A stretch of 46,188 nt of DNA. Origin: an uncultured Bacilli bacterium (GTDB lineage: Bacteria; Bacillota_I; Bacilli_A; RFN20; CAG-826). The stretch spans positions 1 through 46,188 of the forward strand of contig CALVLC010000012.1 in NCBI GenBank assembly GCA_944336335.1, given 5' to 3'. The notes beneath the pieces were generated by a model. That model was given only the letters and a program-made list of their open reading frames with translations, had not been told where the DNA came from and did not search any database. Every line of letters starts with the position of its first letter. Position 1 is the stretch's first letter. This document shows positions 1-46,188 of this stretch, in pieces. Position numbers and translations under genes: made by a program.

Positions 1-717
1 TCTAATTTCCAAGACTTATCCGCTGAAAATATTGATCAATTAATTCAAGACATCATTGATAAACTATCAGAGAGTGGCTCTCTTGAAGATATATATGATT
101 ATTTTATTAATTTAGGTTGTTATTTAAATAGTTATACAACTTTACAAAATATAGCAATCTTCCCTAGAGGGTTAGAAGAAAGAAATGAAATTTTAAATCG
201 TTTAGACGCATTTAACGATGCTCAAACTGACGAAAATAAAAAAGTGCATTATGTAAGTATTTCTTCATCGTTAATTAATAGCGTATCAAATATGGTAAGC
301 CTAGTTTCATTAGTTTTATCTATCTTTGTTGCTGTTTTATTAATTGTTGCTTGTGCAATGAATATTTTATTTACGTACAACAATGTCTTAGAAAGAACTA
401 AAGATATTGGTATTTTAAGAGCAGTTGGTACAACAAAATTTGATGTTTCAAGAATGTTTGTTATTGAAGCAGGGATTGTTGGCCTTTTAAGTGGGTTATT
501 TAGTTGCTTATTTACTTATGTTTTAGCTTTTCCAGTTAATATGCTTATTGCTGATCATTATTCATATTATTTTTCTTTCCAAGATATTTGTGTTGTAACA
601 TGGCGGCATATGTTCATTTTGATTGGAATAGGACTAATTCTTGGAATATTAAGTGCAATCATACCAGCCTATAGTGCTAGTAAAAAAGATCCAGTCAAGT
701 GTTTAAAAGAAGAATAG
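1..717 (+). CDS. FtsX/MacB-type ABC transporter permease, C-terminal part
   Basis: The frame is open from the first base, so this is the 3' end of a gene that starts outside the window. The visible 238 residues contain an outside-facing segment of about 85 residues, then three or four membrane helices separated by the motif ERTKDIGILRAVGTT, and end in PAYSASKKDPVKCLKEE. This is the usual C-terminal FtsX domain of MacB/LolCDE-like permeases, which work as mechanotransmitters or export antimicrobial peptides and lipoproteins. The substrate cannot be told from this part, and the partner ATPase is not in the window. The stop codon is followed by non-coding DNA and the oppositely directed tRNA-Lys. 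Confidence 0.8.
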   Translation, partial: SNFQDLSAENIDQLIQDIIDKLSESGSLEDIYDYFINLGCYLNSYTTLQNIAIFPRGLEERNEILNRLDAFNDAQTDENKKVHYVSISSSLINSVSNMVSLVSLVLSIFVAVLLIVACAMNILFTYNNVLERTKDIGILRAVGTTKFDVSRMFVIEAGIVGLLSGLFSCLFTYVLAFPVNMLIADHYSYYFSFQDICVVTWRHMFILIGIGLILGILSAIIPAYSASKKDPVKCLKEE

Positions 718-868
718 CTTTAGTGCTTTTTAATTTATATGTGAACTATTTTAAGATAAAATTATATAAGAGTTTGAAGGTGATAAGTTTGTAAATTTAA
801 ATATAGAAAAGAGCAAAAACCCTGCAAATCTCAGTTTATTTATTTTTTAATCGACTATAAATGAGTAT

Positions 869-891
869 AAAAAAAGACTTATTTCTAAGTC
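869..891 (-). terminator. Rho-independent terminator of tRNA-Lys
   Basis: On the minus strand GACTTA pairs with TAAGTC across a GAAA tetraloop, and a run of seven T follows. It lies 17 bases after the CCA end of the tRNA, so it ends that transcript. Confidence 0.75.
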
Positions 892-907
892 GATTAATCT
901 AAGTAAA

Positions 908-983
908 TGGTGATCCGCCGGAGACTCGAACTCCGGACCCACTGATTAAGAGTCAGTTGCTCTACCAACTGAGCTAGCGGACC
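908..983 (-). tRNA. tRNA-Lys (anticodon CTT), CCA encoded
   Basis: The minus strand folds as a complete 76-base cloverleaf. The acceptor stem GGTCCGC pairs with GCGGATC (one G-T wobble), followed by discriminator A and an encoded CCA. The D arm contains AGCTCAGTTGGTAGAGC. The anticodon stem ACTGA/TCAGT holds the loop CTCTTAA, giving anticodon CTT for AAG lysine codons. The T arm has GTTCGAACTCC. It is a single gene flanked by a promoter and a terminator. Confidence 0.95.
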
Positions 984-992
984 AGCCATAAA

Positions 993-1022
993 ATTATATA
1001 AAAAAGCACTATCTAATATCAA
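993..1022 (-). promoter_or_regulatory. Promoter of tRNA-Lys
   Basis: Minus strand: -35 TTGATA (1022-1017), an 18-base spacer, and a perfect -10 TATAAT (998-993), nine bases before the mature tRNA 5' end. This matches the vegetative sigma consensus. Confidence 0.7.
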
Positions 1023-1061
1023 GAATTTTTTATTCATAGTGACTAAATGGAAGGGAACAAT

Positions 1062-1367
1062 ATGGAAATACTTGTTAAAAAAGATAAACTTGAAGCTTAT
1101 GAAAATGATGAATGTTTAGGTTTTTTAAAATTCACTCTAGAAAATAATGTTTTAACTATTTTATCTACAGTTGTTTACGAAAATGCTCGTGGAAAAGGTA
1201 TTGCAAGAGCTTTAAACGAGTATATTTTTAGTTATATAAACAAAGGCGTTCAAGAAATTAGAATTATTTGTTCTTACTCTCAAAATTATTTTCTCAAAAA
1301 TAAAAGCCAATATAATGGCGTGAAAGTTGTATTAATTACAGGAGAAAATAATGTCTGTTCTATTTAA
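1062..1367 (+). CDS. Small GNAT-like N-acetyltransferase (YjdJ type)
   Basis: A 101-residue protein. The centre carries the acetyl-CoA binding signature VYENARGKGIARALNEYIF, the RGKG(I/L)A pyrophosphate-binding loop of the short GNAT family, after two beta strands typical of these minimal enzymes. The acceptor is unknown. An ATG exists at 1047, but the one at 1062 sits 6 bases after GGAAGGG, so I chose it. The end overlaps the next gene by 17 bases, which suggests translational coupling with the esterase. Confidence 0.7.
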   Translation: MEILVKKDKLEAYENDECLGFLKFTLENNVLTILSTVVYENARGKGIARALNEYIFSYINKGVQEIRIICSYSQNYFLKNKSQYNGVKVVLITGENNVCSI

Positions 1368-2280
1368 ACTCTATTCTGGACACTTAGCTAAAAACATGAA
1401 GAAAAACGATGAAGCTAACTTTAAAAATCTAAAACATATTGAAGGCGTTAAAGCAATTAATGATCTTCGATATTTTAAAGGTAAAAATAAATACCATCTT
1501 TTTAATATGTATTATCCTGAGGCTGTTAAAGATACTAAAACTTTACCTTTAATGATTGATATCCATGGTGGTGGCTGGATTTATGGCGATAAAGATTTGA
1601 ACAGATTTCATAATGCTTATTATGCTTCTCAAGGTTTGGTAGTTTTATCAATGTCTTATCGCTTACTTCTAAGAACAAACTTAAAAGGAATAGTTAAAGA
1701 TTTATTTTTCTTTTTTAACTACATTGAAAAAAATAAAGAATCTTTAAATATTTCTTTGGATAACATTTTATTAACTGGCGATAGCGCTGGAGGTCATCTT
1801 GCATTATTAATTAATGCCATTAATCAGAATTCAGGACTTCAAAAAATGTATGAAGTCGTCCCATTTCATTTTAGTTTTAAAATGATGAACTTAGAACATC
1901 CTGTTCCATTTTTAAAAGATCTTTTTACTTCACCTGGATTAGGAAATAAGATTGCTCGAACATCAATGATGAAAGCATTTTTTGGAAGAAAATATCAAAA
2001 AAATCCTTTGTATAACAATTCTTCTTTAAATGATTTTATTGATAAAGCCAAATATCCATTTATTTCAATCGTTTCTTCAAGTGATGATATGTTTAAAGAT
2101 CAAACAATTAGAACTTACGAAGAACTCAAAAAAAGTGGAGCTGATGTTAATTTTAAGATGTATGAAAATGAACCTCATGTTTTTGAAGTAAGTTTTTATG
2201 ATAGAGAAAAATCCCTTGATTACAATAATTATGTAATCAATAAATTTAAAGAAATTATTGGAGATTTGCATGAAAGGTAA
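1351..2280 (+). CDS. Alpha/beta-hydrolase esterase (HSL/BD-FAE-like)
   Basis: A 309-residue enzyme of the acetyl-esterase/lipase group. HGGGW at residues 72-76 forms the oxyanion hole, and GDSAGG around residues 143-148 holds the nucleophile Ser145. The acid is probably in SSSDDMF, and the histidine in ENEPHVFE near the C-terminus. No signal peptide is visible, so it should act in the cytoplasm on a small ester. The start has AGGAGA upstream. It overlaps the GNAT gene and the next protease gene, so the three form one transcript. The substrate is not predictable. Confidence 0.8.
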   Translation: MSVLFKLYSGHLAKNMKKNDEANFKNLKHIEGVKAINDLRYFKGKNKYHLFNMYYPEAVKDTKTLPLMIDIHGGGWIYGDKDLNRFHNAYYASQGLVVLSMSYRLLLRTNLKGIVKDLFFFFNYIEKNKESLNISLDNILLTGDSAGGHLALLINAINQNSGLQKMYEVVPFHFSFKMMNLEHPVPFLKDLFTSPGLGNKIARTSMMKAFFGRKYQKNPLYNNSSLNDFIDKAKYPFISIVSSSDDMFKDQTIRTYEELKKSGADVNFKMYENEPHVFEVSFYDREKSLDYNNYVINKFKEIIGDLHER

Positions 2281-3949
2281 TATAAAAAATACAATTTTAT
2301 TAATAGCTTGCTGTTGTGTTGTTGGAGTTGGAATTGGCTCTATTTTTATTTTTGGTTTCAATAATAATTTTGGTAATGGTGGTGATCCAATCTATAATCC
2401 AGGAACAGGTCATGTAATCTTGGAAGATGGAACAGATATGGCTATTGAATATCGCGATAGTAATGTTGAAAATAATGAAGCTCGCTTTACATATTTAGAT
2501 GTCAACGAAAGTTCCCATCAACCAGTTACACCTTCTTTAACTAGAAACAATGACGAAGTTAATATTTTAGTAATTCCGGTTGAATTTGAAGTTCCTAGAT
2601 TTAATCGTTACGAAATTGTTGAATATACTGATGAAATTTTAGAAAGTATTGAATATACCTTTAATGGTGATCCATCTTTAAACGGTGAAAATTCATATTG
2701 GGAAAGTGTTTCAAGTTATTATAGAAAATCAAGTTATGGCAATTTAAACCTTAATTTTGATGTTGCAGATCCGTTTAAGCCTGATATGAGTGCAAATGAT
2801 TTTTTAAGTTTAGAACAAAGCAGTGCAACTGGCGCTGGTGGTTCGCAAGAAATCATCATGGATGCCTTAACAAATGGTATTACAAAAAATGGCCAATTAA
2901 TTGACCCATATTCATCTAGATATGACTATAATAACGACGGATTTATTGATGGAATTTGGTTGATTTATAATGTTAATAACACCAAGGAAGTTCATTCTTC
3001 TTCTCAGCCATTTTGGGCTTACACTACAAATTTCATGGCGGAAGCGACTGATAGAGAAAAAGGCGAAACCTCAATCGTTGGAACTCGTTATGCAAACTGC
3101 GCATTAACTTTTCTTTATGATGATTCTAGAGATGGTTATGACGCTCATACAATAATTCATGAAACTGGTCATATGTTAGGTCTTGATGACTACTATAGTT
3201 ATGATAACAATTTTGGCAATTATGGTTATTTAGGCGGCATTGACATGATGGATTTAAATATCGGCGACCATTCATCATTTTCTAAATATTCTTTAGGATG
3301 GATTGAGCCAACTGTTTTCTATCAAAAGGAAGGAACTGTGACTTTAAAACCATTTGAAGAAAGCGGCGAAGCTCTTATCATTCCATCAAGTTATTATAAT
3401 GATTCAGCTTTTAGTGAATACTTAATTTTAGAATACAAAACTCCGACTGGTTTGAATGAACTTGATGCAAATGATAACTATCAAAATGGTTATCCGTTAG
3501 CTTTTGGCAATGGACTTGCAATATATCATGTTGATGCTAAGCTTGCTCAAGTAATTTATACTCAACAAAATAATGGTCTTTATTATAGTGTCGAAAGCTA
3601 TTTAAGTGAAAACGAAACTTCAATACCTTTAGCTAAAACAAATTTATATGAAGAAAAAGTTTTTGAAGTAGCTAATTCAAATACTCCTTCAAGAAATAGT
3701 ATTTCTGAAGATTATGCACTTGTAAGATTATTAAGTAAAGATCGTACTTTATATTCTGATGTTAACAAGATAAGTCGTGTTGGATTGACTAATAGAGATT
3801 TATATCAAGAAGGCGATTCATTTGGAAGAGAACAAATTAAAAGATTTTTTGATTATGCCTCATTTAATAATGGAACGCCAATTAGTAATTTAAGTATTGA
3901 AGTAGAAGAAATGAATGATGAAGGCATTACCATACATATAAAAAGATGA
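2270..3949 (+). CDS. Membrane-anchored M6-like metalloprotease
   Basis: A 559-residue protein with an N-terminal signal anchor (hydrophobic residues 7-30) and a large extracellular part. The zinc site is HETGH at residues 297-301, followed by MLGLDDYYSY and the downstream methionine in GGIDMMD. This HExxHxxGLxDYY pattern is that of the M6 (immune inhibitor A-like) peptidases. I start at ATG 2270, after TTGGAG, rather than a TTG twelve bases earlier. It overlaps the esterase by 11 bases. It probably cleaves surface or environmental proteins, but the target is unknown. It ends in TGA, which shows that TGA is a stop codon here. Confidence 0.8.
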   Translation: MKGNIKNTILLIACCCVVGVGIGSIFIFGFNNNFGNGGDPIYNPGTGHVILEDGTDMAIEYRDSNVENNEARFTYLDVNESSHQPVTPSLTRNNDEVNILVIPVEFEVPRFNRYEIVEYTDEILESIEYTFNGDPSLNGENSYWESVSSYYRKSSYGNLNLNFDVADPFKPDMSANDFLSLEQSSATGAGGSQEIIMDALTNGITKNGQLIDPYSSRYDYNNDGFIDGIWLIYNVNNTKEVHSSSQPFWAYTTNFMAEATDREKGETSIVGTRYANCALTFLYDDSRDGYDAHTIIHETGHMLGLDDYYSYDNNFGNYGYLGGIDMMDLNIGDHSSFSKYSLGWIEPTVFYQKEGTVTLKPFEESGEALIIPSSYYNDSAFSEYLILEYKTPTGLNELDANDNYQNGYPLAFGNGLAIYHVDAKLAQVIYTQQNNGLYYSVESYLSENETSIPLAKTNLYEEKVFEVANSNTPSRNSISEDYALVRLLSKDRTLYSDVNKISRVGLTNRDLYQEGDSFGREQIKRFFDYASFNNGTPISNLSIEVEEMNDEGITIHIKR

Positions 3950-3985
3950 TTTTTATGTGTTTTGAATTTTTATTTAGATAAATAT

Positions 3986-4057
3986 TTTTCAGAAAATTTT
4001 CATTCATATAGAAAATCAATTTTCAATGTCTTTAACAAATATAGTATTTTCTGAAAA
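3986..4057. repeat. 11-base inverted repeat, 50 bases apart
   Basis: TTTTCAGAAAA (3986-3996) is repeated inverted as TTTTCTGAAAA (4047-4057), with AT-rich sequence between. It could fold into a long weak hairpin downstream of the protease gene or be a protein binding site. No T-run follows, so I do not call it a terminator. Confidence 0.4.
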
Positions 4058-4203
4058 TTTATTGCTGATCCGTGATTTACTTCTTAACATAAAAGTAATA
4101 GCTATGTCCTAAGTGAAAATATTTAAAAATAAATATTGGTTATCAAACGCTTTAAAAGTAGAAAGGCACATAACAAAAAATAGAATTATATCTATTTAAT
4201 CTT

Positions 4204-4216
4204 TATAATTGTAGTT
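4204..4216 (+). promoter_or_regulatory. -10 box directly before the first ABC ATPase
   Basis: A perfect TATAAT (4204-4209) ends seven bases before the ATG at 4217. No ribosome binding site fits in the gap. The -35 candidate TAGAAT (4181-4186) is weak, with a 17-base spacer. The expected transcription start falls on the ATG, so the mRNA would be leaderless. Confidence 0.5.
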
Positions 4217-5653
4217 ATGGAAATTCATATTAAGGATTTAAAGAAAGTCTTTGAAGGAGACAAGAAGAAAAATATTCCAGATACTATTGCTATAGATAAT
4301 TTTAATCTTGATATTAAAGATGGTGAACTCGTCGGTTTACTTGGTCCTTCAGGATGTGGAAAATCTACTGTTCTTTATATGATAAGTGGTTTAAAAGAAC
4401 CTAGTGGGGGCAGTGTCTTTTTTGGGGAAGAAGATGTTACTCATCTAGCTCCTGAAAAAAGAGGGATTGGTTTTGTTTTTCAAAACTATGCTTTATACCC
4501 ACACTTAAACATTTACAAGAATATTTCATTTCCATTAGTAGATGTTTATGTTGATGATTATCTAAAAAGCTACAAAATATCTAAGTTTTGCAAACTTATA
4601 GAAATTAGAAATGAAATATTTAAAGCAATCAATATTGTTAAAAATCGCAATGTAAACGATAAAAAAGTTTCAAAATTATTAATTATTGATGAAATTAGCT
4701 TTGCTTTAAATATTCCTTTTTCATATTCTAAATATCTATTTAAATTCATTAATAAATATGATTTTAATTTAGATAGTTTTATTAAATTTTTAGGCGAAGA
4801 AATTGATAAAGAAAAGAAGAGATATCATAAAATAAAACTTGAAGTAGATAATGAAAACTTTATCTTGAAAAACGGTAATCGAATTAAAGTTAGAAGAAAG
4901 ATTAATAAAGATGAAATTGATTTAAGAGTAAGAGAAGTTGCTCGAATTGTAAAATTAGAAGATTTGCTATATAGAAAACCTAATGAGATAAGTGGTGGGG
5001 AGCAACAAAGGGTCGCAATAGCTCGTGCCTTGATAAAATCACCAAAAGTTTTACTTCTTGATGAACCTTTGTCTAATCTTGATGCTCATTTAAGACTTGA
5101 AACTAGAGAAGAAATTAGACGAATCCAAAAAGAAACAGGTATAACAACAATATTTGTTACACATGATCAAGACGAAGCTATGGCAATATCTGATAAAATA
5201 GTAGTTATGTCAAAAGGAAAAGTTCAAGAAATTGGTAAACCACAAGAAATATATAAAAATCCAACAAATTTATTTGTAGCTAAGTTTCTTGGTGTACCAC
5301 CAATCAATTTATATAAGGGGTATATAAAAGAACACCATTTATATATTGGTAATGAATTACTTATTGAAAAAGAAATTAAAGCAAATGATCTAGAAGTAAT
5401 TGTTGGTATACGACCTGAAGCTTATAAGTTGGTTGGTGAAGATTCAAATGTAGGTTTAACACTTAAAATAGAAAAGATAGATAATTCGACTAGAAATTTA
5501 ATTGTAGTGTCATCTTCTGAATTTGCATTAAACGAGATTAAGCAGATACTTGATAGTAATCTTGAAGGGATTAAAGGCGTGAATAAATTTATTGTAAATC
5601 AAGAACGTATGTTTGTTTTTGATATAAAAACTGAAAAAAGAATTGAGATTTAA
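4217..5653 (+). CDS. MalK/UgpC-like ABC ATPase with a large insertion in the helical domain
   Basis: A 478-residue nucleotide-binding subunit of a CUT1-type transporter. Walker A GPSGCGKST is at residues 43-51 and the Q-loop FQNYALYPH at 88-96. The signature ISGGEQQR starts at 258, followed by Walker B VLLLDEPLSNLD and the switch FVTHDQDEA. A TOBE-like regulatory domain with GIRPEAYKL follows. Between the Q-loop and the signature there are about 150 residues, against about 35 in the paralogue at 7939, so roughly 115 charged residues are inserted around 110-235. All catalytic motifs are intact, so the gene looks functional. No permease genes lie next to it; it is followed by two RDD proteins. 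It may share the permeases encoded downstream. Confidence 0.85.
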   Translation: MEIHIKDLKKVFEGDKKKNIPDTIAIDNFNLDIKDGELVGLLGPSGCGKSTVLYMISGLKEPSGGSVFFGEEDVTHLAPEKRGIGFVFQNYALYPHLNIYKNISFPLVDVYVDDYLKSYKISKFCKLIEIRNEIFKAINIVKNRNVNDKKVSKLLIIDEISFALNIPFSYSKYLFKFINKYDFNLDSFIKFLGEEIDKEKKRYHKIKLEVDNENFILKNGNRIKVRRKINKDEIDLRVREVARIVKLEDLLYRKPNEISGGEQQRVAIARALIKSPKVLLLDEPLSNLDAHLRLETREEIRRIQKETGITTIFVTHDQDEAMAISDKIVVMSKGKVQEIGKPQEIYKNPTNLFVAKFLGVPPINLYKGYIKEHHLYIGNELLIEKEIKANDLEVIVGIRPEAYKLVGEDSNVGLTLKIEKIDNSTRNLIVVSSSEFALNEIKQILDSNLEGIKGVNKFIVNQERMFVFDIKTEKRIEI

Positions 5654-5670
5654 AAGGATTTTAAAGAAAA

Positions 5671-6705
5671 ATGGAAAATAAACACATATTTACTCCTAAG
5701 CTTTATATTAGGTTTTCAAGTTATTTAGTTGATACTTTATTGTTTTTTGTCGTTGCTTTTGTTCTTACTTTTTTTGTATTTAATAATGTGTTTGCAACAA
5801 CAGAATATAATAAATTGATGCAAGAAGCACTTGTTCGTTCTAACCTTTATGTTACAAATGATAGCAATGCTTATGTTCAATTAACTAATGGAACAACTGA
5901 ACAATATAAAGATATGGTCGAAGGCTATTATCTAACTTTCGAAGATCGTTCGAACAAAGAAAACGATAAAGTAAATTATTTTGAAAGCGATTTTTATAAA
6001 GAGCATGATGGGAGAAGAAAGCCATTAACAATTGAAGAGTACAATCAAAATATTTTAATGGCGGGTGAAGAAGACTCATATTTTGAATTTCAAGTTATTG
6101 ATGGGGCAATTGACAAAACAAAACTAGCGGTAATTAAACCAAAATATCTTATAAGCAACTATGAGAGCCAAACTTTAACTTATCTTCATGATGATTATAA
6201 AGGTTCCTTGATGAGCTTTTATACAAATGCTTACAAAAATTGTTTCACTGATTTATATAATGATGACTTTTATAGTAATGCTCGAGATTCAATGAATCGT
6301 ATGGCTCAATATAACCTCGGATTATCATGTCTTATTCCAGCAATAATAATCTATTTTGTTATTCCATTTTTCAACTTTGAAAACAAGACTATTGGACGTC
6401 TTATATTTAAACTTGGCTTATCTAACATGGACGGATATAAAATTAAATCCTATCAAGTTCTAATTAGAGCATTGCCAAGTTTAATATTATCTATATTGCC
6501 ATTTTTTATCGGGGATTTAATTGTACTTTTATCTATTTCATTTGGTTACATTTTAATAAGTGCTTGCTCTGCGATTATAGTTTCTGATAATGTTTCAATT
6601 GTTGATTTTATATCAATGACTAGAGTGGTGGATTTAAAATCATCAAAAATCTTTAAAAATAGTGAAGATTTAAAGGAAAAAGAAGAAATTTTATATGGAG
6701 ATTAA
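5671..6705 (+). CDS. RDD-family membrane protein with a large outside loop (1)
   Basis: A 344-residue protein. TM1 (about 18-42) carries the RDD-like RFSSYLVD, and the later segment ENKTIGRLIFKLGLSNMDG matches the family loop, followed by two more hydrophobic stretches (about 268-305). Unlike ordinary RDD proteins, it has a hydrophilic region of about 170 residues between TM1 and TM2, probably outside the cell. RDD proteins are small membrane proteins of poorly known, possibly transport-related role. It is 17 bases after the ATPase gene and overlaps its paralogue downstream. Function unknown. Confidence 0.7.
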   Translation: MENKHIFTPKLYIRFSSYLVDTLLFFVVAFVLTFFVFNNVFATTEYNKLMQEALVRSNLYVTNDSNAYVQLTNGTTEQYKDMVEGYYLTFEDRSNKENDKVNYFESDFYKEHDGRRKPLTIEEYNQNILMAGEEDSYFEFQVIDGAIDKTKLAVIKPKYLISNYESQTLTYLHDDYKGSLMSFYTNAYKNCFTDLYNDDFYSNARDSMNRMAQYNLGLSCLIPAIIIYFVIPFFNFENKTIGRLIFKLGLSNMDGYKIKSYQVLIRALPSLILSILPFFIGDLIVLLSISFGYILISACSAIIVSDNVSIVDFISMTRVVDLKSSKIFKNSEDLKEKEEILYGD

Positions 6706-7831
6706 AGATATCAAATACGCCAATTTAGGTCGAAGAGTTTTAGGAATCATATTTGATTTAATCTTTTTCGTTATCATTTTATTGTTTTTATATTTGCCAG
6801 TTGTCGAAGGTTATGTTGATATCGGTTTTCATAATAAACAAGTTTTAAATGATGTTAAAGCTCATCAAGTTTATTCTGGTCTTTTTGTTGATCGAAGTGA
6901 AGAAGATGAAGAACCATTAACTAATGTTAGTCTTATTGGTAGAGAAGAACTTACGGACGATAACGATTATTTTACTTTTGATTCATATGAAGTTTATCTA
7001 AATGCAACCTATAATTTTTATTCAAACAAAGATTTATCTTTTCATAACGAACTTATGGAAATGATTTTCAAAAAAACTGATATAAGCGAAAATGAGTTCA
7101 ATTATTGGTATAACACAGAGGTTTTAAATATCGATCAAAGTAGCGATTACGATGTTTTTTGCTTAGAAAATAATGATTTGTATTCTTCCCCATTAAATGA
7201 AAATGCAAAAGTTAAAGCAACTATAACATTTAAAGGTGAAAAGTTTACTAAAAACGGCAACGACAATCGCGATAATCAAGAATATATACTTTCATCAATT
7301 AAAATTTTTACTGACACATTAGACTTTCCTGGAACATATCAAGAAGCTTTGCTCCATTTTAGAAACACAAATCAGTATTCAAATTACTATTTACAACTTG
7401 AAAGAATTTCTAGATATGAAGCATATATTGCAATAGCTATTGGCGGATTAATTTATTTTTTAATTATTCCATTATTCTTTAAAAATGGGGAAACACTTGG
7501 TATGAAAATTGTTCATGTTGGACTCGTTAATTCACTTGAGTATCAAGTTTCAAAACCTCAAGTCTTTTTGAAAAATTTAGTAATTTTAGCGGAGATTTTT
7601 CTTGGATTGTTCACTTTCTTTATAGTTTTCTTAGTTGACTATATTGTTATGGTTTTCACGAAAAGACATCGTTCATTCAGTGATTTTGTAGCTGCTACTG
7701 TCATAATTGACACTAAGAATAGTGTTTGGTTTGCATCACGTGCGGTTGAAGAAAAATTAGTTGCTCAAGTTGAAGAGAACTTAAGAAAATCTAATTTTGT
7801 TGAGGCTGAAAATAGTGAAAAAGACGATTAA
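6695..7831 (+). CDS. RDD-family membrane protein with a large outside loop (2)
   Basis: A 378-residue paralogue of the preceding protein, with the same plan. RRVLGIIFDLIFF starts TM1, then comes a long acidic outside region (about 42-240), TM2, the family loop KNGETLGMKIVHVGLVN, and further hydrophobic segments. The tail is cytoplasmic and acidic. It overlaps the upstream gene by 11 bases, so the two are coupled and may form a heterodimer. The pair sits between two MalK-like ATPase genes, which suggests an accessory role to the transporter; this is inference. Confidence 0.65.
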   Translation: MEIKDIKYANLGRRVLGIIFDLIFFVIILLFLYLPVVEGYVDIGFHNKQVLNDVKAHQVYSGLFVDRSEEDEEPLTNVSLIGREELTDDNDYFTFDSYEVYLNATYNFYSNKDLSFHNELMEMIFKKTDISENEFNYWYNTEVLNIDQSSDYDVFCLENNDLYSSPLNENAKVKATITFKGEKFTKNGNDNRDNQEYILSSIKIFTDTLDFPGTYQEALLHFRNTNQYSNYYLQLERISRYEAYIAIAIGGLIYFLIIPLFFKNGETLGMKIVHVGLVNSLEYQVSKPQVFLKNLVILAEIFLGLFTFFIVFLVDYIVMVFTKRHRSFSDFVAATVIIDTKNSVWFASRAVEEKLVAQVEENLRKSNFVEAENSEKDD

Positions 7832-7901
7832 AATCGATATTAATGACATTTTTTGAAAAAGGAAAAAAATGAAATTAAGTATTTTTTATTGATTTTGTTT
7901 T

Positions 7902-7930
7902 TGATATAGTAGAGATACACATAAAAAAGG
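7902..7930 (+). promoter_or_regulatory. Extended -10 promoter and RBS of the nuclease/ABC operon
   Basis: TGATATAGT (7902-7910) is an extended -10 box. AAAAAAGG (7923-7930) is the ribosome binding site, 8 bases before the ATG at 7939. No convincing -35 is visible, as is usual with extended -10 promoters. Confidence 0.6.
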
Positions 7931-7938
7931 ATTTTGTT

Positions 7939-9684
7939 ATGGAAGTAAAAATTAAAAACTTAGTTAAGATCTTCTCAGGAAAAAAAGGTGCAAAGACAGT
8001 CGCTGTCAATAACATGAACTTTGATATTCCTGATGGAAAATTATGCGGATTACTTGGACCTTCAGGTTGCGGTAAATCAACTACACTTTACATGATTGCT
8101 GGTTTACACAATGTAACTGAAGGAAGAATTTATTTTGGTGACGAAGATGTTACTAATCTTCCTGCTGAAAATAGAGGAATCGGATTAGTTTTCCAAAACT
8201 ATGCTCTTTACCCTCATTTTAACGTTAGACAAAACATTATGTTCCCACTTGATAACGTTAGACCTAAATTAACATATGATGAAAAGTGCGCGATTGTTTT
8301 AGAAAACGCTAAAATTGTCCATATTGAAAAACTTTTAGATAGAAAACCAAAAGAATTGTCTGGTGGTCAACAACAACGTGTTGCTATTGCTAGAGCTCTT
8401 GCAAAAAGACCACGTGTTTTACTTCTTGATGAACCTTTATCAAACTTAGACGCTCGTTTAAGACTTCAAACTAGAGAAGAAATTAAACGTATTCAAAAAG
8501 AAACTGGAATTACAACAGTGTTCGTTACTCACGACCAAGAAGAAGCTATGTCAATTAGCGATTTCATCGTTGTTATGAGAGATGGTATTGTTCAACAAAA
8601 AGATCAACCTCAAAGAGTTTATGATGAACCAGCTAATTTATTCGTAGCTAAGTTCCTTGGAACACCTGCAATTAATGTTTTCCAAGGTGAAATCAAAAAT
8701 GGCGTTTTATATATCGCCGGAAACAAACTTTCTGAAAATCCAGAATTAAAACATGTTCATATTGAAGAATTAACATGTCCTCATTGTGGAGCAATTGTCC
8801 CTCACAATGCTAAATATTGTAATGTTTGTGGCGCCAATATTAGAGAAGGCGAAAACTTAATTAAGAAAAAGACAACTGATAAAGAAACACAACAAATTTA
8901 CAATTTACATAAATCACTTACTGTTAACAAAACCGGCGATAAAGCAATTGATAAATTATTAGTTAAATTTAAGAAAACATTTACTAAATTTGATTCAGAT
9001 GAAATCATCGCTAAATATAATGAATTAGTTTCAACAATTGACAGCGAAAAAGCATTAGCTCATGCTCAAGGTGAAGTAGTAAAAGCTAGAGCCCTTGAAT
9101 TTGTTAAAAACGTTGAAGCTAAAAACGAAAGCGTTAAAGCTGTTATTGAAAACGCAATTGGTGAAATCAAAAATTGTGAAAATGCTTATTCTAAAGAAGG
9201 CCAAGTTAAAGTTAACGCCTTAGTTAGAAAGATTAACAACGCAAATGTTGTTTATGATATTGCTCAAAAAGTAGATTCTTTATATAAAGAAACAGATTGG
9301 GAAGCAACAAGAAATATTAAAAAGACTCAAGAAGACATTATGTATCAAATTAATGATATTGAAAGTCCTGAATCTAAAGAAATGGTTGAAAAAATCATTA
9401 ATGGTCTTGAAAAGAGACTTAATCCTGAAAGAACATGTCAAATCGGTATTCGACCAGAAGCCTTTAGACTTGTTGAAAATGGTCCGATCAAAGTAAAAGT
9501 TGAAAACATTGAACACATCGGTAGAGATATCTCAGTTATTGGTGATGTTGTTGGTTTAGAAGAAGGCCACGTCAAGATTATTATTTCAAATGAATTAATC
9601 AAAGACTGTGAAGGAAAAGAATTCTTATACTTCGAACCAAAACGTATCTATGTTTTCGAAGATACTGGTGAAAGAATTTTATAA
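7939..9684 (+). CDS. MalK/UgpC-like ABC ATPase with zinc ribbon and helical insertion
   Basis: A 581-residue transporter ATPase. The nucleotide-binding domain is canonical: GPSGCGKST, FQNYALYPH, LSGGQQQR at residues 140-147, LLLDEPLSNLDARLR and FVTHDQEEA. The C-terminal regulatory domain is split. After FLGTPAINVFQGEIK comes an insertion of about 225 residues (about 274-500), then the TOBE part resumes with GIRPEAFRL at 503. The insertion begins with a zinc ribbon (Cys280, Cys283, Cys294, Cys297) and continues with about 180 charged, mostly helical residues. Typical MalK is about 370 residues; as I recall, the mycoplasma homologue MG187 is also about 585. It is the first gene of the operon and should energise the two permeases that follow. 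Confidence 0.9.
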   Translation: MEVKIKNLVKIFSGKKGAKTVAVNNMNFDIPDGKLCGLLGPSGCGKSTTLYMIAGLHNVTEGRIYFGDEDVTNLPAENRGIGLVFQNYALYPHFNVRQNIMFPLDNVRPKLTYDEKCAIVLENAKIVHIEKLLDRKPKELSGGQQQRVAIARALAKRPRVLLLDEPLSNLDARLRLQTREEIKRIQKETGITTVFVTHDQEEAMSISDFIVVMRDGIVQQKDQPQRVYDEPANLFVAKFLGTPAINVFQGEIKNGVLYIAGNKLSENPELKHVHIEELTCPHCGAIVPHNAKYCNVCGANIREGENLIKKKTTDKETQQIYNLHKSLTVNKTGDKAIDKLLVKFKKTFTKFDSDEIIAKYNELVSTIDSEKALAHAQGEVVKARALEFVKNVEAKNESVKAVIENAIGEIKNCENAYSKEGQVKVNALVRKINNANVVYDIAQKVDSLYKETDWEATRNIKKTQEDIMYQINDIESPESKEMVEKIINGLEKRLNPERTCQIGIRPEAFRLVENGPIKVKVENIEHIGRDISVIGDVVGLEEGHVKIIISNELIKDCEGKEFLYFEPKRIYVFEDTGERIL

Positions 9685-9705
9685 TATCGAACATTTGGTG
9701 AAATT

Positions 9706-11001
9706 ATGTTTAATAAGAAACAAAGTCCACAAAACGAAAATAACGAAAACTTACAAACAAATAGTTCAGGAAACAAATTTGTTGATTCTTTAAAATCAGC
9801 TTTTTCCAAAACTAAAACTGTTTGTAATAATACTTATCTTCGTTTAAGACATAGAGGACACGAAGAAAGTTATTACTATAACGCTGATGGAACAGCTAAA
9901 TATGACATCAATAGAACTTTAGAAACTAAAAAGAGAAAGTTCCAAATGAATCAAAACCTTTTGGCCTTTTTAGTTTTAATTCCAGCATTCATATTTATTA
10001 TCTTGTTCATGCTTTATCCAATTCTTAACTCATTTATTATCGCATTTACTGAAGATTTTACTTGGGTTGATGGTAGTGGATCGTTTGCTATTTCAAATAT
10101 TATTAATGGAAATAGTGGTCACTGGGAAGACATGTCAGCCGTTGGTGGCGAAGGCATGGTTTGGGTTGAAGGGAAATATCCTACATCGTTTGGACTTGGA
10201 AACTTCCTCTATTTATTCCAAAATACTTCCTATTCAATTAATTTATTCGGTCAAACAATTGGAACTTCCTTATTTATTAAGAGTTTATGGAATACATTCG
10301 AACTTGTTATTATTGAAGTCCCTTTAACAATTATTGTTTCTTTATTAATTGCTTATTTTATTCATAAAGTTAAATTTTTACGTGGATTTTTCCAAATTAT
10401 ATTTTTCTTACCTTATGTTACAAATACCATCGCTTTAGGTATGGTTTTTAACTTACTCTTTGGATCTAATACAAGTGGAGCAATTGGTGGAGGACTTGTT
10501 AATACCTTGTTTGGTTCTAATCAACAATGGATTTCATCTGGTGCACCACGTTGGGCACAAGGTGTTGTTATTGTTACATATGCATTATGGGATGGCTTAG
10601 CATTTAAGATTCTTGTTTTCTTAAGTGGCTTATCAACAATTGATAAACAATATTATGACGCGGCAAGAATTGATGGCGCAAACGCTTCAACTATCTTTAG
10701 AAGAATCACTGTCCCATTACTTTCGCCTCAAATCCTTTACATCACTATTACATCATTTATTGGTGCATTTAAGATGTATACAGGCGTTAGAGCTGTCTAT
10801 CAATCACAATCAACATATTTCTTTGGTGGTGCTCAAGGTGTTGAATGGATTACAGTCGTTGGTTATTTATATCGTGATATGAAAGAAATTAATCCTTTAA
10901 ACCCAGGTTATGCTGCGGCTGGAAGTATTATTCTTTTAATTATTATTCTTATTATTACAGCTGCTCAATTTGCAGTTAGTAAGAAGAGAGTTCACTATTA
11001 A
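9706..11001 (+). CDS. CUT1-type ABC permease, MalF-like
   Basis: A 431-residue permease with about 85 cytoplasmic N-terminal residues, TM1 near 88-112, an outside loop of about 60 residues, then several more membrane segments. The EAA motif that docks onto the ATPase is YYDAARIDGANASTIFRRITVP. The start ATG follows GGTGAAA. It lies 21 bases after the ATPase gene and 14 before its partner permease. In the proposed system it forms half of the membrane channel for imported nucleosides, bases or sugars; the substrate is inferred only from neighbours. Confidence 0.9.
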   Translation: MFNKKQSPQNENNENLQTNSSGNKFVDSLKSAFSKTKTVCNNTYLRLRHRGHEESYYYNADGTAKYDINRTLETKKRKFQMNQNLLAFLVLIPAFIFIILFMLYPILNSFIIAFTEDFTWVDGSGSFAISNIINGNSGHWEDMSAVGGEGMVWVEGKYPTSFGLGNFLYLFQNTSYSINLFGQTIGTSLFIKSLWNTFELVIIEVPLTIIVSLLIAYFIHKVKFLRGFFQIIFFLPYVTNTIALGMVFNLLFGSNTSGAIGGGLVNTLFGSNQQWISSGAPRWAQGVVIVTYALWDGLAFKILVFLSGLSTIDKQYYDAARIDGANASTIFRRITVPLLSPQILYITITSFIGAFKMYTGVRAVYQSQSTYFFGGAQGVEWITVVGYLYRDMKEINPLNPGYAAAGSIILLIIILIITAAQFAVSKKRVHY

Positions 11002-11015
11002 GGAGATGATAATTT

Positions 11016-12065
11016 ATGGCAAAAAAAGCTATTAAAACTGAAGAAGAATTATTACCTTATCTTGATAGTGCTAAGCAAAAACTTTTAGAAGCTTCTCAAA
11101 AGAAAATTAGTTATATCAAAGAAGATGAATATGGTGTAACTTCAAAACAAAAAGTTTTAACAAAAACAATCGTTACTCAAACTTTAATGTATATCTTCTT
11201 AATTATTTTTGCTTTATTTATTCTTATTCCATTTATCTTCATGATTTCAACTTCGTTTGTTTCAGACGCCACATTTGATACAAATTTAACAAATGGAAAA
11301 ATTACTTTATTACCTATTCCTTTTACTTTCCAAAATTATGTTGACGTTTTTGCCCCAACATATATTGATAATTTAGGAAATCTTCAAGAAAAAACATCGT
11401 TCTGGGTTTATTTCTTTAATACTTTTATTTCAGCATTTGGATCAATGATTGTTACAGTAGTAACTAGTGTTCTTGCTGCCTTTGCTTTTGCTAGATTAAA
11501 CTTCAAAGGTAAAAACGCTTTATTCTTACTCATCCTTGCAACCATGATGATTCCTGGTGAAATGATGATTATTACAAACTATGCTTTAACAAAAGAATTA
11601 GGTTGGGAAAATACATTCTATGCCTTGATACTTGTTCATGGTGTTAGTGTCTTCTATATTTTCTATTTAAGACAGACTTTCCAACAAATTCCTAATGAAT
11701 TATATCTAGCAGCAAAAGTTGATGGATATGGTGATTTCAAATACTTACTTAGAGTTATGATTCCAATTGGTATGCCTACCATTGTTACAATTATTATTCT
11801 TTCACTTATGGGTGGATGGAACTCCTATATGTGGCCAACTCTTGTTGCAAATGGTAAAACATTAAATGACCCAATCTTTGGAACAGGTTATGATATTCGT
11901 CTTGTTTCAAACGGCTTAATGTCAATATTCCAATCAGAATTCTCAGATAACCAACCAGGTAAAATGGCTGGTTCTGTCGTTACAACCTTACCACTTTTCG
12001 TAATCTTTATTATTTTCCATAAGTACATTATGAAAGGTGTATCAAGGAGTGGTATTAAAGGCTAA
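11016..12065 (+). CDS. CUT1-type ABC permease, MalG-like
   Basis: A 349-residue permease. After about 50 soluble residues there are six predicted membrane segments, with the EAA docking motif LYLAAKVDGYGDFKYLLRVMIP between later helices and a C-terminal GVSRSGIKG. AAGGAGATGAT precedes the start. It pairs with the MalF-like permease. The outside loop after TM1 (about 75 residues) is longer than in most MalG-type proteins. Confidence 0.9.
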   Translation: MAKKAIKTEEELLPYLDSAKQKLLEASQKKISYIKEDEYGVTSKQKVLTKTIVTQTLMYIFLIIFALFILIPFIFMISTSFVSDATFDTNLTNGKITLLPIPFTFQNYVDVFAPTYIDNLGNLQEKTSFWVYFFNTFISAFGSMIVTVVTSVLAAFAFARLNFKGKNALFLLILATMMIPGEMMIITNYALTKELGWENTFYALILVHGVSVFYIFYLRQTFQQIPNELYLAAKVDGYGDFKYLLRVMIPIGMPTIVTIIILSLMGGWNSYMWPTLVANGKTLNDPIFGTGYDIRLVSNGLMSIFQSEFSDNQPGKMAGSVVTTLPLFVIFIIFHKYIMKGVSRSGIKG

Positions 12066-12066
12066 T

Positions 12067-12080
12067 CTTGCTCTTGCAAG
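12067..12080 (+). promoter_or_regulatory. Small hairpin between permease and binding-protein genes
   Basis: CTTGC and GCAAG pair around TCTT, then an AT-rich run follows. It is too weak for a full terminator. It may protect or process the mRNA so the binding protein is made in excess. The next gene has a very strong AGGAGG ribosome binding site (12105-12110). Confidence 0.4.
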
Positions 12081-12116
12081 TTTAGATATATTTATTTGTT
12101 CAGTAGGAGGATTTTT

Positions 12117-13637
12117 ATGAACAAAAGAATGAAGTTATTAATGATCCCAGCAGTCGCTTTAACTTTAAGTAGCTGTGGCGGAGAAACTGGTTCCGGAGTT
12201 ACTCTTAACATGTGGACTGGTTTTGGCCAATCTATGACAACTCAACTTGAAACAATTTTAGAAACGTATAGTTCTGAAAAAGGAGTTAATGTTGTTCATA
12301 CTGGTCAAGGTGGTTACGATAACTTATTAGCAAATATTGTTGGATCTGTTTCAACTAGTACATATCCAAATCTTGCTGTTGCTTATCCAGACCATATGGC
12401 TCAATATCAAGAAAGCGGAATTTTATTTAATCTTGATACCTATATTAAGCAAGATAATATTGATTTAAGTAAGTATTATCAAAACTATTTGAAAGAATGC
12501 CAAGAAATTGTTGAAGGTTCCACAATGGGTCTTCCATTTAATAAATCGACTGAAGTTTTAACAACCAACCAAACATTTGTTGATTTATTAATTAAAATGA
12601 CAGAAAACGAAACAGGTGAAAATAAAATTACAGCTGTTCCAACAACATGGCAAGAAGTAGAAACTTTCGGTAAAGCTGCTTTAAGAATTTTGGATCAAAA
12701 ACAAGCTTGGAATAAGGTTATTGGTGCAGACGGAAACGCTTATGCAAACCAAAAAGAAGCTGCCGATGCTGGTACTGAAGTTGTAATTGATTTTTCTCAA
12801 GTTGATAAAGCTTCATTCAGAGTTTTATCATACGATTCACAAGCTAACTTCTTCATTACAGCAGTTAGACAATGGGGCGGAACATATACAAGCGTTGAAA
12901 AATTACCAAATGGTAAAATGCAAGGTTATATGGAATATAAATCCGATGAAACTATTGAAATGTTTGAATTCTTCTATGAGTTATTTAATGATCAAATAAT
13001 AGGTATTCCATCTGACTTCAACGAATCAAGTTATACTTCTAACCCATTTAAAGCATACAAAACAATTTTCACAATCGGATCAAGCGCTGGTGTTAGTAAC
13101 TGTGTCCCTGAAAATAACAAATTCGACATTACAATCAACCCAATTCCTTACAATGCAGAAAAACCAGAATGTAAATATGTTATTTCACAAGGCACTAATC
13201 TTGTTATGTTTAAAAATACAAATGCTGAATCAAGAAGCGAGACTTGGAACTTATTAAAAACATTATCATATGATCCAGAAACAAATGCTGATTTTGCTCG
13301 TGCTACTGGATATATCCCTGTCACTCAAGAAGCATATAATTCAACTTCTTATCAAAATTATTTAAACGATACAACATTGGATGGTACACAAAAAACCATG
13401 AGAGATGCTATTAAAACTAATTTTGATGTATATCTTGGTGAAGGAACCAATTGGATTCAATTCGTAGATCCTGGTTTTGTTGGCTCAAGTTCAATTAGAG
13501 CTAATGCCGGCACAATCATGACTATGGTTAGAGACGCTGCACCTGCAAACTTTGAAGAGGATCCAAATTATTGGAATACTCAACTTGAAAAATGGTATAA
13601 CTTGAATCCAAACAATATCAGACCAAGTGCTAAATAA
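12117..13637 (+). CDS. CUT1-type extracellular solute-binding lipoprotein
   Basis: A 506-residue lipoprotein. The signal peptide ends in the lipobox LSSC, so Cys21 would be lipid-anchored. The mature part reads as a family 1 solute-binding protein (LNMWTGFGQ near the start, then a two-lobe periplasmic-binding fold). I start at ATG 12117, 6 bases after a perfect AGGAGG; the upstream TTG frame is not needed. It delivers ligand to the two permeases encoded just upstream. CUT1 binding proteins usually take oligosaccharides or polyols, but the nuclease and nucleotidase genes that follow suggest a nucleic acid breakdown product; this is inference. Confidence 0.88.
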   Translation: MNKRMKLLMIPAVALTLSSCGGETGSGVTLNMWTGFGQSMTTQLETILETYSSEKGVNVVHTGQGGYDNLLANIVGSVSTSTYPNLAVAYPDHMAQYQESGILFNLDTYIKQDNIDLSKYYQNYLKECQEIVEGSTMGLPFNKSTEVLTTNQTFVDLLIKMTENETGENKITAVPTTWQEVETFGKAALRILDQKQAWNKVIGADGNAYANQKEAADAGTEVVIDFSQVDKASFRVLSYDSQANFFITAVRQWGGTYTSVEKLPNGKMQGYMEYKSDETIEMFEFFYELFNDQIIGIPSDFNESSYTSNPFKAYKTIFTIGSSAGVSNCVPENNKFDITINPIPYNAEKPECKYVISQGTNLVMFKNTNAESRSETWNLLKTLSYDPETNADFARATGYIPVTQEAYNSTSYQNYLNDTTLDGTQKTMRDAIKTNFDVYLGEGTNWIQFVDPGFVGSSSIRANAGTIMTMVRDAAPANFEEDPNYWNTQLEKWYNLNPNNIRPSAK

Positions 13638-13653
13638 ATAGAAAAGGTGTTTC

Positions 13654-15084
13654 ATGAATTTTAAAAAGAAAATTATAATACCATTGTTATTTTCATCTAT
13701 TACATGTAGTGCATTTTTAACTGCATGTAATAATGAAACACCAAACAATGTAGTTTGCGGAGATGATGTTGAAGTCGCAACACCTGTAACTGATTCTTTT
13801 AAATTAGACATTGATTATTCAAAACCTAATTTTGTTTCAGGAATGTCGGGTGTTGTTGCTACAACAGCAACTCCATCTATGTATACTGACGGAGATACAG
13901 TTAGTTTTAATGTAGCAGAAAAAACTGAATTTCCTATTAGAGTTAGATTTTTAGGGGTTAATACACCAGAATCAACTGGTGCAATTCAACCTTGGGGAAT
14001 TAAAGCAAGCCATTTTACAAAATCTAAGTTAAGAGCTGCTAGTGAAGTTGTTTTAGTCAATGATATTACTCAATATGGTAAGCACGATAACACAAGCAGT
14101 CAAAGATCACTTGCTTTTGTATGGTATAGAACTAGCGAGAGTGAAGATTTTAGATGTTTAAATCTCGAACTTGTTGAACAAGGTTATTCGACAAACCAAT
14201 TAGCACAATATTCACAAAATCTTCCTACTTATTATGATGCCTTTAAACAAGCTGGAGACAATGCTAAAGCCGCTGGTTTAAGAGTAAATGGACAAAATGA
14301 TTGTGATTTTGATAGTAGCGGTGAAGTTGTTGAGACAACCATTGCTAATGCGAAAGAAAATTTTGATACATTAGGTGTTATTGACGATACTGCAAATAGT
14401 GGTAAAAAATTAAGAATTACTGCTCAAGTCATTGCAAAGAGCGGCTATAACTTTTATTGTAGAGATCTTTTCCAAGCAGATGATGATATTGTCAAATCAT
14501 CAATCTATGCTTTCACCCAATATAAATCTATTAGTTTAGAGATTGGTGATGTAATTCAGTTCTATTGTAAAATTACTAAGTATTTTGGCAATTACCAATT
14601 AACTGATGTTGAAACTAATACTCAAAACGAAGTATATCCATTTAAGTATATCGCTAGATCAAAAGAAGAATGTGAAGCTTTAGGCTATGATTATAATGTT
14701 GAACCATATTTTGTTGAGCCAACTACAATCAAAGAAGAAAGTGACTTAGAACCATACGAAGGTAATCTTTTAAAAATGGTTCTTAAAGTAAGCGATAGAG
14801 AAGATTTTTATCGTGTTAGTCAAACTTCCTCGGGTGATACAGTTTACACAATTTATGTAACTTGTAATGGTCTTCCATTAGAAATCAGACTTCAAAATCA
14901 TTCTTTCTTCTCAAGCGAAAGTACAATTACTTCTGTTTTTGAAGCAGGAAAAACTTATGATGTCACTTGTCTTCTTGACGTATTCCAATACGAGGGAGAA
15001 GAAAGAGGATACCAACTTACAATTCCTAGTTTTAAAGCAAGTCAATATAAAGAATATATAAGTGAACATATTGAAAATAATTAA
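13654..15084 (+). CDS. Staphylococcal-nuclease (SNase) domain lipoprotein
   Basis: A 476-residue lipoprotein (lipobox LTAC). Residues about 75-205 match thermonuclease: DGDT (Ca2+ site), RVRFLGVNTPE with Arg98 and Glu106 at the places of Arg35 and Glu43 of the S. aureus enzyme, and RSLAFVWY with Arg151 as the Arg87 equivalent. Asn103 replaces the usual calcium ligand Asp40, which could change metal preference. The C-terminal half has OB-like beta-rich segments (residues about 240-330 and 360-460). It would cut DNA or RNA at the cell surface. It lies 16 bases after the binding-protein gene. In mycoplasmas, SNase lipoproteins (MG186, Mhp379) sit in the same kind of ABC operon. Confidence 0.85.
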   Translation: MNFKKKIIIPLLFSSITCSAFLTACNNETPNNVVCGDDVEVATPVTDSFKLDIDYSKPNFVSGMSGVVATTATPSMYTDGDTVSFNVAEKTEFPIRVRFLGVNTPESTGAIQPWGIKASHFTKSKLRAASEVVLVNDITQYGKHDNTSSQRSLAFVWYRTSESEDFRCLNLELVEQGYSTNQLAQYSQNLPTYYDAFKQAGDNAKAAGLRVNGQNDCDFDSSGEVVETTIANAKENFDTLGVIDDTANSGKKLRITAQVIAKSGYNFYCRDLFQADDDIVKSSIYAFTQYKSISLEIGDVIQFYCKITKYFGNYQLTDVETNTQNEVYPFKYIARSKEECEALGYDYNVEPYFVEPTTIKEESDLEPYEGNLLKMVLKVSDREDFYRVSQTSSGDTVYTIYVTCNGLPLEIRLQNHSFFSSESTITSVFEAGKTYDVTCLLDVFQYEGEERGYQLTIPSFKASQYKEYISEHIENN

Positions 15085-15098
15085 GGAGAAAAACCAAT

Positions 15099-17957
15099 AT
15101 GAAAAAGAATAAATTTTTAGCTCTCGTATTATCAGCTGGTGTAGTGTTCTCACTCGCTGCATGTGGTGGAGAACAAAATGAAGAACCACCTGCAACCGAA
15201 ACTTGGACTGATAAACAAATTGTTGATGCTGTAATGAACAGCAGTGCTTTAATTACAAGCAATACTGGAACACCAATGAATCCTGTTGAAGATTATGGTG
15301 ACACATATTTAAACGATATTCATTCCGACAATGGAGGATACGTTATTGCTTCTAAGTCTTATAACGTTATCAGCGACGTTGGAAATAGTTATACTGTTCC
15401 TGTAGCATGGGAAATTACATCTAGTGAAAAAGAAAATTTCTTAACAGTTAAAGAAGATGGTGGTAAAAATTTATATACACCTAACTGGGATTTAACCGAA
15501 ACTAATGACCAAGTTAAAGTTGTTTTAAAAGGCACAGCAACTTATAACAATACAACTGCAACAAAAAATTATAATTTAACCTTTATTGATGACCAAGTTG
15601 TTATCGCTATTGAAGACATGAAAGATGCCACTGATGTTACTGTTCAAGGTTATATTACTGCATTCATTGAAGGCGGATTATATAATGATAAAGAAGAATG
15701 GTATCAAGTATTAGTTCAATCTGGGGATTATGCTTTCGCTGTTGCTATGCCATACAAAGATAAATTTGAGGACTATAAAGTAGGTGATGCAGTACAAGTT
15801 ATTGGAACTACAAAGTTCTATAATGGACAAAGACAAGTTAAAAATAGTGCAACTGTTGAAAAATTAAGTGGAGCAGAAGCAAACGCTATCGTAAAACCAA
15901 ACACTTTAAAAGTTGATACAGTTGACGATTTCGATACAACAAAACTTTTAAGTTTAGCTTCAATTGAAGGCGCTAAAGTTGTTAAAGTTGAAAAAATTCC
16001 TTATAAGGATGATGAATATGGACAAGTTCAAGCTGAATTATTATTAAAAGGTAAAACTTTCTATGTTTATGCTGACCACTATAATAAGGATTATGACGAT
16101 AAGAAAGCTTTCTATGATAAACTTGTAGAAATTAGAGATTCTAATGGTGCAAAAACTCTTGATATGAGTGGTGTCTTAAATAATTATAGAAGAGCTTGGG
16201 TTGGAAGCGGAAATTTAGGCGAAGACGAAGTTATGGCTGGAACACCTGCACTTTATCTTACATCCTCTGAAACTGTTACTGTTTCAGATAAAGCCTATCA
16301 AGAGGTTGATGGTATTAATGTTTCTTACAATAACGAAGACTTATTTGTTGGTGAAACTGTTCAACTTGGTGTTACTTTAGCTGGATCTCTTGTAGAAGGC
16401 GGCGCTACTTGGACTTCTTCTGATGAAAAGATCGCTACAGTTGATGAAAACGGACTTGTTACTGGTGTTAGTGCTGGTAAGGTAACAATTACTGCAACAT
16501 CTAAAACAAATGCTGAATTTAGTGCTAGTGTTGAACTTGAATGTAAAGTTCGTGCTGGGCAACCTGAATTTGTAAAAGCTTCAGTCGCTGATGTATTAGC
16601 CGATGATGCTGAAGATGGTAAACAAGCTTATGTTGTCAGAGGAAAAGTTGCAGGATTCGGACAAAAGAAAGATAGCTTAAGTGATGACTCAAAAGATGCA
16701 GGAGTTTACGGAAATTTATATTTAGAAGATCTTGATGATTCGTCTAAAGTTATTCAAGTTTATGGTTTAAATGCTTCATTTAAAGCTTTAAGTTATGATG
16801 CGGCAACCGCAACATATAAATACAGCAATAAGCAAGATTTCCAAAGCAATCCAGATACCGCTGGAATCAAAAAAGGCGACACAATTTCTGTAGTTGCAAT
16901 TAGAGATGAATATAACGGAAACAAACAAATTTCTGCGATTTTAGCTTCAGCAAGAGATGAAAGAAGAACTGCTCAAGAAGCAACTCTTCAAGAAGTAATT
17001 GATAGCACTCCTTTAGGAGAAGATTCAGGTGATACATCTGGGCAATATGTTTTTGAAGTAACAGCTACAATCAAAGGTTGGGGCACAGATGGTAAAGCGA
17101 CTACTGCAGGAGAGTACGGAAACTTACTTGTTACAGACGGAACAAATGATGTCCCTGTTTACGGAATGACAGCACAAACTGGTAAAATTTCTTACAACTA
17201 TAACGGTAGTTCAAAATACTCAATTGGAAATCCAAAAGACTTCTTAACAAATGAAGTTACTAAAGCCTTTAAGGTTGGTGATGAAATAACCTTTGAATGT
17301 GTTAGAAGCGATTTCAAAGGCACCTTACAAATTGCTGCTGATTCTGCTAGATTAGCAGGGCAAGAACCTGGTGGTGAGGATCCAGAACCAGTTGAACCAA
17401 TCAACGCACCTTTTAGCTTAGATTTTACTGCCGAAAATGTTTTAGGTAATAAAACAAGTTATAAGGATTCTGAAACTGTTAAATATAATAATGGCGAAGT
17501 TTATTTATCTAACGGTTGTTATAATAAAGGAGATGGCTGGGTATCTTTAACTATAGGTTCAAAGGACGAGAAGAATTTTACTGGTTTAGTAAAAGATGAA
17601 GTTGCTAAAGCTATTGATAGTACAGTTACAGCCGATACAAATGAAATTACTTATAACGGAGAAACAGCATACATTTCTTCAGTTGATTTCAATTTTGACG
17701 TATTAAACAATAAAGGGTTCTCTTTTAAAATCATTGATGGAAAAGATTTTAACGATAAAAAGAATTTTGTTAAAGCTTTCATATTAGAGTCAACTGATAA
17801 TAGCCAAACCTGGAAAATAGCACAAGAAATCGACGGAACTTCTAATACAGTTACTTATAACAAAGATGAAGCATCAAAAACACGCTATTCTATCGTTTAT
17901 TTGACAAGCAGTAAACAAGGTCGTTTACCAATTGGCCAAGTCAATTGGCTTGCTTAA
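15099..17957 (+). CDS. Multidomain OB-fold/BIG2 surface lipoprotein, probable nucleic acid binder
   Basis: A 952-residue lipoprotein (lipobox LAAC). In order: an N-terminal Ig-like region, an OB-fold of the YhcR/extracellular nuclease type (about 165-260, with VTVQGYITAF and DAVQVIGTTKFYNGQRQV), a second beta domain, a BIG2 domain (about 405-490, with WTSSDEKIATVDENGLVTGV and SAGKVTITATS), and two more OB-like repeats (about 490-610 and 630-755, each with a GxxYGNL(Y/L) strand). The C-terminal 180 residues form another beta-rich domain. No catalytic site is visible. OB-folds of this type occur beside secreted nucleases, so I infer it captures nucleic acid for the neighbouring enzymes. A strong terminator follows. 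Confidence 0.7.
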   Translation: MKKNKFLALVLSAGVVFSLAACGGEQNEEPPATETWTDKQIVDAVMNSSALITSNTGTPMNPVEDYGDTYLNDIHSDNGGYVIASKSYNVISDVGNSYTVPVAWEITSSEKENFLTVKEDGGKNLYTPNWDLTETNDQVKVVLKGTATYNNTTATKNYNLTFIDDQVVIAIEDMKDATDVTVQGYITAFIEGGLYNDKEEWYQVLVQSGDYAFAVAMPYKDKFEDYKVGDAVQVIGTTKFYNGQRQVKNSATVEKLSGAEANAIVKPNTLKVDTVDDFDTTKLLSLASIEGAKVVKVEKIPYKDDEYGQVQAELLLKGKTFYVYADHYNKDYDDKKAFYDKLVEIRDSNGAKTLDMSGVLNNYRRAWVGSGNLGEDEVMAGTPALYLTSSETVTVSDKAYQEVDGINVSYNNEDLFVGETVQLGVTLAGSLVEGGATWTSSDEKIATVDENGLVTGVSAGKVTITATSKTNAEFSASVELECKVRAGQPEFVKASVADVLADDAEDGKQAYVVRGKVAGFGQKKDSLSDDSKDAGVYGNLYLEDLDDSSKVIQVYGLNASFKALSYDAATATYKYSNKQDFQSNPDTAGIKKGDTISVVAIRDEYNGNKQISAILASARDERRTAQEATLQEVIDSTPLGEDSGDTSGQYVFEVTATIKGWGTDGKATTAGEYGNLLVTDGTNDVPVYGMTAQTGKISYNYNGSSKYSIGNPKDFLTNEVTKAFKVGDEITFECVRSDFKGTLQIAADSARLAGQEPGGEDPEPVEPINAPFSLDFTAENVLGNKTSYKDSETVKYNNGEVYLSNGCYNKGDGWVSLTIGSKDEKNFTGLVKDEVAKAIDSTVTADTNEITYNGETAYISSVDFNFDVLNNKGFSFKIIDGKDFNDKKNFVKAFILESTDNSQTWKIAQEIDGTSNTVTYNKDEASKTRYSIVYLTSSKQGRLPIGQVNWLA

Positions 17958-17983
17958 TTAAGTTTAATTAAATTTTATCTCTT

Positions 17984-18008
17984 AAAGGGGGCTTTGCCCC
18001 CTTTATTT
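17984..18008 (+). terminator. Strong terminator inside the operon
   Basis: AAAGGGGGC pairs with GCCCCCTTT over a TTT loop (nine base pairs, six of them G-C), followed by ATTT. It separates the transporter/SNase/OB genes from the endonuclease I and nucleotidase genes. Only 15 bases separate it from the next start and I see no promoter between, so it probably lowers rather than stops expression downstream. Confidence 0.8.
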
Positions 18009-18023
18009 ACAGAAAGGGTTATT

Positions 18024-19655
18024 ATGAAAAAAAGTCTTTTATTATTATCACTGCCTTTAGTTATTGGCACAATATCTCTCTCTGCATGTGGAAATAAAAC
18101 ATATAGTTATAATATTGAATTAGATGGACCTAATGATGGAGCCATTCGTATTGAAGGCACTGAAGAAGGCCAATATGAAGAAGGTTATGAAATCAATATT
18201 AAAGCTTTGATTACTCCTGGAAGTGGATTAATTTTTGATGGTTTTTATATTGATGAAAAATTAGTTAGCGGAGCATCCTCATATATTTTTGAACTAACTG
18301 CAGATACAACTATTGTTGTTAAATATAGTGAAGATAAAACTGAGGAACCTAATAAACCAGATATTCCTGATAATCCAGACGAACCTGATACACCTATTAT
18401 TAATCCTGATGATATAGTTACAAATGCTAATTATCAACATACATGGATTAAAGATGATTTTAATCAAAATGGTGGAACAACCGAAAATATCAATGGTTTA
18501 TCTTGGACTTATGATGCTTTTACTTTTTTAGGTTATGATTCACAAAATGGTAGAGGTGTGCAAGTAGGATCAAGTGGCAAACCACAAAATACACCATGGA
18601 AACTTGTAACTTCATTACCTGATGGAGTTTATGTAACAGGTTATTCATTAGAACTTGCTAATGGTAGTGGCGGCGATGCAACATATGAAATATCTTTTGG
18701 CAACTATTCTAAAAAAGAAGATTTTTATTTTAAAGAAGCAACTAAAGTTAGTGATAATAACTTAAAAGAAACTGGGAATGAGTTTAGTGTAACTCTAACT
18801 GCAAAAGAAAAAGCTATGTATATTAATAGCTTTGAAATTTATTTTTATGTTCCTGATGGAGTAGACTTTAAAGTCACAAAAGATGAAGGCGCAGAAGAAC
18901 CAACTGATCCGGAAGATCCAGATAATCCATCCACTGGAAGTGAAGATATACCAGCTACTAAATATAAACCTATTACAGTAGATGAATACTACAAAAATAT
19001 AGATTTTAATCAAACTTCTGCAGAACTTTTTGATGATTTAAATACAAAAGTAAGTACAAATATAACTGCCTATACTTATGGCGAAGCAAGATATATGCTT
19101 TTATATACCGATCAAGTTGTAGGCGATCCTAAACATTTATATAGTTTATTTGATGGGGATAAATTAACTTCCGAATGGGATTTTGGTGCTACATGGAACA
19201 GGGAACACGTTTGGCCAAAATCAAAACTTGGAGTAAGTGATGTTAATAATAACGACACAAATATAGCAACAGACTTAATGAATTTAAGAGCATCTTGCTT
19301 TAATGCTAATTCATCTCATGGAAATAGATACTATGGCAAAACTTCTAGTGAGGATAGTTTCTTCCCTAATATTTCTGGTGGATTAGGTGGTGATGGACAT
19401 GCTTATACTGGTGATCATAGAGGTGATGTTGCAAGAATTTGTTTCTTCATGGCTTTAAGATATGAAGATAAGATTTCATTAAGTGATACACCAAGCGGAA
19501 ACTATCAAATGGGATATTTATCAACCTTACTTGAATGGAACAAAGAAGACCCTGTTGATGATTTTGAAATTCAAAGAAACAATCGTATCTATGAATATCA
19601 AGGAAATAGAAACCCATTTGTAGATTACTCGGATTTAGCTGATAAACTCTTTTAG
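18024..19655 (+). CDS. Endonuclease I (EndA/NucM-type) lipoprotein
   Basis: A 543-residue lipoprotein (lipobox LSAC). Residues about 28-105 look like an InlB B-type repeat (GLIFDGFYIDEKLV, then TADTTIVVKY). A Pro/Asp-rich linker follows (PDNPDEPDTP), then a beta domain, a second acidic linker, and the catalytic domain from about residue 320. The His-metal motif is WNREHVWPKSKLG (His395), with DLMNLRASCFNANSSHGN and the later DHRGDVAR. This is the endonuclease I family, which makes nonspecific cuts in DNA or RNA. I start at ATG 18024 after AGAAAGG; the open frame upstream runs through the terminator hairpin. Confidence 0.85.
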   Translation: MKKSLLLLSLPLVIGTISLSACGNKTYSYNIELDGPNDGAIRIEGTEEGQYEEGYEINIKALITPGSGLIFDGFYIDEKLVSGASSYIFELTADTTIVVKYSEDKTEEPNKPDIPDNPDEPDTPIINPDDIVTNANYQHTWIKDDFNQNGGTTENINGLSWTYDAFTFLGYDSQNGRGVQVGSSGKPQNTPWKLVTSLPDGVYVTGYSLELANGSGGDATYEISFGNYSKKEDFYFKEATKVSDNNLKETGNEFSVTLTAKEKAMYINSFEIYFYVPDGVDFKVTKDEGAEEPTDPEDPDNPSTGSEDIPATKYKPITVDEYYKNIDFNQTSAELFDDLNTKVSTNITAYTYGEARYMLLYTDQVVGDPKHLYSLFDGDKLTSEWDFGATWNREHVWPKSKLGVSDVNNNDTNIATDLMNLRASCFNANSSHGNRYYGKTSSEDSFFPNISGGLGGDGHAYTGDHRGDVARICFFMALRYEDKISLSDTPSGNYQMGYLSTLLEWNKEDPVDDFEIQRNNRIYEYQGNRNPFVDYSDLADKLF

Positions 19656-19673
19656 ACGTAGGAATTTATTAAT

Positions 19674-21122
19674 ATGAAAAAATACAAAAAGTTAGGTTTA
19701 TTATCTTTAATTATTGTTCCTTTTGTTAGCTCTTGTGGCGGACCTGAAATGCCTGATTTAGGCGATAAAGTTGAATCAAGAACTTTAGAAGTTTATGCCT
19801 TAAATGATTTTCATGGAGCATTTATGTATGATGAAGAAGCAAAGCAAGCTGGCTTTTCAAAAACTGGTAATTTCTTAATCAACGAAAAGAAAAATAATCC
19901 TGAAAACACTGTAATTATTTCAAGTGGAGATATGTTTCAAGGCGGGGCTGAATCAAATATTACTCGTGGTTCAATAATGATTGACGCAATGAATGAAATT
20001 GGATTTGATTCAATGACTGTTGGTAATCATGAATTTGATTGGGGTGAAGAAACATTAAAAGAAATGGAAAGCAAAATGGATTTCTCACTTCTTTGTATCA
20101 ATGCTTATTATGCCGATACTGAAACTAGACCAGATTATTTTTTACCTTCAACTTATATTGAAAGAGAAGGAATCAGAATAGGTATTATTGGAGCAATTTA
20201 TAGTAATATCGCTTCTTCAATTTTACCAACTATCGCTAGTAAGTATAGTTTTGTAAATCCAATTGATTTAATAAAAGAAGAAGCTCAAAAACTTAGATAT
20301 ACTGACTTTTGTGATGTTGTAATTTTATCAACTCATGATGGACAAAGTAGTGGCTACGCTTCCTTAGTGAATGAAAAAGATTCCTCTGGCAAAAATTATA
20401 TTGATGCTTTGCTTTTAGGTCATGATCATGAAACACAATCTGGATTTTTAGATGAAGAGAAAAAAGTGCCTTATGTAGAAGGAGCGTGTAATGGCGAACT
20501 TTTATCACATGTTTCTTTAAATTTAAAATTAGGTAGTGACAATAGATATTATGTTGAAACTAGCGAAGTTGAAAATATTGATACATTTACCACTTTTAAA
20601 GAAAACAGCGCAGAAATCGATGCAATTTATAAAAATTATGCAAACCAAATTGAACCAATTCGAGATGAAGTATTATTTACTTTTGATGAAAAAATAGCAG
20701 CGATGGAATTTGGTAAATTCATTGCTAAATCTTTACTTGATTATGTAAATGGATTAAATAAAGGATATACTGTTTCACTTGGAGCAATCAATGCTGGAGA
20801 AGGTGTAAGAAGTGATGTTCCAGCTGGTGAATTTACCTATGGGGATTTAATCAAAGTTTATCCTTTTGAAAATACGCTTTGTATTTTAAAAATCAAACCT
20901 GAAGATTATATGTTCAGATATTACAGTAACAACTCATTAATTAAAGCAACATATAATAATGAGATGACTCCTGTAGTTAATGAAGATGGATTTGTTTATA
21001 TTGCAACAATTGATTATATTGCCTATCAAATTGGTTATCCAAAAGAAGAATTATTCTCTTATCCTGAGTTAACTTGTAGAGATATTGTTGCTGAAAACTT
21101 AAGAACACTAAGCAAAAATTAA
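19674..21122 (+). CDS. 5'-nucleotidase/UshA-like lipoprotein (1)
   Basis: A 482-residue lipoprotein (lipobox VSSC). The metallophosphoesterase half has ALNDFHGAF, GDMFQGG, VGNHEFDWG and the metal-binding LLGHDHE. The C-terminal 5'-nucleotidase half has INAGEGVRSDVPAGEFTYGD and PFENTLCIL. Members hydrolyse nucleoside mono- or diphosphates, UDP-sugars or cyclic nucleotides outside the cell. It is shorter than typical UshA (about 525 mature residues). It starts 18 bases after the endonuclease I gene, with a weak ribosome site (GTAGGAA). In this operon it would turn released nucleotides into nucleosides for uptake. Confidence 0.85.
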   Translation: MKKYKKLGLLSLIIVPFVSSCGGPEMPDLGDKVESRTLEVYALNDFHGAFMYDEEAKQAGFSKTGNFLINEKKNNPENTVIISSGDMFQGGAESNITRGSIMIDAMNEIGFDSMTVGNHEFDWGEETLKEMESKMDFSLLCINAYYADTETRPDYFLPSTYIEREGIRIGIIGAIYSNIASSILPTIASKYSFVNPIDLIKEEAQKLRYTDFCDVVILSTHDGQSSGYASLVNEKDSSGKNYIDALLLGHDHETQSGFLDEEKKVPYVEGACNGELLSHVSLNLKLGSDNRYYVETSEVENIDTFTTFKENSAEIDAIYKNYANQIEPIRDEVLFTFDEKIAAMEFGKFIAKSLLDYVNGLNKGYTVSLGAINAGEGVRSDVPAGEFTYGDLIKVYPFENTLCILKIKPEDYMFRYYSNNSLIKATYNNEMTPVVNEDGFVYIATIDYIAYQIGYPKEELFSYPELTCRDIVAENLRTLSKN

Positions 21123-21138
21123 GAAAGCAGTAACTAAT

Positions 21139-22839
21139 ATGAAAAGAAAATTTATTTTGCCTTTTGCACTTTTAGGTGCATTACTTGTTTCAAGTTGTAG
21201 CGAAACACCTATAAAAGATGATCCACAAGATGAAAACAAAAATCCTACAGAAAGAATGAAAGCTCTTTTTGATGGCGGATTCAAAGAAAATTACTTAGTG
21301 GGCGAGGCTTTAACTTACAAAAATTTACGTATCATTGATGCAAGAAATAGTAAAGCTTTAACTGATTATAAAATTTCGCCTGAAGAAGGAACTGTTGTTA
21401 CAGAACTTGGAGATTTAACAATTACAGTAACAAAAGAAAATTACATTCCTTTAACATTTGAAGTTCACGTTCTTGAAGAGTTGCCTCCTGAAATTGAAGA
21501 ACCTGAATATATCAATATCGACTTATATTCCATTAATGACTTCCATGGTTCATTTATTGAAAATGGAAGTAATGGCGAAATTGGAATGAGTAAACTTGCT
21601 ACTTATTTAAAAGACAGAAAAGAACAAGATAGTGTAATTATTTCTGCTGGAGATATGTGGCAAGGTGGAGTTGAATCAAATTTAACTCATGGTGAAATTA
21701 TAGTTGATGCTATGAATTATATTGGATTTGATTCAATGACAATTGGTAATCATGAATTCGATTGGGGATTTGATGTTTTAGAAGAAAATATCAATAAAAT
21801 GGATTTTCCAATGTTAGCCGCTAATGCGATTGATTTAAGAACAAATGAAGAATTTCCATATTTTAAACCTTATACAATTGTTGAGAAAAAAGATGTTAAG
21901 ATTGGAATTATTGGAACAGGTGCTGAAAGCTTACCATCTGATATTACATATAGCGTTTCACAATACTTAAAATTTGAAGATCAAGTTAGTGTTACAAAAG
22001 AATATAGTGACTATTTAAAAACAGAAGAAGATTGTGACGTCGTTGTTCTTGTAGCTCATGATGGAGCAAGTTATGGATATGGAGAGGAACCAATCTTTTT
22101 CGAAGAATTAACTCAAACAAGTGAAGTCAGTGAAGAAAGATATGTCGATGCTATTTTCTTAGGACACGACCATGATACAAAGAATGGAACAATGAATGGA
22201 GTACCTTATGCTGAAGGTGGGTCAAATGGAAAAGGGGTATCTCATATTAGTCTTTCATTAACTAAAGAAAACGATGAATATAATATCGTTAATTCTTTTT
22301 CTAATGTTATTAATCCATATATGAGTGGATACTTTAATAAAGAAGATACGTATATCAATTCACTTCTTGAAAAATACAAAGATGAACTAGCTGAAGCTGA
22401 TAGAGTTATTTGTACTTTCTATACTGACCAAAATAAATACGATATTCTTGAATTAGTTTGTGAAGCAATGATAAGTTATGCAAATGATCCAAAGCATGAA
22501 GAGATTTTGCTTGATGATGAAAAAGTAACAGCTGCTTTCCATAATGATGGTGGAGTCAGAGGTAGTGTTGACGCTGGTGAATTTACTTATAGAGATTTAA
22601 TTAAAGTATTACCATTTGATAACACATATTGCATTGTTAAATTAACTGATGATCAATTTGATACATGGAACAATGGATCAAATCACTTCGTAGGTAATAA
22701 AGGCAATACTGAATATAACTATGTTGCAACAATAAATTATTTAGCTGACAATCCAGATTATTCACCAAGTGAAAAAGTGTTTGATACTAAAATTGTTATT
22801 CAAGATATCTTTATTGAATATCTTGAAAACAACTATTAA
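21139..22839 (+). CDS. 5'-nucleotidase/UshA-like lipoprotein (2)
   Basis: A 566-residue paralogue of the preceding enzyme (lipobox VSSC). It adds an N-terminal Ig-like domain (about 35-115, containing VGEALTYKNLRIID and the strand LGDLTITVTK). The catalytic half repeats SINDFHGSF, GDMWQGG, IGNHEFDWG and FLGHDHD. The C-terminal half has HNDGGVRGSVDAGEFTYRD. Having two copies may split the work between substrates (for example AMP versus pyrimidine or cyclic nucleotides). It is the last gene of the operon. No obvious hairpin terminator follows. Confidence 0.87.
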   Translation: MKRKFILPFALLGALLVSSCSETPIKDDPQDENKNPTERMKALFDGGFKENYLVGEALTYKNLRIIDARNSKALTDYKISPEEGTVVTELGDLTITVTKENYIPLTFEVHVLEELPPEIEEPEYINIDLYSINDFHGSFIENGSNGEIGMSKLATYLKDRKEQDSVIISAGDMWQGGVESNLTHGEIIVDAMNYIGFDSMTIGNHEFDWGFDVLEENINKMDFPMLAANAIDLRTNEEFPYFKPYTIVEKKDVKIGIIGTGAESLPSDITYSVSQYLKFEDQVSVTKEYSDYLKTEEDCDVVVLVAHDGASYGYGEEPIFFEELTQTSEVSEERYVDAIFLGHDHDTKNGTMNGVPYAEGGSNGKGVSHISLSLTKENDEYNIVNSFSNVINPYMSGYFNKEDTYINSLLEKYKDELAEADRVICTFYTDQNKYDILELVCEAMISYANDPKHEEILLDDEKVTAAFHNDGGVRGSVDAGEFTYRDLIKVLPFDNTYCIVKLTDDQFDTWNNGSNHFVGNKGNTEYNYVATINYLADNPDYSPSEKVFDTKIVIQDIFIEYLENNY

Positions 22840-22872
22840 CTTTTTGATTAATTATTAAACTTTTTATATTTT

Positions 22873-22903
22873 TTAACAAAATCCCTTAGATTTGTGCGAT
22901 AAT
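22873..22903 (+). promoter_or_regulatory. Promoter of the small membrane protein
   Basis: TGCGATAAT (22895-22903) reads as an extended -10. A TTAACA at 22873 is a possible -35, but the 19-base spacer is long. The gene start has AAGGAG 8 bases upstream. Confidence 0.45.
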
Positions 22904-22932
22904 AGAGCTATCAAAAATAAGGAGAAAAAATA

Positions 22933-23169
22933 ATGGCAAAAAAATTCTTTGATTTACCAAGATTAGTCCAAATAATCTTGCTCATCCTTCCTGTAGTTGG
23001 TTGGATCGTTGAACTTGTTATTAGATGGAGTGCAGTTCTTGAAAAGTTTACACTTTTAAATCTTGTTGCTGCTCTTATCTATACCTTCTTAGGTTGGGGT
23101 ATTATTCTTCAAATCGTTGATATCGTTTGGATTATTCTTTTCAAACACTTATTCCTTACAAAGGCTTAA
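22933..23169 (+). CDS. Small two-helix membrane protein, unknown function
   Basis: 78 residues with two hydrophobic segments (about 10-30 and 42-72) and a short basic N-terminus (MAKKFFDLPR). I do not recognise the family. It has its own likely promoter and a strong AAGGAG ribosome site, and it is followed by a strong bidirectional terminator, so it is probably a separately and well expressed gene. Its position after the nuclease operon does not by itself link it to that system. Confidence 0.7.
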   Translation: MAKKFFDLPRLVQIILLILPVVGWIVELVIRWSAVLEKFTLLNLVAALIYTFLGWGIILQIVDIVWIILFKHLFLTKA

Positions 23170-23191
23170 TAATTTTAAACATTTGTATTTA

Positions 23192-23230
23192 AAACAAAAT
23201 GCGTTAGCCGAATGCTAACGCATTTTGTTT
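23192..23230. terminator. Bidirectional terminator between convergent genes
   Basis: A perfect 17-base-pair stem (AAACAAAATGCGTTAGC at 23192-23208 with its complement at 23214-23230) closes a five-base loop. T-rich flanks on both sides let it end both the membrane protein gene and the phosphofructokinase gene, whose stop codon it touches. Confidence 0.9.
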
Positions 23231-24443
23231 AGTTTAGTTTAAATGTTTTAAACAATCCTTTTTTCTTTTTACCTTCTATAAGAGGAAGACCATATTGAAT
23301 GAAAGAATCTTTTATATGATCTTGAGTTTCATTTAAATAATTTAAAGGAAGATATCTAACTTTATTAGCGACTTTACTAATCGAAGTTAAAGAATATTTG
23401 GCTTTATATGAATCATTTTTATAAGTTCTATTAATTGTGACTACTTTTTGAGTTTTACCATATATGGCACTTTTTAAAGCGAAACTTCCAACTTTAATAG
23501 CTTCTTTAATATCAACTTCAGATGGGATTAAAGAGTTTGCTCTTTGAAGAAGCGATAGTTCAATGTAGCGAGTCTTAAATCCAAGTTTTTGATGGACAAG
23601 AGTAGAAAGATAAACACTAACTCCACCAAGTTGAGTATGACCAAAAACATCTTTCATTTCTTGATTAACACCAATTAGTTTATCATTTTTATCTCTGATA
23701 CCTTCTGACAAGCAAACTAAACAATGTCCTTTCTTTTCATAAATTTCTTTAACTTTATTTAAGAATGTCTCTGTATCAAAAGAAACTTCTGGTACATAGA
23801 TTAAATCAACTTTAGCTCCGTTCAATTCTGCAAGTTTACTACTAGCAGTGAGCCATCCAGTATCGCGACCCATAATTTCAACGATATTTACACGTCCTTT
23901 AAGATAACTTGCATCATCAAAATATATTGAGCTAACGGAGTTAGCGATATATTTTGCTGCGCTTGGATAACCTGGAGTATGATCAAATTCCATTAAATCA
24001 TTATCAATCGTTTTTGGAATACCAATTGCATATAATTCATAATTTACTTTTTTTGCATAACGAGAAACTTTTAAAATAGTTTCCATGGAATCGTTGCCAC
24101 CATTGTAGAAAAAATAATGGATGTTATATTTTCTTAAGATTTCGATGATTTTATCAAATTTATCTTTATCAGTTATTTCGTCGTTTAATTTATAACGGTT
24201 ACTACCAAAAGCAGCACCAGGAGTAGTTAGTAAATCTTTTAATTTACTATCTTTGAAAGAAGTAACATCAATGATGTCTTCTTTTAGTAGTCCTTCAAGA
24301 CCAAAATGCATGGCATAAATTTTTCCTATTTTATCAGGATGTTTTTTAGCTTCTTTAATTAAACCATACGCTGAGGCATTTATTACACTTGTAGGTCCGC
24401 CACTTTGCCCATAAAGCACGTTAAATATCTTTTTTTCTTCCAT
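23229..24443 (-). CDS. pfp: 6-phosphofructokinase, probably PPi-dependent
   Basis: 404 residues from the ATG at 24443. Motifs: YGQSGGPTSVINAS (phosphate-donor loop), GAAFGSNRYK, FYNGGNDSM, IGIPKTIDNDL and VEIMGRDTGWL (fructose 6-phosphate site). The lysine in PKTID, in place of the glycine of PGTID found in ATP enzymes, and GGND where ATP enzymes have GGDG are marks of the pyrophosphate-using group, so it should catalyse the reversible PPi reaction of glycolysis. A TTG at 24479 would add 12 residues, but neither start has a ribosome site. The ATG lies seven bases after a -10 box, suggesting a leaderless mRNA. Confidence 0.85.
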   Translation of the reverse strand: MEEKKIFNVLYGQSGGPTSVINASAYGLIKEAKKHPDKIGKIYAMHFGLEGLLKEDIIDVTSFKDSKLKDLLTTPGAAFGSNRYKLNDEITDKDKFDKIIEILRKYNIHYFFYNGGNDSMETILKVSRYAKKVNYELYAIGIPKTIDNDLMEFDHTPGYPSAAKYIANSVSSIYFDDASYLKGRVNIVEIMGRDTGWLTASSKLAELNGAKVDLIYVPEVSFDTETFLNKVKEIYEKKGHCLVCLSEGIRDKNDKLIGVNQEMKDVFGHTQLGGVSVYLSTLVHQKLGFKTRYIELSLLQRANSLIPSEVDIKEAIKVGSFALKSAIYGKTQKVVTINRTYKNDSYKAKYSLTSISKVANKVRYLPLNYLNETQDHIKDSFIQYGLPLIEGKKKKGLFKTFKLN

Positions 24444-24450
24444 ATCAATT

Positions 24451-24479
24451 ATTTTATCAATATGCTTAGTTACTTTCAA
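24451..24479 (-). promoter_or_regulatory. Promoter of the phosphofructokinase gene, leaderless
   Basis: Minus strand: TTGAAA (24479-24474), a 17-base spacer, TAAAAT (24456-24451), then seven bases to the ATG at 24443. The expected transcript begins at or next to the start codon. Confidence 0.6.
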
Positions 24480-24485
24480 AAATAT

Positions 24486-24503
24486 CTACTAATTATCTAC
24501 TAA
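24486..24503 (+). repeat. Two CTACTAA direct repeats, 11 bases apart
   Basis: CTACTAA at 24486-24492 and 24497-24503. They lie just upstream of the -35 of the phosphofructokinase promoter and 36 bases upstream of the nrdA promoter. The same unit recurs before nrdB and between udk and degV. Confidence 0.65.
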
Positions 24504-24538
24504 AATTAGTCATTTTTTTGAATTGTTATATTAGTTAA

Positions 24539-24566
24539 TTACAAAGAAAATCATTCTTGATATTAT
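24539..24566 (+). promoter_or_regulatory. Promoter of nrdA
   Basis: TTACAA (24539-24544), a 16-base spacer and TGATATTAT (extended -10, hexamer at 24561-24566). Transcription should start near 24573, which leaves the ribosome site AAGATAGG within a short leader. Confidence 0.6.
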
Positions 24567-24590
24567 GCATGAAGAAAGATAGGTATGACG

Positions 24591-27110
24591 ATGATTAAAG
24601 CAATTAAAAAAAGAGATGGAAGAATAGAAGATTTTAAAAAAGAAAAGATTTCTAAAGCAATCAGTAAAGCTTTTAAATCAATAAATTCAAAAGTTAGTAA
24701 TGAAGAATTAGACAATATTACAGACAAAGTAGTTAACTCTATAAATGAAGAAATGCCAAGTGTTGAAGAAGTTCAAGACTTAGTTGAAAAAGCTTTGATG
24801 GAGCTAAATTATTTTGATTGTGCAAAAAGCTATATTTTATATCGAAACAATCGTAAAGAAAAAAGAGCTAACCGAGATGAAATCGCTTCATTAATAACTT
24901 CTTTAGATTTAAGAACAACTTTAAAAGGTATAGAAAAAGATTTTAGTGAAGATGAATATGATTTATCATATTTACTTTCTAAATTTAGAAGCTTTTTATC
25001 TAAAGAAATGAGCGAAGAAAGTAAAGTTAAAGCGTTAATTAAAGCTGCAGTTGAACTTACAAGTATTGAAGCTCCTAAATGGGAATTTATTGCTGCTAGA
25101 CTTTATATTTTTTCTTTTAACAATAAATTACGTTTACTTCTAAAAGAACTTGGAATCACCTCTTTTTACTCAAAGATTCAATATTTAGTTGATAATGAAG
25201 TTTATGGTACATATTTACTTGAAAAATATACTAAAGAAGAAATTGATGAATGTGAAAAGATGATTGTTAAATCTCGCGATAAATTAATTAGCTATTCTTC
25301 TTTTGAATTAATTTTAAAAAGATACCTTGCTAAAAACCAAAACGGAGTAGTGCTTGAAAGTATTCAAGAGATGTGGCTTACCATTTCAATGCATCTTGCG
25401 ATGAATGAAAAAGATAAACTATATTGGGTCAAACGTTTCTATGAATCTTTATCTAAACTTGAATTTACTTTAGCAACTCCAACAATGGGCAATGCCCGTA
25501 AACCTTTCCATCAATTATCAAGTTGCTTTATTGATACTGTTGATGACTCTTTAGATGGAATTTTTAAATCTATTACTAATTTTGCTACTGTTTCTAAATA
25601 TGGTGGTGGAATGGGCTTATATTTTGGAAAAGTAAGAGCAAACGGCTCAACTATCAGAGGCTATAAAGGCGCTGCTGGAGGCATTATTCGCTGGATTAGA
25701 ATTGTAAATGATGTTGCTGTTGCAGTTGATCAACTTGGAGTAAGAGCAGGAGCTGTGGCTTGTTATTTAGATGTATGGCACAAAGATTTACCTGAATTTT
25801 TACAAATTAGAACAAATAATGGTGATGATAGAATGAAAGCTCACGATGTTTTTCCTGCAATTTGTTATCCAGACTATTTCTGGCGCCTTGCAAGAGATAA
25901 CATCAATTCATTATGGTATCTCATGGACCCAAAAGAAGTCTTTGATGTAAAAGGTTATCATATTGAAGATTACTTTGGCAAAGAATGGGAAAATAAATAT
26001 TTTGAATGCGTAAATGACGAAAGAATTCATAAAAGAGAAATTCCTATTAAAGAAATCATTCGTCTTATTATCAAATCAGCTGTTGAAACAGGAACACCAT
26101 TTGCTTTTAACCGTGATATAGTTAACGAAACAAACCCAAATAAACATCAAGGGATTATATATTGTTCAAATCTATGCACTGAGATTGCTCAAAATACAAG
26201 TGTAATAGGTGAAATCGAAAAAACATCAATTAAATCTAAAGATGGAGACGATATTATTGTTGAAAAATCTAAGTGCAACGATTTTGTTGTTTGTAATCTT
26301 GCTTCACTTTGTTTAGGTAATTTTGATGTTGATAATAGCGAATACCTTAAAAACGTTGTTGAAACAGCAATAAGAGCATTAGATAACGTTATTGACATTA
26401 ATTTATATCCATTAGAATACGCAAAGCTTACAACTCAAAAATATCGTTCAATCGGCTTAGGTGTAAGTGGATATAATCATTTACTTGCTAAAAAGAAAAT
26501 ATATTGGGAAAGCGAAGAACATTTAAATTATGTTGATTCTTTGTTTGAAAATATAAATTACTATGCAATTGAAGCCAGTAAAAATTTAGCAAAAGAAAAA
26601 GGTAAATATAGTTTATTTACTGGAAGTGATTGGGATAATGGAAACTATTTTACAAGTCGAAATTATACAAGTGATAGATGGTTTGAGCTTGCTAAAGAAG
26701 TTCATGAATACGGAATTAGAAATGGTTATTTACTAGCAGTTGCACCAACTTCATCAACATCAATTATTGCTGGCACAACAGCAGGAGTTGATCCAATCAT
26801 GAAGACTTTCTTCTATGAAGAAAAGAAGGGCGAAATGATTCCTCGAGTCGCTCCTGAATTAACGCATGACAATATTATGTTTTATAAGCCAGCACATGAA
26901 GTTGAACAAATCTGGAGTGTAAGAGCTGCAGGTGTAAGACAAAGACATGTTGACCAAGCTCAAAGTGTAAATCTTTATATCACTCATGATTATTCTATGA
27001 GACAAATTTTAGAGCTCTATATTAAAGCCTGGGAGAACGGAGTAAAGACAATTTACTATGTTAGAAGTAAGGCTTTAGAGGTTGAAGAGTGCGAAGGGTG
27101 TGCAAATTAA
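24591..27110 (+). CDS. nrdA: Ribonucleoside-diphosphate reductase, alpha subunit (class I)
   Basis: 839 residues. Residues about 1-90 form an ATP-cone (IKAIKKRDGRIEDFKKEKIS), the dATP/ATP activity switch. The catalytic barrel has LSSCFIDT (first redox cysteine), CSNLCTEI with the Asn-Cys-Glu triad that carries the thiyl radical, ASLCLGN (second redox cysteine), and PTSSTSIIAGTTAGVDP. The C-terminus ends in ECEGCAN, the cysteine pair reduced by thioredoxin or glutaredoxin. It makes deoxynucleotides from NDPs. I start at ATG 24591, seven bases after GATAGG; an in-frame ATG at 24585 is too close to that site. nrdB follows after 71 bases. Confidence 0.95.
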   Translation: MIKAIKKRDGRIEDFKKEKISKAISKAFKSINSKVSNEELDNITDKVVNSINEEMPSVEEVQDLVEKALMELNYFDCAKSYILYRNNRKEKRANRDEIASLITSLDLRTTLKGIEKDFSEDEYDLSYLLSKFRSFLSKEMSEESKVKALIKAAVELTSIEAPKWEFIAARLYIFSFNNKLRLLLKELGITSFYSKIQYLVDNEVYGTYLLEKYTKEEIDECEKMIVKSRDKLISYSSFELILKRYLAKNQNGVVLESIQEMWLTISMHLAMNEKDKLYWVKRFYESLSKLEFTLATPTMGNARKPFHQLSSCFIDTVDDSLDGIFKSITNFATVSKYGGGMGLYFGKVRANGSTIRGYKGAAGGIIRWIRIVNDVAVAVDQLGVRAGAVACYLDVWHKDLPEFLQIRTNNGDDRMKAHDVFPAICYPDYFWRLARDNINSLWYLMDPKEVFDVKGYHIEDYFGKEWENKYFECVNDERIHKREIPIKEIIRLIIKSAVETGTPFAFNRDIVNETNPNKHQGIIYCSNLCTEIAQNTSVIGEIEKTSIKSKDGDDIIVEKSKCNDFVVCNLASLCLGNFDVDNSEYLKNVVETAIRALDNVIDINLYPLEYAKLTTQKYRSIGLGVSGYNHLLAKKKIYWESEEHLNYVDSLFENINYYAIEASKNLAKEKGKYSLFTGSDWDNGNYFTSRNYTSDRWFELAKEVHEYGIRNGYLLAVAPTSSTSIIAGTTAGVDPIMKTFFYEEKKGEMIPRVAPELTHDNIMFYKPAHEVEQIWSVRAAGVRQRHVDQAQSVNLYITHDYSMRQILELYIKAWENGVKTIYYVRSKALEVEECEGCAN

Positions 27111-27162
27111 CTACTAATTTTGTACTAAAACATCTACTAAATAACTACTAATTATCTACTAA
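27111..27162 (+). repeat. Five CTACTAA-type repeats in 11-12 base steps before nrdB
   Basis: CTACTAA at 27111, 27134, 27145 and 27156, plus the variant GTACTAA at 27122. The steps are 11, 12, 11 and 11 bases, so all copies face the same side of the helix. The block fills nearly the whole gap from the nrdA stop to the nrdB ribosome site. It is probably a protein-binding operator controlling nrdB. Confidence 0.75.
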
Positions 27163-27181
27163 ATATATCGAAAGGACTATT

Positions 27182-28243
27182 ATGACAATTAAATTAGATG
27201 AATTAATGCCACATAAACAATTATTCAATCCAAACGGCGATATTGAAATAAATAAGAGAAGAATGATTGGTGGAAACACTACCAACTTAAACGATTTTAA
27301 TAACATGAAATATCCATGGGTTAGTAATCGGTATCGACAAGCAATGAATAACTTTTGGATCCCAGAAGAAATTAATATGAATCAAGATGTTAAAGATTAT
27401 CGTAAAGCTTTAACACCTGCTGAAAAAAGAGCATATGATAAAATACTTTCTTTTTTAATTTTTCTTGATTCACTTCAAACAGCAAACTTACCAAATATTG
27501 GCGAATACATTACAGCAAATGAAGTGAACATGTGTTTAAACATTCAATGTTATCAAGAAACAATTCATTCACAAGCTTATTCTTATATGCTTGATACAAT
27601 TTGTTCACCATTTGAAAGAAACGAAATTTTATACCAATGGAAAAACGACGCTCATTTATTAAAAAGAAATGAATTTATCGGTAATGCTTATAATTCTTTC
27701 TTAGAAGATAAAAGACCATTTAATTTCTTAAAAGTATTAATTGCTAACTATATTCTTGAAGGTATTTATTTCTATAGTGGTTTTATGTTCTTTTATAATC
27801 TTGCTAGAAATAACAAAATGAGTGGTTCAGTACAAAATATCAGATACATAAATAGAGATGAAAATACTCATTTATGGTTATTTAGATCAATTATTCTTGA
27901 ATTAAGAAAAGAAGAACCTGAATTATTCACTAAAGAAAACGAGGAAGTTTTAAAAGGAATGCTTCTTGAAGGTTGTAAGCAAGAAATTGAGTGGGGAATG
28001 TATATTATTGGTAATGATATTCCTGGTTTAAACGAACAAATGGTTAAAGATTATATTAAATATTTAGGTAATTTAAGAAGTACATCAATTGGACTTGGCA
28101 AATTATTTGAAGGATATGATAGAGAACCTGAAAGTATGAGCTGGGTTTCAAAATATAGCGATGCAAATATGATTAAAACTGATTTTTTTGAAGCAAGAAA
28201 TACAGCATATGCAAAATCTAGCGTCATTAAAGATGATTTATGA
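27182..28243 (+). CDS. nrdB: Ribonucleoside-diphosphate reductase, beta subunit (diiron-tyrosyl)
   Basis: 353 residues. The diiron ligands are all visible: LDSLQ (Asp84 in E. coli numbering), QETIHSQAY (Glu115, His118 and the radical Tyr122), ILEGIYFYSGF (Glu204) and RDENTH (Glu238, His241). The intact tyrosine argues for a normal Fe or Mn tyrosyl radical enzyme, not one of the tyrosine-less types. nrdI and nrdH are absent nearby, which fits class Ia rather than Ib. GAAAGGA precedes the ATG. It ends in TGA. Confidence 0.95.
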   Translation: MTIKLDELMPHKQLFNPNGDIEINKRRMIGGNTTNLNDFNNMKYPWVSNRYRQAMNNFWIPEEINMNQDVKDYRKALTPAEKRAYDKILSFLIFLDSLQTANLPNIGEYITANEVNMCLNIQCYQETIHSQAYSYMLDTICSPFERNEILYQWKNDAHLLKRNEFIGNAYNSFLEDKRPFNFLKVLIANYILEGIYFYSGFMFFYNLARNNKMSGSVQNIRYINRDENTHLWLFRSIILELRKEEPELFTKENEEVLKGMLLEGCKQEIEWGMYIIGNDIPGLNEQMVKDYIKYLGNLRSTSIGLGKLFEGYDREPESMSWVSKYSDANMIKTDFFEARNTAYAKSSVIKDDL

Positions 28244-28335
28244 TACAAAAAGTTTATAAATTTTTGTGAAAGCTTTTGTTGCATATTATTCGATAAAATA
28301 CGTAATTTGTTGTTTTTTAGTAGCAAACTAGTAAA

Positions 28336-28525
28336 TTTTAGGTCTTGTCAAAACCTAAAAAATGTTTTATAAATTAGGTACATAGAGATAGTTATCTCGA
28401 ATTAAAGAACAGCAAAGGAATAATAAGAGGCTGTAAATCAAGAGAATAGGATTCAGTGCCTATTAACGTCATCAATGTTTGGATGATAGAAGTTAAGAGT
28501 TGTGTAAAGAAACAACTCTTTTCTT
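28336..28525 (+). ncRNA. Candidate structured RNA of unknown class (or nrdB 3' UTR)
   Basis: A series of stems: TTTTAGGT/ACCTAAAA (28336-28360); TAGGTAC/GTGCCTA (28375-28381 with 28456-28462, one G-U pair), which would enclose GAGATA/TATCTC (28385-28398) and ACAGC/GCTGT (28409-28434) as a three-way junction; TCATC/GATGA (28469-28486); then a terminator. AATAGG/CCTATT (28445-28464) is an alternative to the long closing stem, so two folds compete. I could not match it to RNase P, tmRNA, SRP RNA, T-box or a riboswitch I know. It may be a 6S-like small RNA or the processed end of the nrdB mRNA. Confidence 0.45.
28495..28525 (+). terminator. Terminator of nrdB or of the candidate RNA
   Basis: AAGAGTTGT (28495-28503) pairs with ACAACTCTT (28512-28520) over an eight-base loop; the next bases are TTCTT. 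Confidence 0.75.
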
Positions 28526-28529
28526 ATAG

Positions 28530-28557
28530 AAAAAAAGCAAAGCATTTTGCTTTGCTT
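28530..28557 (-). terminator. Terminator of udk
   Basis: On the minus strand AAGCAAAGCA pairs with TGCTTTGCTT over a three-base loop (28557-28535), and a T-run follows (28536-28530). It lies just downstream of the udk stop codon. Confidence 0.85.
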
Positions 28558-28578
28558 ATGATGTTTAAGTTAATTTAC

Positions 28579-29202
28579 TTATTTTATTTTGCCACTCATG
28601 ACATCTTTTAAAACGGCACAAATAACTTCGATAGATTTATTATCGTATCCATCATTGTTAACGATTAAATCAGCATAATATTGAGATGGTCCAATAATTT
28701 CTTCATACATTGGTTGCACAGTAGAGAAGTATTGATTAACGATTGAATCTTGAGATCTTCCTCTTTCATGAATATCTCTATCCATTCTTCTTAATAGTCT
28801 TCTTTCTCGACTAGCATTAATAAATATTTTTAAATCACCTAATTCACGTACTTCTTTATTAACTAAAGCCATAATACCTTCAACAATAATTAATTTATTT
28901 GGAACAACGTGAACAGTTTTTTCAGCACGATTATGTTCAACATAATCGTAAGTTGGTTTATCAACTGGTTTATCTTCTTTAAGCATTGAAAGTTGTTGTT
29001 TCATTAATTTCCAGTCAAATGCTTTAGGATGATCAAAGTTTTGTTTCTTTCTTTCTTCGAGACTGAGACTAGAAAGGTCTTTATAATAATCGTCGATAGA
29101 GAAGTGGGTGATATTATCTGTCCCCAGTTTATTGATTACTTGGTCAATTACATAAGTTTTGCCACTAGCGGATCCGCCGCCTACTAATACTATTTTTGCC
29201 AT
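28579..29202 (-). CDS. udk: Uridine/cytidine kinase
   Basis: 207 residues, the family's usual size. P-loop GGGSASGKT, then SIDDYYKDLSSL, NFDHPKAFDW and PTYDYVEHNR (nucleoside site), VEGIMAL (Walker B) and RRLLRRMDRDIHERGR (lid). It phosphorylates uridine and cytidine to UMP and CMP, salvaging nucleosides. This fits the upstream nuclease/nucleotidase operon, which would supply nucleosides. GGGC lies about 10 bases before the start. The region upstream, shared with the divergent degV gene, carries the TTAGTAG repeat block. Confidence 0.93.
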   Translation of the reverse strand: MAKIVLVGGGSASGKTYVIDQVINKLGTDNITHFSIDDYYKDLSSLSLEERKKQNFDHPKAFDWKLMKQQLSMLKEDKPVDKPTYDYVEHNRAEKTVHVVPNKLIIVEGIMALVNKEVRELGDLKIFINASRERRLLRRMDRDIHERGRSQDSIVNQYFSTVQPMYEEIIGPSQYYADLIVNNDGYDNKSIEVICAVLKDVMSGKIK

Positions 29203-29219
29203 TTTTATGTGCCCTTATG

Positions 29220-29228
29220 ATTTTATCA
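29220..29228 (-). promoter_or_regulatory. Extended -10 upstream of udk
   Basis: TGATAAAAT on the minus strand (29228-29220), 17 bases before the udk ATG. The -35 is unclear. Confidence 0.4.
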
Positions 29229-29288
29229 CGATTCTTAAATAATTTCATTGTTTATTTTTGTCTTCAAATAATGGCAAAATTTATACTT

Positions 29289-29339
29289 TTAGTAGATTAT
29301 TAGTAGTTTATTAGTTGATTTCTTGTATATTTTAAGTAG
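29289..29339. repeat. TTAGTAG repeats in 11-base phase between udk and degV
   Basis: TTAGTAG at 29289 and 29300, TTAGTTG at 29311 and TAAGTAG at 29333, i.e. steps of 11, 11 and 22. TTAGTAG is the complement of the CTACTAA unit before nrdA and nrdB. The block lies upstream of both divergent genes. Confidence 0.65.
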
Positions 29340-29356
29340 TTTCAATAATATAACTA

Positions 29357-29385
29357 TTTAAAATTTACTCATTTATCTTTATAAT
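29357..29385 (+). promoter_or_regulatory. Promoter of degV
   Basis: TTTAAA (29357-29362), a 17-base spacer and a perfect TATAAT (29380-29385). The leader of about 60 bases contains the small inverted repeat GAGTTTTAAACTC and the ribosome site TGGAGAAG. Confidence 0.65.
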
Positions 29386-29452
29386 TTTATTGGAGTATGG
29401 TTAATTATATGAATTATGAGTTTTAAACTCAGCGAAATGGAGAAGACATTTT

Positions 29453-30283
29453 ATGAAGTATAGAATTTGCGTTGACAGTAGTTCTAATTTACTTAGCAAC
29501 TACATTGTCGATGATGAAGTCGGATTTAACGTTATCCCTTTGACTATCAGAGTCGGCAATAAGGAATATGTTGATAACGATGGCCTTAACGTTGATGAAT
29601 TATTGAAAGATGTTGAAAGTTCAAAAGAAGCTTGTTCATCATCTTGTCCATCACCTCAAGATTTCTTAAATCATTTTGAAGATTCAGAATATGTAATTTG
29701 TGTAACGATTAGTCAAAAATTAAGTGGTTGTTATAACAGTGCCTGTGTCGCAAAAGATATGAGCGAAAACAAAGATAACATCTTAATTATTGATAGTAAA
29801 TTAACAGCAGGTGCAATGAGATTGATAGTCGATAAAGCTTATCAATTAATTAAAAGCGGAAAAGAATTTAAAGAAATAACTGAAGAACTTATTAAATATA
29901 GAGACTCAATACAACTTTTATTCGTACTTGATAAATTTGACAATTTAGTTAAAAACGGTCGTATGAGTAAGGTTGTTGCTTTTATTGCTCAACTCGCAGC
30001 AATTAAGCCACTTTGTTATGGCGATGAAGGCGAAATCAAAATCAAAGAAAAGATCAGAACATTTAAAGGTGTTTTAAAAAGACTTGTTCACAATATTGGA
30101 GTGATGTGCCCAAATACAAAAGGTAGAACTTGTGTTATCTCTCACACTCAAAATAAAGAAAACGCCATGTTATTAAAAACATTAATCGAAGAAGAGTATG
30201 AATTCGACTCAATTATAGTTGAAGATAATCGTGGTTTATGTGCATTTTACGCATTATCTGGCGGATTACTTGTTAGTTTTTAA
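29453..30283 (+). CDS. DegV/FakB fatty-acid-binding family protein
   Basis: 276 residues. CVDSSSNLL at the N-terminus, SSCPSPQDF and TISQKLSGCYNSA (fatty-acid carboxylate site), the domain-2 GRMSK and ISHTQN, and a C-terminal GGLLVSF are the DegV hallmarks. FakB members bind a fatty acid and present it to the kinase FakA, giving acyl-phosphate for phospholipid synthesis; no fakA is visible here. It has its own promoter downstream of the repeat block. Which fatty acid it binds cannot be told. Confidence 0.88.
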   Translation: MKYRICVDSSSNLLSNYIVDDEVGFNVIPLTIRVGNKEYVDNDGLNVDELLKDVESSKEACSSSCPSPQDFLNHFEDSEYVICVTISQKLSGCYNSACVAKDMSENKDNILIIDSKLTAGAMRLIVDKAYQLIKSGKEFKEITEELIKYRDSIQLLFVLDKFDNLVKNGRMSKVVAFIAQLAAIKPLCYGDEGEIKIKEKIRTFKGVLKRLVHNIGVMCPNTKGRTCVISHTQNKENAMLLKTLIEEEYEFDSIIVEDNRGLCAFYALSGGLLVSF

Positions 30284-30305
30284 ACTATTAAAACACTTGT
30301 AATTT

Positions 30306-30321
30306 TGGTATAGTAAAGGGC
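30306..30321 (+). promoter_or_regulatory. Extended -10 directly before the 30322 gene
   Basis: TGGTATAGT (30306-30314), then AAAGGGC and the ATG at 30322. The gap is again seven bases. AAAGGG could serve as a ribosome site only if transcription began earlier than expected. Confidence 0.5.
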
Positions 30322-30675
30322 ATGAGAAAGCGCATTACTAGAACTGAAAAGTATAGAGAATATAGAGAAGAAATTAAAAATTCTTCTCTTTCTTTTGAAA
30401 AGGGAAATGTGCCTAAAAAAGAAACAAAAACAATTTCTCAAGTAATTAAAGAAACAAAAGAAACTTTAACTACAAAAACGCAACCTCCGGTAAATAAACA
30501 TTTCTATGATAAAAAAGAAGAAAAGCAACTTGAGAAATCTGTTTATGATATTTATACATCAAAAAGAAGATGGAAAAGATTCTTATATTTTGTCTTCGTT
30601 GTAGTTTTAATTACTGGATTAATTTTACTTTTTCTATTTTTAGCTGATAAATTTTTGGGGTTTAATATATGGTAA
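30322..30675 (+). CDS. Tail-anchored lysine-rich protein, unknown function
   Basis: 117 residues. The first 85 are highly charged and hydrophilic (many Lys, Glu, Thr), then comes one membrane helix (about 88-110, FLYFVFVVVLITGLILLFLF) and a short tail. It would be a C-terminally anchored membrane protein with its bulk probably in the cytoplasm. I do not recognise a family. It overlaps cmk by seven bases and heads the cmk-der-gpsA transcript, so it is probably co-expressed with these housekeeping genes. Confidence 0.65.
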   Translation: MRKRITRTEKYREYREEIKNSSLSFEKGNVPKKETKTISQVIKETKETLTTKTQPPVNKHFYDKKEEKQLEKSVYDIYTSKRRWKRFLYFVFVVVLITGLILLFLFLADKFLGFNIW

Positions 30676-31343
30676 AGAATTATTCAATCGCAATAGATGG
30701 TCCTAGTGCTAGTGGCAAAAGTACCGTTGCAAAATTAATTGCAAAAAAATTAAATTTTACATATATCGATACAGGAGCAATGTATCGTGCTTTTACTTTA
30801 GCCGTCATTGAATCAGGACTTGATCCTAAAAATGAAGAAGAAAGTAATTCTTTAATCGGTAAAATATCTATTTCATTTGACGAAAACAATCATATAACTT
30901 TGAATGATGTTGATGTTTCAAAAAAGGTCAGAGAAAATGAAGTTGCAAATAATGTGAGCTATATTGCAAGTTATAAAAATATCCGTTTACATCTTGTTGA
31001 CCTTCAAAGAAAGATTGCTGCTAATAAAAGTGTTGTAATGGATGGAAGAGATATCGGAACCTATGTTTTACCAAATGCTGATTTAAAGATTTATCAAATT
31101 GCAACAGCTGAAGAAAGAGCCAATAGAAGATATAAAGAAAATCTTGAAAAAGGTATTGAGACAAGCTTCGAAGATTGCTTGGCAAATATCAATAAAAGAG
31201 ACTATATCGATTCACATCGTTCATTTTGCCCACTTCATCCAGCTGAAGATAGCGTAGAAGTAAATACTACAAACATGTCTATTGATGAAGTTGTTGAAAC
31301 AATTGTAAACATAGCTAAAGAAAGAGGAATAGTAAATGAGTAA
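30669..31343 (+). CDS. cmk: Cytidylate kinase
   Basis: 224 residues. P-loop DGPSASGKST, YIDTGAMYRAFT (CMP site), VMDGRDIGTYVLPNADLKIY, and a lid RANRRYKENLEKG. It phosphorylates CMP/dCMP to the diphosphate, the step after uridine/cytidine kinase and before ribonucleotide reductase. It overlaps der by eight bases; cmk-der-gpsA is a common Firmicute arrangement, usually with rpsA between cmk and der. rpsA is missing here. Confidence 0.95.
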   Translation: MVKNYSIAIDGPSASGKSTVAKLIAKKLNFTYIDTGAMYRAFTLAVIESGLDPKNEEESNSLIGKISISFDENNHITLNDVDVSKKVRENEVANNVSYIASYKNIRLHLVDLQRKIAANKSVVMDGRDIGTYVLPNADLKIYQIATAEERANRRYKENLEKGIETSFEDCLANINKRDYIDSHRSFCPLHPAEDSVEVNTTNMSIDEVVETIVNIAKERGIVNE

Positions 31344-32643
31344 AAAACTTGTAGCTATTGTCGGTGCGCCAAGTGTTGGAAAATCAACTATTTTTAATCG
31401 TATCATTGGCGAAAGAAAATCTATTATTGAATCTCAAAGAGGAGTTACAAGAGATAGAATTTATGCTCATGCTAGTTGGTTAACTAGACATTTTAACGTT
31501 GTTGATACTGGCGGAATTGAAGTTGAAAATAGACCTTTTCAAGAACAAATTAGAACTCAAGTTGAAATTGCAATTGATGAAGCTGATATTATTATAGTTG
31601 TTGTTGATGGCAAAATTGGTTTAACTGATGACGACCAAATGGTTGCGAGAATGTTATATAAAACAAATAAACCAATTATTTTAGCGGTAAATAAAATTGA
31701 TGATAGTCACTTAAAAAATAATATCTATGAATTTTATTCACTTGGTTTAGGTGATCCAATTCCTGTTAGTGGTGCTCATGGTGTTGGAATTGGTGATGTT
31801 TTAGATAAAATCGTTTCTTATATTCCAGAAAATGAAGAAAACATTGAAGATGAAGACATTAAGTTTTCAATTATTGGACAACCTAATGTTGGTAAATCTA
31901 GTTTATGTAATGCAATTTTAAATGAAGATCGTGTTATTGTTTCAAATATTGAAGGAACAACTCGTGATGCAATTGATACTCCATTTAAAAGAAATGATAA
32001 AGATTATGTTGTTATTGATACTGCAGGACTTAAAAAGCGTGGCAAAATTTATGAAGCAATTGATAAATTTGCTGCTTTAAGAGCCTTACGTGCAATTGAT
32101 AATAGTGATATTGCCATACTAGTTATTGATGGACAAAAAGGAATCACTGAACAAGATAAACATGTTGTTGGCTACGCTGTTGAAGCTAAAAAAGCTATCA
32201 TCATTGTTGTAAATAAATGGGATCTTGTAAAAAAAGATAACAATACACAAGCTGAATTTACTAAAAATATTCGTAAAGAATTTAAATTTTTAGATTATGC
32301 ACCTGTCATTTATTTGAGTGCTTTAAATAAAACAAAGATTAATGATTTATTTGTCTTGATTGATCAAGTTTATGAATCATATGTTTTCCAAATTAAGACA
32401 AGTGTATTAAATGAAATTGTTCAAGAAGCTCAAATGATGAATGAAACACCAGATTTTAATGGTGGTAGAGTTAGAATATATTATGCTCAACAAGTTGCTT
32501 CTAAACCTTTAACAATTGCTTTATTTGTTAATGAACCTCAATTTATGCATTTCTCATACATGAGATATATCGAAAATAGAATCAGAGAATCTTTTGAATT
32601 AATGGGTTCACCAATCAATCTTGTTTTAAGGAAAAGAAAATGA
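31336..32643 (+). CDS. der: GTPase Der (EngA)
   Basis: 435 residues with two consecutive GTPase domains: GAPSVGKST ... DTGGIE ... NKIDD and GQPNVGKSS ... DTAGLKKRG ... NKWD, followed by a C-terminal KH-like domain (about 350-435). It acts in maturation of the large ribosomal subunit. Full length for the family. The stop overlaps the gpsA start. Confidence 0.97.
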   Translation: MSKKLVAIVGAPSVGKSTIFNRIIGERKSIIESQRGVTRDRIYAHASWLTRHFNVVDTGGIEVENRPFQEQIRTQVEIAIDEADIIIVVVDGKIGLTDDDQMVARMLYKTNKPIILAVNKIDDSHLKNNIYEFYSLGLGDPIPVSGAHGVGIGDVLDKIVSYIPENEENIEDEDIKFSIIGQPNVGKSSLCNAILNEDRVIVSNIEGTTRDAIDTPFKRNDKDYVVIDTAGLKKRGKIYEAIDKFAALRALRAIDNSDIAILVIDGQKGITEQDKHVVGYAVEAKKAIIIVVNKWDLVKKDNNTQAEFTKNIRKEFKFLDYAPVIYLSALNKTKINDLFVLIDQVYESYVFQIKTSVLNEIVQEAQMMNETPDFNGGRVRIYYAQQVASKPLTIALFVNEPQFMHFSYMRYIENRIRESFELMGSPINLVLRKRK

Positions 32644-33644
32644 GCAAAATCTTTACTTTAGGTAGTGGCGCTTGGGGTTTAGCTTTAAGCAATGTTTTAG
32701 CCGAAAATGGAAATGATGTATTTGTTTATACTCGTCACGAAGATAGTAAAGAAGAAATAAATTTAAATCACACATCAAAAAGATATCTTTTTGATGTTAT
32801 CTTAAATGAGAACATAAAAGCAGTTAATGATTTTACCAATTTAAATAAATGTGATTATGTTTTAATTGCTGTTCCTAGTAAAAACATTAAGGATGTAATT
32901 GAGTTATTAAATGAAAATTTAGATAAAAAGATTAATTTAATAAATGCAACCAAAGGTCTTGAACCATCAACCAATAAAAGAATTCAAGAATATATTAAGT
33001 TAAACTTAAATAAAGATTATTTTAATAATTTAGCTTCAATTTTAGGACCTGGGTTTGCAATTGAAGTTTGCAAACATAATTTAACTTGTTTAAATAGTGT
33101 TTCATCGTCTTTAAATTATGCTCGAGAAATTCAAAATTTATTTTCAAATAATTATTTTAGAGTTTATGTGAGTAATGATGTAATTGGTGCTGAATATGGG
33201 TCAAGTATTAAAAACGCGATTGCAATTGCAAGTGGCTTAATCAAAGGACTTGGGTTTAATGAAAATACAAAGTCAGCCTTAATCACTCGAGGACTTGCTG
33301 AAATGACAAGATTTGGAGTTAAGCTTGGTGCTAAAAAAGATACTTTTTTTGGTTTAACTGGTGTAGGCGATTTAGTCCTTACTTGTAACTCTGAAGAATC
33401 TAGAAATTATCGATTTGGATATTTAATTGGTAAAAGTAAGGATGCTCAAAAAGTAATTAAAGAAAACACCATAACGATTGAAGGACTTTATACAATTAAG
33501 GTCATTCATGAACTTGCAAAGACTTACAATATTGACACTCCAATTATCAATGCACTCTATGAAATCCTCTATGAAAACAAAAATATTAGTAAGACAGTGC
33601 AAAATCTGATGCTTAGACCACTAAAAATAGAAACTTTTGAGTAA
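32640..33644 (+). CDS. gpsA: Glycerol-3-phosphate dehydrogenase [NAD(P)+]
   Basis: 334 residues. N-terminal Rossmann motif LGSGAWGLALSNVLAENG, then NATKGLEPS and LGPGFA, the catalytic lysine in GSSIKNAIAIASGL, and LTGVGDLVLTC. It makes sn-glycerol 3-phosphate for phospholipids, which links to pgsA in this window. It starts with an ATGA overlap with der and is the last gene before HU. Confidence 0.95.
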   Translation: MSKIFTLGSGAWGLALSNVLAENGNDVFVYTRHEDSKEEINLNHTSKRYLFDVILNENIKAVNDFTNLNKCDYVLIAVPSKNIKDVIELLNENLDKKINLINATKGLEPSTNKRIQEYIKLNLNKDYFNNLASILGPGFAIEVCKHNLTCLNSVSSSLNYAREIQNLFSNNYFRVYVSNDVIGAEYGSSIKNAIAIASGLIKGLGFNENTKSALITRGLAEMTRFGVKLGAKKDTFFGLTGVGDLVLTCNSEESRNYRFGYLIGKSKDAQKVIKENTITIEGLYTIKVIHELAKTYNIDTPIINALYEILYENKNISKTVQNLMLRPLKIETFE

Positions 33645-33701
33645 AAAATGATAATTTATTCTTAATTTTTTTACTTAAATACTTTATATTAAAGATATAA
33701 A

Positions 33702-33729
33702 AGAAATGTAAACAAAAAATTACATTTCT
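33702..33729. repeat. Inverted repeat between gpsA and HU
   Basis: AGAAATGTAA pairs with TTACATTTCT (10 base pairs) around AC plus A6. On the minus strand it is followed by TTTTA, on the plus strand by CAAAT. It may be a transcript-end hairpin for gpsA or a binding site. Confidence 0.45.
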
Positions 33730-33826
33730 CAAATAATTTATATGAATTAATTTGTATGTTTAACGACAATTAATTTAACTTGCTTAAGTAAAATTATTTA
33801 CTTGTTTAGATAAGGAAAGGAAAAAT

Positions 33827-34102
33827 ATGAATAAAGCTGATTTAGTTGTAGCTATCTCTGAAGCCTATGGTTCAAGTAAAAAAGACGCAGAAAAATTTAT
33901 TGACATCTTGTTTGAAGAAATTCAACAATGCTTATCACGTGGCGAAGAAGTCAAAATTTCTGGCTTTGGCGTTTTCCAAGTAAAAAGTAGAAAATCACGT
34001 ACTGGAACAAGCCCTGTTGGAAACCATGAAAAGATTGTTATTCCAGCAACCAAAACAATTGGTTTTAAACCAAGCAAGAACTTAAAACAATGCGTTAAAT
34101 AA
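33827..34102 (+). CDS. hup: HU-family DNA-binding protein
   Basis: 91 residues. MNKADLVVAISEAYG, then KISGFGVFQVKSRKSRTGTSPVG (the beta arm with the conserved GFG and R-K-S-R-T-G-x-x-P), and TIGFKPSKNLKQCVK at the end. It is a nucleoid protein that bends DNA. AAGGAAAGGA precedes the ATG. It has 182 bases of upstream non-coding DNA, as expected for a separately and strongly expressed gene. Confidence 0.95.
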   Translation: MNKADLVVAISEAYGSSKKDAEKFIDILFEEIQQCLSRGEEVKISGFGVFQVKSRKSRTGTSPVGNHEKIVIPATKTIGFKPSKNLKQCVK

Positions 34103-34119
34103 TCAAACTTACGTTTGAT
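34102..34119 (+). terminator. Weak hairpin after HU
   Basis: ATCAAAC pairs with GTTTGAT around TTAC, followed by AATTTATATTTT. It begins at the last base of the HU stop codon. Confidence 0.55.
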
Positions 34120-34144
34120 AATTTATATTTTCAAAAGTTTCGTT

Positions 34145-34157
34145 TATAATCATTTTG
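34145..34157 (+). promoter_or_regulatory. -10 box directly before the CCA-like gene
   Basis: Perfect TATAAT (34145-34150), seven bases, then ATG at 34158. A TTTATA at 34122-34127 is a fair -35 with a 17-base spacer. There is no ribosome site, so the mRNA should be leaderless. Confidence 0.55.
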
Positions 34158-34790
34158 ATGAACGAAATTTTTGATTTTTTAATAAATAAATTTAAAGATC
34201 ATAATTTTAATCTTTATATGATCGGTTCGACAAGCCGAGATTTTTTGCTAAATAAAGAGATTGATGATTATGATTTTGTAACAGATGCAACACCAGATGA
34301 AGTATTAACCTTTTTAGATTGTAATAAGACTTTTAAAAGATTTGGCACCTTATCTTTAAAAATTAATAACAAGCATTGTGACATTGTAACTTTAAGAAAA
34401 GAAAGTGAATACTTAGATTTACGTCATCCAAGTAAAATAGAATTTATTAAAGATATTAATGAAGATTATAAAAGACGTGATTTTACCATCAATGCTATTT
34501 ATATTGATGAAAACTATCAAGTAAAAGAAGTTTCTAAATTAGGTGTCAGTGATTTAAATGATAAAGTCTTGCGATTTATCGGAGATCCAATTAAAAGAAT
34601 TAAAGAAGATCCTTTAAGAATTTTAAGAGCTAAAAGATTCATTGTTGAATATGGTTTAACTCCTGAAACAGAAACTTTAAAAGCTTTAAAAGAATATAAA
34701 TATTTAATTTCGAACATAAAAGAAGGCAAACTTCTAGAAGAAAAACGTAAATTTGATAAAATATCAAAAGGTGAAGAATATGAATTTTAA
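34158..34790 (+). CDS. Short class II CCA-adding enzyme/poly(A) polymerase-like protein
   Basis: 210 residues, about half the usual 380-450. The head nucleotidyltransferase domain is complete: GSTSRDFLLNKEIDDYDFVT (motif A; the two Asp of DYD bind metal), RRDFTINA (motif B), and EDPLRILRAKRF (neck, nucleotide choice). The body and tail that hold the tRNA are absent; dnaD begins 11 bases before the end, so no lost exon lies downstream. It may be a minimal CCA enzyme, a CC- or A-adding enzyme, or one that needs a partner. The only tRNA in the window encodes its CCA, so repair may be the main need. Confidence 0.75.
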   Translation: MNEIFDFLINKFKDHNFNLYMIGSTSRDFLLNKEIDDYDFVTDATPDEVLTFLDCNKTFKRFGTLSLKINNKHCDIVTLRKESEYLDLRHPSKIEFIKDINEDYKRRDFTINAIYIDENYQVKEVSKLGVSDLNDKVLRFIGDPIKRIKEDPLRILRAKRFIVEYGLTPETETLKALKEYKYLISNIKEGKLLEEKRKFDKISKGEEYEF

Positions 34791-35352
34791 CAACGCAAAC
34801 GCATTAAATTTTTCCTACTTATTAATTGAATTTTATAAAAAAGTTGGATTAAGCGAAGAAGAATTATCGGTTATTTTAGTAATTGATCATTTAATTAGCC
34901 AAGGGAACAAAGCTTTTAACTCAGCTTCCTTAGCTTTAAACATGAACTATGATGAAAAAAGGATTGATGATATTTTAGCTAAACTCTATGAAAGAAAATT
35001 AATCGATATTGTAATTGAAACAAGTGGTCTTTCAGTTTCAATTGAACCTCTTAAAAAGATTCTTTATCGTAAATTTGAAGAAAGTATTTTTAGTGATGAA
35101 GAATTAAAAGAAAATGAAGAAGCAGAAAACTTAAGAGTTGAAACTTATGAAAAACTCGAAAAACTTTTTAACCGTTCATTAACTCCAGTTGAAATTAATC
35201 GAATTAGTGATTGGCTAGCCGATTCTTCTAATTTCCCATTTATCAGAGAATCTTTAAAAGAAGCTGAAATTAGAGGATATAATTCTATTAATCAAATTGA
35301 TAAAGCAATTATTAAACGCATCAGACAAGATGCGATGCAAAATAATGACTAA
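34780..35352 (+). CDS. dnaD: DnaD-like replication initiation protein
   Basis: 190 residues. Residues about 1-95 form the DnaD N-terminal winged-helix domain (FSYLLIEFYKKVGLSEEELSV, then NMNYDEKRIDDILAKLYERKLID). Residues about 120-185 form the DnaB_2/DnaD C-terminal domain (FNRSLTPVEINRISDWLAD, then NSINQIDKAIIKRI). It helps load the replicative helicase during initiation and restart. I start at ATG 34780 after AAAGGTGAA. It overlaps the CCA-like gene and nth; dnaD-nth is a conserved Firmicute pair. Confidence 0.9.
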   Translation: MNFNNANALNFSYLLIEFYKKVGLSEEELSVILVIDHLISQGNKAFNSASLALNMNYDEKRIDDILAKLYERKLIDIVIETSGLSVSIEPLKKILYRKFEESIFSDEELKENEEAENLRVETYEKLEKLFNRSLTPVEINRISDWLADSSNFPFIRESLKEAEIRGYNSINQIDKAIIKRIRQDAMQNND

Positions 35353-35974
35353 AGAAGAGAAGTGCATAATCATTCAAAAATATTTTGATGAGATTTTACC
35401 AAATCCAAAATGTGAACTTGATTATAATTCAGATTATGGATTGCTTATTGCTGTCATGCTTAGTGCTCAGTGTACTGATAAAAAAGTTAATTTAGTCACT
35501 GGACCATTTTTTGCTAAATATAAATCTTTAGAAGAAATAGATAAACTAAGTATTGAAGAAATTGAACAAAATATAAAAAGTTTAGGATTGTATAAAAATA
35601 AAGCTAAAAATTTAAAAGGAATTGTACATGAACTTTTGACTCGTTTTGATGGAAAAGTCCCAGAAGATAAAAATGAGCTTATGTCTCTTCCAGGAGTTGG
35701 AAATAAAACAGCAAATGTAGTAAGAGTAGAGTTATTTAAAATTCCTGAATTTCCAGTTGATACCCATGTTGAAAGATTATCAAAACGCTTTAAATTAGCT
35801 GATAAAAATGATGATGTTTTAACTGTCGAAAATAAACTTAAAAAATGTTTTCCAAAAGAAAATTGGATTAAACTTCATCATCAATTTATTCATTTTGGAA
35901 GATATTATTGTAAAGCGATTTCACCAAAGTGTGATGGTTGCAAATTACGCGGGATTTGCACAAAAAACCCTTAA
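35345..35974 (+). CDS. nth: Endonuclease III
   Basis: 209 residues. Helix-hairpin-helix LPGVGNKTANVV with the catalytic lysine, VDTHVERLSKR with the catalytic aspartate, and the four-cysteine iron-sulfur loop C-x6-C-x2-C-x5-C near the end. It removes oxidised pyrimidines from DNA. The ATG at 35345 lies inside the end of dnaD (eight-base overlap), so it is probably translated by coupling; no clear ribosome site. It converges on recU with no space for a terminator (stop codons share bases). Confidence 0.95.
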   Translation: MTKEEKCIIIQKYFDEILPNPKCELDYNSDYGLLIAVMLSAQCTDKKVNLVTGPFFAKYKSLEEIDKLSIEEIEQNIKSLGLYKNKAKNLKGIVHELLTRFDGKVPEDKNELMSLPGVGNKTANVVRVELFKIPEFPVDTHVERLSKRFKLADKNDDVLTVENKLKKCFPKENWIKLHHQFIHFGRYYCKAISPKCDGCKLRGICTKNP

Positions 35975-36516
35975 AACTTGAATATTTTTTCTAAAACTTC
36001 TAAATAATCAAGAGGTGGAATTAAGCCTCTTTTTATTTCAAATCCTTTTTCTAGAAAGTAATTTAAAGGTATACTTTTTCTTGCATCTTGATTAATAAAT
36101 TCTATTAAATCTTTGCCAAGTAAAATGAAATATTTTTCAATATCAGTAAAAGAAACAATTAAAAATGAATAGCCACCATTTTGAGTTACATTTTTAATAT
36201 GTTCAATTTGATTTTCTTTCAGATTTGCTAAAGGGAAAGAAGTTTTAGAAGTAGTTTCTTTAGCTTCAAAATCTATATATTTTCCTTTGCATAAACCATA
36301 ATAATCAGTCGTTGATTCTTCTTCAAAATAAGCTTCAGTTATCTTTTTATTAACACATTTAACAACTTTTATAGGTGTTGGTCTTTTATAAATGAGGGCG
36401 ATTTGATTATCTCGATAATAAGAATTAGTATCGTTAATTTCATGTTCAAGTTCCATTCCACGATTTTGATAATTAACTATTTCATTATTTTCGTTAATTT
36501 TAAATTTAAAATGCAT
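35971..36516 (-). CDS. recU: Holliday junction resolvase RecU
   Basis: 181 residues. NRGMELEHEINDTNSYY is the RecU N-terminal motif. STTDYYGLCKGKYIDFEAK holds the catalytic Asp, Glu and Lys, and NLKENQIEHI and GGYSFLIVSF follow. It cuts four-way DNA junctions in recombinational repair. In Bacillus recU sits with ponA; here its partner is a DnaQ-like exonuclease, with stop and start sharing TAATG. Confidence 0.9.
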   Translation of the reverse strand: MHFKFKINENNEIVNYQNRGMELEHEINDTNSYYRDNQIALIYKRPTPIKVVKCVNKKITEAYFEEESTTDYYGLCKGKYIDFEAKETTSKTSFPLANLKENQIEHIKNVTQNGGYSFLIVSFTDIEKYFILLGKDLIEFINQDARKSIPLNYFLEKGFEIKRGLIPPLDYLEVLEKIFKF

Positions 36517-37238
36517 TAATTAATTTCCTCGTTAATGAAAGAGTTAAGATCATCAAGACTAACTTCTTTATCTTTGACTAGTTTATTTAAAAGTTTTTTA
36601 AGTGGTGGTTCGAGATTTGGATTATTGACTAGAACTTTCAAATATTGATTACGAATTGTATTATGAGACTTCATAAAAGCTTCATAAAGAAACATTAAAT
36701 TTTTAGCATCGCTTAATGGATCATGAACTGGTTCAACAGGTTTTACATTAAAAATTTTTAAAGCTTTAACAAGTGATAAAGTTTGATTTGTTTCGCTTCT
36801 AACAAAATGATTTAAGATCTTAGAAAAGTCTGAATGCTTACGAAAAACCTGCAAAACTAAGTTATTTTCTGACATTTTGTTATTTTTTGCGTCAATATGA
36901 AGTAGACGGATATCATAATTTCCATATGTAAAGAAATGAACAAAAGTAGGATCACCGATGTATTTGCTTAAACGGTTGATAGCTTCTTCAAAAGAAATTC
37001 CTTCTCTATTTAAAAGTTCGTTATTAATGCCAGTCATCTCTTCAATAAAAGGTGTTATTAAAGTATGGGTATAAACATAGCATTTAAACCCTTTGTCATA
37101 ACTTTTAATCTGTTTTTTAGAATCTAATTCAGCTTTTACGGCGCCAATTGAAATGATTTCCATTGTTGACTCAGTGGCTTCAAAATCTAGAAAAACAATA
37201 GTGTTTGCGTCTTTAACAATTTTACGAATAAATTTCAC
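36516..37238 (-). CDS. DnaQ-like 3'-5' exonuclease
   Basis: 240 residues from a GTG at 37238. DEDDh motifs: FLDFEAT (Asp, Glu), FFTYGNYD (third Asp), and VHDPLSDAKN (His and Asp). Homologues include proofreading subunits and RNase T- or KapD-like enzymes; which one this is cannot be told. The frame may run further upstream as a hydrophobic stretch, but I am unsure of the reading across 37258-37262 and the domain starts near VKDANTIVFLDFE. The GTG lies exactly seven bases after a TATAAT with no ribosome site, so I favour a leaderless GTG start. It is followed by recU. Confidence 0.78.
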   Translation of the reverse strand: MKFIRKIVKDANTIVFLDFEATESTMEIISIGAVKAELDSKKQIKSYDKGFKCYVYTHTLITPFIEEMTGINNELLNREGISFEEAINRLSKYIGDPTFVHFFTYGNYDIRLLHIDAKNNKMSENNLVLQVFRKHSDFSKILNHFVRSETNQTLSLVKALKIFNVKPVEPVHDPLSDAKNLMFLYEAFMKSHNTIRNQYLKVLVNNPNLEPPLKKLLNKLVKDKEVSLDDLNSFINEEIN

Positions 37239-37245
37239 AACTAAA

Positions 37246-37275
37246 ATTATAAAAATCAGTAAGATAATTTTCAAT
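37246..37275 (-). promoter_or_regulatory. Promoter of the exonuclease-recU pair, leaderless
   Basis: Minus strand: TTGAAA (37275-37270), an 18-base spacer, TATAAT (37251-37246), then TTTAGTT and GTG at 37238. Confidence 0.6.
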
Positions 37276-37360
37276 TTTATTCTATAAAATTTACACAAAA
37301 AATGACCATAAAATTGGCTTTTTCTTTAGAAAAATCTTTGAAAATATCTTTATTGACTCA

Positions 37361-37389
37361 TTGAATAAAACTAGGTTTTAACCTATAAT
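37361..37389 (+). promoter_or_regulatory. Promoter of gpsB
   Basis: TTGAAT (37361-37366), a 17-base spacer and a perfect TATAAT (37384-37389). The leader is about 11 bases and contains TTAGGA as the ribosome site. Confidence 0.75.
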
Positions 37390-37407
37390 TAAATAGTTAG
37401 GATTTAT

Positions 37408-37764
37408 ATGAAATTACGCCTAAGTTCAAAAGACATTTTAAACAAAAAATTTAAACAATCAGCTAATGGGTATGACCCAGAAGAAGTTGACACTTTTTTG
37501 GATAAAATTCTCGAAGATTATCGAAGTATTGACAAAGAAATTGATGGATTAAACGCCGAGATAATTTCTTTAAAAAGAGACAACGAAACATTAAAGGCAA
37601 ATTTACGTGATAAAGATCAGGCTATCTCTATTCAAAAACGTAAAAATATTGCCCTAATGAGTTCTCGACACTCATCTCTTGATAACTTAGAACTTTTGCA
37701 AAAATGTGGAGCTTACGAAAGAAAGCTCTACGAACTTGGAGTTGATCCTAATAAAGTTAAATAA
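37408..37764 (+). CDS. gpsB: GpsB/DivIVA-family cell division protein
   Basis: 118 residues. The N-terminal lipid-binding DivIVA domain reads LSSKDILNKKFKQSANGYDPEEVDTFLDKILEDY, followed by a coiled coil (about 40-80) and a short C-terminal helix. The length and single coiled coil fit GpsB, which links cell wall synthases to division. In Bacilli gpsB lies directly upstream of rnpB, as here (six bases). Confidence 0.9.
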   Translation: MKLRLSSKDILNKKFKQSANGYDPEEVDTFLDKILEDYRSIDKEIDGLNAEIISLKRDNETLKANLRDKDQAISIQKRKNIALMSSRHSSLDNLELLQKCGAYERKLYELGVDPNKVK

Positions 37765-37769
37765 TTTTT

Positions 37770-38104
37770 CAGTCTATGTAACCGCTGCTTATTTATTAAG
37801 TAGAGGAAAGTCCTGGCTTGCACAATCTGCGATGATTGTAGTGATTATGCTAGTTGAATCAATAAAACTAGGTACTTTGGAGAAAGTAACGGCGAAAATA
37901 GTCTAAAAGCTTCGGCTCATGACGATTTTTCTTAAAGTGCCACAGTGACGAATTTAGAGGAAACTCTAGAGTGAAACGCGGTAAACCCCTTAAGCAAGAA
38001 ACTCAAATTTTGGTAGAGGAAACCAGTAGAGAGAACTGAATCAAAACTGGTAGGTGAAAACTTAGATAAATGGTTACATATAACAGAACTAGGCTTATGG
38101 ACTG
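37770..38104 (+). ncRNA. rnpB: RNase P RNA (type B, short)
   Basis: Conserved core GTAACCGCTGC ... AGAGGAAAGTCC near the 5' end, AAAGTGCCACAGTGACGAA, GAAACGCGGTAAACCCC and ACAGAACTAGGCTTATGG at the 3' end. The ends pair as P1 (CAGTCTAT with ATGGACTG, one G-U). The layout is that of B. subtilis, including CAAATTTTGGTAG. It is about 335 bases against about 400 in B. subtilis. Where the Bacillus RNA has the P19 hairpin before ACAGAAC, this one goes almost straight from AGATAAATGGTTAC to ACAGAAC, so P19 seems absent. It removes tRNA 5' leaders. Ends are estimated from P1. Confidence 0.93.
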
Positions 38105-38126
38105 AATACTCATTCGTGGTTAAAGT

Positions 38127-38795
38127 ATGAAAAAAATTAATTTGCCAACTAAAATTACATTAGCTCGTATTGCTCTTGCGACATTTTTAATCCTTGGAAT
38201 TGTCATTTTGTATTTACTAGATGAATTTCAAGTTTTTTCAATTGCTGAAGTTGGGAATATCACTCTAAATGATGGTGGAGCAACAATAAATTGGATAATG
38301 CTTGTTTTAATGCTTGTCTTCTTTATTGCATCCATGACTGATTTTTTAGACGGATATCTTGCAAGAAAAAATAACGAAGTTACTGATTTAGGAAAATTTT
38401 TAGATCCAATAGCCGATAAGATGCTTGTAAATTCGATGATGGTCTTTTTGAGTCTCAATTTTGCAAGCTTGGCTGAGCATCAAAGATTTGCTTTTTTCTT
38501 AGTTATTATCATGATTGTTCGTGATTTAGTTGTTGATGGATTACGTTTTATGGTTGCTAAGAAAAATGTTGTAGTTGCTGCAAATATTTTTGGGAAATTA
38601 AAAACAGTAGCTCAAATGGTTGCTATTGTTGTCGTATTTTTAAACGGATTTCCATTTTCATATTTTGATTATAATTGGCCAGCTTATTTACATATTAGCG
38701 ATTGGCTATGTTATATTGCCACATTCTTTAGTGTTTTAAGTGGCATAATTTATGTAAAACAAAACATTAAATACCTATTTAAGGAGGGAGAATAA
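38127..38795 (+). CDS. pgsA: CDP-diacylglycerol-glycerol-3-phosphate 3-phosphatidyltransferase
   Basis: 222 residues with about six membrane helices. The CDP-alcohol phosphotransferase motif is DFLDGYLARKNNEVTDLGKF followed by LDPIADKM (D-G-x2-A-R-x8-G-x3-D-x3-D). It makes phosphatidylglycerol phosphate. It begins 22 bases after rnpB and overlaps cinA (TAATG). pgsA-cinA-recA-rny is a conserved Bacillus order. Confidence 0.93.
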   Translation: MKKINLPTKITLARIALATFLILGIVILYLLDEFQVFSIAEVGNITLNDGGATINWIMLVLMLVFFIASMTDFLDGYLARKNNEVTDLGKFLDPIADKMLVNSMMVFLSLNFASLAEHQRFAFFLVIIMIVRDLVVDGLRFMVAKKNVVVAANIFGKLKTVAQMVAIVVVFLNGFPFSYFDYNWPAYLHISDWLCYIATFFSVLSGIIYVKQNIKYLFKEGE

Positions 38796-39259
38796 TGAAT
38801 AGTGCTCAAATGTTAGTCGAAAGATTAACCGAAAAAAACCTTACCATTGGTTCAGTTGAAAGTTTCACTGGTGGACTTTTTGCTAAAACCATCACAGATG
38901 TAAGTGGTGCAAGTAAAGCTTTTAAAGGTACTCTTGTTACTTACACAAAAGAGTTAAAAGAAAAATTACTTGGCATTCCTGCTGAATTCATTGAAGAACA
39001 TGGAGTCGTCAGCTACGAAGTATGTCAACAAATGGCAATCAAAGGTCAAAAAGTTTTAGGTGTTGATATTTGTGTTGCTTTTACTGGAAATGCTGGTCCA
39101 GAAGTTGATGAAAGTGGTTCAACAGTTGGTGAAATTTATATGGCTATTGTCTATAAAGGACAAGTTTGGCCAATTCCATTACACTTAGAATTAGGCAGAG
39201 AAGAAAACAGAGAATATTCAGTACAAGCAGCAATTAATGCAATTTTAAGCATTATTTAA
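38795..39259 (+). CDS. cinA: CinA C-terminal domain protein (NMN amidohydrolase, PncC-like)
   Basis: 154 residues, only the C-terminal domain of CinA (about 410 in Bacillus). SVESFTGGLFAKTITDVSGASKAFKGTLVTY, VVSYEVCQQMA and AFTGNAGPEVDESGSTVGEIYMA are the family motifs. The enzyme deamidates nicotinamide mononucleotide. GGAGGGAG lies before the start. It is followed by recA after 55 bases. Confidence 0.9.
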   Translation: MNSAQMLVERLTEKNLTIGSVESFTGGLFAKTITDVSGASKAFKGTLVTYTKELKEKLLGIPAEFIEEHGVVSYEVCQQMAIKGQKVLGVDICVAFTGNAGPEVDESGSTVGEIYMAIVYKGQVWPIPLHLELGREENREYSVQAAINAILSII

Positions 39260-39314
39260 AAATTTTTTAAATTTTTTCTAAATTGATGCGTTTGTATTAG
39301 TGAAAGGAGTTTTT

Positions 39315-40337
39315 ATGTCTGAAAACAAAGTAATTAGTAAAGACGCATTACAAGATGTTCTCACTCAGATAGAGAGAGAATTTGGAAAAGGTTCTGTTGT
39401 ACGTTTAGGCGACAAGCCAAGTGTTGATGTTGAAGCTATTTCTAGTGGCAGTATCCTTTTAGATAGTTGCTTAGGAATTGGTGGATACCCAAAAGGAAGG
39501 ATTGTTGAAATATACGGTCCTGAAAGTAGCGGCAAAACAACCCTTGCTTTAACTGCGGTTGCCGAAGTTCAAGCTAAAGGTGGTCTTGCAGCATATATCG
39601 ATGCTGAAAATAGCATTGATCCTGATTATGCAAAAAATTTAGGAGTCGATATCGACAATTTAATTCTTTCGCAGCCAGATAATGGTGAAGAAGCTTTAGA
39701 AATTGTTGAGACTCTAGCCAAAAGTGGAGTTTTTTCTCTCATTATTGTTGATAGCGTTGCGGCCCTTGTTCCACAAGCTGAACTTGAAGGACAGATGATT
39801 GATTCAAATGTTGGTCTTCAAGCTAGAATGATGTCCAAAGCGATGAGAAAAATTACGGCAATCTTAAACAAAAACGATTGTACAGTAATTTTTATAAATC
39901 AACTTAGAGAAAAAGTTGGAGTAATTTATGGAAGCAATGAAACAACAACCGGGGGAAGAGCTCTCAAATTTTATTCTTCAGTACGTATTGATATTCGTAA
40001 ATCTGAAGCAATTAAAGAAGGTGCAAATATAATTGGCAATGTTTGTAATATTAAAGTTGTCAAAAATAAAGTTGCTCCACCTTTTAAAAATTGTAAGGTT
40101 GATATCATTTACGGATTAGGAATTTCAAAAGAAGGTGAACTTTTAGATATAGCGATTCAAAAAGGAATTGTTAAAAAGGCTGGAAGTTGGTACGAAGTAT
40201 ATGGAGAAAGAATGGGCCAAGGACGAGAGACAGCCAAAGCCTATCTTCGTGAAAACCAAGATATCTTTAAAAAACTTAAAGAAGAAGTTTTAGCTGATCG
40301 AAATCAAACCAAAAAAGAACCTGAAGTTGAAATATAG
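39315..40337 (+). CDS. recA: Recombinase RecA
   Basis: 340 residues. Walker [10 protein letters not shown], Walker [25 protein letters not shown] (loop L1) and [20 protein letters not shown] (loop L2), then the C-terminal domain. The helical core is unaltered. GAAAGGAG precedes the ATG. I see no Gram-positive LexA box (CGAACnnnnGTTC type) in the 55 bases upstream, so SOS control of this gene is not evident. Confidence 0.98.
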
Positions 40338-40353
40338 ATTAAAGTAAGAATAT

Positions 40354-40365
40354 CTCTTTAAAGAG
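40354..40365. repeat. Palindrome between recA and rny
   Basis: CTCTTTAAAGAG is a perfect 12-base palindrome, 16 bases after the recA stop. It could be a weak hairpin or an operator; no T-run follows. Confidence 0.4.
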
Positions 40366-40414
40366 TTAGATAAATTGTTTGCATAATCCTTTAATAAAAG
40401 AAAGGATTAGGGAA

Positions 40415-42010
40415 ATGGATAAGTTTTTAAATGTCTTAGCAGGCGAATTAGGTTTAGAAATCTGGATTATCCTTATTGTAGTCGCTTTAATTATTGGACT
40501 ACTTGGCGGAGGATTTGGTGTTTATTTCTTAGCAAAAGAGAAAGTTAAAAAAGCTAATTCTAATGCTGAAAAAATTGTTAATGATGCAAATGTAAAAGCT
40601 GAAAAGATTCAAAAAAATGCACAAATTGACGCTAAACAAACTGTTTTCGAGATGAAGCAAGAAGCTGAAAAAGATATCAAAGAAAGAAAACAAGAAGTTA
40701 TTGTTCAAGAAAATAAGCTTTTACAAAGAGAACAATCGATTGATGCTCGTGATCAAGCTTTACTTAAAAAGGAAAATGCTTTGGAGAACAAAGAAAAAAA
40801 TCTTGATCGACAAATCGAAGATAACAAGAAAAAGGGAGAATTATTAACTGAAAAGATTAATTCAATTCTTTCTGAACTTGAAAAAGTTTCAAATCTTACT
40901 GAAAAAGAAGCTAGAGAAGAAATTTATCGTCGAGTCGAAGAAAAAGAAACTCAAAATATTGCTAAATTCATGAAAGAAAAAGAGGATGATGCTGAAAGAA
41001 AAGCTGATGACAAATCCCGTGAAATTTTGGCAATGGCAATGGCAAGAAATGCACAAGATGTCACTAATGAAAGAACAGTTACAACTATCTCACTTCCAAG
41101 CGATGAAATGAAAGGTCGTATTATCGGTCGTGAAGGTAGAAACATTAAATCATTAGAACAACTTCTTGGTGTTGATATCATTATTGATGATACTCCAGAA
41201 GCGTTAACAATTTCTTGTTTCAATCCAATTCGTAGAGAAGTTGCTTCAAGAGTTTTAAATACACTTATTAAAGATGGTCGTATTCAACCTGGAAGAATCG
41301 AAGAAGTTGCTAATAAGTGTACTAAAGAAGTTAATGATATGATTAGAAAAGCTGGCGAAGATGCAGTTGCTAAACTTGGTATTTCTAATATGAATAAAGA
41401 ACTTGTTACCTTAGTTGGCAGATTAAAATATCGTACCAGTTATGGCCAAAACCAATTGACTCATTCAGTTGAAACTGCTCAAATTTGTGGAGCCATGGCT
41501 AGTGAACTTGGTTTAAACGTTCAACTTGCTAAGCGTGCTGCTTTACTTCACGACTTAGGTAAAGGATTAGATTATGAAGTAGAAGGAAGTCACGTTGAAA
41601 TTGGTGCTAGACTTGCTAAAAAATATGGCGAAAATGATTTAGTTGTTAATGCTATTGAATCACACCATGGCGATGTTCCTGCTAAATCAATTATTGCTTA
41701 TTTAGTTCAAGCCGCTGATACTTTATCAGCTGCAAGACCTGGCGCAAGAAGTGAAACACTTGAAAGCTATATTAAACGTGTTGAACAACTTGAATCAATT
41801 TGTAAATCTTATGATGGAGTTCAAAGTTGTTATGCAATGCAATCTGGTAGAGAAGTCCGTGTTATGGTTATTCCAGAAAAAATTAATGATTTACAAGCTT
41901 TCAAATTAGCTCATGATATTAAAGAAAGAATCGAAAACGAGATGACTTATCCAGGTCAAATCAAGGTTAATGTCATTAGAGAATATCGTGCTCAAGAGAC
42001 TGCTAAATAA
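40415..42010 (+). CDS. rny: Ribonuclease Y
   Basis: 531 residues. An N-terminal membrane helix (about 16-43), a long coiled coil (45-205), a KH domain (SLPSDEMKGRIIGREGRNIKSLEQ) and an HD domain with AALLHDLGKGLDYE and SHHGD. It is the membrane-bound endonuclease that starts mRNA decay. I start at ATG 40415, after GGATTAGGG; the frame upstream of it lacks support. It abuts ymdB (TAATG), as in Bacillus. Confidence 0.97.
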   Translation: MDKFLNVLAGELGLEIWIILIVVALIIGLLGGGFGVYFLAKEKVKKANSNAEKIVNDANVKAEKIQKNAQIDAKQTVFEMKQEAEKDIKERKQEVIVQENKLLQREQSIDARDQALLKKENALENKEKNLDRQIEDNKKKGELLTEKINSILSELEKVSNLTEKEAREEIYRRVEEKETQNIAKFMKEKEDDAERKADDKSREILAMAMARNAQDVTNERTVTTISLPSDEMKGRIIGREGRNIKSLEQLLGVDIIIDDTPEALTISCFNPIRREVASRVLNTLIKDGRIQPGRIEEVANKCTKEVNDMIRKAGEDAVAKLGISNMNKELVTLVGRLKYRTSYGQNQLTHSVETAQICGAMASELGLNVQLAKRAALLHDLGKGLDYEVEGSHVEIGARLAKKYGENDLVVNAIESHHGDVPAKSIIAYLVQAADTLSAARPGARSETLESYIKRVEQLESICKSYDGVQSCYAMQSGREVRVMVIPEKINDLQAFKLAHDIKERIENEMTYPGQIKVNVIREYRAQETAK

Positions 42011-42798
42011 TGAATATATTATTTATTGGTGATATTGTAGGAAAAGTCGGTCGAAAAGCTCTAATTGATAATCTTAATACAATAAAAAAGAAATACGATA
42101 TTTCTTTTGTTATTGCAAATGGGGAAAATATCTCTCGAGGAAGAGGTATAAATCGCAATCACTATGATTTTTTAGTAAAAAATGGAGTAGATTGCGTAAC
42201 GCTAGGAAATCATTATAAAGATCGAATTGATATAGAAAGTTATATCGAAAAAACCGATAAATTAATTCGTCCTTTAAATCTTTTGGATGATTTTCCGGGC
42301 GAAGGCAGTAAAGTTTTTGATTGTGATGGCGTCTCAATAAGGGTCACTAATTTATTAGGAAGCGCCTTTTCTAATATTCCGGTTAAGGACCCTTATTTAG
42401 AGGTTTTAAACATTATTGAAAACGATGAAAGTGATATTCATATTATTGATTTTCATGCCGAATCAACTGGTGAGAAAAAAGCTTTTGCTTATTCTTTAAA
42501 AGGTAGTGTTAGTGCAGTTTTAGGAACACATACACATGTCCAAACTCGCGACGCACAAATTCTTAATACTGGAGTTTTATATATCACAGATGTTGGAATG
42601 TGCGGTTCTTATAACAGCGTGCTTGGAACAGAAATTAATAGTGTTGTTAATCGCATTGTTAAACATGATGAAAATTCACGTTTTACTTATCTTGATGATG
42701 ATGATAGACTTTTTTCCGCCGTTATTTTAAAATTTGACGATTTAACATTTAAAGGGGTAGAAATTACACCTTTATACATTATTAATAAGAAAGGTTAG
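42010..42798 (+). CDS. ymdB: YmdB-family metallophosphodiesterase
   Basis: 262 residues. Binuclear metal site: FIGDIVGKVGR, VIANGENISRGRG, VTLGNHYKD, IIDFHAESTGEK and VLGTHTHVQTRD. The family hydrolyses 2',3'- and 3',5'-cyclic nucleotides and affects biofilm and motility choice in Bacillus. It starts at the last base of the rny stop, so the two are tightly coupled. Confidence 0.92.
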   Translation: MNILFIGDIVGKVGRKALIDNLNTIKKKYDISFVIANGENISRGRGINRNHYDFLVKNGVDCVTLGNHYKDRIDIESYIEKTDKLIRPLNLLDDFPGEGSKVFDCDGVSIRVTNLLGSAFSNIPVKDPYLEVLNIIENDESDIHIIDFHAESTGEKKAFAYSLKGSVSAVLGTHTHVQTRDAQILNTGVLYITDVGMCGSYNSVLGTEINSVVNRIVKHDENSRFTYLDDDDRLFSAVILKFDDLTFKGVEITPLYIINKKG

Positions 42799-42800
42799 CT

Positions 42801-44249
42801 ATGGGAAGAAATACAATTATTGAATCAATGCCAGATTTAGATAAAGCAAGGACAAGGGTTGGTAAGATTGAAACCGTTAACTTTTCTTATACACCTTCTA
42901 AAGAGTTAATTGCTAAATTTGCTCATAAAAAAGTATTTATAAGAACTTATGGATGTCAAGCTAATTATCGCGATGAAGAAACGATTATGGGTTTACTCTC
43001 TTTAATTGGTATGGAAAAAACAGACAATCCTGAAGAAACAACAATTGCTATTTTAAATACCTGTGCAGTTAGAGAAAATGCTGAAGATAAAGTTTATGGA
43101 GAAATTGGACAATTTAAAAATCTAAAAGCTAAAAATAAAGATTTAATTTTAATGCTTTGTGGTTGTATGGTTGAACAAAAACATATTGTTGAAGATGTTT
43201 TAACTAAGTTCCCACATGTTGATATTTTCTTTGGCACACACAATTTAGAAGATATTTTAACTTTGCTTGAAAAGTTTATTAACGATAAAAAGCATTCTCG
43301 TCATGTTGATGTTTTATCCAAAGAAGGCAATATTATTGAAAAAATGCCAGTTACTAGAATTGACGACTATAAAGCTTATGTCAATATTTCTTATGGTTGC
43401 GATAAATTCTGTACTTATTGTATTGTTCCATATACAAGAGGAAAAGAAAGAAGCCGTAATATAAATGATATTTTAGCCGAATGTAAAGAACTCGTTGATG
43501 CTGGCTATAAAGAAATTACTTTACTTGGTCAAAACGTTGACAGTTATGGTAAAGATTTAAAAGATGGGACAACTTTTGCAGGACTTTTAGAAAAAGTAGC
43601 TAGTTTAGGTATACCTCGCTTAAGATTTTTAACTTCCTATCCAAGTGATTTTCATGATGATGTAATTGATGTAATTGCTCGTCATGATAACATCATGAAA
43701 TACATTCATCTTCCTGTTCAAAGTGGAAGTGATGAAACTTTAAGAAGGATGGGTCGAAGATATACTTCAAAACAATATTTAGACCTAGTTGATCGTATTA
43801 GAGCTAAAATTCCTAATATTGCATTATCAACTGATATTATTGTTGGCTTTCCAAATGAAACTTATGAAGAGTTTAAAGAAACAATTGCTCTCGCTTTAAA
43901 GGCTGATTATACAAGTGCATTTACTTTTATTTATTCTCCAAGAAAAGGCACACCAGCTGCTAAACTTGTTGATAATGTAACATATGATGAAAAAGTAAAA
44001 CGTTTTAAAGAGTTAGTTGATGCTTTAGAAACAAACTTTAAAAAACACGCTGATGAAATGGTTGGTAAAACTTTTGAAGTTTTAGTCGATGGTGAAAGTA
44101 AGAAAAATAAAGATTTACTTTCTGGCTATGCTTATAACATGAAAATAATTCATTTTAAAGGTGATAAATCTTTAGTTGGTAAACTTGTAAAAGTTAAAGT
44201 AACCGAATCACATGTTTATTCTTTAATTGGTGAGTTAGTTAATGATTGA
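42801..44249 (+). CDS. miaB: tRNA-2-methylthio-N6-dimethylallyladenosine synthase
   Basis: 482 residues. The N-terminal MTTase domain has three cysteines (TYGCQANYRDEE, LNTCAVRENAEDKVYG, LCGCMVEQ), the radical SAM core has YGCDKFCTYCIVPYTRGKE, and a TRAM domain closes the protein (about 410-480). It methylthiolates the i6A37 of tRNA made by MiaA, encoded two genes downstream. It overlaps the next gene by eight bases. Confidence 0.96.
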   Translation: MGRNTIIESMPDLDKARTRVGKIETVNFSYTPSKELIAKFAHKKVFIRTYGCQANYRDEETIMGLLSLIGMEKTDNPEETTIAILNTCAVRENAEDKVYGEIGQFKNLKAKNKDLILMLCGCMVEQKHIVEDVLTKFPHVDIFFGTHNLEDILTLLEKFINDKKHSRHVDVLSKEGNIIEKMPVTRIDDYKAYVNISYGCDKFCTYCIVPYTRGKERSRNINDILAECKELVDAGYKEITLLGQNVDSYGKDLKDGTTFAGLLEKVASLGIPRLRFLTSYPSDFHDDVIDVIARHDNIMKYIHLPVQSGSDETLRRMGRRYTSKQYLDLVDRIRAKIPNIALSTDIIVGFPNETYEEFKETIALALKADYTSAFTFIYSPRKGTPAAKLVDNVTYDEKVKRFKELVDALETNFKKHADEMVGKTFEVLVDGESKKNKDLLSGYAYNMKIIHFKGDKSLVGKLVKVKVTESHVYSLIGELVND

Positions 44250-44541
44250 TCAAGAAACAAAAAACCTTATTGATAGTATTAAAGATGAAATTAAAAAAAA
44301 CGAGATATATAAAGAATATATTTCGTTAAAGAAGGCACTTTTAGAAAGTGGCTATTTAGAAGATGACGCTAAAAAGATAGTCACTTCTGATTATTTATCT
44401 TTATCAACTGAAAAAAGAAAAGAATACGCTAGAATTAAAATGGAAAGTATGGATAATGATCCGCTACTAAACAATTATTTTTTAGCAAAAGAAGATACAG
44501 AAGATTTAATAAAGGAAGTTAGTGATTTATTAGATTTATGA
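44242..44541 (+). CDS. ymcA: YlbF/YmcA (RicA-like) family protein
   Basis: 99 residues, almost all helical and charged, with IKKNEIYKEYISLKKAL and an acidic C-terminus. It fits the YlbF/YmcA family, and the place after miaB is that of ymcA (ricA) in Bacillus. There RicA works with RicF and RicT to direct RNase Y; the RNase Y gene is three genes upstream. The cysteines that bind iron-sulfur clusters in the Bacillus Ric complex are not present in this copy. Overlaps on both sides show co-translation. Confidence 0.72.
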   Translation: MIDQETKNLIDSIKDEIKKNEIYKEYISLKKALLESGYLEDDAKKIVTSDYLSLSTEKRKEYARIKMESMDNDPLLNNYFLAKEDTEDLIKEVSDLLDL

Positions 44542-45371
44542 TTTATGCAATTTTAGGCCCAACATGTTCTGGAAAAAGTGATTTTGCAGAAAAATTATCT
44601 TTAAAATATAATGCTCCAATTATAAATTTTGATGCTTTTCAAGTTTATAAAGAACTAAATAAAGGTACTGCAAAACCTAGCGAAGCAGAACTTAATTCTG
44701 GTCGATATTTTCTTTATGATTTTGTTTCTATTAAAGAAGATTATAGTGTAAGTCGCTATCAAAAAGAAGCCCGTGAACTTCTTGAAACATTTAAAAATAA
44801 AGACATTATCATGGTTGGTGGGACAGGTCTATATTTAAAGGCGTGTTTGTTTGATTATAAATTTTTAGAAGAAGAAAAAATGGATGATGACTTCTTAAAG
44901 GATGTTTCTAATGAAGAACTTTATTCTCGTTTATTAGAAATTGATAAAGAGGATGCCCTAAAAATTGGAGTTAACAACCGTAAAAGGCTTTTGAGAGCTC
45001 TTTATATCTATAAAACCCATAATAAAAGTAAAAGTGAGTTAAACGAAAACGGTAAAAACACGCTTTTATATCAAAATGTTAAATTTATTGGTTTAGATAT
45101 TGATAGAGTTTTACTTTATGAAAGAATTGATAAAAGAGTCGATTTAATGTTCGAAAATGGTCTTGAAGAAGAAGCGCGCAATTTATTTAAAAATTATGAT
45201 AATTCTTTAAGAGGGCTTCAAGCAATTGGCTATAAGGAATTTTTATTATCAAACGATAGTGAAGAAGTCAAAAAGATGATTAAGAATAATACTCATCATT
45301 ATGCTAAAAGACAAATGACTTTCTTCAAACATCAATTTGATAATGTTGAATGGATTAAGATGAATGGATAA
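44538..45371 (+). CDS. miaA: tRNA dimethylallyltransferase
   Basis: 277 residues, a little shorter than usual (about 310). P-loop LGPTCSGKSDFAEKL, NFDAFQVYKELNKGTAKPS, HMVGGTGLY-type motif (IMVGGTGLYLKA), NNRKRLLRALYIY and GLQAIGYKEF. It adds the dimethylallyl group to A37 of tRNAs reading UNN codons; MiaB then adds methylthio. It overlaps the ymcA-like gene and the TcdA-like gene. Confidence 0.95.
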   Translation: MIYAILGPTCSGKSDFAEKLSLKYNAPIINFDAFQVYKELNKGTAKPSEAELNSGRYFLYDFVSIKEDYSVSRYQKEARELLETFKNKDIIMVGGTGLYLKACLFDYKFLEEEKMDDDFLKDVSNEELYSRLLEIDKEDALKIGVNNRKRLLRALYIYKTHNKSKSELNENGKNTLLYQNVKFIGLDIDRVLLYERIDKRVDLMFENGLEEEARNLFKNYDNSLRGLQAIGYKEFLLSNDSEEVKKMIKNNTHHYAKRQMTFFKHQFDNVEWIKMNG

Positions 45372-46065
45372 TCTCATTGATACAAGAAGTAAACTTTTAC
45401 TTGGCGATGATTTTGAATTAATCAAAAATTTTAAAATTGTTGTTATAGGACTTGGTGGAGTTGGTTCAATTGTCCCATTATCTTTGGCAAGAAGTGGAGT
45501 AAAAGAGTTACTTATAATTGATGGCGACAAAGTTGATGAAACCAATCTTAATCGACAAATGGCTTATTTTAAAAAAGATATAGGATTGTTTAAAAGTGAA
45601 GTCTTAAAAGAAAGAATTTTAGATATTACAGATGATGTAAACGTTAACGAAATTCATTCTTTTATTGATGATAAATTTGATTTTAGTGTTTTTGATAAAT
45701 TTGATTACATTATTGATTGCATAGATGATTTAAACGCAAAAGTTTTGCTTACAAAATACGCAATTGATAAAAACATTCCTTTAATTGTTTCAACAGGAAC
45801 AGGAAATAGACTTGATCCTTCAAAATTAATGGTGATGAGGCTTGATAAAACAAGTGGTGATCCTTTAGCTAAAAAATTCCGTTATTTATTAAGACATAAA
45901 GGTATCGATCTTAAAAAGATTAATGTTGTTGCTTCATTAGAAGAACCTATTGTGAAAGACAAAGTTGTTTCTTCGATGACTTTTGTTCCGAATGCTTGTG
46001 GATTATTAATGAGCTCTTTTGTCTTACGTGAGCTCTTAAGGAGATATAAAGATGAAGTTAGATAA
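45364..46065 (+). CDS. tcdA: TcdA-like E1-fold protein (ct6A tRNA dehydratase)
   Basis: 233 residues. ThiF/MoeB fold: VIGLGGVGSIVPLSLARSGV (ATP-binding glycine loop), IDGDKVDETNLNRQ and IIDCIDDLNAKVLLTKYA. The closest known group is TcdA (YrvM/CsdL), which converts t6A37 to cyclic t6A in tRNA using ATP. The context, next to miaB and miaA, both tRNA position-37 enzymes, supports this. The start overlaps miaA by eight bases. Confidence 0.82.
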   Translation: MDNLIDTRSKLLLGDDFELIKNFKIVVIGLGGVGSIVPLSLARSGVKELLIIDGDKVDETNLNRQMAYFKKDIGLFKSEVLKERILDITDDVNVNEIHSFIDDKFDFSVFDKFDYIIDCIDDLNAKVLLTKYAIDKNIPLIVSTGTGNRLDPSKLMVMRLDKTSGDPLAKKFRYLLRHKGIDLKKINVVASLEEPIVKDKVVSSMTFVPNACGLLMSSFVLRELLRRYKDEVR

Positions 46066-46188
46066 TATTGGTAAAGTTGCTAAAAAGTTTGGGATTTGCG
46101 AGGATTTTCTTGAATATTATGGAAATTACAAAGCAAAAGTTAACTTCAATAAAATTCGGAATGAGGTTAAATACAATGAAGATGGGAA
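46052..46188 (+). CDS. fhs: Probable formate-tetrahydrofolate ligase, N-terminal fragment
   Basis: 45 residues are visible before the window ends. MKLDNIGKVAKKFGIC is followed by EDFLEYYGNYKAKVNFN, which resembles the start of formate-tetrahydrofolate ligase (I...A..LGI.ED.LE.YGKYKAK). The ATG follows AAGGAGA and overlaps the TcdA-like gene. The ATP-binding motifs lie outside the window, so this rests on the N-terminal pattern only. Confidence 0.65.
   Translation, partial: MKLDNIGKVAKKFGICEDFLEYYGNYKAKVNFNKIRNEVKYNEDG

Follow-up and report, generated by a model that had tools for sequence, protein, structure and literature searches.

The gap between nrdB and the convergent uridine kinase gene udk, on contig 12 of a low-GC Bacilli genome (G000; 2.0 Mb, 80% complete), very likely contains an independent small-RNA gene with a defined structure, as judged from sequence comparison. 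The predicted transcript is about 145 nt long, with its own promoter and an intrinsic terminator, and on balance we read it as a trans-acting sRNA that would be antisense to mRNAs. The window referred to throughout is the whole analysed stretch of 46,188 nucleotides, and all coordinates are positions in it. An earlier note had proposed a structured regulatory RNA of about 190 bases here. The RNA itself holds up, with five hairpins and covariation, but it is smaller, beginning near 28380. A regulatory role is probable for a structured, non-coding RNA with a terminator.

DNA searches recovered four homologues, all from the same genus and about 76–86% identical to the window copy (G137, 85%; G161, 78%; G026, 76%; G190, 77%). 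A fifth, G098, is too diverged for DNA search and was found by scanning udk loci with model R1 (34.8 bits). The features of the locus, with their state in the six copies, are as follows.

27182–28243, + strand: nrdB (NCBIfam NF007184), the neighbour upstream, outside the RNA
28345–28350, + strand: −35 element TTGTCA of the predicted promoter; TTG and a 17 nt spacer to the −10 element in 6/6 homologues
28368–28373, + strand: −10 element TATAAA; TATAAA in 4/6, TAAAAA in G190, TATATT in G098
28375–28381, + strand: TAGGTAC, 5′ arm of a previously proposed three-way junction; stem imperfect in 4/4 relatives with both sides, no covariation
28380–28525, + strand: predicted small RNA, about 145 nt; start placed at 28378–28382, end at the terminator; conserved block with covarying hairpins
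28385–28398, + strand: H1, GAGAT/ATCTC; 5/5 pairs invariant in 6/6
28409–28434, + strand: H2, ACAGC/GCTGT; two-sided change at 4/5 pairs (hand alignment)
28445–28464, + strand: H3, AATAGG/CCTATT; kept in 5/6, as AATAAG/CTTATT in G190
28468–28487, + strand: H4, GTCATC/GATGAT; paired in 5/5, with T-A to C-G in G190
28495–28525, + strand: H5 and U-tract, intrinsic terminator; two-sided changes at 3/9 pairs
28579–29202, − strand: udk, uridine kinase (NCBIfam NF004018/TIGR00235), the convergent neighbour, outside the RNA

A sigma-A-like promoter, TTG-N20-TAWAWW, occurs with identical spacing in all six homologues (28345–28373 in the window) and lies 11 or 13 bases from H1 in each of them. The flanks further upstream are largely diverged in the alignment. 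Given that the promoter spacing is shared by all six, the transcript very probably starts near 28380 and not at 28336. The promoter and the start are consensus-based, and a scan that used a stricter −10 rule detected no promoter. The bases at 28374–28381, between the −10 box and the predicted start (TTAAGTAC in the relatives), are unusually well kept, and a plain promoter does not explain the conservation of TTAAGTAC. A hairpin at 28336–28361 was rejected as a functional part, as it overlaps the −35 box and its arms are mismatched in G137 by eye.

The terminator scan placed a terminator-like hairpin at 28495–28520, followed by a T-run, in agreement with the final terminator described earlier; its 8-nt loop (GTAAAGAA) is identical in five of the six copies. 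The reported lack of a reading frame was likewise borne out. No frame longer than 23 codons runs into the end of the RNA in the window, and among frames starting with ATG, GTG or TTG none is alike across all six homologues. A small peptide was rejected, because the reading frames are not common to the homologues.

The segment 28365–28530 folds with −37.1 kcal/mol (z = −3.65), which 0 of 200 shuffles equalled, and 28330–28530 has a z of −3.20 against shuffles. Much of the folding excess comes from the terminator. Without it, 28380–28494 shows a weak excess (z = −1.59) that 15 of 200 shuffles equalled, so folding of the single sequence would not by itself prove an RNA. The earlier note had counted a lack of compensatory changes in relatives against the RNA, and such changes were found. 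In a model-made alignment, with H2 and H3 in part misregistered, two-sided changes occur at 11 of 28 pairs, and pairing holds in 93.1% of the 159 cells. Neither value was reached by any of 500 shuffles, and a slid-register control gave at most 4 two-sided pairs and at most 48.4% paired. A hand structural alignment, from which G098 is counted at H1 and H2 alone because of its rebuilt 3′ half, has standard pairs at 31 of 31 positions wherever the hairpin exists, with 9 of the 31 changing on both sides. Both alignments are structure-guided and so lean towards structure, and the sample is six sequences with G161 and G026 near-copies.

The hairpins differ in how they vary. In H2, ACAGC/GCTGT is replaced in relatives by GCAGT/ACTGC, GTAGC/GCTAC or GGATC/GATCC. 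H3 covaries once and is kept in all five sequences aligned there. H1 never varies, so its pairing is without covariation support; together with its flanks (ATAGAGAT..ATCTCG) it is the best-kept part in all six homologues. G-T pairs at H4 and H5 on the + strand would be mismatches if read on the other strand, and those in H4 place the RNA on the + strand.

The RNA appears to be restricted to this genus. Model R2, a covariance model that includes G098, gave 10 matches at E ≤ 2 in 26 genus genomes, six of them strong (E ≤ 4.2e-11). Its seventh match (E 0.008) was rejected, as it lies over the end of a 435-codon frame and the terminator of that frame. In a class-wide sample, R2 matched 3 of 395 genomes, all from the same genus. 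With model R1, 12 matches at E ≤ 0.1 were obtained in 224 family genomes. Five of these are real, and the other seven (E 0.004–0.07) were judged chance from their sequences and, for five of them, alignments. The same five and a chance match in G006 made up the six R1 matches at E ≤ 0.01 in 279 order genomes. This order search missed G098, so fast filters may have discarded distant members. The H1 pattern TAGAGATN{2,10}ATCTCGAAYTAA was found in 5 of the 224 family genomes, each time at the RNA, and its reversed control in none; G137 deviates from the H1-and-flanks pattern in the last bases. A search of genome contigs returned seven stretches, four of which are the known loci, the other three being non-homologous by the model. 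In viral contigs, one exact pattern and the 3′ pattern had no match and the 5′ pattern had one, with a best model score of 4.9 bits; the plasmids and phages searched gave no match to the RNA. In a udk tree of 25 of the 26 genus genomes (G182 was left out, its udk being split), the five close carriers group together (support 98/98), and G098 is separate from them, with a long branch. On this tree the carrier label has to change twice, although there may have been a single change.

The gene context is not constant. The gene after the RNA is the convergent udk in four loci (window, G137, G161 and G026), and the G190 contig stops about 93 bases past the RNA, with udk on another contig. In G098, which has no nrdB match, an HTH_3 gene lies between the RNA and udk. 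About 1.4 kb, including an opposite-strand DUF6088 gene, separates nrdB from the RNA in G026. Upstream of the RNA in that genome and on the opposite strand, a small frame (L104:536-640) ending in MESVLIILLLILFLRKLKEKDDHNNGRR is short, hydrophobic and then charged; by eye we take it to resemble type I toxin peptides. G172 and G070 have an nrdB–udk gap of about 11–13 bases, with no room for the RNA. In G182 the gap is about 780 bases, with no R1 match, no Rfam match and no 40-codon frame. A long hairpin is present there (L102, G182:C8:300-1250, at about 100–760), and the overall fold is no better than shuffles (z = −0.59).

All sequences named in the earlier note are present at their positions, including a TTAGTAG at 28317–28323, which by eye has no copy at the equivalent place in the aligned relatives. 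The window contains 14 copies of this motif (6.45 expected), a count reached by 0 of 100 shuffles. Direct repeats of it with 11-bp spacing (24486–24503, 27111–27162 and 29289–29306) lie beside nrdA, in the nrdA–nrdB gap, and upstream of udk/degV. The window has four pairs with this spacing, whereas the best of the other shuffled motifs among 60 has 0. G026 has arrays with the same spacing near nrdB and udk (L119:10662 and L119:7209), and they also occur at one further place in G000 (L128:48). The repeats look like candidate binding sites for a regulator of nucleotide metabolism genes.

The earlier note had also proposed a two-state switch, in which a three-way junction closed by TAGGTAC/GTGCCTA competes with the stem AATAGG/CCTATT. 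The junction did not survive comparison. Its closing stem is equalled by 388 of 500 shuffles, is imperfect in each of the four relatives that have both sides (pairs kept out of seven: G137, 6; G161, 5; G026, 5; G190, 6) and is missing in G098. Nearly all of the TAGGTAC arm precedes the predicted start, and we judge it to be mostly promoter discriminator and not RNA. AATAGG/CCTATT, in contrast, is conserved, as H3, though not as a competitor in a switch. In the window, predictions that start at 28336 or 28374 give TAGGTAC/GTGCCTA (pair probabilities 0.82–1.00), and those that start at 28378, 28380 or 28382 give AATAGG/CCTATT (0.82–0.98); the competition between the stems thus depends on the 5′ end chosen. 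An attractive thermodynamic alternative fold of a single sequence can vanish once relatives and the promoter are considered.

This dependence on the 5′ end bears on a reading of the locus as a cis-acting part of nrdB (its 3′ UTR or terminator), in which read-through RNA would form the three-way junction, RNA made from the promoter would form H3, and the two would have different fates. Besides the flip of the predicted fold, the terminator scan of the nrdB–RNA gap in the window, which gave no terminator-like site, speaks for it. We nevertheless consider the cis reading improbable, given the imperfect junction stem with no covariation and the presence of the RNA without nrdB (G098) or displaced behind another gene (G026). 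A more specific form, in which one sequence yields two RNAs, at least in the window species, and so couples nrdB transcription to sRNA activity, is in our estimate very unlikely; if it were true, the fold would depend on which promoter is used, and this would link the two. Control of a downstream gene, as by a riboswitch or attenuator, would fit the multi-hairpin anatomy ending in a terminator, and in G098 the HTH_3 regulator gene does come next in the same orientation, at about 120 nt from the terminator. This too is a highly improbable reading, since udk is convergent in the window and in the three relatives named above (G190 is unreadable), and the predicted folds show no anti-terminator pairing that competes with H5. 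As it is kept in genomes with nrdB missing or displaced, and most loci have no same-strand gene after it, the RNA appears to be neither an nrdB 3′ UTR element nor a riboswitch. Its restriction to six of 26 genus genomes could suggest a neutral relic, or palindromes that cluster by chance in the gap between convergent genes. Against this stand the compensatory changes, the common promoter spacing and an identity of 76–86% where the flanks have diverged, and we find such an origin hard to credit.

What the RNA would act on separates the two main readings. In the preferred one, the sigma-A-type promoter (28345–28373) would start a transcript near 28380, which would fold into the string H1–H4 and end at the intrinsic terminator H5 (28495–28525). 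The constant part, the 5′ hairpin and its flanks (AUAGAGAU...AUCUCGAAYUAAA), would pair with target mRNAs, as would, in the main clade, the terminator loop (GUAAAGAA); the remaining hairpins, in which the sequence changes and the pairing is kept, would serve as spacers and stabilisers. In the window species nrdB read-through transcripts probably stop at this terminator too, because the terminator scan gave no such site between nrdB and the RNA. Alternatively, H1 and its invariant flanks may be a site for an RNA-binding protein or RNA polymerase, which the RNA titrates or guides. The H1 arms are constant while the loop varies, G098 shares mainly H1 and the linker after it, and a duplex scan of 38 translation starts in the window brought out no mRNA target, all of which favour protein binding. 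In that scan the best z was −2.8, which does not convince as the best of 38 tests, nrdA had −2.03, and nrdB, udk and degV were at background, so that antisense action has no target yet. A protein-binding RNA is, however, without a known partner gene, and a string of short hairpins differs from the 6S rod. We regard it as a possible but rather doubtful explanation, and take antisense action on mRNAs to be likelier. A tracrRNA or natural single-guide RNA of a type II CRISPR system is the least probable reading, and we rejected it. H1 and the A-rich linker resemble, by eye, a repeat/anti-repeat followed by a nexus, and Cas9 is present in G000 and G137. No Cas9 match was found, however, in G161, G026, G190 or G098 (listed completeness 92–98%), and the CRISPR repeats of G000 and G137 are by eye unlike the RNA. 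The Cas9 loci themselves (G000:C18 and G137:C13; L116 and L117) carry the CRISPR repeat GTTTGGGAGCAGTGTTATTTATAAGACTTCCAAAAC or its complement.

We know of no RNA work on the uncultured Bacilli lineage of the window. The gene would add to it a small RNA that is supported by covariation and has no Rfam match, with a concrete start, end and fold that can be tested in metatranscriptomes.

At the gathering score, no Rfam family lies over the RNA in a scan of the whole window, and a permissive scan of 28240–28580 gave matches far below the cut-offs (E ≥ 0.49). The 6S family suggested for checking earlier (RF00013) is among those without a match: none at the gathering score in the window, none up to E = 10 in 28240–28580 and none in the 80% complete genome. 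No earlier description was found in Rfam or by word searches in the main text of PMC8040213 and PMC2864571.

The predicted RNA shares with 6S RNA a similar length and its non-coding nature. 6S RNA is a long rod with paired ends and a central bubble, whereas the RNA here is predicted to fold as separate hairpins with unpaired 5′ and 3′ ends; on this shape and the Rfam results, 6S RNA was rejected. A tracrRNA has a repeat/anti-repeat followed by a nexus, hairpins and a terminator. The likeness to the type II form lies, by eye, in a 5′ hairpin, an A-rich linker, more hairpins and a terminator, and the difference in a Cas9 that is unmatched in four of the six carriers and repeats that are unrelated by eye. 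The intergenic trans-acting sRNAs of Firmicutes are a general class with a sigma-A promoter and an intrinsic terminator. Although the RNA here has no Rfam family match, it is like them in its size, promoter, terminator and 5′ hairpin, in having no reading frame, and in its position between convergent genes.
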